From NCBI GenBank assembly GCA_009929485.1, contig SAAJ01000023.1, forward strand, positions 1 through 49,001: a DNA stretch of 49,001 nucleotides. Direction: 5' to 3'. How positions within the stretch are numbered: the first letter of the stretch is position 1; each line of letters starts with the position of its first letter. Below, piece by piece: positions 1 to 49,001 of this stretch. The notes under the pieces are model-generated. The model searched no databases. It was not told the origin of the DNA and worked only from the letters and a program-made list of their open reading frames with translations. The stretch is from Negativicutes bacterium (lineage in GTDB: Bacteria > Bacillota > Negativicutes > Anaeromusales > Anaeromusaceae). The position numbers were made by a program, and so were the translations under genes.

Positions 1-77
1 GTGTTTTTCTATATTTCAAGGCCTATATTGAAAATAAGATGACCTTAGAAGCAGCAAGGATTCAAAGCTGTTTTTGA
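1..77 (+). CDS. Possible C-terminal tail of an unidentified gene
   Basis: An open frame enters from the left edge and stops at TGA 75-77, encoding about 24 residues that end in EAARIQSCF. Its end overlaps the stop of the convergent UspA gene by a few bases, which is common for convergent genes. It is too short to identify. It may be chance, since only about 70 bases are visible. Confidence 0.25.
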   Translation, partial: VFLYFKAYIENKMTLEAARIQSCF

Positions 78-517
78 GGTGCGAAAGTTGAGTTAATAAC
101 TAGCACAGGAACTTGAGAATAAGTAACAAGTTTATGTGCTACGCTCCCCAAGAGCAGGGAACCGATTTCGCCTAAACCGCGCGTGCCGCACAAAATTAGA
201 TCAATTGGGTTGGCGGCGGCATAGCTTATGATTTCATCGGCGGGATTTCCGTCGAGAAGAACGGTTTCAATCGTAAGGCCTTCCTTTAAAAAAGCCTCTT
301 TGGCCTCGTTTTGCAAGTCTTCCAGATATTGCTTGGCGGACATTTCAAACTGCAGCAAGTTAGCTGCCTTGCCGATGGGATATTGCGCCAACGGTTCAAA
401 CACGCTTAGTAAAACGGTGGCTGCACCGCTTTCTTTGGCGAAGCGGATCGCCCAGGGCAGGGCCTTGAGGCTGGTTTCTGAACCGTCGAATGAAAAGACA
501 ATGCGACGAACACTCAT
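62..517 (-). CDS. Universal stress protein, UspA family
   Basis: This is a single-domain universal stress protein of about 151 residues, a nucleotide-binding cytoplasmic protein linked in many bacteria to stress survival; its exact role is unknown. The N-terminus (RRIVFSFDGSETS) has the usual beta-strand followed by an Asp near the nucleotide pocket. The C-terminal half has the family ATP-binding signature G-x2-G-x9-G-S in GTRGLGEIGSLLLGSV, followed by a final VPVLVI strand. I place the start at ATG 517 (MSVRRI) because a GGGAGGTG ribosome-binding site lies about 7 bases upstream. The GTG nine bases further up lies inside that site. It stands alone on the minus strand, divergent from the DUF2232 cluster. 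Confidence 0.9.
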   Translation of the reverse strand: MSVRRIVFSFDGSETSLKALPWAIRFAKESGAATVLLSVFEPLAQYPIGKAANLLQFEMSAKQYLEDLQNEAKEAFLKEGLTIETVLLDGNPADEIISYAAANPIDLILCGTRGLGEIGSLLLGSVAHKLVTYSQVPVLVINSTFAPQKQL

Positions 518-608
518 CCAAAACACCTCCCAGCGAAAATGGATTTATTGCTATTCTTACTAGGTTACCTGTTTTATTCGCTGTTTATTTAGGGAATCCT
601 GTTGGCTG

Positions 609-836
609 TTGAAAATTAAGCCCTTTGGCCCCTTCAGGCCCAAAGGGGAAAAAGTTCTATGGCTTGAACCAGAGTCACGGGAGTCAAGGGCGCCTATGCA
701 TGAGGGAATGGTTGAAGTCGCTGATTCTCTTGTTCAATTATTTTTAAACGATAACTCTTGGCAGGAAAGAGCCAAGAGGACTGCGAATCTAATACAAGAT
801 ATACTTCTTATTTTTGGAAACGAGGTTGTTGAATGA
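609..836 (+). CDS. Small hypothetical protein, coupled to DUF2232 gene
   Basis: I do not recognise this 75-residue frame. It opens with TTG and its stop overlaps the DUF2232 start as ATGA, typical of translational coupling. Its second half (from about MVEVADSLVQLF) looks like a normal helical protein. The first third covers a hairpin (CCCTTTGG / CCCAAAGGG, about 617-645), and the stretch near 718 resembles the interspersed 'GATTCTCTTGTTCAAT' repeat of this genome, so the upstream part may not be translated. A shorter start at the ATG near 702 (MVEVAD) is possible. No strong ribosome-binding site is seen for either start. Confidence 0.35.
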   Translation: MKIKPFGPFRPKGEKVLWLEPESRESRAPMHEGMVEVADSLVQLFLNDNSWQERAKRTANLIQDILLIFGNEVVE

Positions 837-1795
837 CGCAGACACGAATTCGGCCGCTGGTAGAAGGCGGTATTTTATCGGCGATTGCCATTGTTTTTGC
901 TTTGATGAGCGCGTATTTACCCATCTTGGGGCCTTTTGTCAATATGCTCTGGCCGGTGCCGATTATTCTGTTGGGGGTTCGCCATGGGTTTCGCTGGAGC
1001 GTGATGGCTACATTATCGGCGGGCGTACTAATTGCCGTATTAATGCATCCGCTGCACGCATTGAGCGTGGTGGTAGGGTTTGGTTTGATCGGTATTGTTC
1101 TGGGACATGCGATTCGAGAAGCCTACTCGCCAGGAAAGGCCTTGGTTTGGGGTTCTTTGGCTTCGCTTCTTTCGAAGGTGGCCGTTCTGGGGCTGAGCGC
1201 CTTCATTTTAGGTATCAATCCGTTAGAAATGCAAATTGATGTTATGGCCAAAGGCACGGAAGAGGCTCTAGCCATGTACCGCTCCATGGGAATGCAAGAA
1301 GAAGAATTGCAGCGCTTGGCGGCGACGATGGGGCAATTGGTTGATGTATTGCGTATTATTCTGCCGGCTGGGTTTGCTATGGCGGCCGTAGTAGATACGT
1401 ATCTCAATTTTATTGTGGCGCGGCTGGTATTGCGTCGCTTAGGTATGGACGTACCGGCGTTCCCGCCGTTTCGGGAATGGCGTTTTCACGGCGGCCTCGC
1501 ATACGCGTATGCGCTGGCGTTGGTGGGGGCGTATTGGGGATCTAGTCGTGAGTGGTTATGGCTGCGGGATATTGCTATGAATGTGCAGGTTATTGCCAGC
1601 TTGTTTTTGTTTGTGCAAGGCTTGTCTTTAGTAGTGTTTTTGACGGACAAATACCGCTTGCCGAAATTTGTGCGCGGTTTGATTTTGCTGTTACTTGTAA
1701 CCAATGGTTTTTTGACGCAAATGGTGATTTATGCCGGTGTGGCCGAAGCCTGGGTAGATGTGCGTCGGCTGCGTAAACCGGGGGAACCATCGTAG
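833..1795 (+). CDS. DUF2232 (YybS-like) integral membrane protein
   Basis: This is a polytopic membrane protein of 320 residues, matching the YybS/DUF2232 family in size and position. Hydrophobic segments occur throughout: around residues 12-60, 65-90, 100-125, a central pair near 170-200, and several in the last 110 residues. The middle soluble stretch (EMQIDVMAKGTEEALAMY and following) is typical of the family. The molecular function is unknown, and an ECF-S-like fold has been suggested for related proteins. A GAGG element sits about 7 bases before ATG 833. As in Bacillus, it lies immediately upstream of gdpP and rplI, 12 bases from the gdpP start, so the three are probably co-transcribed. 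Confidence 0.85.
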   Translation: MTQTRIRPLVEGGILSAIAIVFALMSAYLPILGPFVNMLWPVPIILLGVRHGFRWSVMATLSAGVLIAVLMHPLHALSVVVGFGLIGIVLGHAIREAYSPGKALVWGSLASLLSKVAVLGLSAFILGINPLEMQIDVMAKGTEEALAMYRSMGMQEEELQRLAATMGQLVDVLRIILPAGFAMAAVVDTYLNFIVARLVLRRLGMDVPAFPPFREWRFHGGLAYAYALALVGAYWGSSREWLWLRDIAMNVQVIASLFLFVQGLSLVVFLTDKYRLPKFVRGLILLLLVTNGFLTQMVIYAGVAEAWVDVRRLRKPGEPS

Positions 1796-1807
1796 GAGGC
1801 GACTGTC

Positions 1808-3793
1808 ATGAAACTCATTCCCGACTTTTGGCGGGAGGCCCGTCTCTATCTGCTTGTGGCGCTGTGCCTGTTGGCGCTGGTTGGTTTTTACAATTTATAT
1901 CTTACGTTGTTGGGCGCATTTTTCTTAGGAGCGTTGTATCTATACGGGCGAGAGCAGCGATACGAGAATCAGCGTGAACTGGAAGCGTACATAAAGAAAT
2001 TGGCGGTACAAGTGGGCGCCGCAGAAAATTATGCGTTGGAAGAGCTGCCCTTGGCGATTGCGGTAATTGATCAAGAGGGCTTGGTTTGTTGGCACAATGA
2101 TCGTCTGTTGGAATGGTCGGAAGGCCGTCTGCATACGGGAACGCGCATTGATTTGCTTTGGCCGGAACTGCTGCCTAACGGTTGGTGGGGACAGGCGGGG
2201 GAATTTACCTTTATGGCTGGCGCCCATTATTATCTAGTATTGCACCGGCCAGCGGAAGAACGCATGATTTTGTACATCCAAGACATGACCGAAGAAGAAG
2301 GGCGTCGCTTGGCTCTTAAGGCGGCGTTGCCCGCCGTGGCCTATGTCCAGATTGACAACTTTGACGATGTCCTCCAGGGACTGACGGAGAGTAAGCGTGC
2401 AGAGCTTCTCGCGGCGGTGAATAAGGAAATTGTCGACTGGGTAGGCGGACTAAAAGGATTTTCCAAAAAATATACTCGTGATATTTACTTGGTGATGTTG
2501 GGGCGCGGCCAGTTGGAAAAAGCCATGCGCGAGAAGTTTGACGTTCTGGATCGGGTGCGGGAGCTTCATGCAGGCAATCGCATCCCGGTGACTCTCAGTG
2601 TGGGCGTAGCTACCGGCGAACCGTCGCTGGCGGCGCTGGGGGAACGGGCGCAAATCGGCCTGGATGTGGCTTTGGGACGCGGCGGCGATCAGGTTGCGGC
2701 GTACTGTGACGGCAAGGTGCAGTTTTTTGGCGGCAAATCCAAGGCGGTGGAAAAGAATACCCGTGTTAAGGCGCGGACGGTGGCGCAGGCGGTGCGAAAA
2801 AGCATGCTGGATGCGTCCAACGTTTTGGTTATGGGCCATGTAGGGGAGGATTTCGACAGCTTGGGCGCTGCCATTGGCGTGGCTCGCATGGCGAGACACC
2901 TCAAAAAAGAAGTTCGCGTCATTGTTAGTCAGCCGGGCACAGCCAGCCGCAAGCTGGAAGAACTTTTATCCGACTATAGCGAGTACGAGGGGCTCTTGGT
3001 CCCGGCGGACCAGGCGCAAGCTTTGGTCGAACCAGGCGTTTTGCTGGTGGTAGTGGATACGCATCGGCCGGGGCTGGTGGCGGCTCCGGAACTGCTGAGT
3101 CTGATTGAACGTACGATTGTCATTGATCATCATCGGCGCAGTGAAGATTTCATTTTAAATCCTTTTTTGGTATATTTGGAGCCGTCCGCTTCTTCGACCA
3201 GCGAAATGGTAGCGGAGCTTTTGATGTACTTTGATGAATCGGTGGAGTTGACTCGTTCGGACGCTACGGCGCTGTATGCCGGCATTGTAGTAGATACGAA
3301 AAGCTTTACCGTGCAGGCGGGAGTGCGCACGTTTGAGGCGGCGTCTTTTTTGCGGCGCGCTGGCGCCGATCCGGTGCTTGTGCGCTACTTGTTCCGTACG
3401 GATTTTGCCACTACCCAAGCCAAAGCGCGCATGATGGTGGATACGGAAATGCTGCCTGGCGGGGCGGCCGTATCGGTTTGTCCGTCGGACGTGCGGGACG
3501 CTCAGGTGGTGGCCTCGCAAGTGGCGGACGGGCTTTTAATGGTGGAAGGCGTGCATATGAGTTTTGTGCTCTTTCCTTATGAAGACGGCGTAGGCATTAG
3601 CGCTCGCTGTCAAGGGGACTACAATGTACATGTGATTATGGAGCGCTTCGGCGGCGGCGGTCATCAGACGGTGGCCGGGGCGCAAATCCGCGGCGTTACG
3701 GCAGCGGACATAAAAATGCAGCTGGAGGAAATCCTCCGCGAGATAGCAAAGGAGAGTGCAGCAGATGAAAGTAATTCTGACGCAAGAAGTTAA
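1808..3793 (+). CDS. gdpP: Cyclic-di-AMP phosphodiesterase GdpP (DHH/DHHA1)
   Basis: This is a membrane-anchored phosphodiesterase expected to hydrolyse c-di-AMP to pApA and so set osmolyte and cell-wall homeostasis. The domains in order are two N-terminal membrane helices (about 12-48), a PAS-like segment (about 65-150), a degenerate GGDEF (about 170-300, with RGGDQ in place of the active motif), the DHH catalytic domain with D440-H441-H442, and DHHA1 with GGGGH at 615-619. The length of 661 residues is typical. The start is supported by GGAGG about 8 bases upstream. Its 3' end overlaps the rplI start by 29 bases. No key catalytic residue appears to be missing. Confidence 0.93.
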
Positions 3794-4217
3794 AAAATTA
3801 GGTAAAAAAGGCGATATTATCGAAGTGGCGGAAGCTTATGCGCGCAATGTGCTGTTTCGGCAGCAGTTGGCTATTGAAGCTACTGCGTCGAATGTGAATA
3901 CCGCCAAGCAGCAGTCGGCTGCTAAAGAGCATAAAGAACAACGCGCCCATGACGAAGCGAAAGTATTGGCTTCACAAATGACGAAGGTTAAAGTGAAGTT
4001 AGAAGTTAAAGTAGGCGAAGGCGGCAAGGTTTTTGGCGCGATTACGTCCAAGGACGTGGCGGATGCTTTGGTTAAGCAGCATGAGTTGGATGTGGACAAG
4101 CGCAAAATTGAAATTAAAGAGGCCATAAAAACAGTGGGGATCTATCCGGTGACTATCAAACTTCACCCCGAAGTCAGCACGCAGATTCAGGTGGAGATTG
4201 TTGCAGCTAAGGCTTGA
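3765..4217 (+). CDS. rplI: 50S ribosomal protein L9
   Basis: This is ribosomal protein bL9, which binds 23S rRNA near the L1 stalk and helps maintain reading frame. The N-terminal rRNA-binding domain is clear ([18 protein letters not shown], then [11 protein letters not shown]), followed by the long connecting helix and the C-terminal domain ([21 protein letters not shown]). The length of 150 residues is normal. I start at ATG 3765, since AAGGAG lies 10 bases upstream; the GTG at 3756 would encode a non-conserved extension. It overlaps gdpP, indicating one transcript. Confidence 0.97.
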
Positions 4218-4252
4218 TCCTCATATCCTAATAGATCGGAGCCAAGCAGGGT

Positions 4253-6169
4253 ATGAAAGATTTTCTACAACGTATTTTGCATAAAGAAGAAATGCCGGAA
4301 AAGGAGCCGCCTCAAGAAAGGCAGCTTTTGGTGTTGTACCGCACCTATGCTTCTTTGATCGGCCAAGAGAAGTTGATCATTAAGGCGGGAAAAATGGGCG
4401 TGTTGCCGCTGATGCAGTCGGAGCGCTTTGAACAGCGGTTGTTGGGTTTGGAACGTCTGGTTTTTGACGATCCTACCTTGAAGGATGCCCCGCCACGGCA
4501 AGAAACTCCTGCTGCTCTGCAGGATATTGAGAATCTGCTGGCGGACATGCTGGCCAAAAAGCGCGTCGAAGACCGCATTGAGAAAAAAGTAAACGAGAAG
4601 ATGGAAGAGCGCCATCAAGAATATTTGCGCGACATTCGTTTGCAGGTGCTGCGGGATGAAGAAGGCGGCGAGACGCCGGCGATGCGCAAAAAATATGAAG
4701 AACTGGAAAAAATGGAAGAACGCAGCGTTTCTAAATCCGTTATGTCCATGCTGCGGCCAGCTTCTTTTGATGAAATTGTCGGCCAGGAACGGGCGCTGGA
4801 GGCATTGCGCTCCAAATTGGCGTCTCCCTATCCGCAACATTTGATTTTATACGGTCCTCCTGGCGTGGGTAAAACAACGGCGGCGCGCATTGCCTTGGAA
4901 GAAGCCAAGCGCTTGGCGTATACGCCATTTTCGCAGGATGCGCCCTTTGTCGAAGTAGATGGAACAACGCTGCGTTGGGACCCGCGGGATATTACCAACC
5001 CCTTGGTGGGTTCTGTACATGATCCCATTTACCAGGGCGCTCGCCGGGATTTGGTAGACAGCGGTGTGCCGGAGCCCAAGCCGGGCTTGGTGACCGATGC
5101 TCATGGCGGCATTTTGTTCATCGATGAAATCGGTGAAATGGATATTATGCTCCAAAGCAAACTGCTTAAGGTGCTGGAAGATAAGCGGGTTTATTTTGAA
5201 TCGGCTTACTACGATCCCAATGACCCTCAAGTGCCTCCTTATGTGCGCAAGCTCTTTAAGGACGGCGCGCCGGCGGACTTTATTCTCATCGGCGCTACTA
5301 CGCGTGATGCGGAAGACATTGCTCCGGCCATTCGCTCGCGTTGCGCGGAGATTTACTTTGAACCGCTGACGCCGCAGCACATTCAGACCATTGTGATTAA
5401 CGCAGCCAGCAAACTCAAAGTGACTCTGGAAGAGGGCGTGGCGGAGTTAATCAGCGAATATACCATTGAGGGCCGCAAGGCTGTCAATATTCTGGCGGAT
5501 GCCCATGGAGTTTCTTTGTACCGGCAAGACGGGGGGGAAGGACGCATTTCCTTGGAGGACGTGTACCGGGTGGCCCAGGTGAGCCGCTTGACGCCGTATG
5601 TCAGCCAGAAAGCCAGCACTACCAGCGAGGTGGGCAAAGTCTTCGGTCTAGGCGTGGCCGGCTATTTGGGCTCGGTCTTGGAAATTGAAGCGATGGCCTT
5701 TCCGGCGGCGGAAAAAGGCAAAGGCGCGATGCGCTTCAATGATACCGCCGGATCTATGGCCAAGGATTCGGTATTCAATGCCGCCGCGGTGGTGAGAAAA
5801 TTGATCGGCGCGGATTTGGCGGATTTTGATTTGCATATCAATATTGTCGGCGGCGGCCGCATTGACGGTCCTTCCGCAGGGGTAGCCATTACGGCGGCGC
5901 TCATTTCCGCGATTTCCGGACGCGCCGTGCGGCAAAGCATAGCCGTAACTGGCGAAGTGTCCATTCAAGGACGCGTCAAAGCCGTAGGCGGCGTGTTTGA
6001 AAAAGCCTATGGCGCGAAACAAGCTGGCGTGCAAGTCATGCTGATCCCTAAGGAAAATGCCAAAGACATTCCCGAAGGTCATTTGGGGCTGGATATCCGA
6101 CCGGTAGAAACGGTGTCCGAAGCATTGGCTATTTTACTGGAAGAAAAAGCAGCTGCGCCAGTAGTATAA
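4253..6169 (+). CDS. lonC: LonC-type ATP-dependent protease
   Basis: This is a Lon-family protease of 638 residues without the large LonA substrate-binding N-terminus. It instead starts with a coiled, charged region (about 1-165). The AAA+ module has Walker A GPPGVGKTT (201-209) and Walker B ILFIDEI (about 287). The proteolytic domain carries the Ser-Lys dyad: GPSAG with S541, and K584 at the 43-residue spacing seen in Lon. It resembles the spore-former-restricted LonB/LonC group, some of whose members are sporulation-controlled. It follows rplI by 35 bases and ends in a strong terminator. A control signal of its own is not obvious. Confidence 0.9.
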   Translation: MKDFLQRILHKEEMPEKEPPQERQLLVLYRTYASLIGQEKLIIKAGKMGVLPLMQSERFEQRLLGLERLVFDDPTLKDAPPRQETPAALQDIENLLADMLAKKRVEDRIEKKVNEKMEERHQEYLRDIRLQVLRDEEGGETPAMRKKYEELEKMEERSVSKSVMSMLRPASFDEIVGQERALEALRSKLASPYPQHLILYGPPGVGKTTAARIALEEAKRLAYTPFSQDAPFVEVDGTTLRWDPRDITNPLVGSVHDPIYQGARRDLVDSGVPEPKPGLVTDAHGGILFIDEIGEMDIMLQSKLLKVLEDKRVYFESAYYDPNDPQVPPYVRKLFKDGAPADFILIGATTRDAEDIAPAIRSRCAEIYFEPLTPQHIQTIVINAASKLKVTLEEGVAELISEYTIEGRKAVNILADAHGVSLYRQDGGEGRISLEDVYRVAQVSRLTPYVSQKASTTSEVGKVFGLGVAGYLGSVLEIEAMAFPAAEKGKGAMRFNDTAGSMAKDSVFNAAAVVRKLIGADLADFDLHINIVGGGRIDGPSAGVAITAALISAISGRAVRQSIAVTGEVSIQGRVKAVGGVFEKAYGAKQAGVQVMLIPKENAKDIPEGHLGLDIRPVETVSEALAILLEEKAAAPVV

Positions 6170-6177
6170 GTGAACAT

Positions 6178-6222
6178 AAATCCTCGTCGCAGGACTGGAC
6201 CTGCGGCGGGGATTTTGTTTTT
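6178..6222 (+). terminator. Rho-independent terminator after lonC
   Basis: A GC-rich hairpin of 16-base arms (AAATCCTCGTCGCAGG paired with CCTGCGGCGGGGATTT, with two G-T pairs) is followed by TTGTTTTT. Confidence 0.9.
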
Positions 6223-6243
6223 AGGTTAGAATTTTTGGCAGCC

Positions 6244-6398
6244 TTGTATTTGAGACAAGATTTGCGCGCACCTCGAAAAAGCAGACTAAAGCGGCAGTTT
6301 CTTAACTCGCTGTGCTCAAACAGGCGAAACTGTGATCCGCTTTAGACTGCTTTTTCGTCCTACGGACCGGTTTGCTCCAATAAAAGTCTCAAATACAA
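6244..6398. repeat. 155-bp imperfect palindrome (MITE-like), end motif TTGTATTTGAGAC
   Basis: The outer ends are perfect inverted repeats, TTGTATTTGAGAC (6244-6256) and GTCTCAAATACAA (6386-6398). Inside is a perfect 20-bp inverted repeat, GAAAAAGCAGACTAAAGCGG (6275-6294) against 6337-6356, then CAGTTTC (6295-6301) against GAAACTG (6326-6332). No ORF of note lies inside. The end motif recurs without its partner at 8821 and 23927. Confidence 0.85.
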
Positions 6399-6430
6399 TG
6401 GCCGCCGTCTTAGCCCTTTAGGAGGCCCAT

Positions 6431-6540
6431 TCTTGTTCCTCTTAAACAACATGAAACTCATTCGGTCCCTCCGGTTCTCCGATTCTCTTGTTCAATCTAA
6501 CCCTCATTCGTTCCCTCGCTTTACTCATGTTCAATTTCCG
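6431..6540 (+). repeat. Interspersed modular repeat, copy A
   Basis: This copy contains CCGATTCTCTTGTTCAATC followed by TAACCCTCATTCG and a degenerate 'CTTTACTCATGTTC'. The same words recur in other intergenic gaps (9055, 11210, 15182, 19934, 24025, 28505). With the palindrome before it, it fills the gap between lonC and the next gene; nothing else is visible there. Confidence 0.7.
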
Positions 6541-6638
6541 TTTTCTCCGTGCGCCGCGTTTTAGCAGGAGACTGTTTTCATGTGTCGAAAAATAACCAAA
6601 ACAAACACTTCAGAAAATGTGGAGAGGGGATGGTCAGC

Positions 6639-7333
6639 ATGATGCGCATTTATGCTCCGCTCGAAAATCCGGAAAATGGCTGGAGGCCGCTTTTGGCCAA
6701 GGAGGAGCTGCATTGCAGCCAGGCAGCCCGTTACGGGCGTTGGCTTATTGCTGGTGCGGCGCGACAAAAGGGTTTCCTAAAGAGGCAGCTGCCGTATTTG
6801 CGGCGGCCGAAGAGCCGGAACTGCAAAGCATGCGGCTGCTTTTTGCTTTTCCGGAGTTTCAAGTGCATCTTCCCGGCGGCGAAACGGCGTCTCAATGTGA
6901 TTTATGCGTGCTGGCGCGGACAGATTTAGAGCAGCATGTTCTCATTGTGGAAGCGCAAGGAGAAGAGTCTCTAGGGCCTACGGTGGAGGAGTGGCTGCCG
7001 CCGGCAAGCTTGCAAAAAGGCAAGAGAGAACGGCTGCGGGCTTTTTTATCCTTGTTGGAGCTGGAAGAAGAAGCGGCGGCGAATTGCCAGTATCCCTGGA
7101 TTCATCGTACCGTTGCCGCTTTGTTGGAAGCCAGCCGCCTTGGAGCGTCTAATGCCATGCTGGTAATCCATGCTTTTCAAGCGCCGCCGGAGGTATGGGA
7201 AGCCTATGTGCATTTTTTGGCTTGTTTAGGGCTGGAGGCACGCCGCGGCGGTATTACGCCAGCCGTGCGCCGGGGCGGCTGCCAATTGCGCTTTGCCTGG
7301 GTGGACGGAAATCCAGCCTGTATGCGCCGTTAG
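6639..7333 (+). pseudogene. Frameshifted DUF6946-like (PD-(D/E)XK-like) hypothetical gene
   Basis: Two frames together make one protein of about 231 residues. Frame 3 gives the N-terminus (MMRIYAPLENPENGWRPLLA, then KEELHC). From 6716, frame 2 gives QPGSPLRALAYCWCGATKGF to the end. From memory, relatives read 'LHW.PGYSARALAY..', so a single G appears to be missing from TGG at 6714-6715. The C-terminal part has a nuclease-like core (SQCDLCVLAR, then VLIVEAQGEESLGPTVEEW) reminiscent of PD-(D/E)XK folds. The family number is from memory and the function is unknown. The start is ATG 6639 or 6642, with GGAGAGG upstream. The shift could be a real mutation or a sequencing error. Confidence 0.6.
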
Positions 7334-7338
7334 AAAGA

Positions 7339-7369
7339 TTGTGCAAAAAAGCAGGGAATGCGTTATAAT
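7339..7369 (+). promoter_or_regulatory. Probable sigma-A promoter for dnaB
   Basis: A perfect TATAAT lies at 7364-7369. A weak TTGTGC (7339-7344) sits 19 bases upstream, so the -35 match is poor. It lies between the frameshifted gene and dnaB. Confidence 0.5.
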
Positions 7370-7417
7370 TAATGATTGTGAACATATGTTTTTGTTGCAG
7401 TACAGGAGGAAAGAAAT

Positions 7418-8752
7418 TTGTTGATTGAACGTGTTCCCCCCCAGAATATAGAGGCGGAGCAAGCCGTCCTTGGGGCGATGTTGATAGAAAAAGAAGCGAT
7501 CGCCAGGGTGACGGAACTTTTAAAAGGCGGCGACTTTTATCGTGAGGCGCATCGGCTGATTTTTGAGGCTATGCTGGATTTGTACAACCGCAATGAAGCA
7601 GTGGATATGATTACGGTCATCGAGCTTTTAAAGCGGGAAGACAATCTGGAAAAAGTGGGCGGTATTGCCTACGTGACATCGTTGGCGAACAGCGTGCCTA
7701 CGGCGGCGAATGTGCATTATCATGCTAAGATTGTGGAGGAAAAGGCGCTTTTGCGTCAGCTTATCCAGACCTCGACGAAAATTGCCGCGTTGGGTTATGA
7801 GGGCAGTGAAGAGGTATCGCAAATTGTCGATCAGGCGGAGAAGATGATTTTGGAGGTATCCAACCGCCGTATCGGCGGTGATTTTACGCCGATTAAAAGC
7901 ATCGTTTTGGACGCCTTTGGCAAGATTGAGCAGCTCTATGAATCCCGCGGCGGCATTACCGGCTTGGCTACCGGTTTTAAGGATCTGGACCGTTTGACTT
8001 CCGGCCTGCAAAAGTCCGATTTGATTCTTGTGGCGGCTCGCCCCAGTATGGGTAAAACGGCCTTTACCCTGAATATTGCTTCCAACGTGGCTATTCGGGA
8101 AAAAAAAGCGGTGGCGTTTTTTTCGCTGGAAATGTCCAAGGAGCAGTTGGTGCAGCGTATGCTATGCGCCGAAGCGTCCATTGATTCGCAGAAACTGCGT
8201 ATTGGCGAGCTGGAGGATGACGATTGGACCAAGCTGATCAATGCGGCAGACCGCCTTTCGGGAGCTCCTATTTTCATTGATGATACCGCTGGTATTTCGG
8301 TGCTGGAAATGCGCTCTAAGGCGCGACGCCTTAAAGTAGAACATGATTTGTCCCTCATCATCATTGACTATTTGCAGCTGATGCAGGGCAGCGGCGGCAA
8401 GGGCGGTGAAAATCGTCAGCAGGAAATTTCCGAAATTTCCCGTTCCTTAAAAGGCTTGGCCCGTGAGCTGGGCGTTCCCGTTGTTGCGCTGTCTCAGCTT
8501 AGCCGCAGCGTGGAGTCTCGTCAGGTGAAAAAACCCATGCTCAGCGACTTGCGGGAATCCGGTTCTTTGGAGCAGGATGCGGATATTGTGGCGTTTCTTT
8601 ATCGTGAAGATTACTACAACCCGGATACGGAAAACAAAAATATTACGGAGATCATTGTAGCTAAGCACCGCAACGGTCCGGTGGACAGCGTGCAGCTCTT
8701 CTTCCACAAGCAGTTTACGCGTTTTGCAGATTTGACCCGTATGCCTGAGTAA
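7418..8752 (+). CDS. dnaB: Replicative DNA helicase DnaB
   Basis: This is the hexameric 5'-3' replicative helicase of the replication fork. The N-terminal DnaB domain starts with PPQNIEAEQAVLGAML. The RecA-like C-terminal domain has Walker A ARPSMGKTAF, Walker B LIIIDYLQLM, and the conserved SQLSRSVESR and DLRESGSLEQDADIV motifs. The length of 444 residues is normal. The start is a TTG (7418, or 7421) with AGGAGG (7404-7409) at 8 bases. No terminator is obvious after it; a repeat-filled gap follows. Confidence 0.97.
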   Translation: MLIERVPPQNIEAEQAVLGAMLIEKEAIARVTELLKGGDFYREAHRLIFEAMLDLYNRNEAVDMITVIELLKREDNLEKVGGIAYVTSLANSVPTAANVHYHAKIVEEKALLRQLIQTSTKIAALGYEGSEEVSQIVDQAEKMILEVSNRRIGGDFTPIKSIVLDAFGKIEQLYESRGGITGLATGFKDLDRLTSGLQKSDLILVAARPSMGKTAFTLNIASNVAIREKKAVAFFSLEMSKEQLVQRMLCAEASIDSQKLRIGELEDDDWTKLINAADRLSGAPIFIDDTAGISVLEMRSKARRLKVEHDLSLIIIDYLQLMQGSGGKGGENRQQEISEISRSLKGLARELGVPVVALSQLSRSVESRQVKKPMLSDLRESGSLEQDADIVAFLYREDYYNPDTENKNITEIIVAKHRNGPVDSVQLFFHKQFTRFADLTRMPE

Positions 8753-8820
8753 GGAACCGCTGCTGAAAGACGTGAAAAGGTTTTTAAGGGCGAGGAGCTT
8801 TTGCGTAAGCGGCGTCATAA

Positions 8821-8846
8821 TTGTATTTGAGACAAGATTTCCGCGC
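8821..8846 (+). repeat. Solo copy of TTGTATTTGAGACAAG element end
   Basis: This matches the left end of the palindrome at 6244 and continues with ATTTCCGCGC. A near copy sits at 23926-23951. Upstream bases (GGCGTCATAA) are shared with the 23.9-kb copy as well, so the homology block is longer than the end motif. Confidence 0.7.
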
Positions 8847-8854
8847 GACTCGCT

Positions 8855-8990
8855 AAATCCCCCCCCTGGCCCTGTGCGGGCCTTCCCCTTTGGCAAGGGG
8901 GACATGGCTGCAGCTGTTTCAGCCAGCTCAGGGGACAAAACCCTGCCGCCCTTGTTAAAGGGAGGTGCCGCCGCAGCGGCGGAGGGATTC
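8855..8990 (+). repeat. Interspersed 'GGCGGAGGGATTC' repeat, plus orientation
   Basis: The block runs from CCCCCCTGGCCCTG through TTCCCCTTTGGCAAGGGG to AAGGGAGGTGCCGCC and GGCGGAGGGATTC, with internal hairpins (CCTTTGGCAAGG and GCCGCCGCAGCGGCGG). A reverse-oriented copy lies at 27846-27953. It is non-coding. Confidence 0.75.
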
Positions 8991-9054
8991 GGCTCTTGTT
9001 CAACATATTCTCTCTGGCCTTTCTTTGGATTTTCTCTGTTGCTCTGCGTGAACC

Positions 9055-9165
9055 GTGACTCGTACCCTCCCTCTACTCCCTCTACTCCCTTTGCTCCTGT
9101 TGAAAATTATACCGTGTAACCCTCCATCGTACCCTCTCGCGACTCCGATTCTCCTGTTCAATCCT
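9055..9165 (+). repeat. Interspersed modular repeat, copy B (most complete)
   Basis: The order is GTACCCTCCCTCTACTCCC, TTTGCTCCTGTTGAAAA, GTGTAACCCTCCATCG, TACCCTCTCGCGACTCC, GATTCTCCTGTTCAATCC. This word order is shared with copies at 11210, 19934 and 28505. Beyond the repeats and the purA promoter I see no gene in 8753-9530. Confidence 0.75.
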
Positions 9166-9355
9166 GTCTGTTCTGCGTAGCGTTCTCTTATTGGTGAATT
9201 GAAAGATTTTTGCAAAATAGAACAGGCGGCGGCTCTTTGTAAATAAAAAAGCGGCAAAGATGTATGGGGCGAGCGCGAGCGACAGGCGAACGTACGCAAC
9301 AAGGCAGTTGAGGCGAACGTTCAAATGGAAATGAGGAATAACATTCGGCAAAATA

Positions 9356-9384
9356 TTGACAGGAGAAGATTTCCCTGTTATGAT
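9356..9384 (+). promoter_or_regulatory. purA: Strong sigma-A promoter for purA
   Basis: TTGACA (9356-9361) and TATGAT (9379-9384) are separated by 17 bases. The predicted transcript starts near 9391, leaving a leader of about 140 bases before purA. Confidence 0.85.
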
Positions 9385-9390
9385 ATTTAT

Positions 9391-9530
9391 GGTGAAAAAT
9401 GAATAACTTGCGGGAGACTCAATCTCGGCGCTCCATGATGAGACCGTATTGAGTTCTTTTTATGCGTGAAAAATGACTAAGCTAAATTAATCATGGCTCG
9501 TTTTGAGCTATAAAAAAGGTGAGTGATATC
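9391..9530 (+). promoter_or_regulatory. Structured 5' leader of purA with terminator-like hairpin
   Basis: ACTCAAT (about 9417) pairs with ATTGAGT, and the second arm is followed by TCTTTTT, giving a terminator-like stem with a large internal part. A second small hairpin (GGCTC-GTTTT-GAGCT) is followed by ATAAAAAA and the ribosome-binding site. An 11-base direct repeat, GTGAAAAATGA, flanks the first hairpin. It does not match a riboswitch class I can name; attenuation is inferred. Confidence 0.5.
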
Positions 9531-10814
9531 ATGTCAGCAATTATTGTTATCGGCAGTCAATGGGGCGATGAAGGAAAAGGGAAAGTAGTCGACTACCTGG
9601 CGGAACAGGCTAACGTGGTTGTTCGTTATTCCGGCGGCAACAACGCCGGCCATACTGTAGTGGTAAAGGATGAAGCCTACAAGCTGCAACTGCTGCCATC
9701 GGGCATTCTTTATAAAGGAAAGACCTGCGTTTTGGGCAATGGCGTCGTCATTGATCCGGAAGCCATTTTAAAAGAAATCAATGGCATGAAAGAACGGGGC
9801 ATTGATACTTCCAGTCTGCGCATTTCTACGCGGGCGCAGGTGCTGCTGCCGTATCATCGTCGGCAGGACGAAGCAGAAGAAACGGCTCGTGGCGAGTTTA
9901 AAATCGGCACGACCAAGCGCGGCATCGGTCCTTGTTACATGGATAAAGTGGCTCGCTGCGGCATCCGCATCGTGGACTTGATGGACCCGGAAGAGTTTGC
10001 AGCCAAGCTGAAACATAATCTGACGGCTAAAAATGAACTGTTGGTGAAGCTTTACGGAGCAGAGCCTTTTGAATACGAGCCCATGCTGAAGCAGTACTTG
10101 GCTTTTGCCGAGCAACTTCGTCCGTATGTGGCTGATACGACCTACCTTCTCAACGACGCCTTGGACAAAGGCGAAAAAGTGCTCTTTGAAGGTGCGCAGG
10201 CGACCTTGTTGGATCTGGACCACGGCACCTATCCCTATGTGACTTCGTCCAATCCGATTGCCGGCGGTGCTTGCACCGGAGCCGGCGTAGGCCCTGGCAA
10301 GATCGACAAGGTAGTTGGCGTAGTGAAAGCCTATACCACGCGCGTCGGCGAAGGTCCGTTCCCGACTGAACTGCATTGCGCCATGGGCGACACCATTCGC
10401 GAGGCTGGCCATGAATTTGGTACCGTTACCGGTCGTCCGCGTCGTTGCGGCTGGCTGGACGCCTGCATCGTCAAGTATGCCGGCCAAGTAAGCGGTCTGG
10501 ATGCGCTGGCCATTACCCGTCTGGATATTCTGGACGGCTTAGACAGCATCAAGCTTTGTGTTGGCTACCTTTATAACGGTGAGATCATTAAAGAATATCC
10601 GGCCAGCTTGAAGGTATTGTCCAAGGTGGAGCCGGTTTACGAAGAATTTGCCGGTTGGAAGACCGACACTACCAAAGTGCGCCGCTACGAAGACTTGCCG
10701 GCGGCTGCCAGAGCCTATTTGGAACGCCTCAGCGAAGTGGCGGGCGTCCGTCTCGGCATCGTTTCTGTCGGTCCGAATCGCGAGCAAACGATCATCATGG
10801 AAGAAATGTTTTAA
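9531..10814 (+). CDS. purA: Adenylosuccinate synthetase
   Basis: This enzyme condenses IMP and aspartate with GTP to adenylosuccinate, the first step from IMP to AMP. The P-loop GSQWGDEGKGKVVD is at the N-terminus, and the family signatures IGPCYMDKVAR and TRVGEGPFPTEL, plus the GTP-binding C-terminus, are present. I start at ATG 9531 (MSAIIVIG), because AAAGGTGAG at 9515-9523 is the ribosome-binding site and overlaps the alternative GTG at 9519. The 427 residues are standard. It has its own promoter and leader and is followed directly by a tRNA-Lys promoter. Confidence 0.97.
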   Translation: MSAIIVIGSQWGDEGKGKVVDYLAEQANVVVRYSGGNNAGHTVVVKDEAYKLQLLPSGILYKGKTCVLGNGVVIDPEAILKEINGMKERGIDTSSLRISTRAQVLLPYHRRQDEAEETARGEFKIGTTKRGIGPCYMDKVARCGIRIVDLMDPEEFAAKLKHNLTAKNELLVKLYGAEPFEYEPMLKQYLAFAEQLRPYVADTTYLLNDALDKGEKVLFEGAQATLLDLDHGTYPYVTSSNPIAGGACTGAGVGPGKIDKVVGVVKAYTTRVGEGPFPTELHCAMGDTIREAGHEFGTVTGRPRRCGWLDACIVKYAGQVSGLDALAITRLDILDGLDSIKLCVGYLYNGEIIKEYPASLKVLSKVEPVYEEFAGWKTDTTKVRRYEDLPAAARAYLERLSEVAGVRLGIVSVGPNREQTIIMEEMF

Positions 10815-10822
10815 AAAACTGT

Positions 10823-10851
10823 TGACACGGGAACGACATGGTGATATAATT
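10823..10851 (+). promoter_or_regulatory. Promoter of tRNA-Lys
   Basis: TTGACA (10823-10828) and TATAAT (10846-10851) are both perfect, with a 17-base spacer, ending 16 bases before the tRNA. Confidence 0.9.
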
Positions 10852-10867
10852 TCGTTCTGTGAGACAT

Positions 10868-10943
10868 GACCTACTAGCTCAGTCGGTAGAGCACCTGACT
10901 TTTAATCAGGGTGTCGTTGGTTCGAGTCCAACGTGGGTCACCA
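10868..10943 (+). tRNA. tRNA-Lys (anticodon TTT)
   Basis: This is a 76-base cloverleaf. The acceptor GACCTAC pairs with GTGGGTC, the anticodon stem CCTGA/TCAGG holds the loop CTTTTAA, the T-loop is GGTTCGAGTCC, and CCA is encoded. Confidence 0.97.
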
Positions 10944-10953
10944 TCAAAAACTC

Positions 10954-10986
10954 AGCCTTTCAGGTTCGCCTGAAGGGCTTTTTTTT
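10954..10986 (+). terminator. Terminator of tRNA-Lys
   Basis: AGCCTTTCAGG-TTCG-CCTGAAGGGCT forms a tight stem, followed by eight T. Confidence 0.92.
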
Positions 10987-10987
10987 A

Positions 10988-11150
10988 CAGTAGTCACTAG
11001 CCTTTGAGCACTACACTCCCCAGCGGCCTTTTTCCCGTCAGGCGGCGTCAGAAAGCCTCGGCATAGCACCGCTATGCCTGCGTTTTCTTTCTTGCTTGAC
11101 GAAAAAAATTCTCGCTTGGCCGTGGGTGCTCACTATGCTAGTGACTGCTG
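10988..11150. repeat. 163-bp imperfect palindrome P1
   Basis: The outer arms CAGTAGTCACTAGC (10988-11001) and GCTAGTGACTGCTG (11137-11150) are self-complementary with one mismatch. The middle arms pair GAGCACT..GCGGCC with GGCCGTGGGTGCTC, and TTTTTCCCGTCAGGC with GCTTGACGAAAAA. The apex is GGCATAGC-ACC-GCTATGCC. The central 45 bases match those of the palindrome at 13457, while the outer arms do not. No coding potential is seen. Confidence 0.85.
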
Positions 11151-11209
11151 TCGTTTTGGGATTGTAAGAAGAACGTTATTCCGTTGTTCGTTAAATTTAA
11201 TGGGATTCT

Positions 11210-11280
11210 CCGTACCCTCACTCTACTCCCTTTACTCCTGTTAAAACCATATCTCGTAACCCTCCTTCGCGCCTCTTAAC
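11210..11280 (+). repeat. Interspersed modular repeat, copy C
   Basis: It contains CCGTACCCTCACTCTACTCC, TTTACTCCTGTTAAAA, CTCGTAACCCTCCTTCG. It lies between P1 and the RNase J promoter. Confidence 0.7.
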
Positions 11281-11290
11281 GGAAGCATTC

Positions 11291-11319
11291 TTGCTTTTAA
11301 TAAGAATTCGCGATATAAT
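11291..11319 (+). promoter_or_regulatory. rnj: Promoter of the RNase J gene
   Basis: TTGCTT (11291-11296), a 17-base spacer, and a perfect TATAAT (11314-11319). Confidence 0.75.
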
Positions 11320-11325
11320 TAATGG

Positions 11326-11485
11326 AATGCATTGAGCGGATAGAAGTCAGCCCCTACTTGGTATACGGAACGGACGACAACCATATAGCGGTTATATAGG
11401 AACTCGCATGCAAGCGAGCTTTCTTTTGTATGTAAAAATGCAGTCGGAAATAAGAAATTTATAATAAAAAATGGAGGATTTTTTA
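11326..11485 (+). promoter_or_regulatory. Long 5' leader of RNase J with terminator-like hairpin
   Basis: The transcript leader is about 160 bases. It contains an AU-rich stem near 11381-11400 (CCATATA / TATATAGG) and then ACTCGC-ATGCAA-GCGAGC followed by TTTCTTTT, which resembles a weak intrinsic terminator. RNase J autoregulation through its leader is a possibility I infer only from position. Confidence 0.45.
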
Positions 11486-13156
11486 GTGAGATCATCAAAA
11501 CCAAAAGGAAAATTGCTGGTTATTCCCTTGGGCGGCCTAGGGGAAATCGGCAAGAACATGACGGTGTTTCAATACGGCGATGACATCGTGATTCTGGATG
11601 CAGGCCTGTCGTTCCCGGAAGATGACATGCTGGGCATTGATTTAGTCATTCCGGATATGTCTTATCTGTTTGAAAACCGAGACAAAGTGCGCGGCGTTGT
11701 TTTGACCCATGGTCATGAGGACCATATTGGCGCGTTGTCTTATTTGTTGCGGGAGGTTAATGTTCCCGTATACGGCAGTCGTTTGGCCTTGGGCCTTGTA
11801 GAAGGGCGTCTGAAAGAAAATCGCGTAGGAAAGTACAATCTGGTGCCGACAAATCCAGGGGATGAGTTGACGCTGGGTGTCTTCAAGATTGGCTTTATTC
11901 AGGGCAGTCACTCCATTCCTGATGCCTGCGGCATTTACTTTAAGACACCGGTGGGAACGGTAGTGCATACAGGAGACTTCAAGATTGATCAGACTCCTGT
12001 AGACAATAAGCTTATTGATATTCATAAATTTGCCGAATTGGGCAATCAAGGTGTGATGCTCCTGATGTCGGACAGCACCAATGCGGAACGACCCGGCTAT
12101 ACCGCTTCGGAGCGGACCGTAACGGCGGCGCTGGACGTGCAGTTTCGGGCGGCGAAAAACCGTATTATTATGGCTAGCTTTGCCTCGAATGTGCTGCGTG
12201 TGGGTCAGGCCATTCAGACCGCGGCTAAATATGGCCGCAAAGTAGTAGTAATGGGCCGCAGCATGGTAAATGTGGTGGGAATTTCGACGGAAATGGGATA
12301 TTTGGATATTCCAGAAGGCGTCTTGATTGAGCCGGAAGAGATGAAAAACTATCGCGACGATCAGTTGCTGATTTTAACTACCGGCAGCCAGGGCGAGCCG
12401 ATGGCGGGCTTGAGCCGCATGGCCTCAGGCACCCATCGCAGCGTAGCTATTGTGCCTGGCGATACGGTGATTTTTTCCGCTACGCCGATTCCGGGGAATG
12501 AGAAGTCTGTTTCCCGTACTATCGACAGCTTGCTTCGTCTGGGCGCGCATGTAATATATGAGCGTTCTTCAGGGGTTCACGTTTCCGGCCATGCCAGCCG
12601 GGAAGAACTGAAACTGATGCTGAATTTGGTGCGTCCGAAATATTTCATCCCCGTTCATGGCGAGTACCGTATGCTGCGGCAGCACGGCGCGTTGGCGGAA
12701 GAGATGGGCGTGCCTTCGGAAAACGTTTTTTACGGTGAAAACGGGCATGTTTTCGAGTTTACGCGTAAAGCGGCGCGCATGGCTGGCAAGGTAAAGGCGG
12801 GACGCGTCTTTATCGACGGCTTGGGCGTGGGCGATGTGGGCAACATTGTGATTCGGGACCGGCAGCAGCTGGCGAACGAAGGGGTCATTATTGTCGTCGT
12901 CACGCTGGACAAACAGCGGAATGCACTCTTGTCCGGACCGGATTTGGTCTCGCGCGGCTTTGTCTATGTGCGTGACGCTGGCGGTCTGATGAACGAGGCG
13001 CAGCAAAAGGTGCGTCAGGCGCTGGATCGCTGCTCGGAGCGCAACTTGAGCGACTGGTCCTCCATCAAGGTTCAAGTCAAGGAAACTCTGGGCAAGTTCT
13101 TGATGGAAAAAACCGGCCGTCGGCCGATGATTCTGCCGATTATTATGGAAGTGTAA
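11486..13156 (+). CDS. rnj: Ribonuclease J
   Basis: This is a metallo-beta-lactamase/beta-CASP ribonuclease with endo- and 5'-exonuclease activity in RNA maturation and decay. The zinc-binding THGHEDHIGAL motif is near residue 75. The beta-CASP region (MGRSMVNV, then GSQGEPMAGLSRMA) and the later HVSGHASREEL and PVHGEYRM motifs are intact. Of the possible starts, GTG 11486 fits: GGAGG (11473-11477) is 8 bases away, whereas the ATG at 11471 overlaps that site. That gives 556 residues, the usual RNase J length. It is transcribed alone with a long leader. Confidence 0.95.
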   Translation: MRSSKPKGKLLVIPLGGLGEIGKNMTVFQYGDDIVILDAGLSFPEDDMLGIDLVIPDMSYLFENRDKVRGVVLTHGHEDHIGALSYLLREVNVPVYGSRLALGLVEGRLKENRVGKYNLVPTNPGDELTLGVFKIGFIQGSHSIPDACGIYFKTPVGTVVHTGDFKIDQTPVDNKLIDIHKFAELGNQGVMLLMSDSTNAERPGYTASERTVTAALDVQFRAAKNRIIMASFASNVLRVGQAIQTAAKYGRKVVVMGRSMVNVVGISTEMGYLDIPEGVLIEPEEMKNYRDDQLLILTTGSQGEPMAGLSRMASGTHRSVAIVPGDTVIFSATPIPGNEKSVSRTIDSLLRLGAHVIYERSSGVHVSGHASREELKLMLNLVRPKYFIPVHGEYRMLRQHGALAEEMGVPSENVFYGENGHVFEFTRKAARMAGKVKAGRVFIDGLGVGDVGNIVIRDRQQLANEGVIIVVVTLDKQRNALLSGPDLVSRGFVYVRDAGGLMNEAQQKVRQALDRCSERNLSDWSSIKVQVKETLGKFLMEKTGRRPMILPIIMEV

Positions 13157-13164
13157 GACTGGAT

Positions 13165-13193
13165 TTGACAAGAAGAAGGTCTTCGGCTATATT
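13165..13193 (+). promoter_or_regulatory. Promoter of the tyrosine T-box
   Basis: TTGACA (13165-13170), 17-base spacer, TATATT (13188-13193), immediately after the rnj stop. Confidence 0.85.
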
Positions 13194-13199
13194 GATGCA

Positions 13200-13452
13200 T
13201 ATACGAACAATGTGACGAATGGGAGAAGTAATGGCAAGGCGTCTTTTAGAGAGCCGGGGGATGGTGCAACCCGGTAGGCGCGTGCGATGAAATACACCCA
13301 GGAGCAGCAGGCTGAAAACCCTAGGGGGTTAGTAGGCTGGGCCGGCGGATCGCCGTTACCGATCATAGTGGAGCGGTCAGCCCTAGGGCTGGCAACCAGG
13401 GTGGTACCACGGGCATACGGCTCGTCCCTCATTTGAGGGGCGGGCTTTTTTT
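13200..13452 (+). promoter_or_regulatory. T-box riboswitch, tyrosine specifier (UAC)
   Basis: The hallmark AGGGTGGTACCACGGG is at 13398-13412. Stem I carries the AGAGAGCCGGGGG..GGTG arm. The specifier region reads GAAA-TAC-ACC, with the codon TAC at 13293-13295, matching tRNA-Tyr. The terminator GCTCGTCCCTC-ATTT-GAGGGGCGGGC with a T-run ends at about 13452. T-boxes sense uncharged tRNA and read through when tyrosine is short. The controlled gene is tyrS, though about 300 bases separate the two. Confidence 0.92.
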
Positions 13453-13456
13453 ATTA

Positions 13457-13615
13457 GGGGCCGCTCATTTCTTCACTGCTCACGCCCCGAAGTATCTTTT
13501 TACGCCTGACAGTGTCAGAAAGCCTCGGCAGAGCGCCGCTATGCCTGCGTTTTCTTTCGCGTCAGACGAAAAAATCTTTCTTTGGGGCAAGAGCGCTCAG
13601 AGAACGAGCGGCCCC
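13457..13615. repeat. 159-bp imperfect palindrome P2, between T-box and tyrS
   Basis: The outer arms GGGGCCGCTC (13457-13466) and GAGCGGCCCC (13606-13615) are perfect complements. The next arms pair GCCCCGAAG..CTTTTTACG with CGAAAAAATC..TTTGGGGC. The centre 13514-13557 (GTCAGAAAGCCTCGGCA.. to GCTATGCCTGCGTTTTC) is almost identical to that of P1. It would lie in the untranslated part of the tyrS transcript. Confidence 0.85.
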
Positions 13616-13755
13616 TTCAGAGTGGTATCAAAACGAATCCTTTGTTCTGGAGCGATGCGTTCGTTTGGGATGCGGCCCCTGATGGGGATGAGGTTTTGTT
13701 GAGTAACTAAGAATAACATTTGGGAATAGATAGGATAGTAAGAGGAGGAACTAAA

Positions 13756-14973
13756 ATGAGTGTATTAGATGTCTTGAAGGAACGCGGCTATGTGCAGCAA
13801 ATGACCCATGAGGATGAAATTGCCGAGCTGTTGGAAAAGGAAAAGATTACGTTTTACATCGGTTTTGATCCGACGGCGGACAGCTTGCATGTGGGGCATT
13901 TCTTGGGCATGATGGTTATGGCGCATATGCAGCGCGCCGGGCACCGTCCGATCTGCCTGATTGGCGGCGGCACGGCGATGGTGGGTGATCCGTCGGGGAA
14001 GACGGATATGCGCAAAATGATGACGCCGGAAACCATTGAACAAAACGGCGAGTGCTTTAAAAAGCAGATGGCTCGCTTTATTGACTTCAGCGAGGATAAA
14101 GCGGTGATGGCCAACAACGCGGATTGGCTGATGCAGCTGAATTACGTCGGCTTTCTGCGGGAAATCGGCGCGCATTTTTCCGTCAACCGCATGCTGACGG
14201 CGGAATGCTTTAAGCAGCGCTTGGAAAAAGGCCTATCCTTCCTCGAATTTAACTACATGATCATGCAGGGCTATGATTTCTTGGAACTGAACCGCCGTTA
14301 CGGCTGCGTCATGCAGATGGGCGGCGATGATCAGTGGTCCAATATTCTTGCAGGCGCTGATCTGATTCGGCGCAAGGAAAGCAAACCGGCTTTCGGCTTG
14401 ACCTTTACGTTGCTCACTAAGAGCGACGGCAAGAAAATGGGTAAAACCGAGAAAGGCGCTCTTTGGCTGGATGCGGAGAAAACCTCTCCGTACGAGTTCT
14501 ACCAATACTGGCGTAATGTGGATGACGCCGATGTGGAAAAATGCCTGTCCCTTTTGACGTTCCTGCCGATGGAAGAAGTGCGCCGCTTAGGAGCGCTTAA
14601 GGATCAGGCCATCAACGAAGCCAAGAAAGTGCTGGCCTTTGAAGTAACGAAGCTGGTACATGGCGAAGCTGAGGCCGCTAAAGCCAAAGAAGCGGCGGAG
14701 GCTCTCTTCGGCGGTTCCGGCGCTTTGGATAACGCTCCTACCGTTACGATTGCCCAAGCGCAGCTCGGCGGCAAGATCATCGACATCATGGCCGAAGGCG
14801 GCATCATTGCTTCTAAGAGCGAAGGACGCCGTCTGGTGCAGCAAGGAGGCCTGCTCCTAGGCGATGCTAAGGTAACGGATTTGGACGCCGTGTTGACGGC
14901 GCAGGACTTCACTGACGGCAGCGTGCTGCTGCGCAAAGGCAAGAAAAGCTATTTTCGCTTGGTCCTGGAGTAA
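13756..14973 (+). CDS. tyrS: Tyrosyl-tRNA synthetase
   Basis: This class I synthetase charges tRNA-Tyr. The HIGH-type motif appears as HVGHFLG, and the KMSKS-type loop as KMGKTEKG. The tyrosine pocket region ([13 protein letters not shown], then [11 protein letters not shown]) is conserved. The C-terminal S4-like RNA-binding domain begins near [20 protein letters not shown]. The start is ATG 13756, with AGGAGG about 7 bases before; a longer reading from GTG/ATG upstream lacks such a site. There are 405 residues. It is probably regulated by the upstream tyrosine T-box. Confidence 0.96.
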
Positions 14974-14974
14974 T

Positions 14975-15053
14975 GTCGGAGAGGTACGGTTTTTAACAGG
15001 AGTAAATGGAGTAATCGGAGGGTACGCTGAGGGTTACGGAGTACGATTTTTGA
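14975..15053 (-). repeat. Interspersed modular repeat, copy D1 (reverse orientation)
   Basis: Read on the minus strand it gives CGTAACCCTC, GTACCCTCCGATTACTCC and TTTACTCCTGTTAAAAA, the same words as the plus-oriented copies but inverted, directly after tyrS. Confidence 0.65.
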
Positions 15054-15070
15054 AAATGCTTTAAAAATAA

Positions 15071-15114
15071 GGGGCTGTGTCGCTAGATTAGCGGCGCAGC
15101 CTCTGTTTCTTTTT
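15071..15114 (+). terminator. Terminator after tyrS
   Basis: The stem GGCTGTGTCGCTA / TAGCGGCGCAGCC is followed by TCTGTTTCTTTTTT. Confidence 0.85.
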
Positions 15115-15145
15115 TGTGCCCTCCCTCTTAACTGCCAGCAGACGT

Positions 15146-15262
15146 CGGTTGCCATGCCATCCATGGCGCAACCGACCCTAACCGCATCCAGCGCCGTCGT
15201 ACTCCTGTTAATTTTCGAATCCCTCTTTCGTACCCTCCGGTCACTCCGATTCTCTTGTTGGT
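15146..15262 (+). repeat. Hairpin plus interspersed modular repeat, copy D2
   Basis: A hairpin GTCGGTTG..CAACCGAC (15146-15178) is followed by GTACTCCTGTTAATTTTC, AATCCCTCTTTCGTACCCTC and CACTCCGATTCTCTTGTTGG. It lies just outside the stop of the response regulator gene. Confidence 0.65.
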
Positions 15263-15265
15263 TGC

Positions 15266-15919
15266 TTATCTCTCCTGCAGCGTGCCCATGAGGCCATGTT
15301 TGAGGGCGTAGTTGACCAGCTCGCTTTTGCGCGTGGCGCCGATTTTTTCCATTACGCGTGTTTTGTAGGTTTCGACGGTTTTGGCGCTGAGGGTCAGTTT
15401 AGGGGCGATTTCGGTGATGGCGTAGCCGTGGACAATATAGCGCAGCACTTCCAGCTCGCGGGTGCTGAGCAGGTCCTCAGGCCGGTCCGCTGCGGCCGTT
15501 TCTTCTCCCAAGGTACGCAGCAGGCGCTGTGAATCTTGAGGGGATAAGTAGCGGCTGCCGGATAAGACGGCGCGCACGGCGTCAAAAAACTCTTTGTCTA
15601 CGGCGTTCTTGGTTAAAAAGCCTTGGGCCCCCAGGCGGAAGCCTAAGCGAATGTATTGCTCGTCTTCATGCATGGTCAAAAGCAGGATGCGCGTTTGTGG
15701 CGAGGCGCTGCGGATATGTTCAATGCAGGATAGGCCGTCTAAGGCGGGCATGGAAATATCGAGAATGATTAGGTCTGGATGTAAGTCTCGCACCAGCTCG
15801 ATGGCTTCCAGGCCGTCGGCGGCTTCGCCGACAAGCTCCAAAGACGGGTCTTTTTGCAGCATGGCTTTGAGTCCGGCGCGGATTAAACGATGATCATCGG
15901 CTAAAACAATGGTATTCAT
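15266..15919 (-). CDS. NarL/LuxR-type response regulator
   Basis: This is a two-component transcription regulator of 217 residues. The receiver has the acidic pair D8-D9, the phosphorylation site D54 (LIILDISMP) and the conserved Lys in FLTKNA. The C-terminal LuxR-type helix-turn-helix is clear (LSTRELEVLRYIVHGYAI, then TVETYKTRVMEKI). Its start overlaps the end of the kinase gene by 4 bases, so the pair is translationally coupled. The likely target is the divergent transporter at 18425, inferred from neighbourhood. The gene ends about 4 bases from the repeat copy D2. Confidence 0.93.
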   Translation of the reverse strand: MNTIVLADDHRLIRAGLKAMLQKDPSLELVGEAADGLEAIELVRDLHPDLIILDISMPALDGLSCIEHIRSASPQTRILLLTMHEDEQYIRLGFRLGAQGFLTKNAVDKEFFDAVRAVLSGSRYLSPQDSQRLLRTLGEETAAADRPEDLLSTRELEVLRYIVHGYAITEIAPKLTLSAKTVETYKTRVMEKIGATRKSELVNYALKHGLMGTLQER

Positions 15920-17346
15920 AAAGGAGTCTCCTTTGTTAACGGAATTTCGACGCGCAAGAGAGTGCCTTGCCTGGAGGCGGGAGAGAGGGTGAAGCGCCCG
16001 CCTAAGAGTTCTACTCGTTCGCGCATGCCTTGGATGCCCAAACGTTCTGTTTCGGCGGTTTGCTTTTCGTTTACGCCGCGGCCATTGTCGGTCAGTTCAA
16101 TGCACAGCCAATCGCCTTGTTGGCAGAAGCGCAGGCACAGGGAAGAGGCCTGGGCATGGCGGATGATATTCGTGACCCCTTCTTGAACAATGCGGTAGAG
16201 CGCTACGGCTACATCGGAGCGCAGGTTCCACTCTTCTTGTTCGCTTTCCAGCTCCCACTGCAGCGACAGAGGCGTGCAAAGACGTTCCAGGTGTCGTCGC
16301 AAGGCGGCAATAAGGCCGATGTCGTCCAAGACCGGCGGACGCAGCTCGACGGCCAGGTCGCGGATGCCTAACAGCACGCCCTCGGCAACATCGCGAGAAC
16401 GCAGCAGTACTTCCCGGTAGGTGGGATCGTCGGTTTCTTCGGCCAGCATACGCATGGTTACCATCAAGGAAGCTAAGGCTTGGCCGGTTTCGTCGTGGAG
16501 TTCCCGGGAAATGCGTCGGCGTTCGTCTTCCTGGGCGCGCAGCAGGCGTTCCATAAGATGAGCTCGCACGGCTTCTTTTTGCTGCAGCTCCTGCAGCAGA
16601 CGTTCTCGTTCATCCAGGTTGCGGGTTAAGGTGCCGGTCATGGCGTTAAAGGCGGTGGTGAGGCGCTCTACTTCCGGCGCGCCGCCGCAGGAGGCCTGCT
16701 TTTGCCATTGCCCGGCGGCAATCTTGTCGGCGACAACGGCAAGCCGTTCTAGTGGCGCGGTAATGGCTTTGGCGATGCGACCGCTGGCCAAGGCGGCTAC
16801 AAAGCAGACCAAGACGGTCAGCAGCACTACTTCAGCCAGCTTGCCTGCCAGGTATTGCCTGGCGGCGGACGTGGAAAGACCGACATGAACGCTGCCCAAC
16901 GAACCTTGGTCGATGGGAGCTGTCATTTCCAGCAGGCGGCCTTCGTTGCTGGTAAGCTGGCGGCTTTGGGGCGATTCAGAAGGCTGGGTTTGGCGGGCTC
17001 GTTCAATCAACGCCGAAGGTACGCCGCCGTCAAAGGTATGGGCCAAGATACGCCCGGAGGTGTCGGAAATAAAGATATAGCGAATATAGTGGCTGGTCTG
17101 CGCGCTTTGGCGCACTTCCTCGCCTAGCGTGTAGTAATCCTCCGCCATGATCATGACAGCGCTTTTGGAAGCTACATGAAAAGCGGTCTCTTGCCCTAAG
17201 CTTTCTAATTGCTTGTGCAGCAAATCGTTGCTGACTTCCCAAATAATGCCGCTCATGAGCGAAGCCAGCAGCACCAAGAGGACTACGCTGTACATTTGAA
17301 TGCGGCTGCGGATGGAAAGGCGGCTTACGGCCGCGCGGATGTTCAT
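15916..17346 (-). CDS. NarX/UhpB-like sensor histidine kinase
   Basis: This is a membrane kinase of the HisKA_3 class, 476 residues. Order: a first membrane helix (about 18-38), an extracytoplasmic sensor segment (about 40-170), a second helix (about 172-194), HAMP (ITAPLERLAVVADKIAAGQW), a coiled linker, the dimerisation/phosphorylation helix RRRISRELHDETGQ with H284, and HATPase_c (VQEGVTNIIRHA, then ELTDNGRGV). I start at ATG 17346, which overlaps the upstream gene's stop as ATGA; longer frames would extend into that gene. It likely receives input from the binding lipoprotein encoded just upstream. Confidence 0.93.
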   Translation of the reverse strand: MNIRAAVSRLSIRSRIQMYSVVLLVLLASLMSGIIWEVSNDLLHKQLESLGQETAFHVASKSAVMIMAEDYYTLGEEVRQSAQTSHYIRYIFISDTSGRILAHTFDGGVPSALIERARQTQPSESPQSRQLTSNEGRLLEMTAPIDQGSLGSVHVGLSTSAARQYLAGKLAEVVLLTVLVCFVAALASGRIAKAITAPLERLAVVADKIAAGQWQKQASCGGAPEVERLTTAFNAMTGTLTRNLDERERLLQELQQKEAVRAHLMERLLRAQEDERRRISRELHDETGQALASLMVTMRMLAEETDDPTYREVLLRSRDVAEGVLLGIRDLAVELRPPVLDDIGLIAALRRHLERLCTPLSLQWELESEQEEWNLRSDVAVALYRIVQEGVTNIIRHAQASSLCLRFCQQGDWLCIELTDNGRGVNEKQTAETERLGIQGMRERVELLGGRFTLSPASRQGTLLRVEIPLTKETPL

Positions 17347-18263
17347 GGCAGCGCCTCGCGGCGGCCGAAGGCCTGGCGGAAGCTGCTGTACCATTCCTCG
17401 CTGGGCGGGACGAAGCGGTCAATGAGGAGGCCTTTGAGGGCTTCTTTCAGTTCGGGCTGTTCGTGCAAGCGGAGGAAAAGCTCCTGCAGTTGCTGGCGTT
17501 CTTCCGGCGGCATGCTGCGCCGCACGACTACCGGTCCAGTGCCCATGGCGGGAGAGGTTTCGATGATGCGTACCGCATCGGCGACTTCGGGGTAGTTCTG
17601 TCTGGCGTGGTTATAGGCCAAAGTGGAGACGGACGCGCATTGGACCGAACGGTTGGCGACGGCGTGGAGCGATTTTTCGTGTCCATAGGTATAAACCGAA
17701 TGGGAGAAAAAGCTTTCCGGCGTTTGGCCGAGTTCCTGCAGCCTTCTGGCCAGATAGACATAGCCGGAGTAGCTCATGGGGTCGGAAAAGGCGACAGTGC
17801 TTCCTTTTAAATCTCTTAGTGTTTGGCAGGGGCTGTCACGGTGTACCAAGATGACGGCGTTATAAAGAGAACTGCCCATGCGTTCTTGCGCGGCGATGAC
17901 GTGCATGTCGTCAAGGGACGGGTATACGCCAAAGGCGCCTGCCGGGAAAAAGGCCAGATCCGTACCGCCGTTGCGCAGCAAGACCGATACCTCCAGGTAG
18001 TTGCGCCTGGGGATCAGCACGGCTTGACGTCCTGTGGCTTGGCCAAGGTAGTCTGCGATGCGCCGAAAATGCGCCGCTGTTTCGGCGGGCGAGAGACTCG
18101 AGATGACGGCGATGCGCAGGATTTTATCGCTGGTATGCAGCTTGTCCGGCGCGCCTAGAGGCTGGGTTTGACGAAAATCTACGTCCGGAACGGCATGGGG
18201 GCTGCAAGCGGCAAGGGTTAGGCAGCAAAGAAGCAACCATAAAATACGCAGTGGGAAAGACAC
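17343..18263 (-). CDS. PhnD-like periplasmic phosphate/phosphonate-binding lipoprotein
   Basis: This is a substrate-binding protein of 306 residues. A short positive N-terminus, a hydrophobic stretch and the lipobox LAAC (Cys20) indicate a lipoprotein anchored outside the inner membrane. The body fits the PhnD/HptA-type phosphate-ester-binding fold: ILRIAVISSLSPAETAAHF, LIPRRNYLEVSVLLRNGGTD, the SYSGYVYLARRL region and a late VVVRRSMPPEERQQL. The start is GTG 18263 with AAGGAGGAG close upstream. No ABC permease or ATPase gene is nearby; it is followed by a kinase and regulator, so it probably works as a sensor rather than a transporter subunit. Confidence 0.85.
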   Translation of the reverse strand: MSFPLRILWLLLCCLTLAACSPHAVPDVDFRQTQPLGAPDKLHTSDKILRIAVISSLSPAETAAHFRRIADYLGQATGRQAVLIPRRNYLEVSVLLRNGGTDLAFFPAGAFGVYPSLDDMHVIAAQERMGSSLYNAVILVHRDSPCQTLRDLKGSTVAFSDPMSYSGYVYLARRLQELGQTPESFFSHSVYTYGHEKSLHAVANRSVQCASVSTLAYNHARQNYPEVADAVRIIETSPAMGTGPVVVRRSMPPEERQQLQELFLRLHEQPELKEALKGLLIDRFVPPSEEWYSSFRQAFGRREALP

Positions 18264-18340
18264 AACAACTCCTCCTTGAGTGTGAAAAATACAATGTAAG
18301 GAAAAGGCTTACGAGCGTGGGAAGAAATCCTGCCATAAAG

Positions 18341-18365
18341 TTCAGCCAAATCCCGCTGGGCTGAA
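18341..18365. promoter_or_regulatory. Candidate operator in the divergent regulator/transporter gap
   Basis: The inverted repeat TTCAGCC-N11-GGCTGAA lies in the 161-base gap between the divergent lipoprotein and transporter genes, about 60 bases before the transporter start. The spacing would suit a dimeric NarL-type regulator; binding is inferred. Confidence 0.45.
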
Positions 18366-18424
18366 AACTGAACATTTGTAATAATGATAAAGGAAGTTAT
18401 TATTTTTTAAAAGAGGTGGCAGCT

Positions 18425-19798
18425 ATGTTTTCATTCTTGAAGCCAAGAGCCGCGACGCAGACGGTGGCGGCGGCCGATGTGGAACGCACGTACAAAGTCT
18501 ACCGGATTCAAGCTCTTTTAGGCGTGTTTTTCGGCTATATGGCGTATTACATTGTGCGGAATAATTTTGCTCTTTCTACTCCCTATCTTAAAGCGCAGCT
18601 GCATCTGAGCGCAACCGAAGTAGGCATGCTCAGCAGCTATATGTTGATTGCGTACGGCGTCAGCAAAGGTATCATGAGCAGCTTGGCCGATAAGGCGGAT
18701 CCGAAACGCTATATGGCGCTGGGACTTTTGATGTGCGCTGCAGTCAACTTGACCATGGGCTTTTCTACAGCATTTTGGATGTTTGCCGGCTTAGTGGTAC
18801 TGAACGGCATGTTTCAGGGGATGGGCGTAGGCCCCAGTTTTATTACCATTGCCAATTGGTTTCCCCGGCGGGAACGCGGCATTGTAGGGGCGGTTTGGAA
18901 TATTTCTCATAACGTAGGCGGCGGCATTGTGGCGCCCATTGTCGGCGTGGCCTTTTCGCTTGTAGGCGGTCCGGAAAACTGGCAGGTGGCGAGCTACCAG
19001 GTTCCTGCGCTTGTAGCTGTTTTCTTTGCCATGGTGGTGCTGCTTTTGTGCAAAGGATCGCCGGCCAGCGAAGGCTTGCCGACTTTGGCGAAAATGAGGC
19101 CGGAACAGGCCAATCCCGCAGAATTGCGGAAAAACAACGCCCAGGCGCCGGAAGATATGACCGCTTTGCAGATTTTTTGCCAGTATGTACTGAAAAACAA
19201 AAACGCCTGGTTCGTATCATTAGTAGATACCTTCGTTTACATGGTTCGTTTTGGCATGATCAGCTGGCTTCCTATTTATCTGTTGGAAGTAAAGCATTTT
19301 AGCAAAACCGAAATGGCTATCGCCTTTCTGTTCTTTGAATGGGCGGCCATCCCGTCGACTTTGTTTGCAGGGTACTTGTCGGACAAGTTTTTTAAAGGGT
19401 ATCGCATGCCTCCGGCCATTATCGCCATGTGTTTGATCTTCTTCTGCGTCATTGGCTATTGGCAGAGCACTACGCTGTTCTGGACTACGGTCTTTGCGGC
19501 GATTGTAGGCTGCTTGATCTACATTCCCCAGTTTTTGGCGTCCGTACAAACCATGGAGATTGTTCCCTCCTTTGCCGTTGGCTCGGCAGTGGGCCTGCGC
19601 GGCTTCATGAGCTATATTTGCGGCGCCTCCTTGGGTACCAGCTTGTTTGGCTTCATGGTGGATCGAGTGGGTTGGGACGGCGGCTTTTACGTACTCTTGA
19701 CCGGCGTGGTTTGCTGTGTGTTCTTCTGCATCCTGACGCATCGCGGTGCGCAACAGTTGGCTAAAGAGCGTGAAGAGCTGCAGCGCGCAGCAAGCTAA
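18425..19798 (+). CDS. MFS organophosphate:phosphate antiporter (GlpT/UhpT/PgtP group)
   Basis: This is a 12-helix major-facilitator protein of 457 residues, of the organophosphate:Pi antiporter family. The N-terminal YKVYRIQALLGVFFGYMAYY, the RNNFALSTPYL segment with its conserved Arg, and FQGMGVGPSFITIANWFPRR are characteristic. Glycerol-3-phosphate, hexose-phosphate and phosphoglycerate members cannot be separated by eye. The start is ATG 18425, with GAGGTGG 6 bases away. It is divergent from the binding-protein/kinase/regulator set, the same gene association as HptA-HptS-HptR with UhpT or PgtC-PgtB-PgtA with PgtP, so induction by an external phosphate ester is likely. Confidence 0.88.
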   Translation: MFSFLKPRAATQTVAAADVERTYKVYRIQALLGVFFGYMAYYIVRNNFALSTPYLKAQLHLSATEVGMLSSYMLIAYGVSKGIMSSLADKADPKRYMALGLLMCAAVNLTMGFSTAFWMFAGLVVLNGMFQGMGVGPSFITIANWFPRRERGIVGAVWNISHNVGGGIVAPIVGVAFSLVGGPENWQVASYQVPALVAVFFAMVVLLLCKGSPASEGLPTLAKMRPEQANPAELRKNNAQAPEDMTALQIFCQYVLKNKNAWFVSLVDTFVYMVRFGMISWLPIYLLEVKHFSKTEMAIAFLFFEWAAIPSTLFAGYLSDKFFKGYRMPPAIIAMCLIFFCVIGYWQSTTLFWTTVFAAIVGCLIYIPQFLASVQTMEIVPSFAVGSAVGLRGFMSYICGASLGTSLFGFMVDRVGWDGGFYVLLTGVVCCVFFCILTHRGAQQLAKEREELQRAAS

Positions 19799-19823
19799 TT
19801 GGTCTTAAAATAGTAGAGCGTTG

Positions 19824-19876
19824 AATTCGGCTTGGCTGGGGCGGGTAACTGCCACCACCAAGCCCAATTTGTTTTA
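19824..19876 (+). terminator. Terminator after the organophosphate transporter
   Basis: The stem ATTCGGCTTGG / CCAAGCCCAAT, with a large loop, is followed by TTGTTTT. Confidence 0.65.
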
Positions 19877-19894
19877 ATATACCAGTATTTATAA

Positions 19895-19933
19895 AACGAA
19901 CCGCGAAATACACGAAAAACGCGAAAGGGGTTT
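19895..19933 (+). repeat. Repeat CGAACCGCGAAATACACG, copy 1
   Basis: This block of about 39 bases (from AACGAACCGCGAAATACACG to GCGAAAGGGGTTT) recurs with one substitution at 23841-23878. Confidence 0.8.
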
Positions 19934-20034
19934 GTTAAAATACTCTTTCATAACCCTCACTTTACTCCCTTTACTCTTGTTTAAAAAACGTGTCCTCCGT
20001 CGTACTCTCTTTCTCGTCATGTCTCCTGACAATG
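19934..20034 (+). repeat. Interspersed modular repeat, copy E
   Basis: It contains CATAACCCTCACTTTACTCC, TTTACTCTTGTTTAAAAA, CTCCGTCGTACTCTC. The rest of the gap to 20212 shows AT-rich promoter-like sequence but no gene. Confidence 0.6.
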
Positions 20035-20212
20035 GAATTCCTCCATTGCAAGTTGACTTTAAAAAACCAGTAAAAACGCGACATGTACAGTTTGTAAAGT
20101 TTCTTGGTGAAGGACAAAGTATATTTTTTTAAAAGTTAAGAATTTGTTTTCTACGGCCTTGGAGTGTGCTATGATGAGATAGCAGTCGATAACACGACGA
20201 GGAGGATGGAAC

Positions 20213-21121
20213 GTGAGAAAGTTTGAAGAAGTTCTAGAGAAAGCAAAGGGAATTCCTACGTGTAAAGTAGCGGTAGCGGCAGCGGAAGACGAGCATGTCT
20301 TAGAGGCGGTGCTGGCGGCGAAAAAGCAGGGAATTGCCGAGGCGGTTCTTGTCGGCGATAAAGAGAAAATCTTGGCCTTGGCGACGCAATGCGGCGTAGC
20401 GGCGGACGATTTGACGATAGTGCATGAGGCTAATCCTGCTAAGGCGGCGCTGGAAGCAGTGCGTTTAGTCAGCTCAGGAGAAGCCCAGGTAGTCATGAAA
20501 GGCTTGATTCCTACGGCTGATTTTCTGCGGGCGGTGTTGAACAAGGATGTAGGCTTGCGTCAAGGCAAGCAAGTGTTGTCTCATGTGGCGGTGATGGAGA
20601 TTCCTGGGCGGGAGAAATTGCTCTTTATGAGCGACGGCGCCATGAATATGCGGCCCGATTTGCCGCAGAAGGTACAGATCTTGAAGAATGTCGTTCATGT
20701 GGCGCATGCATTGGGCTTGGAAAAGCCACGTGTAGCGGCGTTGGCGGCGGTAGAGGTCGTCAATCCGGATATGCCGGAAACGGTGGATGCGGCGGCGTTG
20801 ACTAAAATGTGTGAACGCGGCCAAATCAAGGGCTGTATCGTAGACGGCCCCTTGGCGCTGGATAATGCCTTAAGCGAGGAAGCGGCGCATCACAAAGGCA
20901 TTGTCAGCGAAGTGGCCGGGCGCGCCGATGTGCTCTTGGTGCCGGAAATTATCTGCGGCAATATGCTGTACAAGGCAGCTACCTTTTTGGCGCAGGGCGC
21001 TGTGGCCGGCGTGGTGGTCGGCGCTAAGGCTCCAATCGTCATGACTTCTCGCGCCGATTCATCCGCTGCGAAGCTGCAATCCATCGCGTTGGCCGTGCTG
21101 GCGGCGCAGCCTCAAAAGTAG
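20213..21121 (+). CDS. Phosphate acetyl/butyryltransferase family (Ptb-like)
   Basis: This acyltransferase of 302 residues exchanges CoA and phosphate on a short acyl group. Family marks are AEAVLVGDKEKI, the VMKGLIPTADFLRAVLN motif typical of Ptb, the FMSDGAMNMRPDLPQKVQIL segment, and the late ADVLLVPEIICGNMLYK and IVMTSRADSS regions. The start is GTG 20213 with GGAGGATG. No butyrate kinase gene is adjacent; it stands between the transporter and a tRNA cluster. Butyryl, acetyl or branched acyl substrates cannot be told apart here. Confidence 0.88.
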   Translation: MRKFEEVLEKAKGIPTCKVAVAAAEDEHVLEAVLAAKKQGIAEAVLVGDKEKILALATQCGVAADDLTIVHEANPAKAALEAVRLVSSGEAQVVMKGLIPTADFLRAVLNKDVGLRQGKQVLSHVAVMEIPGREKLLFMSDGAMNMRPDLPQKVQILKNVVHVAHALGLEKPRVAALAAVEVVNPDMPETVDAAALTKMCERGQIKGCIVDGPLALDNALSEEAAHHKGIVSEVAGRADVLLVPEIICGNMLYKAATFLAQGAVAGVVVGAKAPIVMTSRADSSAAKLQSIALAVLAAQPQK

Positions 21122-21158
21122 GCTAAATGGCGCATGAAATTTATTTTATAAAAAGGCG

Positions 21159-21187
21159 TTGACAAGGTGAGGTTATTCCGTTAATAT
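21159..21187 (+). promoter_or_regulatory. Promoter of the tRNA cluster
   Basis: TTGACA (21159-21164), 17-base spacer, TAATAT (21182-21187), 40 bases before the first tRNA. Confidence 0.85.
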
Positions 21188-21226
21188 ATACATTGTCCCG
21201 GAGCTGCAGTAGCGGCAACGGCAAAC

Positions 21227-21301
21227 GGCCCGTTGGTCAAGCGGTTAAGACACCGCCCTTTCACGGCGGTAACAAGGGTTCGAATCCCTTACGGGTCACC
21301 A
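21227..21301 (+). tRNA. tRNA-Glu (anticodon TTC)
   Basis: 75 bases. The acceptor GGCCCGT pairs with ACGGGTC, the anticodon stem CCGCC/GGCGG holds CTTTCAC, the T-arm is GGGTTCGAATCCC, and CCA is encoded. Confidence 0.97.
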
Positions 21302-21337
21302 AACTCGCGTTTAGCGCTTCGGCGCTGGACATAGAGT

Positions 21338-21413
<76 letters not shown>

Positions 21414-21422
21414 AAAAAATGC

Positions 21423-21498
21423 GGCCCCGTGGTGTAGCGGTTAACATGCCGCCCTGTCACGGCGGAGATCGTCGGTTCGAATCCGATCGGGGTCGCCA
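21423..21498 (+). tRNA. tRNA-Asp (anticodon GTC)
   Basis: 76 bases. The acceptor GGCCCCG pairs with CGGGGTC, the anticodon loop is CTGTCAC between CCGCC and GGCGG, the discriminator is G, and CCA is encoded. Confidence 0.97.
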
Positions 21499-21508
21499 CT
21501 TTTTTTTT

Positions 21509-21584
<76 letters not shown>

Positions 21585-21594
21585 TTGTAATAGC

Positions 21595-21627
21595 GACGCC
21601 TTTCCTGTTTGGAAAGGCGTTTTTTTA
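21595..21627 (+). terminator. Terminator of the tRNA cluster
   Basis: ACGCCTTTCC-TGTTT-GGAAAGGCGT followed by T7. Confidence 0.92.
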
Positions 21628-21802
21628 TGTTCGGAAAGGGCTGAACCTTCGGTCTGCTACAGAAAAAAAACGAATGCATAAAACCGAAAATTCACTTAAT
21701 TGCAAATGCTTATTTCGAGAGTTTTTTCAAACGATATAAATAAAAGTATAATAAACATACAATAAGCTAAGATTGGCAAATGGTAGAAATGAGGGGGACG
21801 TC

Positions 21803-23420
21803 ATGATGAATCAGAATAAGAGTCGTACACCTATTGTTGCACAAATTGTTTTAAGAAGCGGATGCGTTGGATATGGTGGCGGCCAAGGATGCGCATACGC
21901 AATTTACGAGAGCGCTTTTGGATATGCGCGGGTTCCTCTTTTATCCGGACGGCATGGACACCTATGAGAAGGGATATCGGGCGAACATTCAGTTGAGCTA
22001 TTCCATTATGAACGACTACGTTGCCAAAGTGCACAAGCCGGAGCTGAAAGCGAAAGGCGAAGAAGTGAAAAAGCTCATTGGCGATTACATTAAACTGGGG
22101 GATCGAGTCATTGCGGCGAAACGCGCGAATGATCCTAATTTGGCTAAGATTACTGGTGAAGGACGCGCCTTGGTAGCGGCGATTGATAAGGGCTGTGTGG
22201 AGCTGACCGAAGCGCAGCGGCAGACGTTGCTGAAAGAGACGCAAACCATGGTGGCTCATGTGCAGGATCGTTCCAACAACGCCTTGCTTGTGAGTGCGAT
22301 TATCATCCTTTTTGCTTTGGCAATGGGCATTTGGTATAGCCGCAATATGGCGGCGCGCTTGGCTCATGTGAAGACGGAACTGGAATGCATCGGCAACCTG
22401 GATTTGACCCGGGCCGATGTGGTTCCAAAGCGCAATGACGAAATCGGCGATATGGGCTTGACGATGAATTCTATGCGCAGGCAGCTCAAGCAAGTGGTGC
22501 AGCAGGTGCATAGCGGCAGCCAGACCTTAGCCGCCGCTAGCGAAGAACTGAGCGCAACGATTGAAGAGACTATGCGCGCCCTAGAGCATGTAGTGACCAG
22601 CGTCGAGGAAATCGCCCACGGTGCTACGCAAAATGCTGACAACATTACTACTGTCTCGGCGACCATTGAAGAAATATCCGCCGGGACGGAAGAAATGACC
22701 GCCAATGCCAACGAAGTAAATAACGGTACGCAAACCGCGGTGGAAGAAGCCAATCGAGGAATGGTCATGCTGGGCGAAGTGGTCGCGCAAAATGAGAATA
22801 TAGGCCGTTCGATGGGCGAGATTACGGCGGTTACGAATAAGCTGGCAGCGGCGTCGGAAAACATCAAAGGCATTGTGGATGTGATCAATGGCATTGCCGG
22901 ACAGACCAATTTATTGGCGCTTAATGCAGCTATTGAAGCGGCTCGGGCGGGAGAAGCAGGCCGAGGCTTCGCCGTAGTGGCGGAAGAGGTGCGCAAGCTG
23001 GCGGAACAAAGCGCCAAGGCCACCGAGGAAATCGCCGGTATTATCGGCAGCATGGGCGAAGAAATCGCCTTTTCCGTTGCCCGCGTAGAAACGGCGAATA
23101 AGGATGTTCTTTCAGGTAAAGAAACGGCCCACCGTACGGCGGATGGCTTTAAAGCCATCATTGATCGCCTGGGAAAAGTAAAGATCGGCATTGAGCAGAT
23201 TACCGCCTCCGTGGATGAAACGGCGCACGGAACCCAGGCCATGGTGGATAATGTGCAAAGCATCAGCGCTGTGGCGGAAGAGACCTCGGCGACATCGCAG
23301 TCCGTGGTGCATGCGACAGAGCAGCAGCGGGCCAGTATGCGCGAGGTCAACAGCAGCGCTGAGTCGCTGGCTACCTTGGCGACGGAAATGAATCAGATTG
23401 TGGGTCGCTTTAAAATTTAA
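21803..23420 (+). pseudogene. Methyl-accepting chemotaxis protein with deleted/frameshifted N-terminus
   Basis: The C-terminal 517 residues are a normal chemoreceptor: part of a helical sensor domain, one membrane helix ([17 protein letters not shown], about 22290), a HAMP region, and a full signalling domain with the hairpin tip [18 protein letters not shown]. The 5' end is damaged. A good ribosome-binding site (GAGGGGG) precedes ATG 21803, which opens MMNQNKSRTPIVAQIVL, but this frame leaves the receptor frame near 21850. The receptor frame has a TAA at 21852-21854, then [14 protein letters not shown]. The first transmembrane helix and start of the sensor are missing. Translation from TTG 21867 might give a one-helix protein. 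It is probably inactive as a receptor. Confidence 0.75.
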
Positions 23421-23498
23421 TACCTCTTCCTCTTGGCGGCGGGGGCGTTAGCCGTTACAATAAGGACAGGATATTTTTACAGGAGAGGGGCAGTAAGG

Positions 23499-23735
23499 TT
23501 GGCGACACTGCATGAAGCGCTGCAGCAGCTTTGCGACGAAGGTTTTTTGGATGTGATAGGGGACGGAGGCTCGATGCGAGACATTGAGGACGTCTTGGAA
23601 GAGGCGCTGGCGATCGCGTCTTTTGACGAAGATGAGTACCGCGTGGTGCGGGGCGTTCCTGGCGAGGCCTGGGTGGTTCGTTTGGAAACGGACGGACGGA
23701 TGGCGCAGCGGGGACGGATGTTTGTAAAAAAATAA
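23499..23735 (+). CDS. Small acidic hypothetical protein
   Basis: 78 residues, not recognised. It begins MATLHEALQQLCDEGFLDVI and has an alternating helix/strand pattern ending in RMAQRGRMFVKK. The start is TTG 23499, because GGAGAGGGG is 8 bases upstream; the longer frame from 23433 lacks a site. A TACAAT at about 23455 could be its -10 box. A strong terminator follows, so it is likely a single-gene transcript. Confidence 0.65.
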   Translation: MATLHEALQQLCDEGFLDVIGDGGSMRDIEDVLEEALAIASFDEDEYRVVRGVPGEAWVVRLETDGRMAQRGRMFVKK

Positions 23736-23749
23736 ACCCTTGGTTCCGA

Positions 23750-23780
23750 GGAGAGGCTTGTGCGCAAGCCTCTCTTTTTT
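23750..23780 (+). terminator. Terminator after the small acidic protein gene
   Basis: GAGAGGCTTGTGCGCAAGCCTCTC followed by T6. Confidence 0.92.
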
Positions 23781-23840
23781 GCAGGCTGGAATTTGTAATC
23801 TCGTGCTTTTTGCGAAAGATAAACGGAAAAGACGTTGAGA

Positions 23841-23878
23841 ACGAACCGCGAAATACACGAAAATCGCGAAAGGGGTTT
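23841..23878 (+). repeat. Repeat CGAACCGCGAAATACACG, copy 2
   Basis: A near-identical second copy of the block at 19895. It runs straight into a hairpin GGTTCAGG..CCTGAACC (23881-23908). Confidence 0.8.
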
Positions 23879-23925
23879 ATGGTTCAGGGGGACGGTTCTC
23901 CTGAACCATTTTAACGGCGGCATAA

Positions 23926-24076
23926 CTGTATTTGAGACAAGATTTCCGCGCTGGCGCTCGCAATGACGCCGTCCAGCCAGCTTATCTTGTCGTTGCGAGG
24001 AGCGCAGCGACGCGGCAATCTCCTTGTAACCCTCCATCGTACCCTCTCGCGACTCCGATTCTCTTGGTCAATCCCC
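23926..24076 (+). repeat. Composite repeat: element end, BIME-like arm, modular copy F
   Basis: This starts with TGTATTTGAGACAAGATTTC (solo end motif), then a CGCTCGCAATGACG..CGTTGCGAGGAGCGCAGCG palindromic unit (23951-24023) of a kind common between genes in many bacteria, then TGTAACCCTCCATCG, TACCCTCTCGCGACTCC, GATTCTCTTGGTCAATCC. It fills the gap 23781-24163; no gene is seen. Confidence 0.75.
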
Positions 24077-24163
24077 GTGTCCTTCTGATATTTGCGAAGG
24101 AATAATTTTCTGTTACAATTAACTATATAATGGATTGCATGACGCAGAGGGAGTCTGAATAAA

Positions 24164-26719
24164 ATGGGAGAACAAGTGGAACGCGGTTATCGGGAGTTGT
24201 TTGAGCATTCGGCTGTCGGTATGGCGGAGGTTACGTTGCAGGGCGTGTTTCGGCGGGTTAACAAGATGTTTTGCCGTATGATGGCTTGCGAAGAAAAAGA
24301 ATTGTTAGGTCTTCGGTTTCAAGATATTACGCATCCGGATGATCTGGAAGAAGATATAAGGCTAGTGGAAGATTTAGTAACGGGAGTAAGAGACCGTTAT
24401 GAACTAGAAAAGCGATATATACGCTTTGACAAGACTTTTTTGTGGATTCATCTTTCCGTTGCGGTCGTGCGAGATGAAATGGGGAAGCCCTTGTACTTTG
24501 TTGCTACGATTATTGATATTTCGCAGCGCCGTGCTGGCGAGCTGCGTCTGAGGGTGTTATCAGAAGCGGTCGAGCAAAGTCCTGTCAGTATTGTCATTAC
24601 CGATCCCCAAGGAGGGATTGAGTATGTAAATCCGATGTTTTGCCAGGTTACTGGTTATGGAAAAGAAGAAGTGCTGGGCAAGAACCCTCGCATTCTCAGC
24701 TCGGGGAAGATGAACAAGGCTTTTTATCGCAAGCTTTGGCAAACAGTGACTTCAAGAAAAATTTGGCAGGGCGAGTTTGTTAATCGGCGCAGGGATGGCG
24801 TCGAATATTGGGAGAAAGCCAGCATTTCTCCTATTGTAGATGAACAGGGGCGAATTTTGCATTATGTCGGCGTCAAAGAGGATGTTACCGAGCGTAAGCG
24901 CAATATTGATGAACGGGAGCATTTGCTGGCTGCGCTGGAACGGCGCGTCCGCGCCTTGCAGTGTTTAACGACGATTTCTAATGCTATTCAGCAGAAGGAG
25001 AAACTGGAAGACCTGTTCTGGGAAGTGCTGCGAATCTTGCCGGAAGGCTGGCGGTATCCGGCGCTGGTGCATTTGGTGTATGACGGCGTGGATTACGCCT
25101 ACCCTGGTTTTTTGCAGACTGCGGATCGTTTGCGGGCGGCCTTGAAAGTGGGCGAAGCTACGCGAGGCTGGGTGGAGATTGTTTATCCCCAAGAGCATCC
25201 GAGAGCCTATGAGGGGCCGTTTTTGCGCGAAGAACGGGAGCTGTTAGAAACCGTGGCGCGTATGCTGGGGCAGAGCCTGCGGCGGCGGGAAAGCGAGGCG
25301 AAGCTGGAGCAGGCCAGGGAAGCCGCTATGGAGGCCAATCGGGCGAAGAGTCTGTTTTTATCAAATATGTCTCATGAAATTCGCACGCCCTTGAACGCCA
25401 TCCTCGGCTTTTCGGAAATCTTGTACCGTGATGCCGCCATGGGGCGCGAGCAGCGGGAAAAGCTGCAGATTGTTAATCGCAGCGGCGCCTATTTGCTGGC
25501 GTTGATTAATGATGTGCTGGAATTGGCCAAAGTGGAATCCGGACGCGTCGTCCTGCAGAACTCTCTTTTTGACTTGCGCCGCTTGGTCCGGGACATGGGC
25601 AGCCTGTTCCAGGTGCGCTTGGACCAGAAAGGCTTGCAGCTTTTGCTGGAAATCGTGGAGCCTTTGCCGGAGCAGGTAAAGGGAGATGAAGGGAGAATAC
25701 GGCGCATTCTGGTCAATTTGATTGGCAATGCGTTGAAATTTACGGATCGCGGCGTTATCAACGTGCGTTTAGCGGGAAAATCCTTGGGAGACGGGCAATG
25801 GAGGCTGCAAGTCACTGTGAAAGACAGCGGCATAGGCATTGCGGCAGAGGACCAGGAGGCTATTTTTGGATATTTCGAGCAGGCGTACCATCAACGGCAT
25901 GAGCGAGGCGGTACAGGGCTAGGGCTGGCCATTAGCCGCGAATTTGCCCGGGCGATGGCTGGCGATATTTCCGTGTCCAGCCGGCCAGGTGAAGGGGCCG
26001 AATTTCTGGTGACCTTGCTTTTAGAAGAAGGAACTCAGCAGGAGACGGCTATACCCCGGTCGGAGTTGGTGGCCGGGCTGCTGCCGGGACAACAAGCATA
26101 TCGGATTCTTGTCGCCATGTCCGTAGAAACGGATGCGCTTTTGCTGCAAGCGATGCTGGAACAAGCCGGTTTTTTGGCGATAGCCGTAGCTGGCAAAGAG
26201 GAATTGCTGCAAGAAAGCGCTCGCGGCGCGGATCTCATTTTTGCGGACTTGGCCTTGCTGCAGACCGAGGAGTATTGGCTGGTTCGAGAACTTCAGCAGC
26301 GTTCGAGTCGTTGTGATTTGCCGATTATTGCCGTATCCGCCGGCTTGGGGGCGGACGAGGTGCAGCAGGTCTTGCTGCAGCAGGTGCGAGCCGTACTGAG
26401 CAAGCCTTTTACAACCGAGCAGGTTTTGAATATGGCGGCGGCTCAGACAGGGGCTCAATATGCCTATCAAGAACTGGAGAAAACCTCCCCGGCCACTTGG
26501 CAAGGTCGTTGTTACTTGGAGAATCCGCTGCGGGAGTCATTGCTGGCGGCAACCCTTGACGGGGATATTGAACGGCTGGAAGAGCTGCTAGTGCAGGTTG
26601 AGGTGAAGGAGCCGGGACTGGCGGCGTACGCGCGGGAGTTGGCTGGCGCGTTTCGACTGGATGCGTTGGCGGCGTTGTGGGAGCAGGGAGAGGAGTCTAG
26701 AGATGGAACGAAAAGCTGA
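24164..26719 (+). CDS. PAS-PAS-GAF hybrid sensor histidine kinase with degenerate receiver
   Basis: A soluble kinase of 851 residues with no membrane helix. Order: PAS1 (about 5-125), PAS2 with PAC (about 128-248), a GAF-like region (about 255-375, ILPEGWRYPALVHLVYDG), HisKA with H404 in FLSNMSHEIRTPLNAILGF, HATPase_c (GNALKFTDRG, DSGIGIA, GGTGLGLAI), a receiver-like domain (about 642-765) and a helical tail. The receiver keeps an Asp (LIFADLAL) and the Lys (LSKPF) but lacks the acidic pair at RILVAMSVETD, so phosphotransfer through it is doubtful. It overlaps the next gene by 17 bases; the two are surely a pair. Confidence 0.9.
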   Translation: MGEQVERGYRELFEHSAVGMAEVTLQGVFRRVNKMFCRMMACEEKELLGLRFQDITHPDDLEEDIRLVEDLVTGVRDRYELEKRYIRFDKTFLWIHLSVAVVRDEMGKPLYFVATIIDISQRRAGELRLRVLSEAVEQSPVSIVITDPQGGIEYVNPMFCQVTGYGKEEVLGKNPRILSSGKMNKAFYRKLWQTVTSRKIWQGEFVNRRRDGVEYWEKASISPIVDEQGRILHYVGVKEDVTERKRNIDEREHLLAALERRVRALQCLTTISNAIQQKEKLEDLFWEVLRILPEGWRYPALVHLVYDGVDYAYPGFLQTADRLRAALKVGEATRGWVEIVYPQEHPRAYEGPFLREERELLETVARMLGQSLRRRESEAKLEQAREAAMEANRAKSLFLSNMSHEIRTPLNAILGFSEILYRDAAMGREQREKLQIVNRSGAYLLALINDVLELAKVESGRVVLQNSLFDLRRLVRDMGSLFQVRLDQKGLQLLLEIVEPLPEQVKGDEGRIRRILVNLIGNALKFTDRGVINVRLAGKSLGDGQWRLQVTVKDSGIGIAAEDQEAIFGYFEQAYHQRHERGGTGLGLAISREFARAMAGDISVSSRPGEGAEFLVTLLLEEGTQQETAIPRSELVAGLLPGQQAYRILVAMSVETDALLLQAMLEQAGFLAIAVAGKEELLQESARGADLIFADLALLQTEEYWLVRELQQRSSRCDLPIIAVSAGLGADEVQQVLLQQVRAVLSKPFTTEQVLNMAAAQTGAQYAYQELEKTSPATWQGRCYLENPLRESLLAATLDGDIERLEELLVQVEVKEPGLAAYARELAGAFRLDALAALWEQGEESRDGTKS

Positions 26720-27785
26720 TATCATGATTGTGGATGATACGCCGGAAAACTTGAAGCTGCTTTCGCTGCTGCTGCGCGAGCAAGGGCATCGAGTGCGGGC
26801 GCTGCCCAGCGGGAAGATGGCCTTGGCGGCCATGCGCAACCAGCGCCCGGAAATTCTCTTGCTGGATATTACCATGCCGGAAATGGATGGGTATGCTGTG
26901 TGTGAAGCTATGCGCGCCGAGGGGCTGTTAGCGGATGTGGCGGTGATTTTCGTCAGCGCCCTAGCGGAGACCTTTGACAAGGTGAAGGCTTTTCAGTGCG
27001 GCGGCGTGGACTATGTGACCAAACCGTACCAAGCGGAGGAATTACAGGCGCGCTTGGAGACGCATTTGTCTTTAAAGCGGTTGCGCGAAGAGGTGCAAAG
27101 ACACAATCGGGACTTGCAGCAGCAGGTGAAGGCTCAATTGGATGAACTGCACCATGCCCAGATGGCTACGATTTTAGCGATGGTTAAGCTGGCGGAAGCG
27201 CGGGACGATGATACAGGGAAGCATGTGGAACGCATTCGAACGTTTTCAGCGATGTTGGCGGCCGAAGTGCAGCGGCGAGGCGGGTATCGTGAAGTAGATG
27301 ACGCCTTTGTGGAAAATATCTATAACGCCAGCCCGCTTCACGATGTAGGCAAGATCGCCATTCGCGACGCCATCTTGCTTAAACCGGGGCGATTGACACC
27401 GGAAGAGTTTGAAGAAATGAAGCTCCATACGGTGTATGGAGCGCAGACGCTGCGGCAGGTTCGCCAGGAGTACCCGCACAATGCCTTTTTGAATATGGGC
27501 ATTGATATTGCCCAGGCCCATCATGAACGCTGGGACGGCAGCGGTTATCCCAACGGTCTGCGGGGCGATGCGATTCCCATAGCGGCGCGCATGGTGGCGG
27601 TGGCTGACGTGTATGACGCTCTTTGTTCTAAGCGGGTGTACAAAGAAGCCTATTCGCATGAAACAAGCTTGGACATGCTGCGCCAAGGAGCGGGCGCTCA
27701 TTTTGAGCCGCAGCTGATTGAAGCCTTCTTGGCGATTGAGGCGGAGGTGCTGGCGCGCAGCCGCGAGCTGCGCGAAGGCGAGTAG
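26703..27785 (+). CDS. HD-GYP response regulator (c-di-GMP phosphodiesterase)
   Basis: 360 residues. The receiver has D11-D12, phospho-acceptor D55 (LLLDITMPEMDG) and Lys in VTKPY. A short helix leads to an HD-GYP domain with LHDVGKIAIRD and HHERWDGSGYPNGL, all key metal and GYP residues present, so it should hydrolyse cyclic di-GMP. The start is ATG 26703, with GGAGAGGAG upstream and in phase with MERKADIMIVDD; a longer frame is not conserved in type. It is likely phosphorylated by the hybrid kinase it overlaps. Confidence 0.92.
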   Translation: MERKADIMIVDDTPENLKLLSLLLREQGHRVRALPSGKMALAAMRNQRPEILLLDITMPEMDGYAVCEAMRAEGLLADVAVIFVSALAETFDKVKAFQCGGVDYVTKPYQAEELQARLETHLSLKRLREEVQRHNRDLQQQVKAQLDELHHAQMATILAMVKLAEARDDDTGKHVERIRTFSAMLAAEVQRRGGYREVDDAFVENIYNASPLHDVGKIAIRDAILLKPGRLTPEEFEEMKLHTVYGAQTLRQVRQEYPHNAFLNMGIDIAQAHHERWDGSGYPNGLRGDAIPIAARMVAVADVYDALCSKRVYKEAYSHETSLDMLRQGAGAHFEPQLIEAFLAIEAEVLARSRELREGE

Positions 27786-27845
27786 AAAAGGAACGTTACA
27801 CAGAGGAACAGAGAGGTACAAGATTTTAACAGGATCAACATATAG

Positions 27846-27953
27846 ACTTTGAATCCCTCCGCCGCTGTGGCGGCACCTCCCTTTAACAAGGGCGGCAAAG
27901 TGAAAGTCCCCCTTGCCAAAGGGGGAAGGCCCGCAGGGCCAGGGGGATTTTGA
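27846..27953 (-). repeat. Interspersed 'GGCGGAGGGATTC' repeat, reverse orientation
   Basis: This is the reverse complement of the unit at 8855-8990, with GAATCCCTCCGCC, GGCGGCACCTCCCTTTAAC, CCCCCTTGCCAAAGGGGG and GGCCCGCAGGGCC. It lacks about 30 bases in the middle. Confidence 0.75.
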
Positions 27954-27973
27954 GAGAGAATAAAAACTAAGAA

Positions 27974-28019
27974 AGACGGAATTTGGCGGTGGTGAGACCG
28001 TCAAGTTCCGTCTTTTTTG
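27974..28019. terminator. Bidirectional terminator between HD-GYP and YbaK genes
   Basis: GACGGAATTTGGCGGT / ACCGTCAAGTTCCGTC followed by T6 on the plus strand. On the minus strand the hairpin is followed by TTTCTT. It serves both convergent genes. Confidence 0.88.
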
Positions 28020-28022
28020 TTT

Positions 28023-28481
28023 CTATTTAAGGCGCCCCGCTATTTGGTGCAGCGCCAAGAGGGCCCGGGGATCGACGGCCAGCGTCAGATTTTCTTGGCC
28101 GCTGCCGCCGTAGACCAGCGGATAGCGCAGAAGGGCCTCGTCGAACAGACAAGGGAAGTTAAGGCCGAAAAGAGGCATGTTTCCCGGTTCAAAGCCGGTG
28201 ATGTCGTAGACCCTCTTGTACTTGACAGGCCTGAGTTTTGGTGCGTTTAAGAGTGCAGCCGCTTTGACGAGATCCAAGCGGCCACGGTCACCGGCAAGGA
28301 GACAGAGATAATATTGGGAAGGAGCGGCTTCCACCAGCAGTACAGGGGCGGTTTGGCCGACGGCAATGCCAAAATAAGCTGCGCCGTCCTCGGCAGAACG
28401 CAGAGGCCTTGTTTGCGGCAAAAGCTGATAGGCAAAGCCCTTTTCGCGTAAGGCTTTTTCCCAAGGAAACTGATGCTGCAT
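28023..28481 (-). CDS. YbaK/EbsC-family aminoacyl-tRNA deacylase
   Basis: 152 residues, the YbaK/ProX editing fold, which hydrolyses misacylated tRNA (often Cys-tRNA-Pro) in trans. Typical pieces are the RSAEDGAAYFGIAVGQTAPVL stretch, the invariant-like Lys region KAAALLNAPKLRPV, and GFEPGNMPLFGL near the active site. The start ATG 28481 has GAGGAGGGG upstream. Its substrate cannot be assigned. It is convergent with the HD-GYP gene and has no operon partner. Confidence 0.83.
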   Translation of the reverse strand: MQHQFPWEKALREKGFAYQLLPQTRPLRSAEDGAAYFGIAVGQTAPVLLVEAAPSQYYLCLLAGDRGRLDLVKAAALLNAPKLRPVKYKRVYDITGFEPGNMPLFGLNFPCLFDEALLRYPLVYGGSGQENLTLAVDPRALLALHQIAGRLK

Positions 28482-28504
28482 TACCGGCCCCTCCTCTGCT
28501 TCTA

Positions 28505-28630
28505 TTCAATCCTGTTGTTTCTTGCGTACCCTCACTCTACTCACTCTACTCCTGTTAAAACTCCCGTAACCCTCATTCGAGCCCTCGCGCGACTCCGGTT
28601 CTCTTGTTCAATCCTGTTCAATTCTTGTTC
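28505..28630 (+). repeat. Interspersed modular repeat, copy G
   Basis: It contains GCGTACCCTCACTCTACTCA, CTCTACTCCTGTTAAAA, CCCGTAACCCTCATTCG, GCGACTCCGGTTCTCTTG and TTCAATCCTG at both ends. It touches the stop of ecfT. Confidence 0.75.
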
Positions 28631-29295
28631 TACCCCACGATAATCCAGACGCTGACGGCCGCCATGGCCGCCAAAGCCAGGTAGTCCATGGGATGCAAAG
28701 ACACTTTGCCCGCAAAGGTGCGTCCGGGAGCGCCGAAGCCGCGCAGTTCCAAGCTGACCGCCATGGTCTCCGAGCGGGTGATGGCCCGCAGTACTAGCGG
28801 CTGTACAACTGCCAAGTAGGAAGCAAAGCGTTTCAGGGGATTGCCGCCGGGATGGTAACCGCGGCAGGCTTGGGCTTCGCGGACCGCCTTGCTTTCCGCC
28901 AGAAAGTCAGGGACAAAACGCAGCGCCGTCGTCAGCATGAAAGCGTATTCATAGGGCACTTTGCATTGCGTTGTCAGGGCCGTAGTTAGATCCTGCAGGC
29001 GCGTTGTCGCCAAAAGCAGCACAAAGATAAGCGTCATTACCAGCATTTTCAGGGCAATGGCGATGGAAAAATCAAGGCTGGCCCCAAAGGCATATTGCAT
29101 CAACCCTAGGAGTACGGCAAAGACGAACAAGCCTGTAGAGGCGGCCAAGGTGCTGCGCAGCTTTCCTGCTAAGGCCAGAGCCAGGAGCTCCGCAAAAATG
29201 AGCAGGGACAGCTCCAGCGGCGTTTGGAGAAGCATGGCCCAAAGCGTGACGGCCAACGTGAGGAGCAGCTTTGTCAAAGGAGCCAATTTATTCAT
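28630..29295 (-). CDS. ecfT: ECF transporter transmembrane subunit EcfT
   Basis: The energy-coupling T subunit of 221 residues connects the S component to two ATPases. Hydrophobic helices span about 10-60, 65-115 and 195-220. The cytoplasmic coupling helices show the Ala-Arg-Gly-type signatures: AQACRGYHPGG and SLELRGFGAPG. It overlaps the upstream ATPase gene by 8 bases. It is last in the S-A-A-T operon. This is a dedicated (group I-like) arrangement because the S gene is in the same operon. Confidence 0.92.
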   Translation of the reverse strand: MNKLAPLTKLLLTLAVTLWAMLLQTPLELSLLIFAELLALALAGKLRSTLAASTGLFVFAVLLGLMQYAFGASLDFSIAIALKMLVMTLIFVLLLATTRLQDLTTALTTQCKVPYEYAFMLTTALRFVPDFLAESKAVREAQACRGYHPGGNPLKRFASYLAVVQPLVLRAITRSETMAVSLELRGFGAPGRTFAGKVSLHPMDYLALAAMAAVSVWIIVG

Positions 29296-30106
29296 GGCGA
29301 AGCCCTCCTTTCAGCAAGGGCAAAAGCTGCTGGCAAAATACTTCGGCATCGCTGACGCCCGGCTGCTTCAGCAGGCGAGACAGTTGCAGCAGAGAAGGTT
29401 CGGCCAGGCCCCATTGCTGCAAATCATGAGCGCCGGAGAATAAATCCGTCACTGTGCCGTCGAAAACCTTGCGGCCGCCGCCAAGGACGGCGACACGTTC
29501 AAAATGAGCGGCTAACAGCTCCATGTCATGGGTGATCATCAAAATGGCCATGCCTTGGCGGTGCAGGTCCTGTAAAAGTGACATCAACTGTCTGCGCTCC
29601 CAAGCGTCTTGACCGCTGGTTGGTTCGTCAAGAATGAGCAGGCGCGGCTTCATAGCCAGCGCTGAGGCAATGGCGACGCGCTGCTTGAGACCTTTGGGCA
29701 AAAGTCGCGGGTCTGCTTGCGCCTGATCAGCCAAGGAGACGGCCTGCAGGGCCTTGGCGACGGCTTCACTTGTTTCTGCGGCGCTGAAGCCAAGCTGCTG
29801 GGGGCCATAGGCCACTTCCAGAGCGACAGTGTCGCGAAAAATCTGGCGGTCCGGATTTTGGAAGACATAGCCGATGTGCCGGGCTCGCTGAGCGGTGCTG
29901 TGTCTGGCCAAATCTTCATCGTCCAGGAGGATGCGTCCGCCGGTGGGCTTGATGAGTCCCATAATTAGGCGAGTCAAGGTGGTTTTGCCGCTGCCGTTGT
30001 GTCCGGCGAGGGCCATGAAATCGTCAGCCTTTAGCTCCAGCGAGACTTCGTGCAGGGCAGGGGCTTGCTGGCTGTATTGAAAAGAAATGCATTCAAGTGT
30101 TAGCAC
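29288..30106 (-). CDS. ecfA: ECF transporter ATPase (second of two)
   Basis: An ABC ATPase of 272 residues. Walker A GHNGSGKTTLTRL, Q-loop YVFQNPDRQIF and Walker B LLILDEPTSGQDAWE are intact, and ITHDMELLAAHF gives the switch His. The ABC signature is LPKGLKQR rather than LSGGQ; related ECF ATPases have SKGQRQR, so the Leu replacing Gln is a departure. The start is GTG 30106 with AAAGGAGA 9 bases upstream, overlapping the previous stop by 7 bases. Confidence 0.92.
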   Translation of the reverse strand: MLTLECISFQYSQQAPALHEVSLELKADDFMALAGHNGSGKTTLTRLIMGLIKPTGGRILLDDEDLARHSTAQRARHIGYVFQNPDRQIFRDTVALEVAYGPQQLGFSAAETSEAVAKALQAVSLADQAQADPRLLPKGLKQRVAIASALAMKPRLLILDEPTSGQDAWERRQLMSLLQDLHRQGMAILMITHDMELLAAHFERVAVLGGGRKVFDGTVTDLFSGAHDLQQWGLAEPSLLQLSRLLKQPGVSDAEVFCQQLLPLLKGGLRHE

Positions 30107-30963
30107 GATGGACTGTCTCCTTTAGCATAGGCTTGCAATTCGGCGGCTGCTTCCGCTTCGCTTTTCCAGGGGCGCAGAGAATGTCCCAGCGTTTGTTCCA
30201 GGCGGAAGCGGGCTTGCCAGAGCGGCGGCAGGGCCGGACGCAAGGATTCTTCCAGCCACAAATGGCGAAGGACGGTGTCGGCATCGCCTTGGCTGGCGAT
30301 GCATCCTTCCTGTAGAAAGACAAATTGGTCGGCGTAGGGCAGGACGCAGGCTAAGTCGTGCTCGACGGCTAAGACCGTCAGTCCTTCTTCCTGGTGCAAC
30401 CGATGCAATAAAGCATATAGCTCGCTACGGCCTTTGGGATCAAGAGCCGAGGCCGGTTCGTCCAAAATGAGAATCGAAGGCTTGGTAGCTAAAAGGGAAG
30501 CTAAAACCAGACGTTGTTTTTGGCCTCCTGACAAGGCGGCGGTTTCGCGCCGCTCCAGACCGGCCAGGCCTACCTGTTCCAGGGAGGAACTTACGCGAAT
30601 CTTGATTTCTGCGGGGGGCAGCCCCATGTTCTCCAGGGCGAAAGCTACCTCTTCTTCAACTGTCATCGCCACAAGCTGCGTCTCGTAGTCCTCCAGCAAG
30701 ATGCCGGTCATGGTAGCTAAGACGGCAATACCCGTTGTGCGGGTGTCTTGACCCATTACATAAACGCGGCCGCTCAAAGAGCCGCCGTAGTAATGGGGAA
30801 TGATGCCTGCCGCAGCCCGGCATAAAGCGGTTTTACCGGCCCCGTTGGGGCCGGTAAGTACGGTAAAGGAGCCTGCCGAAATGGCCAGGTCGATGTCTTG
30901 CAGGACGGCGGTCCGGCGAGGATAGCTATAGGTGAATTGTTCAAATTTTAGGGCGTCAGTCAT
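30100..30963 (-). CDS. ecfA: ECF transporter ATPase (first of two)
   Basis: An ABC ATPase of 287 residues. Walker A GPNGAGKTALCRA, signature LSGGQKQRLVLA and Walker B ILILDEPASALDP are canonical, and VEHDLACVLPYAD carries the switch His. A long C-terminal segment of about 60 residues, rich in Leu and Ala, follows the ATPase core. It starts 7 bases after the S-component stop. It forms a heterodimer with the next ATPase by analogy with other ECF systems. Confidence 0.92.
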   Translation of the reverse strand: MTDALKFEQFTYSYPRRTAVLQDIDLAISAGSFTVLTGPNGAGKTALCRAAAGIIPHYYGGSLSGRVYVMGQDTRTTGIAVLATMTGILLEDYETQLVAMTVEEEVAFALENMGLPPAEIKIRVSSSLEQVGLAGLERRETAALSGGQKQRLVLASLLATKPSILILDEPASALDPKGRSELYALLHRLHQEEGLTVLAVEHDLACVLPYADQFVFLQEGCIASQGDADTVLRHLWLEESLRPALPPLWQARFRLEQTLGHSLRPWKSEAEAAAELQAYAKGDSPSC

Positions 30964-30970
30964 GATGTGC

Positions 30971-31543
30971 TCAGTCCTCCTGGCGGTTCAGCAATTTGCG
31001 CGCCGGCAAGTACAAAAGCTGGGTGATGACGCCGTTGGCGGCGCCGACGGCCAGTACAACCGGCAGCATGCCGTACAGATATACTTCGTTAGGAATGGAA
31101 AGAATGACTTTCAGCAATGTTACAAAGGTAAAGCCGCTGGCGACGGTGCTGAAAAAGCCGGTAAGTCCGGGGGCTAAGGGCAGGCCGCCGATGTTGAGGC
31201 GCGAGACAAGGGGCAGGAAGAGCGCGCATGTAAGAGCGCCGATAGGCTCGCTGATCAGATTGGCGTAGGGGATGGCGGACTTGGAGGTGGGTACATTCAG
31301 CGCCCCTGCCACCAGGCCGATGCCGATGACTTGTCCTAAAGTCGGGCGGACTAGGTTGATGGCCAGGCAGTACATGGCAATCATCCAGTTAAGAGTCAGG
31401 CCGGCGATGTTCGGCGTGACTAAATGTAAAATAGCGCCAATGGCTAAAAGCAGAGCCGTAACAGCCACCCAGCGGAAGCGGCCGCCTTGGTTGGCTTCAA
31501 AAGTAACGGTCTCCTGTGCTTGTACTTGTGCTTGTTGTTTCAT
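30971..31543 (-). CDS. ECF S component, predicted tryptophan-specific (TrpP-like)
   Basis: A membrane protein of 190 residues with about six helices. After a Gln-rich start it reads AVTALLLAIGAILHLVTPNI, resembling the 'AIGAxLHxxxP' opening of TrpP-type S components. I start at ATG 31543 (MKQQAQVQ), with AAAGGAGG 8 bases upstream; the longer open frame runs through the T-box and is not coding. Substrate assignment rests on the upstream T-box, whose specifier is UGG (Trp). The operon is S-EcfA-EcfA-EcfT. A different aromatic substrate is the main alternative. Confidence 0.85.
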   Translation of the reverse strand: MKQQAQVQAQETVTFEANQGGRFRWVAVTALLLAIGAILHLVTPNIAGLTLNWMIAMYCLAINLVRPTLGQVIGIGLVAGALNVPTSKSAIPYANLISEPIGALTCALFLPLVSRLNIGGLPLAPGLTGFFSTVASGFTFVTLLKVILSIPNEVYLYGMLPVVLAVGAANGVITQLLYLPARKLLNRQED

Positions 31544-31563
31544 GTGAAAATCCTCCTTTTTCT

Positions 31564-31850
31564 TTCTGAGCATACAAAAAACCCCTCGTCTATCGTAAAA
31601 CGATAGGGACGAGGGGTTAACCCGCGGTGCCACCCTAATTGGCTGCAAAACAGCCCGGCTTGACAAGGTACGGCTATGTAAGCGATACCTGCTTTCGGAT
31701 AACGGCGAAAGATTCCGGCAGCGACTACCCCGCAAGCGGCTCGGGCTGCATCTTCCAGGTCCATTCCACATCTCGAGCAGTACCGGACTCTCACCAACGC
31801 CGGCTCTCTGAAACCCTCTTGAGTAAGTGTACTCTTCCTGGTCATGGATG
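31564..31850 (-). promoter_or_regulatory. T-box riboswitch, tryptophan specifier (UGG), upstream of ECF operon
   Basis: Read on the minus strand, the T-box AGGGTGGCACCGCGGGTTAA lies near 31638-31619, followed by a terminator (AACCCCTCGTC..GACGAGGGGTT, six T). Stem I has AGAGAGCCGG and GTGAGAGTCCGGT. The specifier loop reads GGAA-TGG-ACC, aligning with GAAA-TAC-ACC of the tyrosine T-box at 13290; the codon TGG is at 31763-31761. Uncharged tRNA-Trp should allow read-through. Confidence 0.88.
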
Positions 31851-31873
31851 ATCATAATATGGATTTGTTTACT

Positions 31874-31902
31874 ACTATACCGTCGTCAAAGACCTTTGTC
31901 AA
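31874..31902 (-). promoter_or_regulatory. Promoter of the T-box/ECF operon
   Basis: On the minus strand TTGACA (31902-31897), 17-base spacer, TATAGT (31879-31874). Confidence 0.88.
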
Positions 31903-31929
31903 TGCTTTGTAAGCATCTATGGAGAAAAA

Positions 31930-32352
31930 TTATTCTTCCGCAGGCAGCCATTCTACGTCGCCAAGAACAAAAAACGTACCTTTGCCTTTCATGACGAGCT
32001 TGCCCCGTTCATCATACAGCTCGCCGTCGACGACCATGGTGCTGCGGCCGGCATGGATTACAGAGGCCTTAGCGATAACTTCTTCGCCGCTGGGTACATT
32101 GCGGATGAAAGAAAGGCTGAGATCGGTAGTGACAACTTTGCGCCGCATGCTGAAGCAGGCGGAACCCATGGCGGTATCGATCAAGGCGGCAAAGGCGCCA
32201 CCGTGAACGGTCTTGTGAATATTGGTATGAATGTCTTCCTTGATCGGCATGGAAAGCACGGCCTTGCCCGGTTCGATAGAGACGAATTTCATGCCTAACA
32301 GTTTGACGAAGGAATTCGTTTCATAGATGTGTGTAAAAAATGCTTCCAACAT
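31930..32352 (-). CDS. PaaI-type hotdog-fold thioesterase
   Basis: 140 residues, an acyl-CoA thioesterase-like hotdog protein. The core helix segment is HKTVHGGAFAALIDTAMGSACF, in which the His-Gly-Gly and downstream Asp match the PaaI active-site pattern, followed by strands TTDLSLSFIRNVPSGEEV. The physiological acyl-CoA is unknown. The start ATG 32352 has AAGGAGA. It lies 26 bases behind the secreted-protein gene, so they may share a transcript. Confidence 0.85.
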   Translation of the reverse strand: MLEAFFTHIYETNSFVKLLGMKFVSIEPGKAVLSMPIKEDIHTNIHKTVHGGAFAALIDTAMGSACFSMRRKVVTTDLSLSFIRNVPSGEEVIAKASVIHAGRSTMVVDGELYDERGKLVMKGKGTFFVLGDVEWLPAEE

Positions 32353-32378
32353 GGCTGTCTCCTTGTGACAGCGGCTGC

Positions 32379-32903
32379 TTAGTTCTTGCCTTTGCCGTTG
32401 CCTGTGTTTTTATCTTTATCGTTGTCGTTTTGCTGCAGATGGACTTGGTGTTTGTCAGCGCCAGGCGCGTTGCGTCCTTTGACCGGTGGATTGTGTTTTT
32501 CATCTTCCAGTAGTTGTTCCAAATCAGTTTTTTCCTTGTCCATTTTTCCGTCTTTAAATACTTTGTCGCATTTTTTACGGACATCTCCTACGGACAGACC
32601 CAGTGCTTGGGCTACCTTGCCCCAGCCCAGGGGCTTCTCGCGGAGCGTAAATACTTCGCTTACCGGTTTGCGGCTGCGGTCCGCCAAACTGTAGGCCAAG
32701 GCGATTTCACCGCGCCCATAGTTGCGGTTTTCCCGCAAATCGCTGATGCGGGAGGTGTCGACGGAAACGCCGAAAACTTTGGACAACGAGCTGGCTAAAA
32801 TGGCGTCTAAAGATTCTTCATCCGGCGCTGGTGCGGCCCCCGCCGTGGCGGTAAAACCGAAGCAAAGGCAGCAAAGAAGTAATACGAAACGTACAAAGGA
32901 CAT
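32379..32903 (-). CDS. Secreted hypothetical protein with charged C-terminal tail
   Basis: 174 residues. An N-terminal signal peptide (FVLLLCCLCFGFTATAGAA) is followed by a soluble region with GRGEIALAYSLADRSRKPVSE and GWGKVAQALGLSVGDVRKKC, a pattern seen in small exported proteins of unknown function. The last 45 residues are Asp/Asn/Lys-rich and likely disordered. The start ATG 32903 has GGAGAGGAG. I do not assign a function. Confidence 0.75.
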   Translation of the reverse strand: MSFVRFVLLLCCLCFGFTATAGAAPAPDEESLDAILASSLSKVFGVSVDTSRISDLRENRNYGRGEIALAYSLADRSRKPVSEVFTLREKPLGWGKVAQALGLSVGDVRKKCDKVFKDGKMDKEKTDLEQLLEDEKHNPPVKGRNAPGADKHQVHLQQNDNDKDKNTGNGKGKN

Positions 32904-32928
32904 GAATCAACACTCCTCTCCTTCAATG

Positions 32929-33093
32929 CCCAGTTATGAGGGCATTTATCTACGATTTATGATAACACAAAAAATGCGCCTTGCGAACCGTATTCAGGGT
33001 CTTCGGGGCCTGGAAGAAAGGAACGAAGAAACCGAAAAAGAAAGAAAAATCTGTAAATTAATAAAAGAATACCAGCATATGGCAGGAAAATAG
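32929..33093 (+). CDS. Possible small basic protein
   Basis: An open stretch of about 54 residues (MPSYEGIYLRFMITQKMRLA, then NRIQGLRGLEERNE and KICKLIKEYQHMAGK) reads like a helical charged protein, similar to the short sporulation-type proteins seen in this group. No clear ribosome-binding site precedes either ATG, and the upstream part is antisense to the secreted-protein gene. Uncertain. Confidence 0.3.
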   Translation, partial: PSYEGIYLRFMITQKMRLANRIQGLRGLEERNEETEKERKICKLIKEYQHMAGK

Positions 33094-33196
33094 AAATAAA
33101 AGCGAGAAATAAAAAGCCATTATTACTATATAAGCATATTAGGGATAATTATGCAAAAATGACGCAAGGGGAAAGCAAAGTCAGGGGGGTGAGGGC

Positions 33197-33412
33197 ATGT
33201 TCAAAAAAGCGGTGACATCCAGCTTGGTGGTGCTGGCCATGTTGCCTGTCATGGCTACTGGTGAAGCGGTGGCGCCGGGTTCAGCCGCTGATGCGGCGTT
33301 CGCTAAAACCCTGGTGCAGCATCAGGCTGTTCAAGAGGGCGTGATGCAAGCGCACCAGCGAGCGATTGAACTTTCACGGGCCGGGAAAATGAATGAGGCC
33401 TGCTTAATCTGA
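33197..33412 (+). pseudogene. Truncated N-terminus of a TPR exporter-like protein (PgaA-like)
   Basis: 71 residues: a signal-like start (MFKKAVTSSLVVLAMLPVMA), then a helix pair MQAHQRAIELSRAGKMNEA typical of the first TPR of PgaA-type outer-membrane exporters, and an abrupt end near 33400. GGGGGTG upstream of ATG 33197 is a good ribosome-binding site. The following bases already belong to a pgaC frame, so this appears to be the head of a gene joined to the body of another by deletion. PgaA identity is inferred from context. Confidence 0.6.
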
Positions 33413-34351
33413 CTGTTAACCAAGGAAAGGCCACTGCTCTCAACTACGGGTTTTTGATGAGCAAAGGCGAGATTGTTGTGACTGTGGACGCTGATTGCAT
33501 GCTGGATGCGCGGGCGCTGCACTGGATGGCTTGGCATTTCACCAACTTTCCCCGCGTGGGGGCTCTTACAGGCAATCCGCGGGTGCGCAACCGCACGACG
33601 CTGTTGGCGCAGATTCAGACGGCGGAATACGCCAGAGTTATCGGTCTGATTAAACGGACCCAGCGGGTGTTGGGCAAAGTGCTCACCGTGTCCGGCGTTA
33701 TCGCCGCCTGGCGGCGTCAGGCGCTGCTGGATGTGGGCCTCTAGAGCAATGACATGATCACCGATGATATTGACATGACCTGGAAAATGGAAAAACGCTT
33801 CTGGGATGTACGGTATGAAACCAAGGCGATCGGTTGGATGCTGGTACCCGAGACCTTCTGGGGGCTTTGGCGGCAGCGCTGCCGTTGGGCCCAGGGCGGC
33901 GTAGAAGTGATCCGCCGGCATCGCAATGTCTGGTCTGACTGGCGGCAGCGGCGCATTTGGCCGCTGTATATCGACTATGTACTCAGCATTATTTGGGCCC
34001 ATGTTTTTCTGATTTGTATGCTCTTTTGGGGCTATGGCCAGCTTAGCGGCGATTAGTTTTTCATCGCCCAGTTGGGCAATCCGGTCGCTCTATGGAACGG
34101 CTCGATTATTGCGGGTGGCGTGTATGCTGCAATTTGCCGTCAGCCTGCTGGTGGACAACAAATACGATAAGCGTATGTGGCTTACGTATTTCTGGGTCAT
34201 TTGGTATCCGGTTGTCTATTGGATCTTCAATGCCATGACGGTGCTGGTGGCTACGCCCCGGGGGCTGACCAAAAAATTTGGCAAGGCGGCGATCTGGGCC
34301 AGTCCAGACCGCGGCTTGAGGGCGGTGACGCATGATGCGCAACAAAAATGA
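33397..34351 (+). pseudogene. pgaC: pgaC remnant (poly-GlcNAc synthase), multiply disrupted
   Basis: This glycosyltransferase-2 would polymerise beta-1,6-GlcNAc across the inner membrane. Readable parts are NQGKATALNYG, the VDADCMLD metal site, ITDDIDMTWKM, the QRCRW motif, and C-terminal helices ending IWASPDRG, all in PgaC order. Missing is the N-terminal third (membrane helices and first Asp). An in-frame TAG lies at 33742, a second TAG at 34054, and a frameshift near 34115-34130 carries the end into another frame. Several separate lesions make function unlikely. Confidence 0.85.
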
Positions 34352-34817
34352 ACTTCCCATTATCTTTGTGCCTCAATTAGAGCCCAAGGGGCAGCGGACG
34401 TTAGAAGGAATGCTTAAATTTGTGCTGACCGTTCTTTTGATCCTGATTTTGGCGGTGCTTACCCTGGCTGTCTGGGTAGGATCCGGCTTCTATGTACAAG
34501 AACAGATTCTGGCGGACGCTTATATCAAGAAATCCTGGGGTATGCTGTTTACTGTGGGCTGGGTAGCCTTGGCGGCGTTTTTGATTATGTTGATTTGGCA
34601 GCAGTATAATCTGCGCGTCTTTGGCAAACGTACGCGACGGCAATTTCCGCCGCCTGTGGGCCCCGCGGAAGTGGCCAAAATGCTGAAAATTTCGGAAGAC
34701 ACTGTGGTTCATGCACAAGAGCTGCGTATTGGCGTCTTTTATGTAGAAGATGGCAAACGGATTCTCTGCGATGATGAAAAAATGTGTATGTCCTTGGAAA
34801 CGGAGAAGAAGGAGTAA
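34332..34817 (+). CDS. pgaD: PgaD-like poly-GlcNAc synthase accessory subunit
   Basis: 161 residues. Two membrane helices (about 27-52 and 70-92), then a soluble tail with RVFGKRTRRQFPPPV and VAKMLKISEDTV as in PgaD, which supports PgaC and takes part in c-di-GMP control in Escherichia coli. It overlaps the pgaC remnant by 20 bases (start ATG 34332 or 34335). It is intact although its partner is broken, so it is probably a survivor rather than functional in polymer synthesis. Confidence 0.8.
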   Translation: MMRNKNELPIIFVPQLEPKGQRTLEGMLKFVLTVLLILILAVLTLAVWVGSGFYVQEQILADAYIKKSWGMLFTVGWVALAAFLIMLIWQQYNLRVFGKRTRRQFPPPVGPAEVAKMLKISEDTVVHAQELRIGVFYVEDGKRILCDDEKMCMSLETEKKE

Positions 34818-34856
34818 TAAACCGACTCAAAAGTGTTGTTTCAGAAGTGGTTTTGC

Positions 34857-34901
34857 GAGAACTGGAGTTATGAAAGAATGAGTAATTCCAGTTCTCTTTT
34901 T
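34857..34901 (+). terminator. Terminator after pgaD
   Basis: GAGAACTGGA (34857-34866) and TCCAGTTCTC (34887-34896) followed by T5. Confidence 0.85.
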
Positions 34902-35043
34902 GATGCACCTTAAGCGTTATCCAGAAGGAGCGTGTTAATTTTGGAATCCGTCTTTTTTATAAAACAATACCTAGTGAGGGAAGGAGTTTTATGAAGCCAA
35001 ACCGAAAGTGATAAAGTAAACTTGTACGGAAGAGGAGGCAGAC

Positions 35044-35436
35044 ATGAACGAGAAAACAGGGGCGCGAAGAGTGTTTTTACAGATCTTTATGGCCTTGGGA
35101 AGTCCGCTATTTTTATTGGCCATTGTGGCCTTGTTCTTTTTTGCTTTTGGCGCGGGCTATCTAGTAGCATGGGTATTGAAGCCGCTAGGATTTTGGCCGT
35201 TTGTCGGTTATTTGGATTTTTTGATCAAAGAAGTGGTAGGGTGCTTTGTGCTTAGCTTTTTAGCGATTGCCTTGGCGAGGCGCAGAGGAAGCGTTGAAAA
35301 TACCGGAACCGTAGGTTTCGGTATTTTTTTGTCTCTTTTTGTATTAATATTGTTTTTAAGTATACATGAAAGCGTAGATTTCGAGTGGCAGGATTTTGAC
35401 AGTGTAACGGGAATAAATATAAAGCTTTATGCATAA
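35044..35436 (+). CDS. Small membrane protein of unknown function
   Basis: 130 residues. Helices at about 10-45, 60-80 and 92-108, separated by short basic loops, with an acidic end (HESVDFEWQDFDSV). GAGGAGG precedes ATG 35044. A perfect terminator-like hairpin with a T-run sits inside the frame at 35297-35330, around residues 85-96, which is odd for a coding region. It is followed after 44 bases by the DASS transporter gene. Not recognised. Confidence 0.65.
   Translation: MNEKTGARRVFLQIFMALGSPLFLLAIVALFFFAFGAGYLVAWVLKPLGFWPFVGYLDFLIKEVVGCFVLSFLAIALARRRGSVENTGTVGFGIFLSLFVLILFLSIHESVDFEWQDFDSVTGINIKLYA
35297..35330 (+). terminator. Terminator-like hairpin inside the small membrane protein gene
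   Basis: AAATACCGGAACC-GTA-GGTTTCGGTATT followed by T5-T7. It may attenuate transcription into the distal part and the DASS gene, or mark an older gene end. Confidence 0.5.
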
Positions 35437-35480
35437 CGAATATATACTTAGAGAGAAATAGGTCGGGGGAGGAAGTCATC

Positions 35481-37037
35481 GTGCAGGAAAAAGTGTTACA
35501 TAGTGACGAATTGGGGGATAAAATTCGTGAAGCAGAGGCCTGTTTTGACCGTCGCAGGAAAAACCTGGGCCTTTTTTTAGGGCCGGCGTTGGGGCTCTTA
35601 GTTTACGCTTTGCCTTTAAGCGGTCTGCCGGCGGAAGCGCATCGGCTGCTGGCGATTATTGCCTTTATTGCTACTTGGTGGATTACTGAGCCGGTTCCCA
35701 TACCTGTAAGCGCTCTTTTAGGGCCGGTATTGGCCATTTTGTTTGGCGTTATCTCTCCGGCGAAGGCGTTCGCGCCTTTTGCCAATCCTTTGATTTTTTT
35801 GTTTATGGGGAGTTTTATGCTGGCCACAGCCATGATGAGCCACGGCCTGGATAAGCGTTTTGCCTATGCCATTTTGTCTATGAAATGGGTTGGCTCCAGC
35901 CCAACGCGCATTTTGCTCGCCCTGGGACTTGTAACTACGTTATGCTCCGGCTGGGTGAGCAATACGGCCACCGCGGCGATGATGATGCCCATTGCGATGG
36001 GGCTGCTGTTGGCGATTAAAGACATGCATGCAGCGGCTGGCAAGGGCGATCTGGATTTGCATCAATACAAATTTGCTACCGGTCTGATGCTGATGGCTGG
36101 CTACGCTTCCTCCGTGGGCGGGGTACTGACGCCGGTAGGAACGCCTCCGAATCTGATTATGATTGGACTTTTAGAGCAACTGGGCGCGGTAAAGGTGTCT
36201 TTTTTCGAATGGATGATTTGGGGCAGCGTGGCGATGGTTGCTTATTTTGTGATTATGTTCGTGGTAATTAAGAAGATGTTTCCTGCCGATGTTGACTACA
36301 TTGAAGGCGCCGAAGAGATGATCCGTGAACAGCGTTCCAAACTGGGGCCTTGGAGAGCGGGAGAAATCAACTCGGTTATTGCCTTTGCCGTAGCGGTGAC
36401 CTTGTGGGTGCTTCCGGGATTTATGGCGATGGCCCTGGGGGCGGATCATCCGTTGCTGAAAGCCTATAATTCCTATTTGTCCGAGGCCGTCGTAGCCATG
36501 CTGGCCGGGCTATTGCTGTTTTTGCTGCCTACGGACTGGAGCAAACGAGAGTTTACTCTCAGCTGGCCGGACGCGGTCAAGGGCATCGACTGGGGAACGC
36601 TGGTGCTCTTTGGCGGCGGCTTATCGTTAGGGAGCATGATGTATGTGACAGGTCTTTCTAAGTGGATTGGCGTGCTCATTGTAGATGCTACCGGGGCTCA
36701 TTCGCAGCTGGCGCTAGTGACGACTTTCGCAGTTTTCTCTTTGCTCATGTCGGAGCTGACGTCTCATACGGCGGCTACCAATATGGTAGGACCCTTGGGG
36801 ATTACGGTCGCCATGTCGGCAGGCCTTAGTCCGGTGCCGGTAGCGGTGGCTATTGCGCTGGCGTCTTCCCTGGGCTTTATGCTGCCGGTTTCTACGCCTC
36901 CTAATGCCATTGTCTATGCCAGTGGCTATATTCCCATTACCAAAATGATTAAAGCCGGTTTTATCTTAGATGTTATCGGCATTTTTTTCATTACCATCCC
37001 CATTGTGCTGTACTTAGTAACGTGGGTAGGCTACTAA
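35481..37037 (+). CDS. DASS family (SLC13/CitT) anion:Na+ symporter or exchanger
   Basis: 518 residues with about 12 helices and two inverted halves. The N-terminal half has PLIFLFMGSFMLATAMMSHG and the substrate loop VSNTATAAMMMPIAMG. The second half has ELTSHTAATNMVGPLG and the PVSTPPNAIVYASG end. These are the SNT-type motifs of dicarboxylate/tricarboxylate carriers; the particular acid or sulfate substrate is not decided. The start is GTG 35481 with GGGGGAGG. It may share a transcript with the small membrane gene. A hairpin terminator ends it. Confidence 0.9.
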   Translation: MQEKVLHSDELGDKIREAEACFDRRRKNLGLFLGPALGLLVYALPLSGLPAEAHRLLAIIAFIATWWITEPVPIPVSALLGPVLAILFGVISPAKAFAPFANPLIFLFMGSFMLATAMMSHGLDKRFAYAILSMKWVGSSPTRILLALGLVTTLCSGWVSNTATAAMMMPIAMGLLLAIKDMHAAAGKGDLDLHQYKFATGLMLMAGYASSVGGVLTPVGTPPNLIMIGLLEQLGAVKVSFFEWMIWGSVAMVAYFVIMFVVIKKMFPADVDYIEGAEEMIREQRSKLGPWRAGEINSVIAFAVAVTLWVLPGFMAMALGADHPLLKAYNSYLSEAVVAMLAGLLLFLLPTDWSKREFTLSWPDAVKGIDWGTLVLFGGGLSLGSMMYVTGLSKWIGVLIVDATGAHSQLALVTTFAVFSLLMSELTSHTAATNMVGPLGITVAMSAGLSPVPVAVAIALASSLGFMLPVSTPPNAIVYASGYIPITKMIKAGFILDVIGIFFITIPIVLYLVTWVGY

Positions 37038-37041
37038 AAAG

Positions 37042-37080
37042 AAAACAGCGGGGTGACCAGTGCGGTCATCTCGCTGTTTT
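37042..37080 (+). terminator. Terminator after the DASS transporter
   Basis: AAAACAGCGGGGTGACC / GGTCATCTCGCTGTTTT, with a short T-run. Confidence 0.75.
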
Positions 37081-37113
37081 ACTAGCTATGCCAGAATTTA
37101 AATATAAGCCCCA

Positions 37114-37147
37114 AAAACAAAAAAACGGCTATCATTTCGATAGCCGT
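37114..37147 (-). terminator. Terminator downstream of the (former) tRNA-Ser
   Basis: On the minus strand ACGGCTATC-GAAAT-GATAGCCGT is followed by TTTTTTTGTTTTTGG, placed 12 bases past the tRNA 3' end. Confidence 0.85.
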
Positions 37148-37158
37148 GATTGCTTGCG

Positions 37159-37220
37159 TGGCGGAGTGGGTGGGATTTGAACCCACGCATGGGTTACCCC
37201 GTCTAACGATTTAGCAAATC
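37159..37220 (-). other. 3' part of tRNA-Ser(GCT): probable attachment site
   Basis: Read on the minus strand: from GATTTGCTAAATCG (anticodon loop with GCT), through the serine-type long variable arm GACGGGGTAACCCATG, the T-arm GTGGGTTCAAATCCCAC, to the acceptor CACTCCG and CCA at 37159. Nothing resembling the 5' half (a GGAGTGG acceptor and D-arm) lies to the right. The match stops at the anticodon stem, as at a crossover point of tyrosine integrases that target tRNA 3' ends. Confidence 0.8.
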
Positions 37221-37429
37221 TATATATGGATTTGGCTGCTGTTGGCAGCGATGAGAGAAACCTAAGAACCATGCGGTTCTGGACGGTTTCTCTTTGTTTT
37301 TGTTAAGTTCTGTTTGGGGCCTTTGGGAAACAAACAAACCCCATTTTTTTCCCCAGTTTCCCCAATTTGCGTTGAGCTCGAAGAAAATTGCTTTGTAACA
37401 ATTGATTCGACGCAGTTACGAAAATGGCC

Positions 37430-37564
37430 TGCTATCAAAATGCCATCAAATAAAAAATGTCGTGGATGGATAGCGGAAAAGCTAGTGAAATCAAGGGGGA
37501 TGGCAGTTGAGTGAAACTTCAAGAAGGTGAAATAAGGGCGTGCTATCAAATGGCCGTCAAATAA
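37430..37564 (+). repeat. Pair of 24-bp direct repeats near the attachment site
   Basis: TGCTATCAAAATGCC-ATCAAATAA (37430-37453) and TGCTATCAAATGGCC-GTCAAATAA (37541-37564), 111 bases apart, differ at three to four positions. They may be arm-type integrase or accessory sites. The rest of 37221-37593 is without a recognisable gene. Confidence 0.55.
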
Positions 37565-37593
37565 GCGCAATGAAAATCTAAGGAGGATTCTTT

Positions 37594-38052
37594 ATGAGCT
37601 TTTACATTTCTATATCCATGATCGAGGCAAGCCTCTGGGGCTTCAACCGAGATGAATATTACCACAAAGGGAAGAACAGCGGCCCAGGATACCGCTATTG
37701 GAACAAAGAACATACAAAGCTGGAATGGGTGCCGCAGGAAGACTTTGAAAAGGAGTACTCCGTCAAGCTAGAAAGCAATCAAACCATTACGGACAGCGAT
37801 GTAGCCAATTTCATTGCTGCTACACAATGCTGGAAAGTCAATGCAAAGACGCTGGTTGTCGAAGCGGAACTGATTAACGGCACCTTACTTTCTGAGACAT
37901 ATTCTTGTCCGAGCTCGAGCGACTTGGATGAGGAAGAAGCAAAAAGGATTTGCATGCGGCAAATCTATGAGAAGATAAAATTTCTGCTGTCCTTTTTGCT
38001 GCAATGTGCAAAGCTAGAACAGCGATTTAGGGGAGAGAACGAGAAGGAGTGA
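37594..38052 (+). CDS. Phage Gp49-like protein with extra N-terminal region
   Basis: 152 residues. The C-terminal two thirds (ITDSDVANFIAATQCWKV, VEAELINGTLLSETYSC, DEEEAKRICMRQIYEKI) resembles phage Gp49/Gp66-type proteins, small proteins of unknown function found in phage and prophage. The N-terminal 50 residues (WGFNRDEYYHKGKNSGPGYR) are Tyr- and Trp-rich and not familiar. AAGGAGG precedes ATG 37594. It is the first gene inside the putative island and ends 7 bases before the NYN gene. Confidence 0.6.
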   Translation: MSFYISISMIEASLWGFNRDEYYHKGKNSGPGYRYWNKEHTKLEWVPQEDFEKEYSVKLESNQTITDSDVANFIAATQCWKVNAKTLVVEAELINGTLLSETYSCPSSSDLDEEEAKRICMRQIYEKIKFLLSFLLQCAKLEQRFRGENEKE

Positions 38053-38059
38053 CATTAAT

Positions 38060-38722
38060 ATGGAATGCCAACCCCAAAGCAAGCTAGCGCTTTTCATTGA
38101 CGCAGAGAACACCAAGCCGGATTTTGAGCAGTTGCTTTCTTTTTGCAGCTCCTATGGCGAAATATGCATAGCCCGCATATACGGCCATCGGGATTTGCTC
38201 AGGCATCCCCGTTGGCAGAGAGAATGTAGTCAGTTCCAGCTTGAGCTCGTTTTTGCCGAGAAAGGACGAAAAAACAGCGCCGACATGCTTTTGGCAGTAG
38301 ACGCTGTGGAAGTTCTGTATCTTAAGCCTGAAATCACCACGTTCATCATTGCCTCCATGGACTATGATTTTTTGCCGCTTGTCCATCGGCTGCGTAAGCA
38401 TCAAAAGACAACCATAGGCATTGCGACGCGCTATCCGCCGGCATTGTTGCGGGGCGCATTTCATGAATACCATACCTTGCTGCGCCCGGAGTGGGACGTT
38501 TTTGAATTTTGCGCTCAGCAATTCTACTTGACTTATTTGGATTGCCAAGTGCATAAGGGCTGGGCCTTGGCTGATGAAGTGCTGTTTGCTTTGTCGGAGC
38601 CAATGCCTTTTTTACAGAGGTTGCACCAAATCGGCTTTGATAGCTTTTTCTCATTCCTGAAGCACTGCCGCTTCTTTTCCATCTGGAAGGGCAGAGTACC
38701 GTATAAAAAAGGACGGTTTTAA
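38060..38722 (+). CDS. NYN (PIN-like) ribonuclease domain protein
   Basis: 220 residues in the conventional frame. The NYN fold is clear: strand plus D14 in LALFIDAEN, D75 and D81 in SADMLLAVDAVEVL, and D101/D103 in IASMDYDFLPLVHRL, the acidic metal cluster of PIN-like nucleases (LabA/DUF88 group). A helical region (about 170-215, FLQRLHQIGFDSFFSFLKH) follows, perhaps LOTUS-like. The frame stops at 38720-38722 right after an A6 run, while the -1 frame continues openly for 75 residues (see next entry). AAGGAG is about 10 bases upstream. A phage defence or RNA-processing role is only a guess. Confidence 0.8.
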   Translation: MECQPQSKLALFIDAENTKPDFEQLLSFCSSYGEICIARIYGHRDLLRHPRWQRECSQFQLELVFAEKGRKNSADMLLAVDAVEVLYLKPEITTFIIASMDYDFLPLVHRLRKHQKTTIGIATRYPPALLRGAFHEYHTLLRPEWDVFEFCAQQFYLTYLDCQVHKGWALADEVLFALSEPMPFLQRLHQIGFDSFFSFLKHCRFFSIWKGRVPYKKGRF

Positions 38723-38987
38723 CATGCTGGATACGTAACCCTCGCGAGCTCGCCGAAGAAGCATTGGCTGAAAGCGATAAGAGTTGGCTGCGAAGATATG
38801 CACAGGCCTTCTTTGGACAAAGGCCATGCTCTGTCGGGTTTGGCGTTCCAACCTTGCTTCGCCATTTTGCGAATTCAGGGGAGGCTGTTTTGGGAAAGAT
38901 TTCTCTTGTGGAAATTAGGGGAGAGCTTAACTCTTAAAATTTGAATTACCAAATGAATTACCAAAGAACTAACAATGAATTAACAAA
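38704..38987 (+). repeat. Long direct repeat, copy 1 (about 282 bp)
   Basis: It covers the NYN 3' end, its -1 extension and the AT-rich tail AATGAATTACCAAAGAACTA. It is roughly 85% identical by eye to 39238-39520, offset about 535 bases with small indels. Confidence 0.85.
38710..38937 (+). CDS. Out-of-frame C-terminal extension of the NYN protein
   Basis: From AGG 38710 the -1 frame reads RTVLTCWIRNPRELAEEALA, then SDKSWLRRYAQAFFGQ, VGFGVPTLLRHFANSG and ISLVEIRGELNS, ending at TAA 38935-38937. It has a protein-like composition but no start codon, so it needs a frameshift at A6 (38705-38710) or it is a broken continuation of the upstream gene. A diverged second copy of the same segment lies at about 39245-39327, where it is cut by TGA. 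Together with the NYN frame it would give a protein of about 292 residues. Confidence 0.55.
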   Translation, partial: RTVLTCWIRNPRELAEEALAESDKSWLRRYAQAFFGQRPCSVGFGVPTLLRHFANSGEAVLGKISLVEIRGELNS

Positions 38988-39023
38988 GGCGTCTTCTTTA
39001 TGTGAAAGCCTTGCTTCGTTGGA

Positions 39024-39236
39024 GTGGGGCTTGCTCCGAGAAAGGAAAGTAACTCTGAAGATAACGGCAGCAACTCCAAAGATAACGGTAGTAACTCCGA
39101 AGATAACGGCAGTAACTCCGAAGATAACGAAGGCAGCTCCGAAGATAACGGGGAAATATCTGCGGCTGTGCCTAAGGCTTCAGATGCTGCAGCAGAAGCT
39201 GGTGGCTGGTTTAGCATCAGGGCACCGAATTCATAA
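39024..39236 (+). CDS. Possible low-complexity SNSEDNG-repeat ORF
   Basis: 70 residues: MGLAPRKES, about four SNSEDNG-like units, then a tail rich in Ala (ISAAVPKASDAAAEAGGWF). It has no clear ribosome-binding site. It could be a linker within the ancestral duplicated gene rather than a gene of its own, as it has no recognised domain. Confidence 0.25.
   Translation: MGLAPRKESNSEDNGSNSKDNGSNSEDNGSNSEDNEGSSEDNGEISAAVPKASDAAAEAGGWFSIRAPNS
39053..39158 (+). repeat. Tandem array of five 21-bp units
   Basis: The consensus unit is AACTCCGAAGATAACGGCAG plus T. The third and fourth units are nearly identical and the outer ones diverged. 21 bases keep frame: one reading gives S-N-S-E-D-N-G repeats (frame 39024-39236), another T-P-K-I-T-A-V. 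It lies exactly between the two long direct repeats. Confidence 0.85.
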
Positions 39237-39237
39237 T

Positions 39238-39520
39238 GAAAAAAGAACGGTCATACCATGCTGGCTACGAAATCCCCGCGAGCTCACCGAAGAGCCATTG
39301 GCTGAAAGCGATAAGCGTTGGCTGTGAAAATATGCGCAGGCCTTCTTTGCGCAAAGACCTTGCTCTGTCGGATTCGGCGTTCCGACGTTGCTGCGCCATT
39401 TCACGAATTCAGGGGGGATGTTTTGGAAAAGATTTCTCTTGGGGGAATTAGGGGAGAGCTTGACTCTTGAAATTTGAATTACCAAATGAATTACCAAAGA
39501 ACTAACAATGAATTAACAAA
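39238..39520 (+). repeat. Long direct repeat, copy 2 (degenerate)
   Basis: This copy repeats the extension sequence (RTVIPCWLRNPRELTEEPLA, SDKRWL, then TGA at 39325) and later KYAQAFFAQRPCSVGFGV past the stop, with a further phase change near 39414. It ends in the same AT-rich tail. Confidence 0.85.
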
Positions 39521-39540
39521 TAGGTTTAGTTTGTTAGTTC
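39499..39540 (-). terminator. Hairpin at the 3' end of the AlbA_2 gene
   Basis: GAACTAACAA (39499-39508) pairs with TTGTTAGTTC (39531-39540), overlapping the AlbA_2 stop codon. AT-rich and without a clear T-run, so only a weak terminator candidate. Confidence 0.4.
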
Positions 39541-41241
39541 ATTCACCAACACATAATGAGCACGTTGGCCTTTGCCAACAAGCATGATTTTATTTCCCTT
39601 TCGCATTTTGTCTAACAAATAGGATGCATTTCGTGGTTGTATACCACAAAGCTCACTAGCCAAGGCTCTGCTGATTTTTCCATGAGCTTCTATATATTCG
39701 AGAATCATGGACTGCTGGCGGATTTCATCAAACCCGTGTGTCCGAACAAAACCGGAGGGATTGCCGGTAGCGGCGAAAGTCTGTGCCGATAAGTGGTACT
39801 CGCGTCGCTGCCTTTCTCCCTTTGCCGCTAGTAAGCCACGCTCTACAAGTCGTTCCAGCAATGCTTTGGCGACTACTCGGCTCTTTTGTATTAAAATGGA
39901 AATTGCATTTGCATCTGTGAGACGTGTGATAAACAAGTGATTTAAGGCAATCAATTCATCTAGTGGCAGTTCCTGGCCCAATTCCTTTTCCTGCTCATAG
40001 ATGAATTTGATGAAGTCTTGTGAAGCTTCTCCGCCTTTCAGAGTAACTCTTACGCCATACATATCCGTTCGGGAATAATCCGGTGCGGGCCGGCCATATC
40101 GAAGCTGACCACGATATATTTTATCAACCCCTCTTCCGGAGCGTTCCACCAAACCGGACCGTTTAAACACATCTGCTAAAGCATGATTGCGCGGTGCAGG
40201 CTCATGCGTTAATATATTTTCCAGCGTGACACCAGAAATCAATCCACCGGGGCTGGCGATGGTTATACTGTCGCGCTTAATTTGAACAAATACACTGCCC
40301 ATGCGCGAATAGTCCCTATGCAGGACTGCATTATTAAGAGCTTCCCGAAAACCCAGTGAATCAAATCGCGGGATAGGCAATCGGAAAAGTCCCATCACAA
40401 TTTCTTTTTCTCTATTTTGGGCCTTGAACCGAAGTTCCACTTCTTCAAGGGATTGCAATAGGGGGCCTTTGAAAGACTCGTTAACGAGCACATCATCATT
40501 ATCGTCCAGAATTTGAAATAGCAATTCATGAGTGGGCAAATACTTGCGAATAACTTCAGCGCTTCCGGCCATAAGAAGCCCTGCTACAGTCGGGACAAGT
40601 TCAGTTCCGACTGTTACCACTAGCCCTAATGCTTGTGCAATTTCTCCATCTGACATTGGTAACAGATTACGATCACTTTCCGGTCGTCGCTGAATTGTTT
40701 GCCGTAACCGCGCAAACTCAAGCATATCAAAATCGCTAAAGCTCGTTCCTTTAATGACTTGAGCCGAATAATCGAAATGACCCAGACTTGTCAAATGGCT
40801 TGCTAGCTCATAAGGATAAATAGGCCTAGTTTCAGGTCCGTGTACGCCTATATGGCGCTGCAGCATTCTCCCGTTGGCGGTTGAACAAAGCGTAGGCTGT
40901 TTATCGACGCGAATAACAATAATGTCTTTGCCGGTTATGGCGATTACTGTCACATCTGCTAAAACTGGCGGAACGGTATTGTTAAAAACAAAGCTTCTTA
41001 ACATATCATGGTTTATGGGGCGAGCTCGTTTAGGGTGGATTCCTGTAATGGTTTTATCATCCTCAACCCCGAGTAAGAGAAACCCTCCTTGTGTGTTGGC
41101 CAATGCCACAACTTCTTCGAAAATGGTTGTGTCATCCAAACATTTTTTTCCGTCCGTTCCAGAACGATCAGATTTGAATTCGGTCGATAAAGACTCACCT
41201 GATGCAATAATAGCGCGGATAGTTTCTTCGTTCAATTTCAT
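39526..41241 (-). CDS. AlbA_2/Schlafen-like ATP-binding protein (AAA_4 group)
   Basis: About 571 residues. The N-terminal AlbA_2 domain has ESLSTEFKSDRSG, ALANTQGGFLLLGVEDD and ITGIHPKRA. A central HATPase_c_4-like region has FREALNNAVLHRDYSRMGS, IASPGGLISGV, and LVERSGRGVDKIY. The C-terminus holds winged-helix segments (HGKISRALASELCGIQPRNA). Such proteins are transcription regulators or nucleic-acid-acting factors often found in mobile islands and defence loci. The start could be ATG 41241 (GGGGTGA just upstream), ATG 41247 or GTG 41250. It is the distal gene on the hsd strand, 63 bases after the metalloprotease. Confidence 0.8.
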   Translation of the reverse strand: MKLNEETIRAIIASGESLSTEFKSDRSGTDGKKCLDDTTIFEEVVALANTQGGFLLLGVEDDKTITGIHPKRARPINHDMLRSFVFNNTVPPVLADVTVIAITGKDIIVIRVDKQPTLCSTANGRMLQRHIGVHGPETRPIYPYELASHLTSLGHFDYSAQVIKGTSFSDFDMLEFARLRQTIQRRPESDRNLLPMSDGEIAQALGLVVTVGTELVPTVAGLLMAGSAEVIRKYLPTHELLFQILDDNDDVLVNESFKGPLLQSLEEVELRFKAQNREKEIVMGLFRLPIPRFDSLGFREALNNAVLHRDYSRMGSVFVQIKRDSITIASPGGLISGVTLENILTHEPAPRNHALADVFKRSGLVERSGRGVDKIYRGQLRYGRPAPDYSRTDMYGVRVTLKGGEASQDFIKFIYEQEKELGQELPLDELIALNHLFITRLTDANAISILIQKSRVVAKALLERLVERGLLAAKGERQRREYHLSAQTFAATGNPSGFVRTHGFDEIRQQSMILEYIEAHGKISRALASELCGIQPRNASYLLDKMRKGNKIMLVGKGQRAHYVLVNELTN

Positions 41242-41303
41242 TCGCATCACCCCATTTCAAGCTGTGACAGCTATGCAGAATTGATTTTGATAAAGCATCC
41301 TAG

Positions 41304-42017
41304 TCAATAATCCCACACTTCATCCTTCATCGGCAGGCGGCTTAGCAAATCCTGATAATACCGCCATTGCGGCAGATGCTCGCTCATCAGCGCCACAAAA
41401 CGGTCATTATGCTTGCGTTCCAGCATATGAAGCAGCTCATGCACCACAATATACTCCAAGCATCCTGGAGGCTTCTTGGCCAGCTCAAGGTTTAGCAAGA
41501 TGCGCCCAGTAACGGGATTGCAAGTTCCCCAATTGGTTTTCATCCTTCTAACGCCATGCGCGGTAATTTTTACGCTGAGGAGCTGCTCCCACTTGCTGAT
41601 TAGCGCTGGGAGCTCGTGCTTGAGCTGGGCGCGATACCATTCGCTTAGAATTTTTTTGCGCTTGTCGCTATCCGCTCCGGGGCGTACATGCAAATCCAAG
41701 GTATCGTGCCTCAGCACTACCTTAGGCGGCGCCTTCGTTTCCAATACTCTCAGCAAATAACGTTTGCCGCGGTAGTAATGACTTTCGCGGTCAATATACT
41801 CTCTGGGTGCTTCTCGCTCTTGGCTGCTGAACTTTGCTTGCTGCTTTTTGATCCAAGAAAGCTTTGATAAGGCATATACGCGGATCGTGTCGAGCTCCAT
41901 CCTATTTGGTGCAGAAATTTTCACGCGCCCCTCAGGCGGATATACGCTCAAATGGATATTTTTGATGTCTTTGCGTATGACATCGATGGCAATACTGCCA
42001 ATCTGCACCTGTTCCAT
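41304..42017 (-). CDS. YgjP-like (SprT/DUF45) zinc metallopeptidase
   Basis: 237 residues. The zinc motif HELLH in VVHELLHMLERKHNDRF and the third ligand-like region, plus the upstream VRRMKTNWGTCNPVTGRILL, define the YgjP/DUF45 family. Proteolysis has not been shown for most members. The start ATG 42017 lies 1 base after the hsdR stop, using AAGGTGAG within hsdR, so translation is coupled. The family is often next to type I restriction genes; a role in controlling restriction subunits is an inference. Confidence 0.88.
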   Translation of the reverse strand: MEQVQIGSIAIDVIRKDIKNIHLSVYPPEGRVKISAPNRMELDTIRVYALSKLSWIKKQQAKFSSQEREAPREYIDRESHYYRGKRYLLRVLETKAPPKVVLRHDTLDLHVRPGADSDKRKKILSEWYRAQLKHELPALISKWEQLLSVKITAHGVRRMKTNWGTCNPVTGRILLNLELAKKPPGCLEYIVVHELLHMLERKHNDRFVALMSEHLPQWRYYQDLLSRLPMKDEVWDY

Positions 42018-42018
42018 C

Positions 42019-45000
42019 TTAATACTCACCTTGCTGTTTGATTACGGTAAAAATACGTTCTACTTCCTGTACATCGCCCATTACATCATAAAGCCGTTGC
42101 TTGATGAGCTTTTCCTTGGCGTCATTGCCGCGCCAACTGTCAGGGCGATATGTCATTACGGTCTCGTGTATGCAGTGCGCCAAGCCTTCGTCTCGCTCCA
42201 AGTTATTGTACAAGGCTCGCTTGGCCGGTGTGTTCAGGCTGCTTGGCGTATCATCGTGTTTTCCTTCCTTAACTTTTTGCGCCAGTTCGGCGATCTTCTT
42301 TAAATACTCTGCGTAGTCTAGCGCCTGTGCTTTGCGTTCCGTGATGATGGCGTTTAGAAGTTTCGACATTTCTTCAAAGAAAGCCGGATCGATCAAATGA
42401 TCCTGCATAATTTTGCTGCGTACATTGTTTTCAATAGTAGCTGCTACAGCCTCTTTGTTCGCCTTAATGCCGCGTGGCAGGCTGTTAATCGCATCGGCAA
42501 TGCCTGTATCGACAATCAAGTCAATTAAGGGAACCTCGCTAAAAGGGGAGATGGAGCGTGGTTCTTCAGCAGAAATGTAGGTGTCGATCAAATGGCGCAT
42601 ATCTGCTTCATAAGCCTTTAAGTCAAGCGTTTCATTGCTTGCCTTGCGAATTTCTTCGCGCAACTTCAAGTAGAAATCTACGGAGGACTTGATTTCCGCA
42701 ATTTGGACCGCGTTATAGCCGGCTGCTTCGAGCTCATCGGCCAAGTTGGCGTACGCACGGATCAGCGCAACAATTCCCTTGTAAAGAGCGGTTCGCCGTA
42801 CCGCTCGGCTAGCCAAATCTTCCGGGATTTCCGTATTGCCGCAAAAATACTGGATATATTGCAGTGTGTCTTTGGGCAGCGCTACTGGCTCACACAGTAT
42901 GGCCAGCGCTTCGAGCGCATTATCGAGGCGTTGACGGCCTTTTTCAATCCGGCTCTGGAGCATCACGTCGCAGTCTTCCTTGGCGAAGGTATCATAATCC
43001 AATTCAGCAGTATACACTGCCACCGCATTCTCCACCTTGCGGAATAAATCCTTATAGTCGATGATGCAGCCGAACTGCTTGTCATCGGAATCAAGGCGGT
43101 TGACGCGGCAGATCGCCTGAAACAGCCCATGGTCCTGCATGGACTTATCAATATATAGGTACGTACAGCTCGGTGCGTCGAATCCGGTCAAGAGCTTGTC
43201 TACTACGACCAGCAGGCGCATGACGGCCGGCTTCTTTAAAAATAGCTCTTTCGCCTCGTCTTCATATGCTTCCGTCTTTCTGCCTTGCAGCAGCTTTGTA
43301 TATATTTTGTAGATAAATTCCTTCTCGGTTTCCGTGTTGGCGCCTGTGTCCTCCGTGGTGATGTCTTTCGTTTGCGGGTTATAGGAGGTGATGACGGCAC
43401 ACTTGCCTTTCAGTTCGGTCTTTTGCAGCTTCTCAAAATAGCGGCAGGCCTCAAAAATGCTTGAGGCCACTAAAATGGCATTGCCTCGCTGTGAAGCCAG
43501 CCGCGGTTTGACGTTGAAATCAAAAACGATATCGCTGATAACCCGGTCAAGGCGCGTGCTGGAGCTGAGGACCATTTGCATCGTACCCCATTTTTTGCGA
43601 AGCTCGGCCTTTTGAAAATCATTGAGTCCTCTCGTTTTGCTGTCAAACCAAGCGTCGATTTTCTCCGACGCCATAACTTTCTGATCAATATCACGTGCTT
43701 CATAAACCAAATCCAGCACGACTTCGTCTTTTACCGCCTCATTGAACTTATAGGTATGGATATAACGGCCAAAGACCTCCAGGCTGGTCTGTTTGTCTTT
43801 TTTGAGCAGCGGCGTGCCTGTAAAGCCGATGAACACGCCTTGCGGCAGCAATGCCTTCATAACGCGGTTCAGCTTGCCGCTTTGGGTGCGGTGGCATTCA
43901 TCTACGAAAACAAAGAGCTCGCCTACTGCCGGACTCGGCTGGTTTTCCAGCTCTTTGATGAATGAATCAAAATTTGTCACATTCTTCCGGCCAAATTTGT
44001 GAACCAGGGAGCACAAAAGGCGTGGTTTTGCTTGCGAGAGCTGGCTCATCAAATCCCGTCCGCTGCTGGTGCGCTTCACAGTTTCGCCGGCCTCGTTAAA
44101 TACGCGTTCAATCTGCTTGTCGAGCTCATCGCGGTCGGTAATGACCGCCACGCGGGCGTTGGGGTTGTTTTCCAAGATCCATTTCGCCAACAATACCATG
44201 ACGATGCTTTTGCCGCTCCCTTGCGTATGCCAAATAATGCCGCCTTCACGCCGCTTGGCAAACTCCTGTGCCGCCTTAATGCCGAAATACTGGTGTACGC
44301 GCGGCAATTTTTTCACGCCGCCGTCAAACAATACAAAATCATACATAATTTCCAGCAGGCGTTCTTTATTGCACAGCTTCAGCAGATACTTGTCCAGGGG
44401 CAGGCGGCTGTTGTCGGCCTCGTCTTCTTTCCATTTGAGGAAGAACTTCTCCGGCGTGCCAATGGTGCCGTAACGCAAACCTTCCGTATCGTTGCCTGCG
44501 AAAATAAACTGTACTGTCGTAAAGAAGTCGCCGATAAATTCCTTCTTCTGGTTGACAAGGCTTTGCCGAATGCCGTCGCCGATCGACACGGTACTGCGTT
44601 TGAGCTCCAGAACGCCAATGGCAATGCCATTCACGTACAGCACAAGGTCGGGCCGCTTTTCCCGGTTGCCGAAGACGGTCACTTCCTCAGCTAAGGCAAA
44701 GTCGTTTTCGCCTGGATGCTCCCAGTCAATAAGTTGCACCGTTTCAAAATTATCGCCGACGTCTTCTTTGACCTGAACGCCGTAGCGCAGCAATTTGTAC
44801 ACGTTTTGATTATTCTCGTACAGCTCGCCGTGGTAATTATTTGCCTGTGTCCGAAGCTCGTGCAGCGCTTTGGCGATCAATGGCGCTCCGTAACCCCGGC
44901 GTTGTAAGTAGCCAGTCAGCAAGTTCTCTTCAATATTGCTGTTGTTCGGGCGGTCTTCCCAATTGCCAAGATAGGCATAGCCGAGCTCATCACGAAAAAG

Positions 45001-45048
45001 CTCGACAATTCGGTTTTGCGTTATGCGCTCGGGCTGTCCTACGCTCAT
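42019..45048 (-). CDS. hsdR: Type I restriction enzyme R subunit
   Basis: 1009 residues: the DNA-cleaving translocase of a type I system. The N-terminal nuclease has a PD-(D/E)XK set in KRPDLVLYVNGIAIGVLELKRS. The SF2 helicase motor has HTQGSGKSIVMVLLA with K280, the Walker B-like FVDECHR, and ICRVNRLDSDDK near motif VI. The C-terminal region (about 800-1009) matches the HsdR assembly part. Its start overlaps the hsdS stop by 4 bases. Intact over its length. Confidence 0.96.
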   Translation of the reverse strand: MSVGQPERITQNRIVELFRDELGYAYLGNWEDRPNNSNIEENLLTGYLQRRGYGAPLIAKALHELRTQANNYHGELYENNQNVYKLLRYGVQVKEDVGDNFETVQLIDWEHPGENDFALAEEVTVFGNREKRPDLVLYVNGIAIGVLELKRSTVSIGDGIRQSLVNQKKEFIGDFFTTVQFIFAGNDTEGLRYGTIGTPEKFFLKWKEDEADNSRLPLDKYLLKLCNKERLLEIMYDFVLFDGGVKKLPRVHQYFGIKAAQEFAKRREGGIIWHTQGSGKSIVMVLLAKWILENNPNARVAVITDRDELDKQIERVFNEAGETVKRTSSGRDLMSQLSQAKPRLLCSLVHKFGRKNVTNFDSFIKELENQPSPAVGELFVFVDECHRTQSGKLNRVMKALLPQGVFIGFTGTPLLKKDKQTSLEVFGRYIHTYKFNEAVKDEVVLDLVYEARDIDQKVMASEKIDAWFDSKTRGLNDFQKAELRKKWGTMQMVLSSSTRLDRVISDIVFDFNVKPRLASQRGNAILVASSIFEACRYFEKLQKTELKGKCAVITSYNPQTKDITTEDTGANTETEKEFIYKIYTKLLQGRKTEAYEDEAKELFLKKPAVMRLLVVVDKLLTGFDAPSCTYLYIDKSMQDHGLFQAICRVNRLDSDDKQFGCIIDYKDLFRKVENAVAVYTAELDYDTFAKEDCDVMLQSRIEKGRQRLDNALEALAILCEPVALPKDTLQYIQYFCGNTEIPEDLASRAVRRTALYKGIVALIRAYANLADELEAAGYNAVQIAEIKSSVDFYLKLREEIRKASNETLDLKAYEADMRHLIDTYISAEEPRSISPFSEVPLIDLIVDTGIADAINSLPRGIKANKEAVAATIENNVRSKIMQDHLIDPAFFEEMSKLLNAIITERKAQALDYAEYLKKIAELAQKVKEGKHDDTPSSLNTPAKRALYNNLERDEGLAHCIHETVMTYRPDSWRGNDAKEKLIKQRLYDVMGDVQEVERIFTVIKQQGEY

Positions 45049-46172
45049 ACCAATCGAATCCTCCCTGTTAACAGTTCTTGCATCATACCCTGTTTGATCT
45101 GGCGATATTTATCCAGTTTGGATTCCAAAGCGGTAATCGCGGCGTCCATGCCGGAAAGGCTGGCGGCGATATGCTTCTGTTCGTCGAGTGAAAATGGAAT
45201 AAAAAAAGAAGTTTCCGAGAATTCTTTTTTGGAAATGATATTGGTTGCGGTTATACCTGCCTTGCTCAACAAATATTGCTTACTGCTTTCTATTAGATAG
45301 TATAAAAATTCAACGCTATAATCATTATAGGGAATTAAGGCGTTAATTTGTTGATTGCATGCCCCCGCTTCTCTGAGTATTGAATTCTTCCCGATACTAG
45401 CAATACAAGTTACTAACAATGTATTTGCCGGCAATTTTCTAATAGTATTTAAACCTAGCTTTGTTATTTGCCTTCCGGAATTTGAGATATCTTTTTTGCC
45501 AGAAATGTCGGTAGGCGTGACCCAAGGAATGTCTCCATCCCAATACTCTTTTCTTGATGTTGCAGGAGTTCCCCCTGTTATTATCTCACCAACTTCAACC
45601 AGGCTTTTCTCCACCCAGCCAGCTTTCGGCTTGAGCAATTCCTGCATGGTGCCCTGCTTGATTAGTCGTTTTTTAGCGATGAGCTCTTCCAGCGACTGAA
45701 TTAGTTCGTCGGTGTCGGAAAGGACGGTGGCAATGGCAGTTTGTTCGGCAATAGAAGGGGGAAGAGCAACCATAGCTTCGTGTAAATCATTCCGATTTAT
45801 ACCTGGAACCCCGCTTTTTCCACTATATGCTTTGAAATCAATAGTTTGAAGCAAATAAGAAATAAAGAGAGGGTCATTTCCACAAAAGTTATTTACAAAT
45901 AAGGTTGTATTTAAGGGCCAGTAGTTTTCACTTACAAAATAGACGTTGCCTATTGTTCCATATCGACCGGTTACAACTCCAGGTGCAGATTCTTTATATT
46001 GGTCATGCCAATCACAACATCCCGAAGATGACACTATAGGGAACGCTCCGGCACGTCGATTATGATATGGTAGATCATAGCCACGTTGCAGATGCGAAAC
46101 TATGCCAAGTCGTTTCACGTCCCAATCGCTGGGTATAACGCCAACTTCTGTCTGCTTATATCCTGCTTTCAT
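45045..46172 (-). CDS. hsdS: Type I restriction enzyme S (specificity) subunit
   Basis: 375 residues with two target recognition domains (about 8-145 and 190-325), each followed by a helical conserved region: SIAEQTAIATVLSDTDELIQ ending KQGTMQELLKP, and LDEQKHIAASLSGMDAAI ending KQGMMQELLTGRIRLV. TRD2 includes GGTPATSRKEYWDGDIPWV. The recognised bipartite sequence cannot be read from the protein. I start at ATG 46172 (MKAGYKQTEVGVIP), overlapping the hsdM stop; ATG 46178 is possible. Confidence 0.93.
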   Translation of the reverse strand: MKAGYKQTEVGVIPSDWDVKRLGIVSHLQRGYDLPYHNRRAGAFPIVSSSGCCDWHDQYKESAPGVVTGRYGTIGNVYFVSENYWPLNTTLFVNNFCGNDPLFISYLLQTIDFKAYSGKSGVPGINRNDLHEAMVALPPSIAEQTAIATVLSDTDELIQSLEELIAKKRLIKQGTMQELLKPKAGWVEKSLVEVGEIITGGTPATSRKEYWDGDIPWVTPTDISGKKDISNSGRQITKLGLNTIRKLPANTLLVTCIASIGKNSILREAGACNQQINALIPYNDYSVEFLYYLIESSKQYLLSKAGITATNIISKKEFSETSFFIPFSLDEQKHIAASLSGMDAAITALESKLDKYRQIKQGMMQELLTGRIRLV

Positions 46173-48580
46173 CACCATGAAAACCCCATCTTCTCCAGAT
46201 GCGCCTTGATCTTGGTTTCCAGATCTGCTACGGTTTGCTGTTGAAGAGGTAAGGGAGTTTCATAGCGCTCGGCAAGCTCCTTAATCCGATTCGCCAATCG
46301 TTGACTGATGCGTTCCGTTTCTCCTTGTACCGCTTGCGTTATCGCTGCAAGCCATTTATCATCAACCACCAGTGTCTTGATTTCGTCGGTTGTGAGTGTC
46401 TTATAATGCCCGTAGGCCTGGTCATCCAAAACAGCTGCCGCCGTTTTTGCTTTCACGTTAACGGCAGACAATTTTGTCGACAATTCTAGGTACTCTTGCA
46501 GCACCTGTCGTTCTTCAACCGCGTCCGGACTGTCTTTGAGCTCCTTCAACCGGGCCTGCACTTGGACTTTGCTTATTTTGTCCCAGTCTTCAAAGTAGCC
46601 GTCTCCCGTGCTGTGATCTTCTTCGAGCTCGCCCATTTGCCCGGTCAGGGATTCAACCTGCGCAATCAGGGCATCAAGAGTTTCCTGGTCGCTAGAAAAG
46701 TAGCGGTTGACGATCAGGCCTTTTGGAACCAGGTCGCAGGCCCAGCCTTTATCCACTTCTTTACCCTTTTTATTAACCTGGATAATGCGGTAGGGCTCGG
46801 CCGTCCAGCCATCTGCCGCAAGGAGATAGCAATCGTCCTGCATAACCGTTTCCCAGTAGTCCATCAGGTGCTGATAGATGTCATAAGCGTCAATAAGTGG
46901 TAGCCCGGTATAGTGCTGCAGCAGGCTTTCCGACAAGCCTATGATGAGCGCTTTGGGAGTGAAGCCAGGCTGCAGCTCCTTGAGCTCGGTCGATGCCGCT
47001 GTTTTCCAGCGAGAAAAATGAGTGTTCATATCATCCATAAACGACTTAAATTCCGCGTGCTCGTAAATCGCTTGCTTGATTGCCTCTTTGCCAACTTTCA
47101 GCTGGTAATACTGGTCACGCCCACAGTCGCAGAAGAGCTCGTCTTTTAATGCGGGGCAAACGGCCCAGTATGTTCCTAGCGCAGCAACATCTCGCTGCGG
47201 AATACCGCCTAAGAGATGTGCTTCAATATCCTGAATATCTTCCGGTTCCTGGCTATCGATATAGCGGGGCAGGTTCAGGTTGTAGTCATTTTGCTCAATT
47301 TCTGCATAAGAAACAAGCCGCGCGTATTTCTCTACGTCCAACTGCTGTTTAAAGGTATCGACGATCTGATGAATGTCGCGGCTGCGCAAGCGATTCTTAT
47401 TTCCATCCTTTATATAGCCACGGCTGGCGTCGATCATAAAAATGCCTTTGCGCACGCCTGCGTTTTCTTTGTCGATCACCACAATGCAGGCCGGAATGCC
47501 TGTTCCATAAAACAGGTTTGCCGGTAAGCCGATAATGCCTTTGATGAAACCTTTTTCCACCAAGCTCTTGCGGATCTCAGCCTCGGCATTGCCGCGAAAG
47601 AGAACGCCGTGCGGCAGGATGCAGGCGCCTTTGCCTTTGCTTTTTAGTGAGCGAACGATATGCAGCAGGTAGGCATAGTCGCCGTTTTTAGCAGGCGGTA
47701 CACCGTATTCCTTGAAGCGACTAAACTTGTCGTTGCCATTTGAGATCGCCACGCCGTTGCTCCAGCTTTTGTCACTGAAGGGCGGATTGGCGACAACGTA
47801 ATCAAAGGTTGTCAGCGTATGCTCGTCCTGCTTAAATAAGGGATTGGCCAAAGTGTTTCCTTGCTTGATTTCCGCGGTGGGGTTGTTGTGGAGAATCATA
47901 TTCATGCGAGCCAAGCCTGCCGTGGCGGAATCCTTCTCTTGCCCGTAGAGGCTGATGTCTTTTTCCGCCGCCTCGGCGACTTTCAAGAGCAGCGAGCCCG
48001 ATCCGCATGTCGGGTCATATACGGTCGTTGCCGCTGTCGTATTGCCGCGATCAATGCCGATAACCTGGGACATAATACGGCTGACTTCGGCCGGCGTGTA
48101 GAATTGGCCTTTGCTCTTGCCGCTTTCCGTAGCGAAATGGCGCATTAGGTATTCATAGGCGTCGCCCAGAATGTCATCGCCTTCAGCCCGGTTCTTGCTG
48201 AAATCAAGCGACTTGTTTTCGAAAATGCTAATTAGGTTCGTCAGGCGGTCGACCATTTCCTTACCGCTGCCGAGTTTCGTAACATCGTTGAAATCCGGCA
48301 TGTCGGACAGTTTATTGGCGCTGGCAAGGGGGGCGATGATTTTTTTGTTGATATCGTCACCGATTGTCGTCTTGCCTTTCAAGGCTACCATGTCACGGAA
48401 GCTTGCTCCAGCAGGGATCGTGATCGGCGCAAAAGGCACGCCGGCATATTTATCGCTTATGTATTTGATGAACAACAGGACGAGAACGTAGTCTTTATAC
48501 TGGCTTGCATCCATGCCGCCTCGCAGTTCATCGCAGCTCGCCCAAAGGGAACTGTATAATTCGGATTTTTTGATAGCCAT
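46172..48580 (-). CDS. hsdM: Type I DNA adenine methyltransferase (M subunit) with long C-terminal region
   Basis: 802 residues. The N-terminal helical domain (ELYSSLWASCDELRGGM) leads to an N6-adenine methyltransferase with the SAM motif DPTCGSGSLL (D189) and catalytic NPPFSD. Typical HsdM proteins are about 500-550 residues; here some 280 more (about 515-802) follow, with mixed and coiled segments (TEIEELV-like, EVEERQVLQEYLELSTKL) ending PLQQQTVADLETKIKAHL. This extended form occurs in one HsdM subgroup. It is the first gene of the operon. Confidence 0.93.
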   Translation of the reverse strand: MAIKKSELYSSLWASCDELRGGMDASQYKDYVLVLLFIKYISDKYAGVPFAPITIPAGASFRDMVALKGKTTIGDDINKKIIAPLASANKLSDMPDFNDVTKLGSGKEMVDRLTNLISIFENKSLDFSKNRAEGDDILGDAYEYLMRHFATESGKSKGQFYTPAEVSRIMSQVIGIDRGNTTAATTVYDPTCGSGSLLLKVAEAAEKDISLYGQEKDSATAGLARMNMILHNNPTAEIKQGNTLANPLFKQDEHTLTTFDYVVANPPFSDKSWSNGVAISNGNDKFSRFKEYGVPPAKNGDYAYLLHIVRSLKSKGKGACILPHGVLFRGNAEAEIRKSLVEKGFIKGIIGLPANLFYGTGIPACIVVIDKENAGVRKGIFMIDASRGYIKDGNKNRLRSRDIHQIVDTFKQQLDVEKYARLVSYAEIEQNDYNLNLPRYIDSQEPEDIQDIEAHLLGGIPQRDVAALGTYWAVCPALKDELFCDCGRDQYYQLKVGKEAIKQAIYEHAEFKSFMDDMNTHFSRWKTAASTELKELQPGFTPKALIIGLSESLLQHYTGLPLIDAYDIYQHLMDYWETVMQDDCYLLAADGWTAEPYRIIQVNKKGKEVDKGWACDLVPKGLIVNRYFSSDQETLDALIAQVESLTGQMGELEEDHSTGDGYFEDWDKISKVQVQARLKELKDSPDAVEERQVLQEYLELSTKLSAVNVKAKTAAAVLDDQAYGHYKTLTTDEIKTLVVDDKWLAAITQAVQGETERISQRLANRIKELAERYETPLPLQQQTVADLETKIKAHLEKMGFSW

Positions 48581-48902
48581 GCTGTAGAATCAACCTTCCC
48601 AATTAAAATGCACTTGTTTAACTTCCACGCGAAAAGCTGATTTCCTTTTGAGACAGCAAACAATGCATAAACCAAGCAAGCCGCAATGCCGATGCACGCA
48701 CCAAAGTAAAAGCAGCATTCTCTGCCGTTTTCACGAAACAAGTCATTTTATGAGCTCACCGACCGACCAACCTAGTTGAATGCCTGTATTTACTGGGCTC
48801 GCTGGATTTTTCAACTGAATCCATACTTTCGCAATTTAACGAAGTAACGTAATAAGTTACCAACGAATCTTTCTTATTGCATATGCAGTCTCTACAGGCA
48901 TG

Positions 48903-48954
48903 AAAAAGGGGCTGTGACAAAATGAGGAATCATTTTGTCCACAGCTCCTTTTTT
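48903..48954. terminator. Long perfect-looking hairpin, terminator or IS-end derived
   Basis: AAAAAGGGGCTGTGACAAAATGA pairs with TCATTTTGTCCACAGCTCCTTTTT across a loop of four bases, with two bulged or mismatched positions. Arms of about 23 bases and flanking A/T runs suit bidirectional termination. The words GGGGCTGTGACAAAAT resemble IS terminal repeats. The gap 48581-49001 holds nothing else I can support. Confidence 0.6.
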
Positions 48955-49001
48955 GTGTCCATTTTGATTTTTTCACAAGATAAATCCGAAAAAAGAGTAT
49001 A

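Follow-up and report, generated by a model that had tools for sequence, protein, structure and literature searches.

The window, i.e. the whole stretch of 49,001 nucleotides analysed here, very probably holds a one-base frameshift in a member of a small NYN-nuclease gene family, located on a genomic island at tRNA-Ser(GCT) that is strain-specific and decaying. The ancestral gene would have encoded some 275-290 residues in one frame, with an NYN nuclease domain and a conserved helical region followed by a rapidly evolving tail of about 65 residues. Loss of one nucleotide within 38684-38730 would have put the tail out of frame, with translation then stopping at 38722 after 220 residues, and the segment at 39239-39520 would be what is left of another member of the family (Table 1). 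The one-base deficit probably reflects a mutation in the living cell, perhaps a recent one.

The NYN frame ends with a TAA codon at 38720-38722, and its 220-residue product matches the Pfam NYN model (PF01936) over residues 8-139 (E = 2.9e-23), scoring 83.4 bits against a curated cut-off of 24.2. The A6 run (38705-38710, in codon phase AAA AAA) sits in the overlap of both frames, between the TAA at 38704-38706, which closes the -1 frame just 5', and the TAA of the NYN frame. From 38707 onwards the -1 frame stays open for 76 codons and contains no ATG or GTG start in its first part. The initial annotation had given the end of the NYN frame, the position of the A6 run and the open -1 frame lacking a start codon correctly, and it had called the -1 frame protein-like, which is borne out by a match to residues 216-270 of an intact paralogue on contig C59 of the same genome (65% identity, E = 1.1e-18). 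The second tail copy and the intact single-frame relatives had escaped it. Independent translation of the tail was discounted, there being no start codon near the beginning of the tail; an ATG at 38724 lies in another frame, which meets a stop four codons later.

Table 1. Features of the NYN locus and its surroundings (window positions)
Feature	Position	Strand	Description	Evidence
3' part of tRNA-Ser(GCT)	37160..37219	-	Putative attachment-site remnant, left end of the proposed island	Homology
Phage_gp49_66-like protein	37594..38052	+	152 aa	Pfam PF13876, E = 2.1e-7
NYN nuclease body	38060..38722	+	220-aa conventional product, C-terminal tail out of frame	Pfam NYN
Stretch one nucleotide short compared with all three relatives	38684..38730	+	Contains the A6 run	DNA alignment, gap-placement scan
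Displaced C-terminal tail	38707..38937	+	-1 frame	Homology to intact paralogue up to about 38871
3' flank	38940..38987	+	48 bp, GAATTACCAAA-like units	100% identical repeat at 39473-39520
Second tail copy and 3' flank	39239..39520	+	No NYN body, in-frame TGA	

The main evidence comes from three close family members, the only relatives with a tail in the genomes searched: two paralogues on contigs C59 and C100 of the same genome, a draft of 134 contigs, and a homologue from a genome of the same genus (G001). All three carry body and tail in one uninterrupted frame of 275-281 amino acids from ATG, and their amino-acid identity to the window NYN protein is 90% (C59), 86% (G001) and 76% (C100). 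A search of the window with the C59 protein recovers it in pieces: residues 1-219 in the NYN frame, residues 216-270 in the -1 frame and, as a third piece, a segment at 39241-39408. Since the relatives encode the whole protein in one frame, ordinary gene decay is indicated rather than programmed slippage. Both readings had been offered by the initial annotation, together with a homologue comparison as the means of telling them apart; this comparison supports the recent indel, while programmed slippage finds no support, for want of recurrence and because of the wrong phase.

Between C59 and G001, amino-acid identity is 88% in the body vs 40% in the tail, and by this measure the tails diverge quickly even where both genes are intact. 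Differences between the window tail and C59 are distributed 5, 3 and 10 over the codon positions of the -1 frame, an excess at third positions, and comparison of the window tail with the second copy gives 8, 2 and 15 over the positions of the tail frame (one-sided p = 0.006). Such a third-position excess implies that both tails were kept as protein while much of their divergence accumulated, and their selection as protein before breaking fits relics of two separate genes. The tail, present in frame in the intact relatives, is a genuine segment of protein. Changes on the window's own lineage in the NYN body fall 7, 5 and 23 on the three codon positions, pointing to purifying selection, and amino-acid changes number 8 in the window lineage vs 7 in the C59 lineage. 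With its body under constraint the gene is not fully dead, and thus either the break happened recently or the protein of 220 residues remains useful; this shortened product keeps its nuclease domain intact and may have retained function.

Across the junction the DNA of C59, C100 and G001 aligns with equal length, whereas the window is one nucleotide shorter. When the gap was placed at every position against C59 and G001, the fit formed a broad plateau of ~20 bases, and the best placement against C59 lay a few bases 3' of the A6 run. Because of this plateau, the deficit cannot be assigned to the A6 run, and the earlier placement of the missing base at that run has to be widened to a stretch of about 20 bases.

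Two products of 220 and about 292 residues, made by programmed -1 frameshifting or by slippage during transcription at the A6 run, would agree with the position of the run in the overlap of the two frames and with the coding constraint on the tail, but this is highly improbable given that the relatives carry the tail in frame and without the run. The initial annotation had named recurrence of the run and of the -1 phase across strains as the mark of programmed slippage, and neither is conserved in any of the three relatives. The dnaX site of E. coli, A_AAA_AAG, requires the zero-frame codons AAA AAG (PMC5009743). The letters AAAAAAG are present at 38705-38711, but the zero frame reads UAU AAA AAA GGA; the motif is therefore one base out of phase, no slippery heptamer X_XXY_YYZ stands in the zero frame at the A6 run, and a -1 slip would have the P-site tRNA re-pair on UAA. 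No downstream stimulatory structure is indicated either, RNA folding of the 96 nt from the A6 run onward being no better than in shuffled sequences (z = +0.50, for folds free of pseudoknots). As to transcriptional slippage, for which an A/T run of about nine or more was taken as the benchmark, the run here comprises six; among 108 bacterial genomes surveyed, selection against A/T runs was evident from nine nucleotides in many, and shorter runs may slip in some bacterial species (PMC1088944). Wrong phase, a short run and no RNA structure beyond chance together leave programmed slippage unsupported, which removes one candidate for programmed frameshifting, and the sequence may be compatible with very low-level slippage at the A6 run.

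A base miscalled in or near the A6 run of the draft assembly, with an intact gene in the cell, is distinctly unlikely. A homopolymer is involved and the purifying selection on the NYN body looks normal, but ~28 kb aligned to the same-species genome G060 show no lasting frame-changing homopolymer indel in the main genes, with 73 runs of six or more bases in window 1-37000, which argues against a miscalled base; one offsetting +1/-1 pair was seen at 34719-34722. Homopolymer errors would also leave the stops in the second tail copy and in the integrase on contig C6 (see below) unexplained. Another, rather unlikely possibility is a recombinant, in which the NYN body was joined at the A-run to the tail of another copy and the junction caused the shift, a variant of the frameshift reading distinguished solely by the mode of base loss. 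The homology of the window tail with the copy at 39239 starts at the A6 run and the 12-base form AAAAAAGRACGG is common to both, but body and tail both clearly resemble the C59 paralogue, and hence no chimera is needed. It is barely conceivable that the tail copies at 38705-38987 and at 39239-39520 serve as C-terminal cassettes that can be exchanged, with recombination or A-run slippage toggling between short and long NYN forms; if true, this exchange would be a phase-variation-like device.

The frameshift reading is in keeping with further broken genes nearby. The second tail copy and its flank share 88% DNA identity with the first over 282 bp, and the segment at 39241-39408 matches residues 216-271 of the C59 paralogue with one TGA. 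Missing an NYN body and interrupted by this in-frame stop, the copy appears to be the relic of another NYN gene. The in-frame TGA in this tail and a TAA in the C6 integrase indicate that other genes here are broken too.

Several repeats were also observed in this region. The 48-bp flank repeat is better conserved than the adjoining tail coding sequence, and its second copy (39473-39520) ends beside the stop of the AlbA_2 gene. Between the tail copies (39048-39152) lie imperfect tandem repeats of 21 bp (AGTAACTCCGAAGATAACGGC), which were not found elsewhere in the four genomes of the family, and a pair of 31-bp direct repeats, 84% identical, is located upstream of the gp49-like gene (37423-37453 and 37534-37564).

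Homology to G060, G001 and G002 breaks off at 37218, inside the 3' part of tRNA-Ser(GCT), and positions 37114-37218 are 98% identical to a stretch of G060 that holds the 3' part of the intact tRNA gene. In the genome under study, an intact tRNA-Ser(GCT) is found on contig C6 beside a tyrosine integrase (L057 319-1498), whose reading frame is interrupted by a TAA after about 280 residues. The simplest reading would be a genomic island integrated at tRNA-Ser, with its left end in the window. C6 and the window would belong to one island, a connection made by inference only, as the contigs do not overlap. The island is absent from G060, where no close NYN relative was found but only a distant one (31% identity), and it contains the gp49-like and NYN genes, a Schlafen AlbA_2 protein, a YgjP-like metallopeptidase and a type I restriction-modification system. 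The gp49-like gene is paired upstream of the NYN gene also on C59 and in G001, and the NYN-plus-tail family with this partner may be a candidate small defence-associated family.

The genomic neighbourhoods of the relatives offer some further observations. On C59, the intact NYN paralogue adjoins a large ATPase, an AAA ATPase and a methyltransferase-like gene (L020 5128-12752), a neighbourhood that resembles a defence cluster as judged by eye only. Upstream of it, a serine recombinase (L020 1994-3522) seems to be broken up into two ORFs that overlap in different frames, which may be a further frameshift. In G001 and on C100 (L021/L022), the NYN homologues share an adjacent convergent gene, with 81% DNA identity over 2.4 kb, that by eye resembles a Y-family DNA polymerase (UmuC/ImpB-like).

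Wider searches added little to the identity of the family. The acidic residues D14, D75, D101 and D103 are invariant in an alignment of four family members, and by PIN/NYN folds we take them to be the putative catalytic residues. No informative name came from PADLOC, NCBIfam or PHROGs, a sequence search of the PDB gave no real match, and the AlphaFold2 model of the 220-residue protein alone was unusable (mean pLDDT 41). Close relatives were found neither in GTDB 220 contigs nor in IMG/VR. Plasmids and phages yielded only distant NYN-domain matches, none of which covers 80% of the query and none of which, among the matches listed, covers the tail. In 398 genomes of the phylum, tail plus C-terminal region were recovered from the own genome only, apart from a marginal match that spans 38 positions and contains two stops. 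A Pfam search of the C-terminal region of the NYN protein found no match; by eye only, this region suggests an OST-HTH-like arrangement of the kind reported for bacterial LK-nucleases (PMC2848206).

Comparison with paralogues of the same genome can thus reveal as decay a tail that is visible only in another frame. Compared with known systems, the protein resembles NYN / LK-nuclease proteins (former DUF88) in its Pfam match and conserved acidic residues, and differs from them in a C-terminal region that matches no Pfam model. With dnaX-type -1 frameshifting it shares the letters of the site, but neither codon phase, nor stimulatory structure, nor conservation. The closest likeness is to a frameshift mutation in a decaying genomic island: a single-base deficit, intact paralogues, broken neighbours and a tRNA integration site are all present, and no difference emerged among the features tested. 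The case is most probably one of ordinary gene decay, and the general picture is unchanged.
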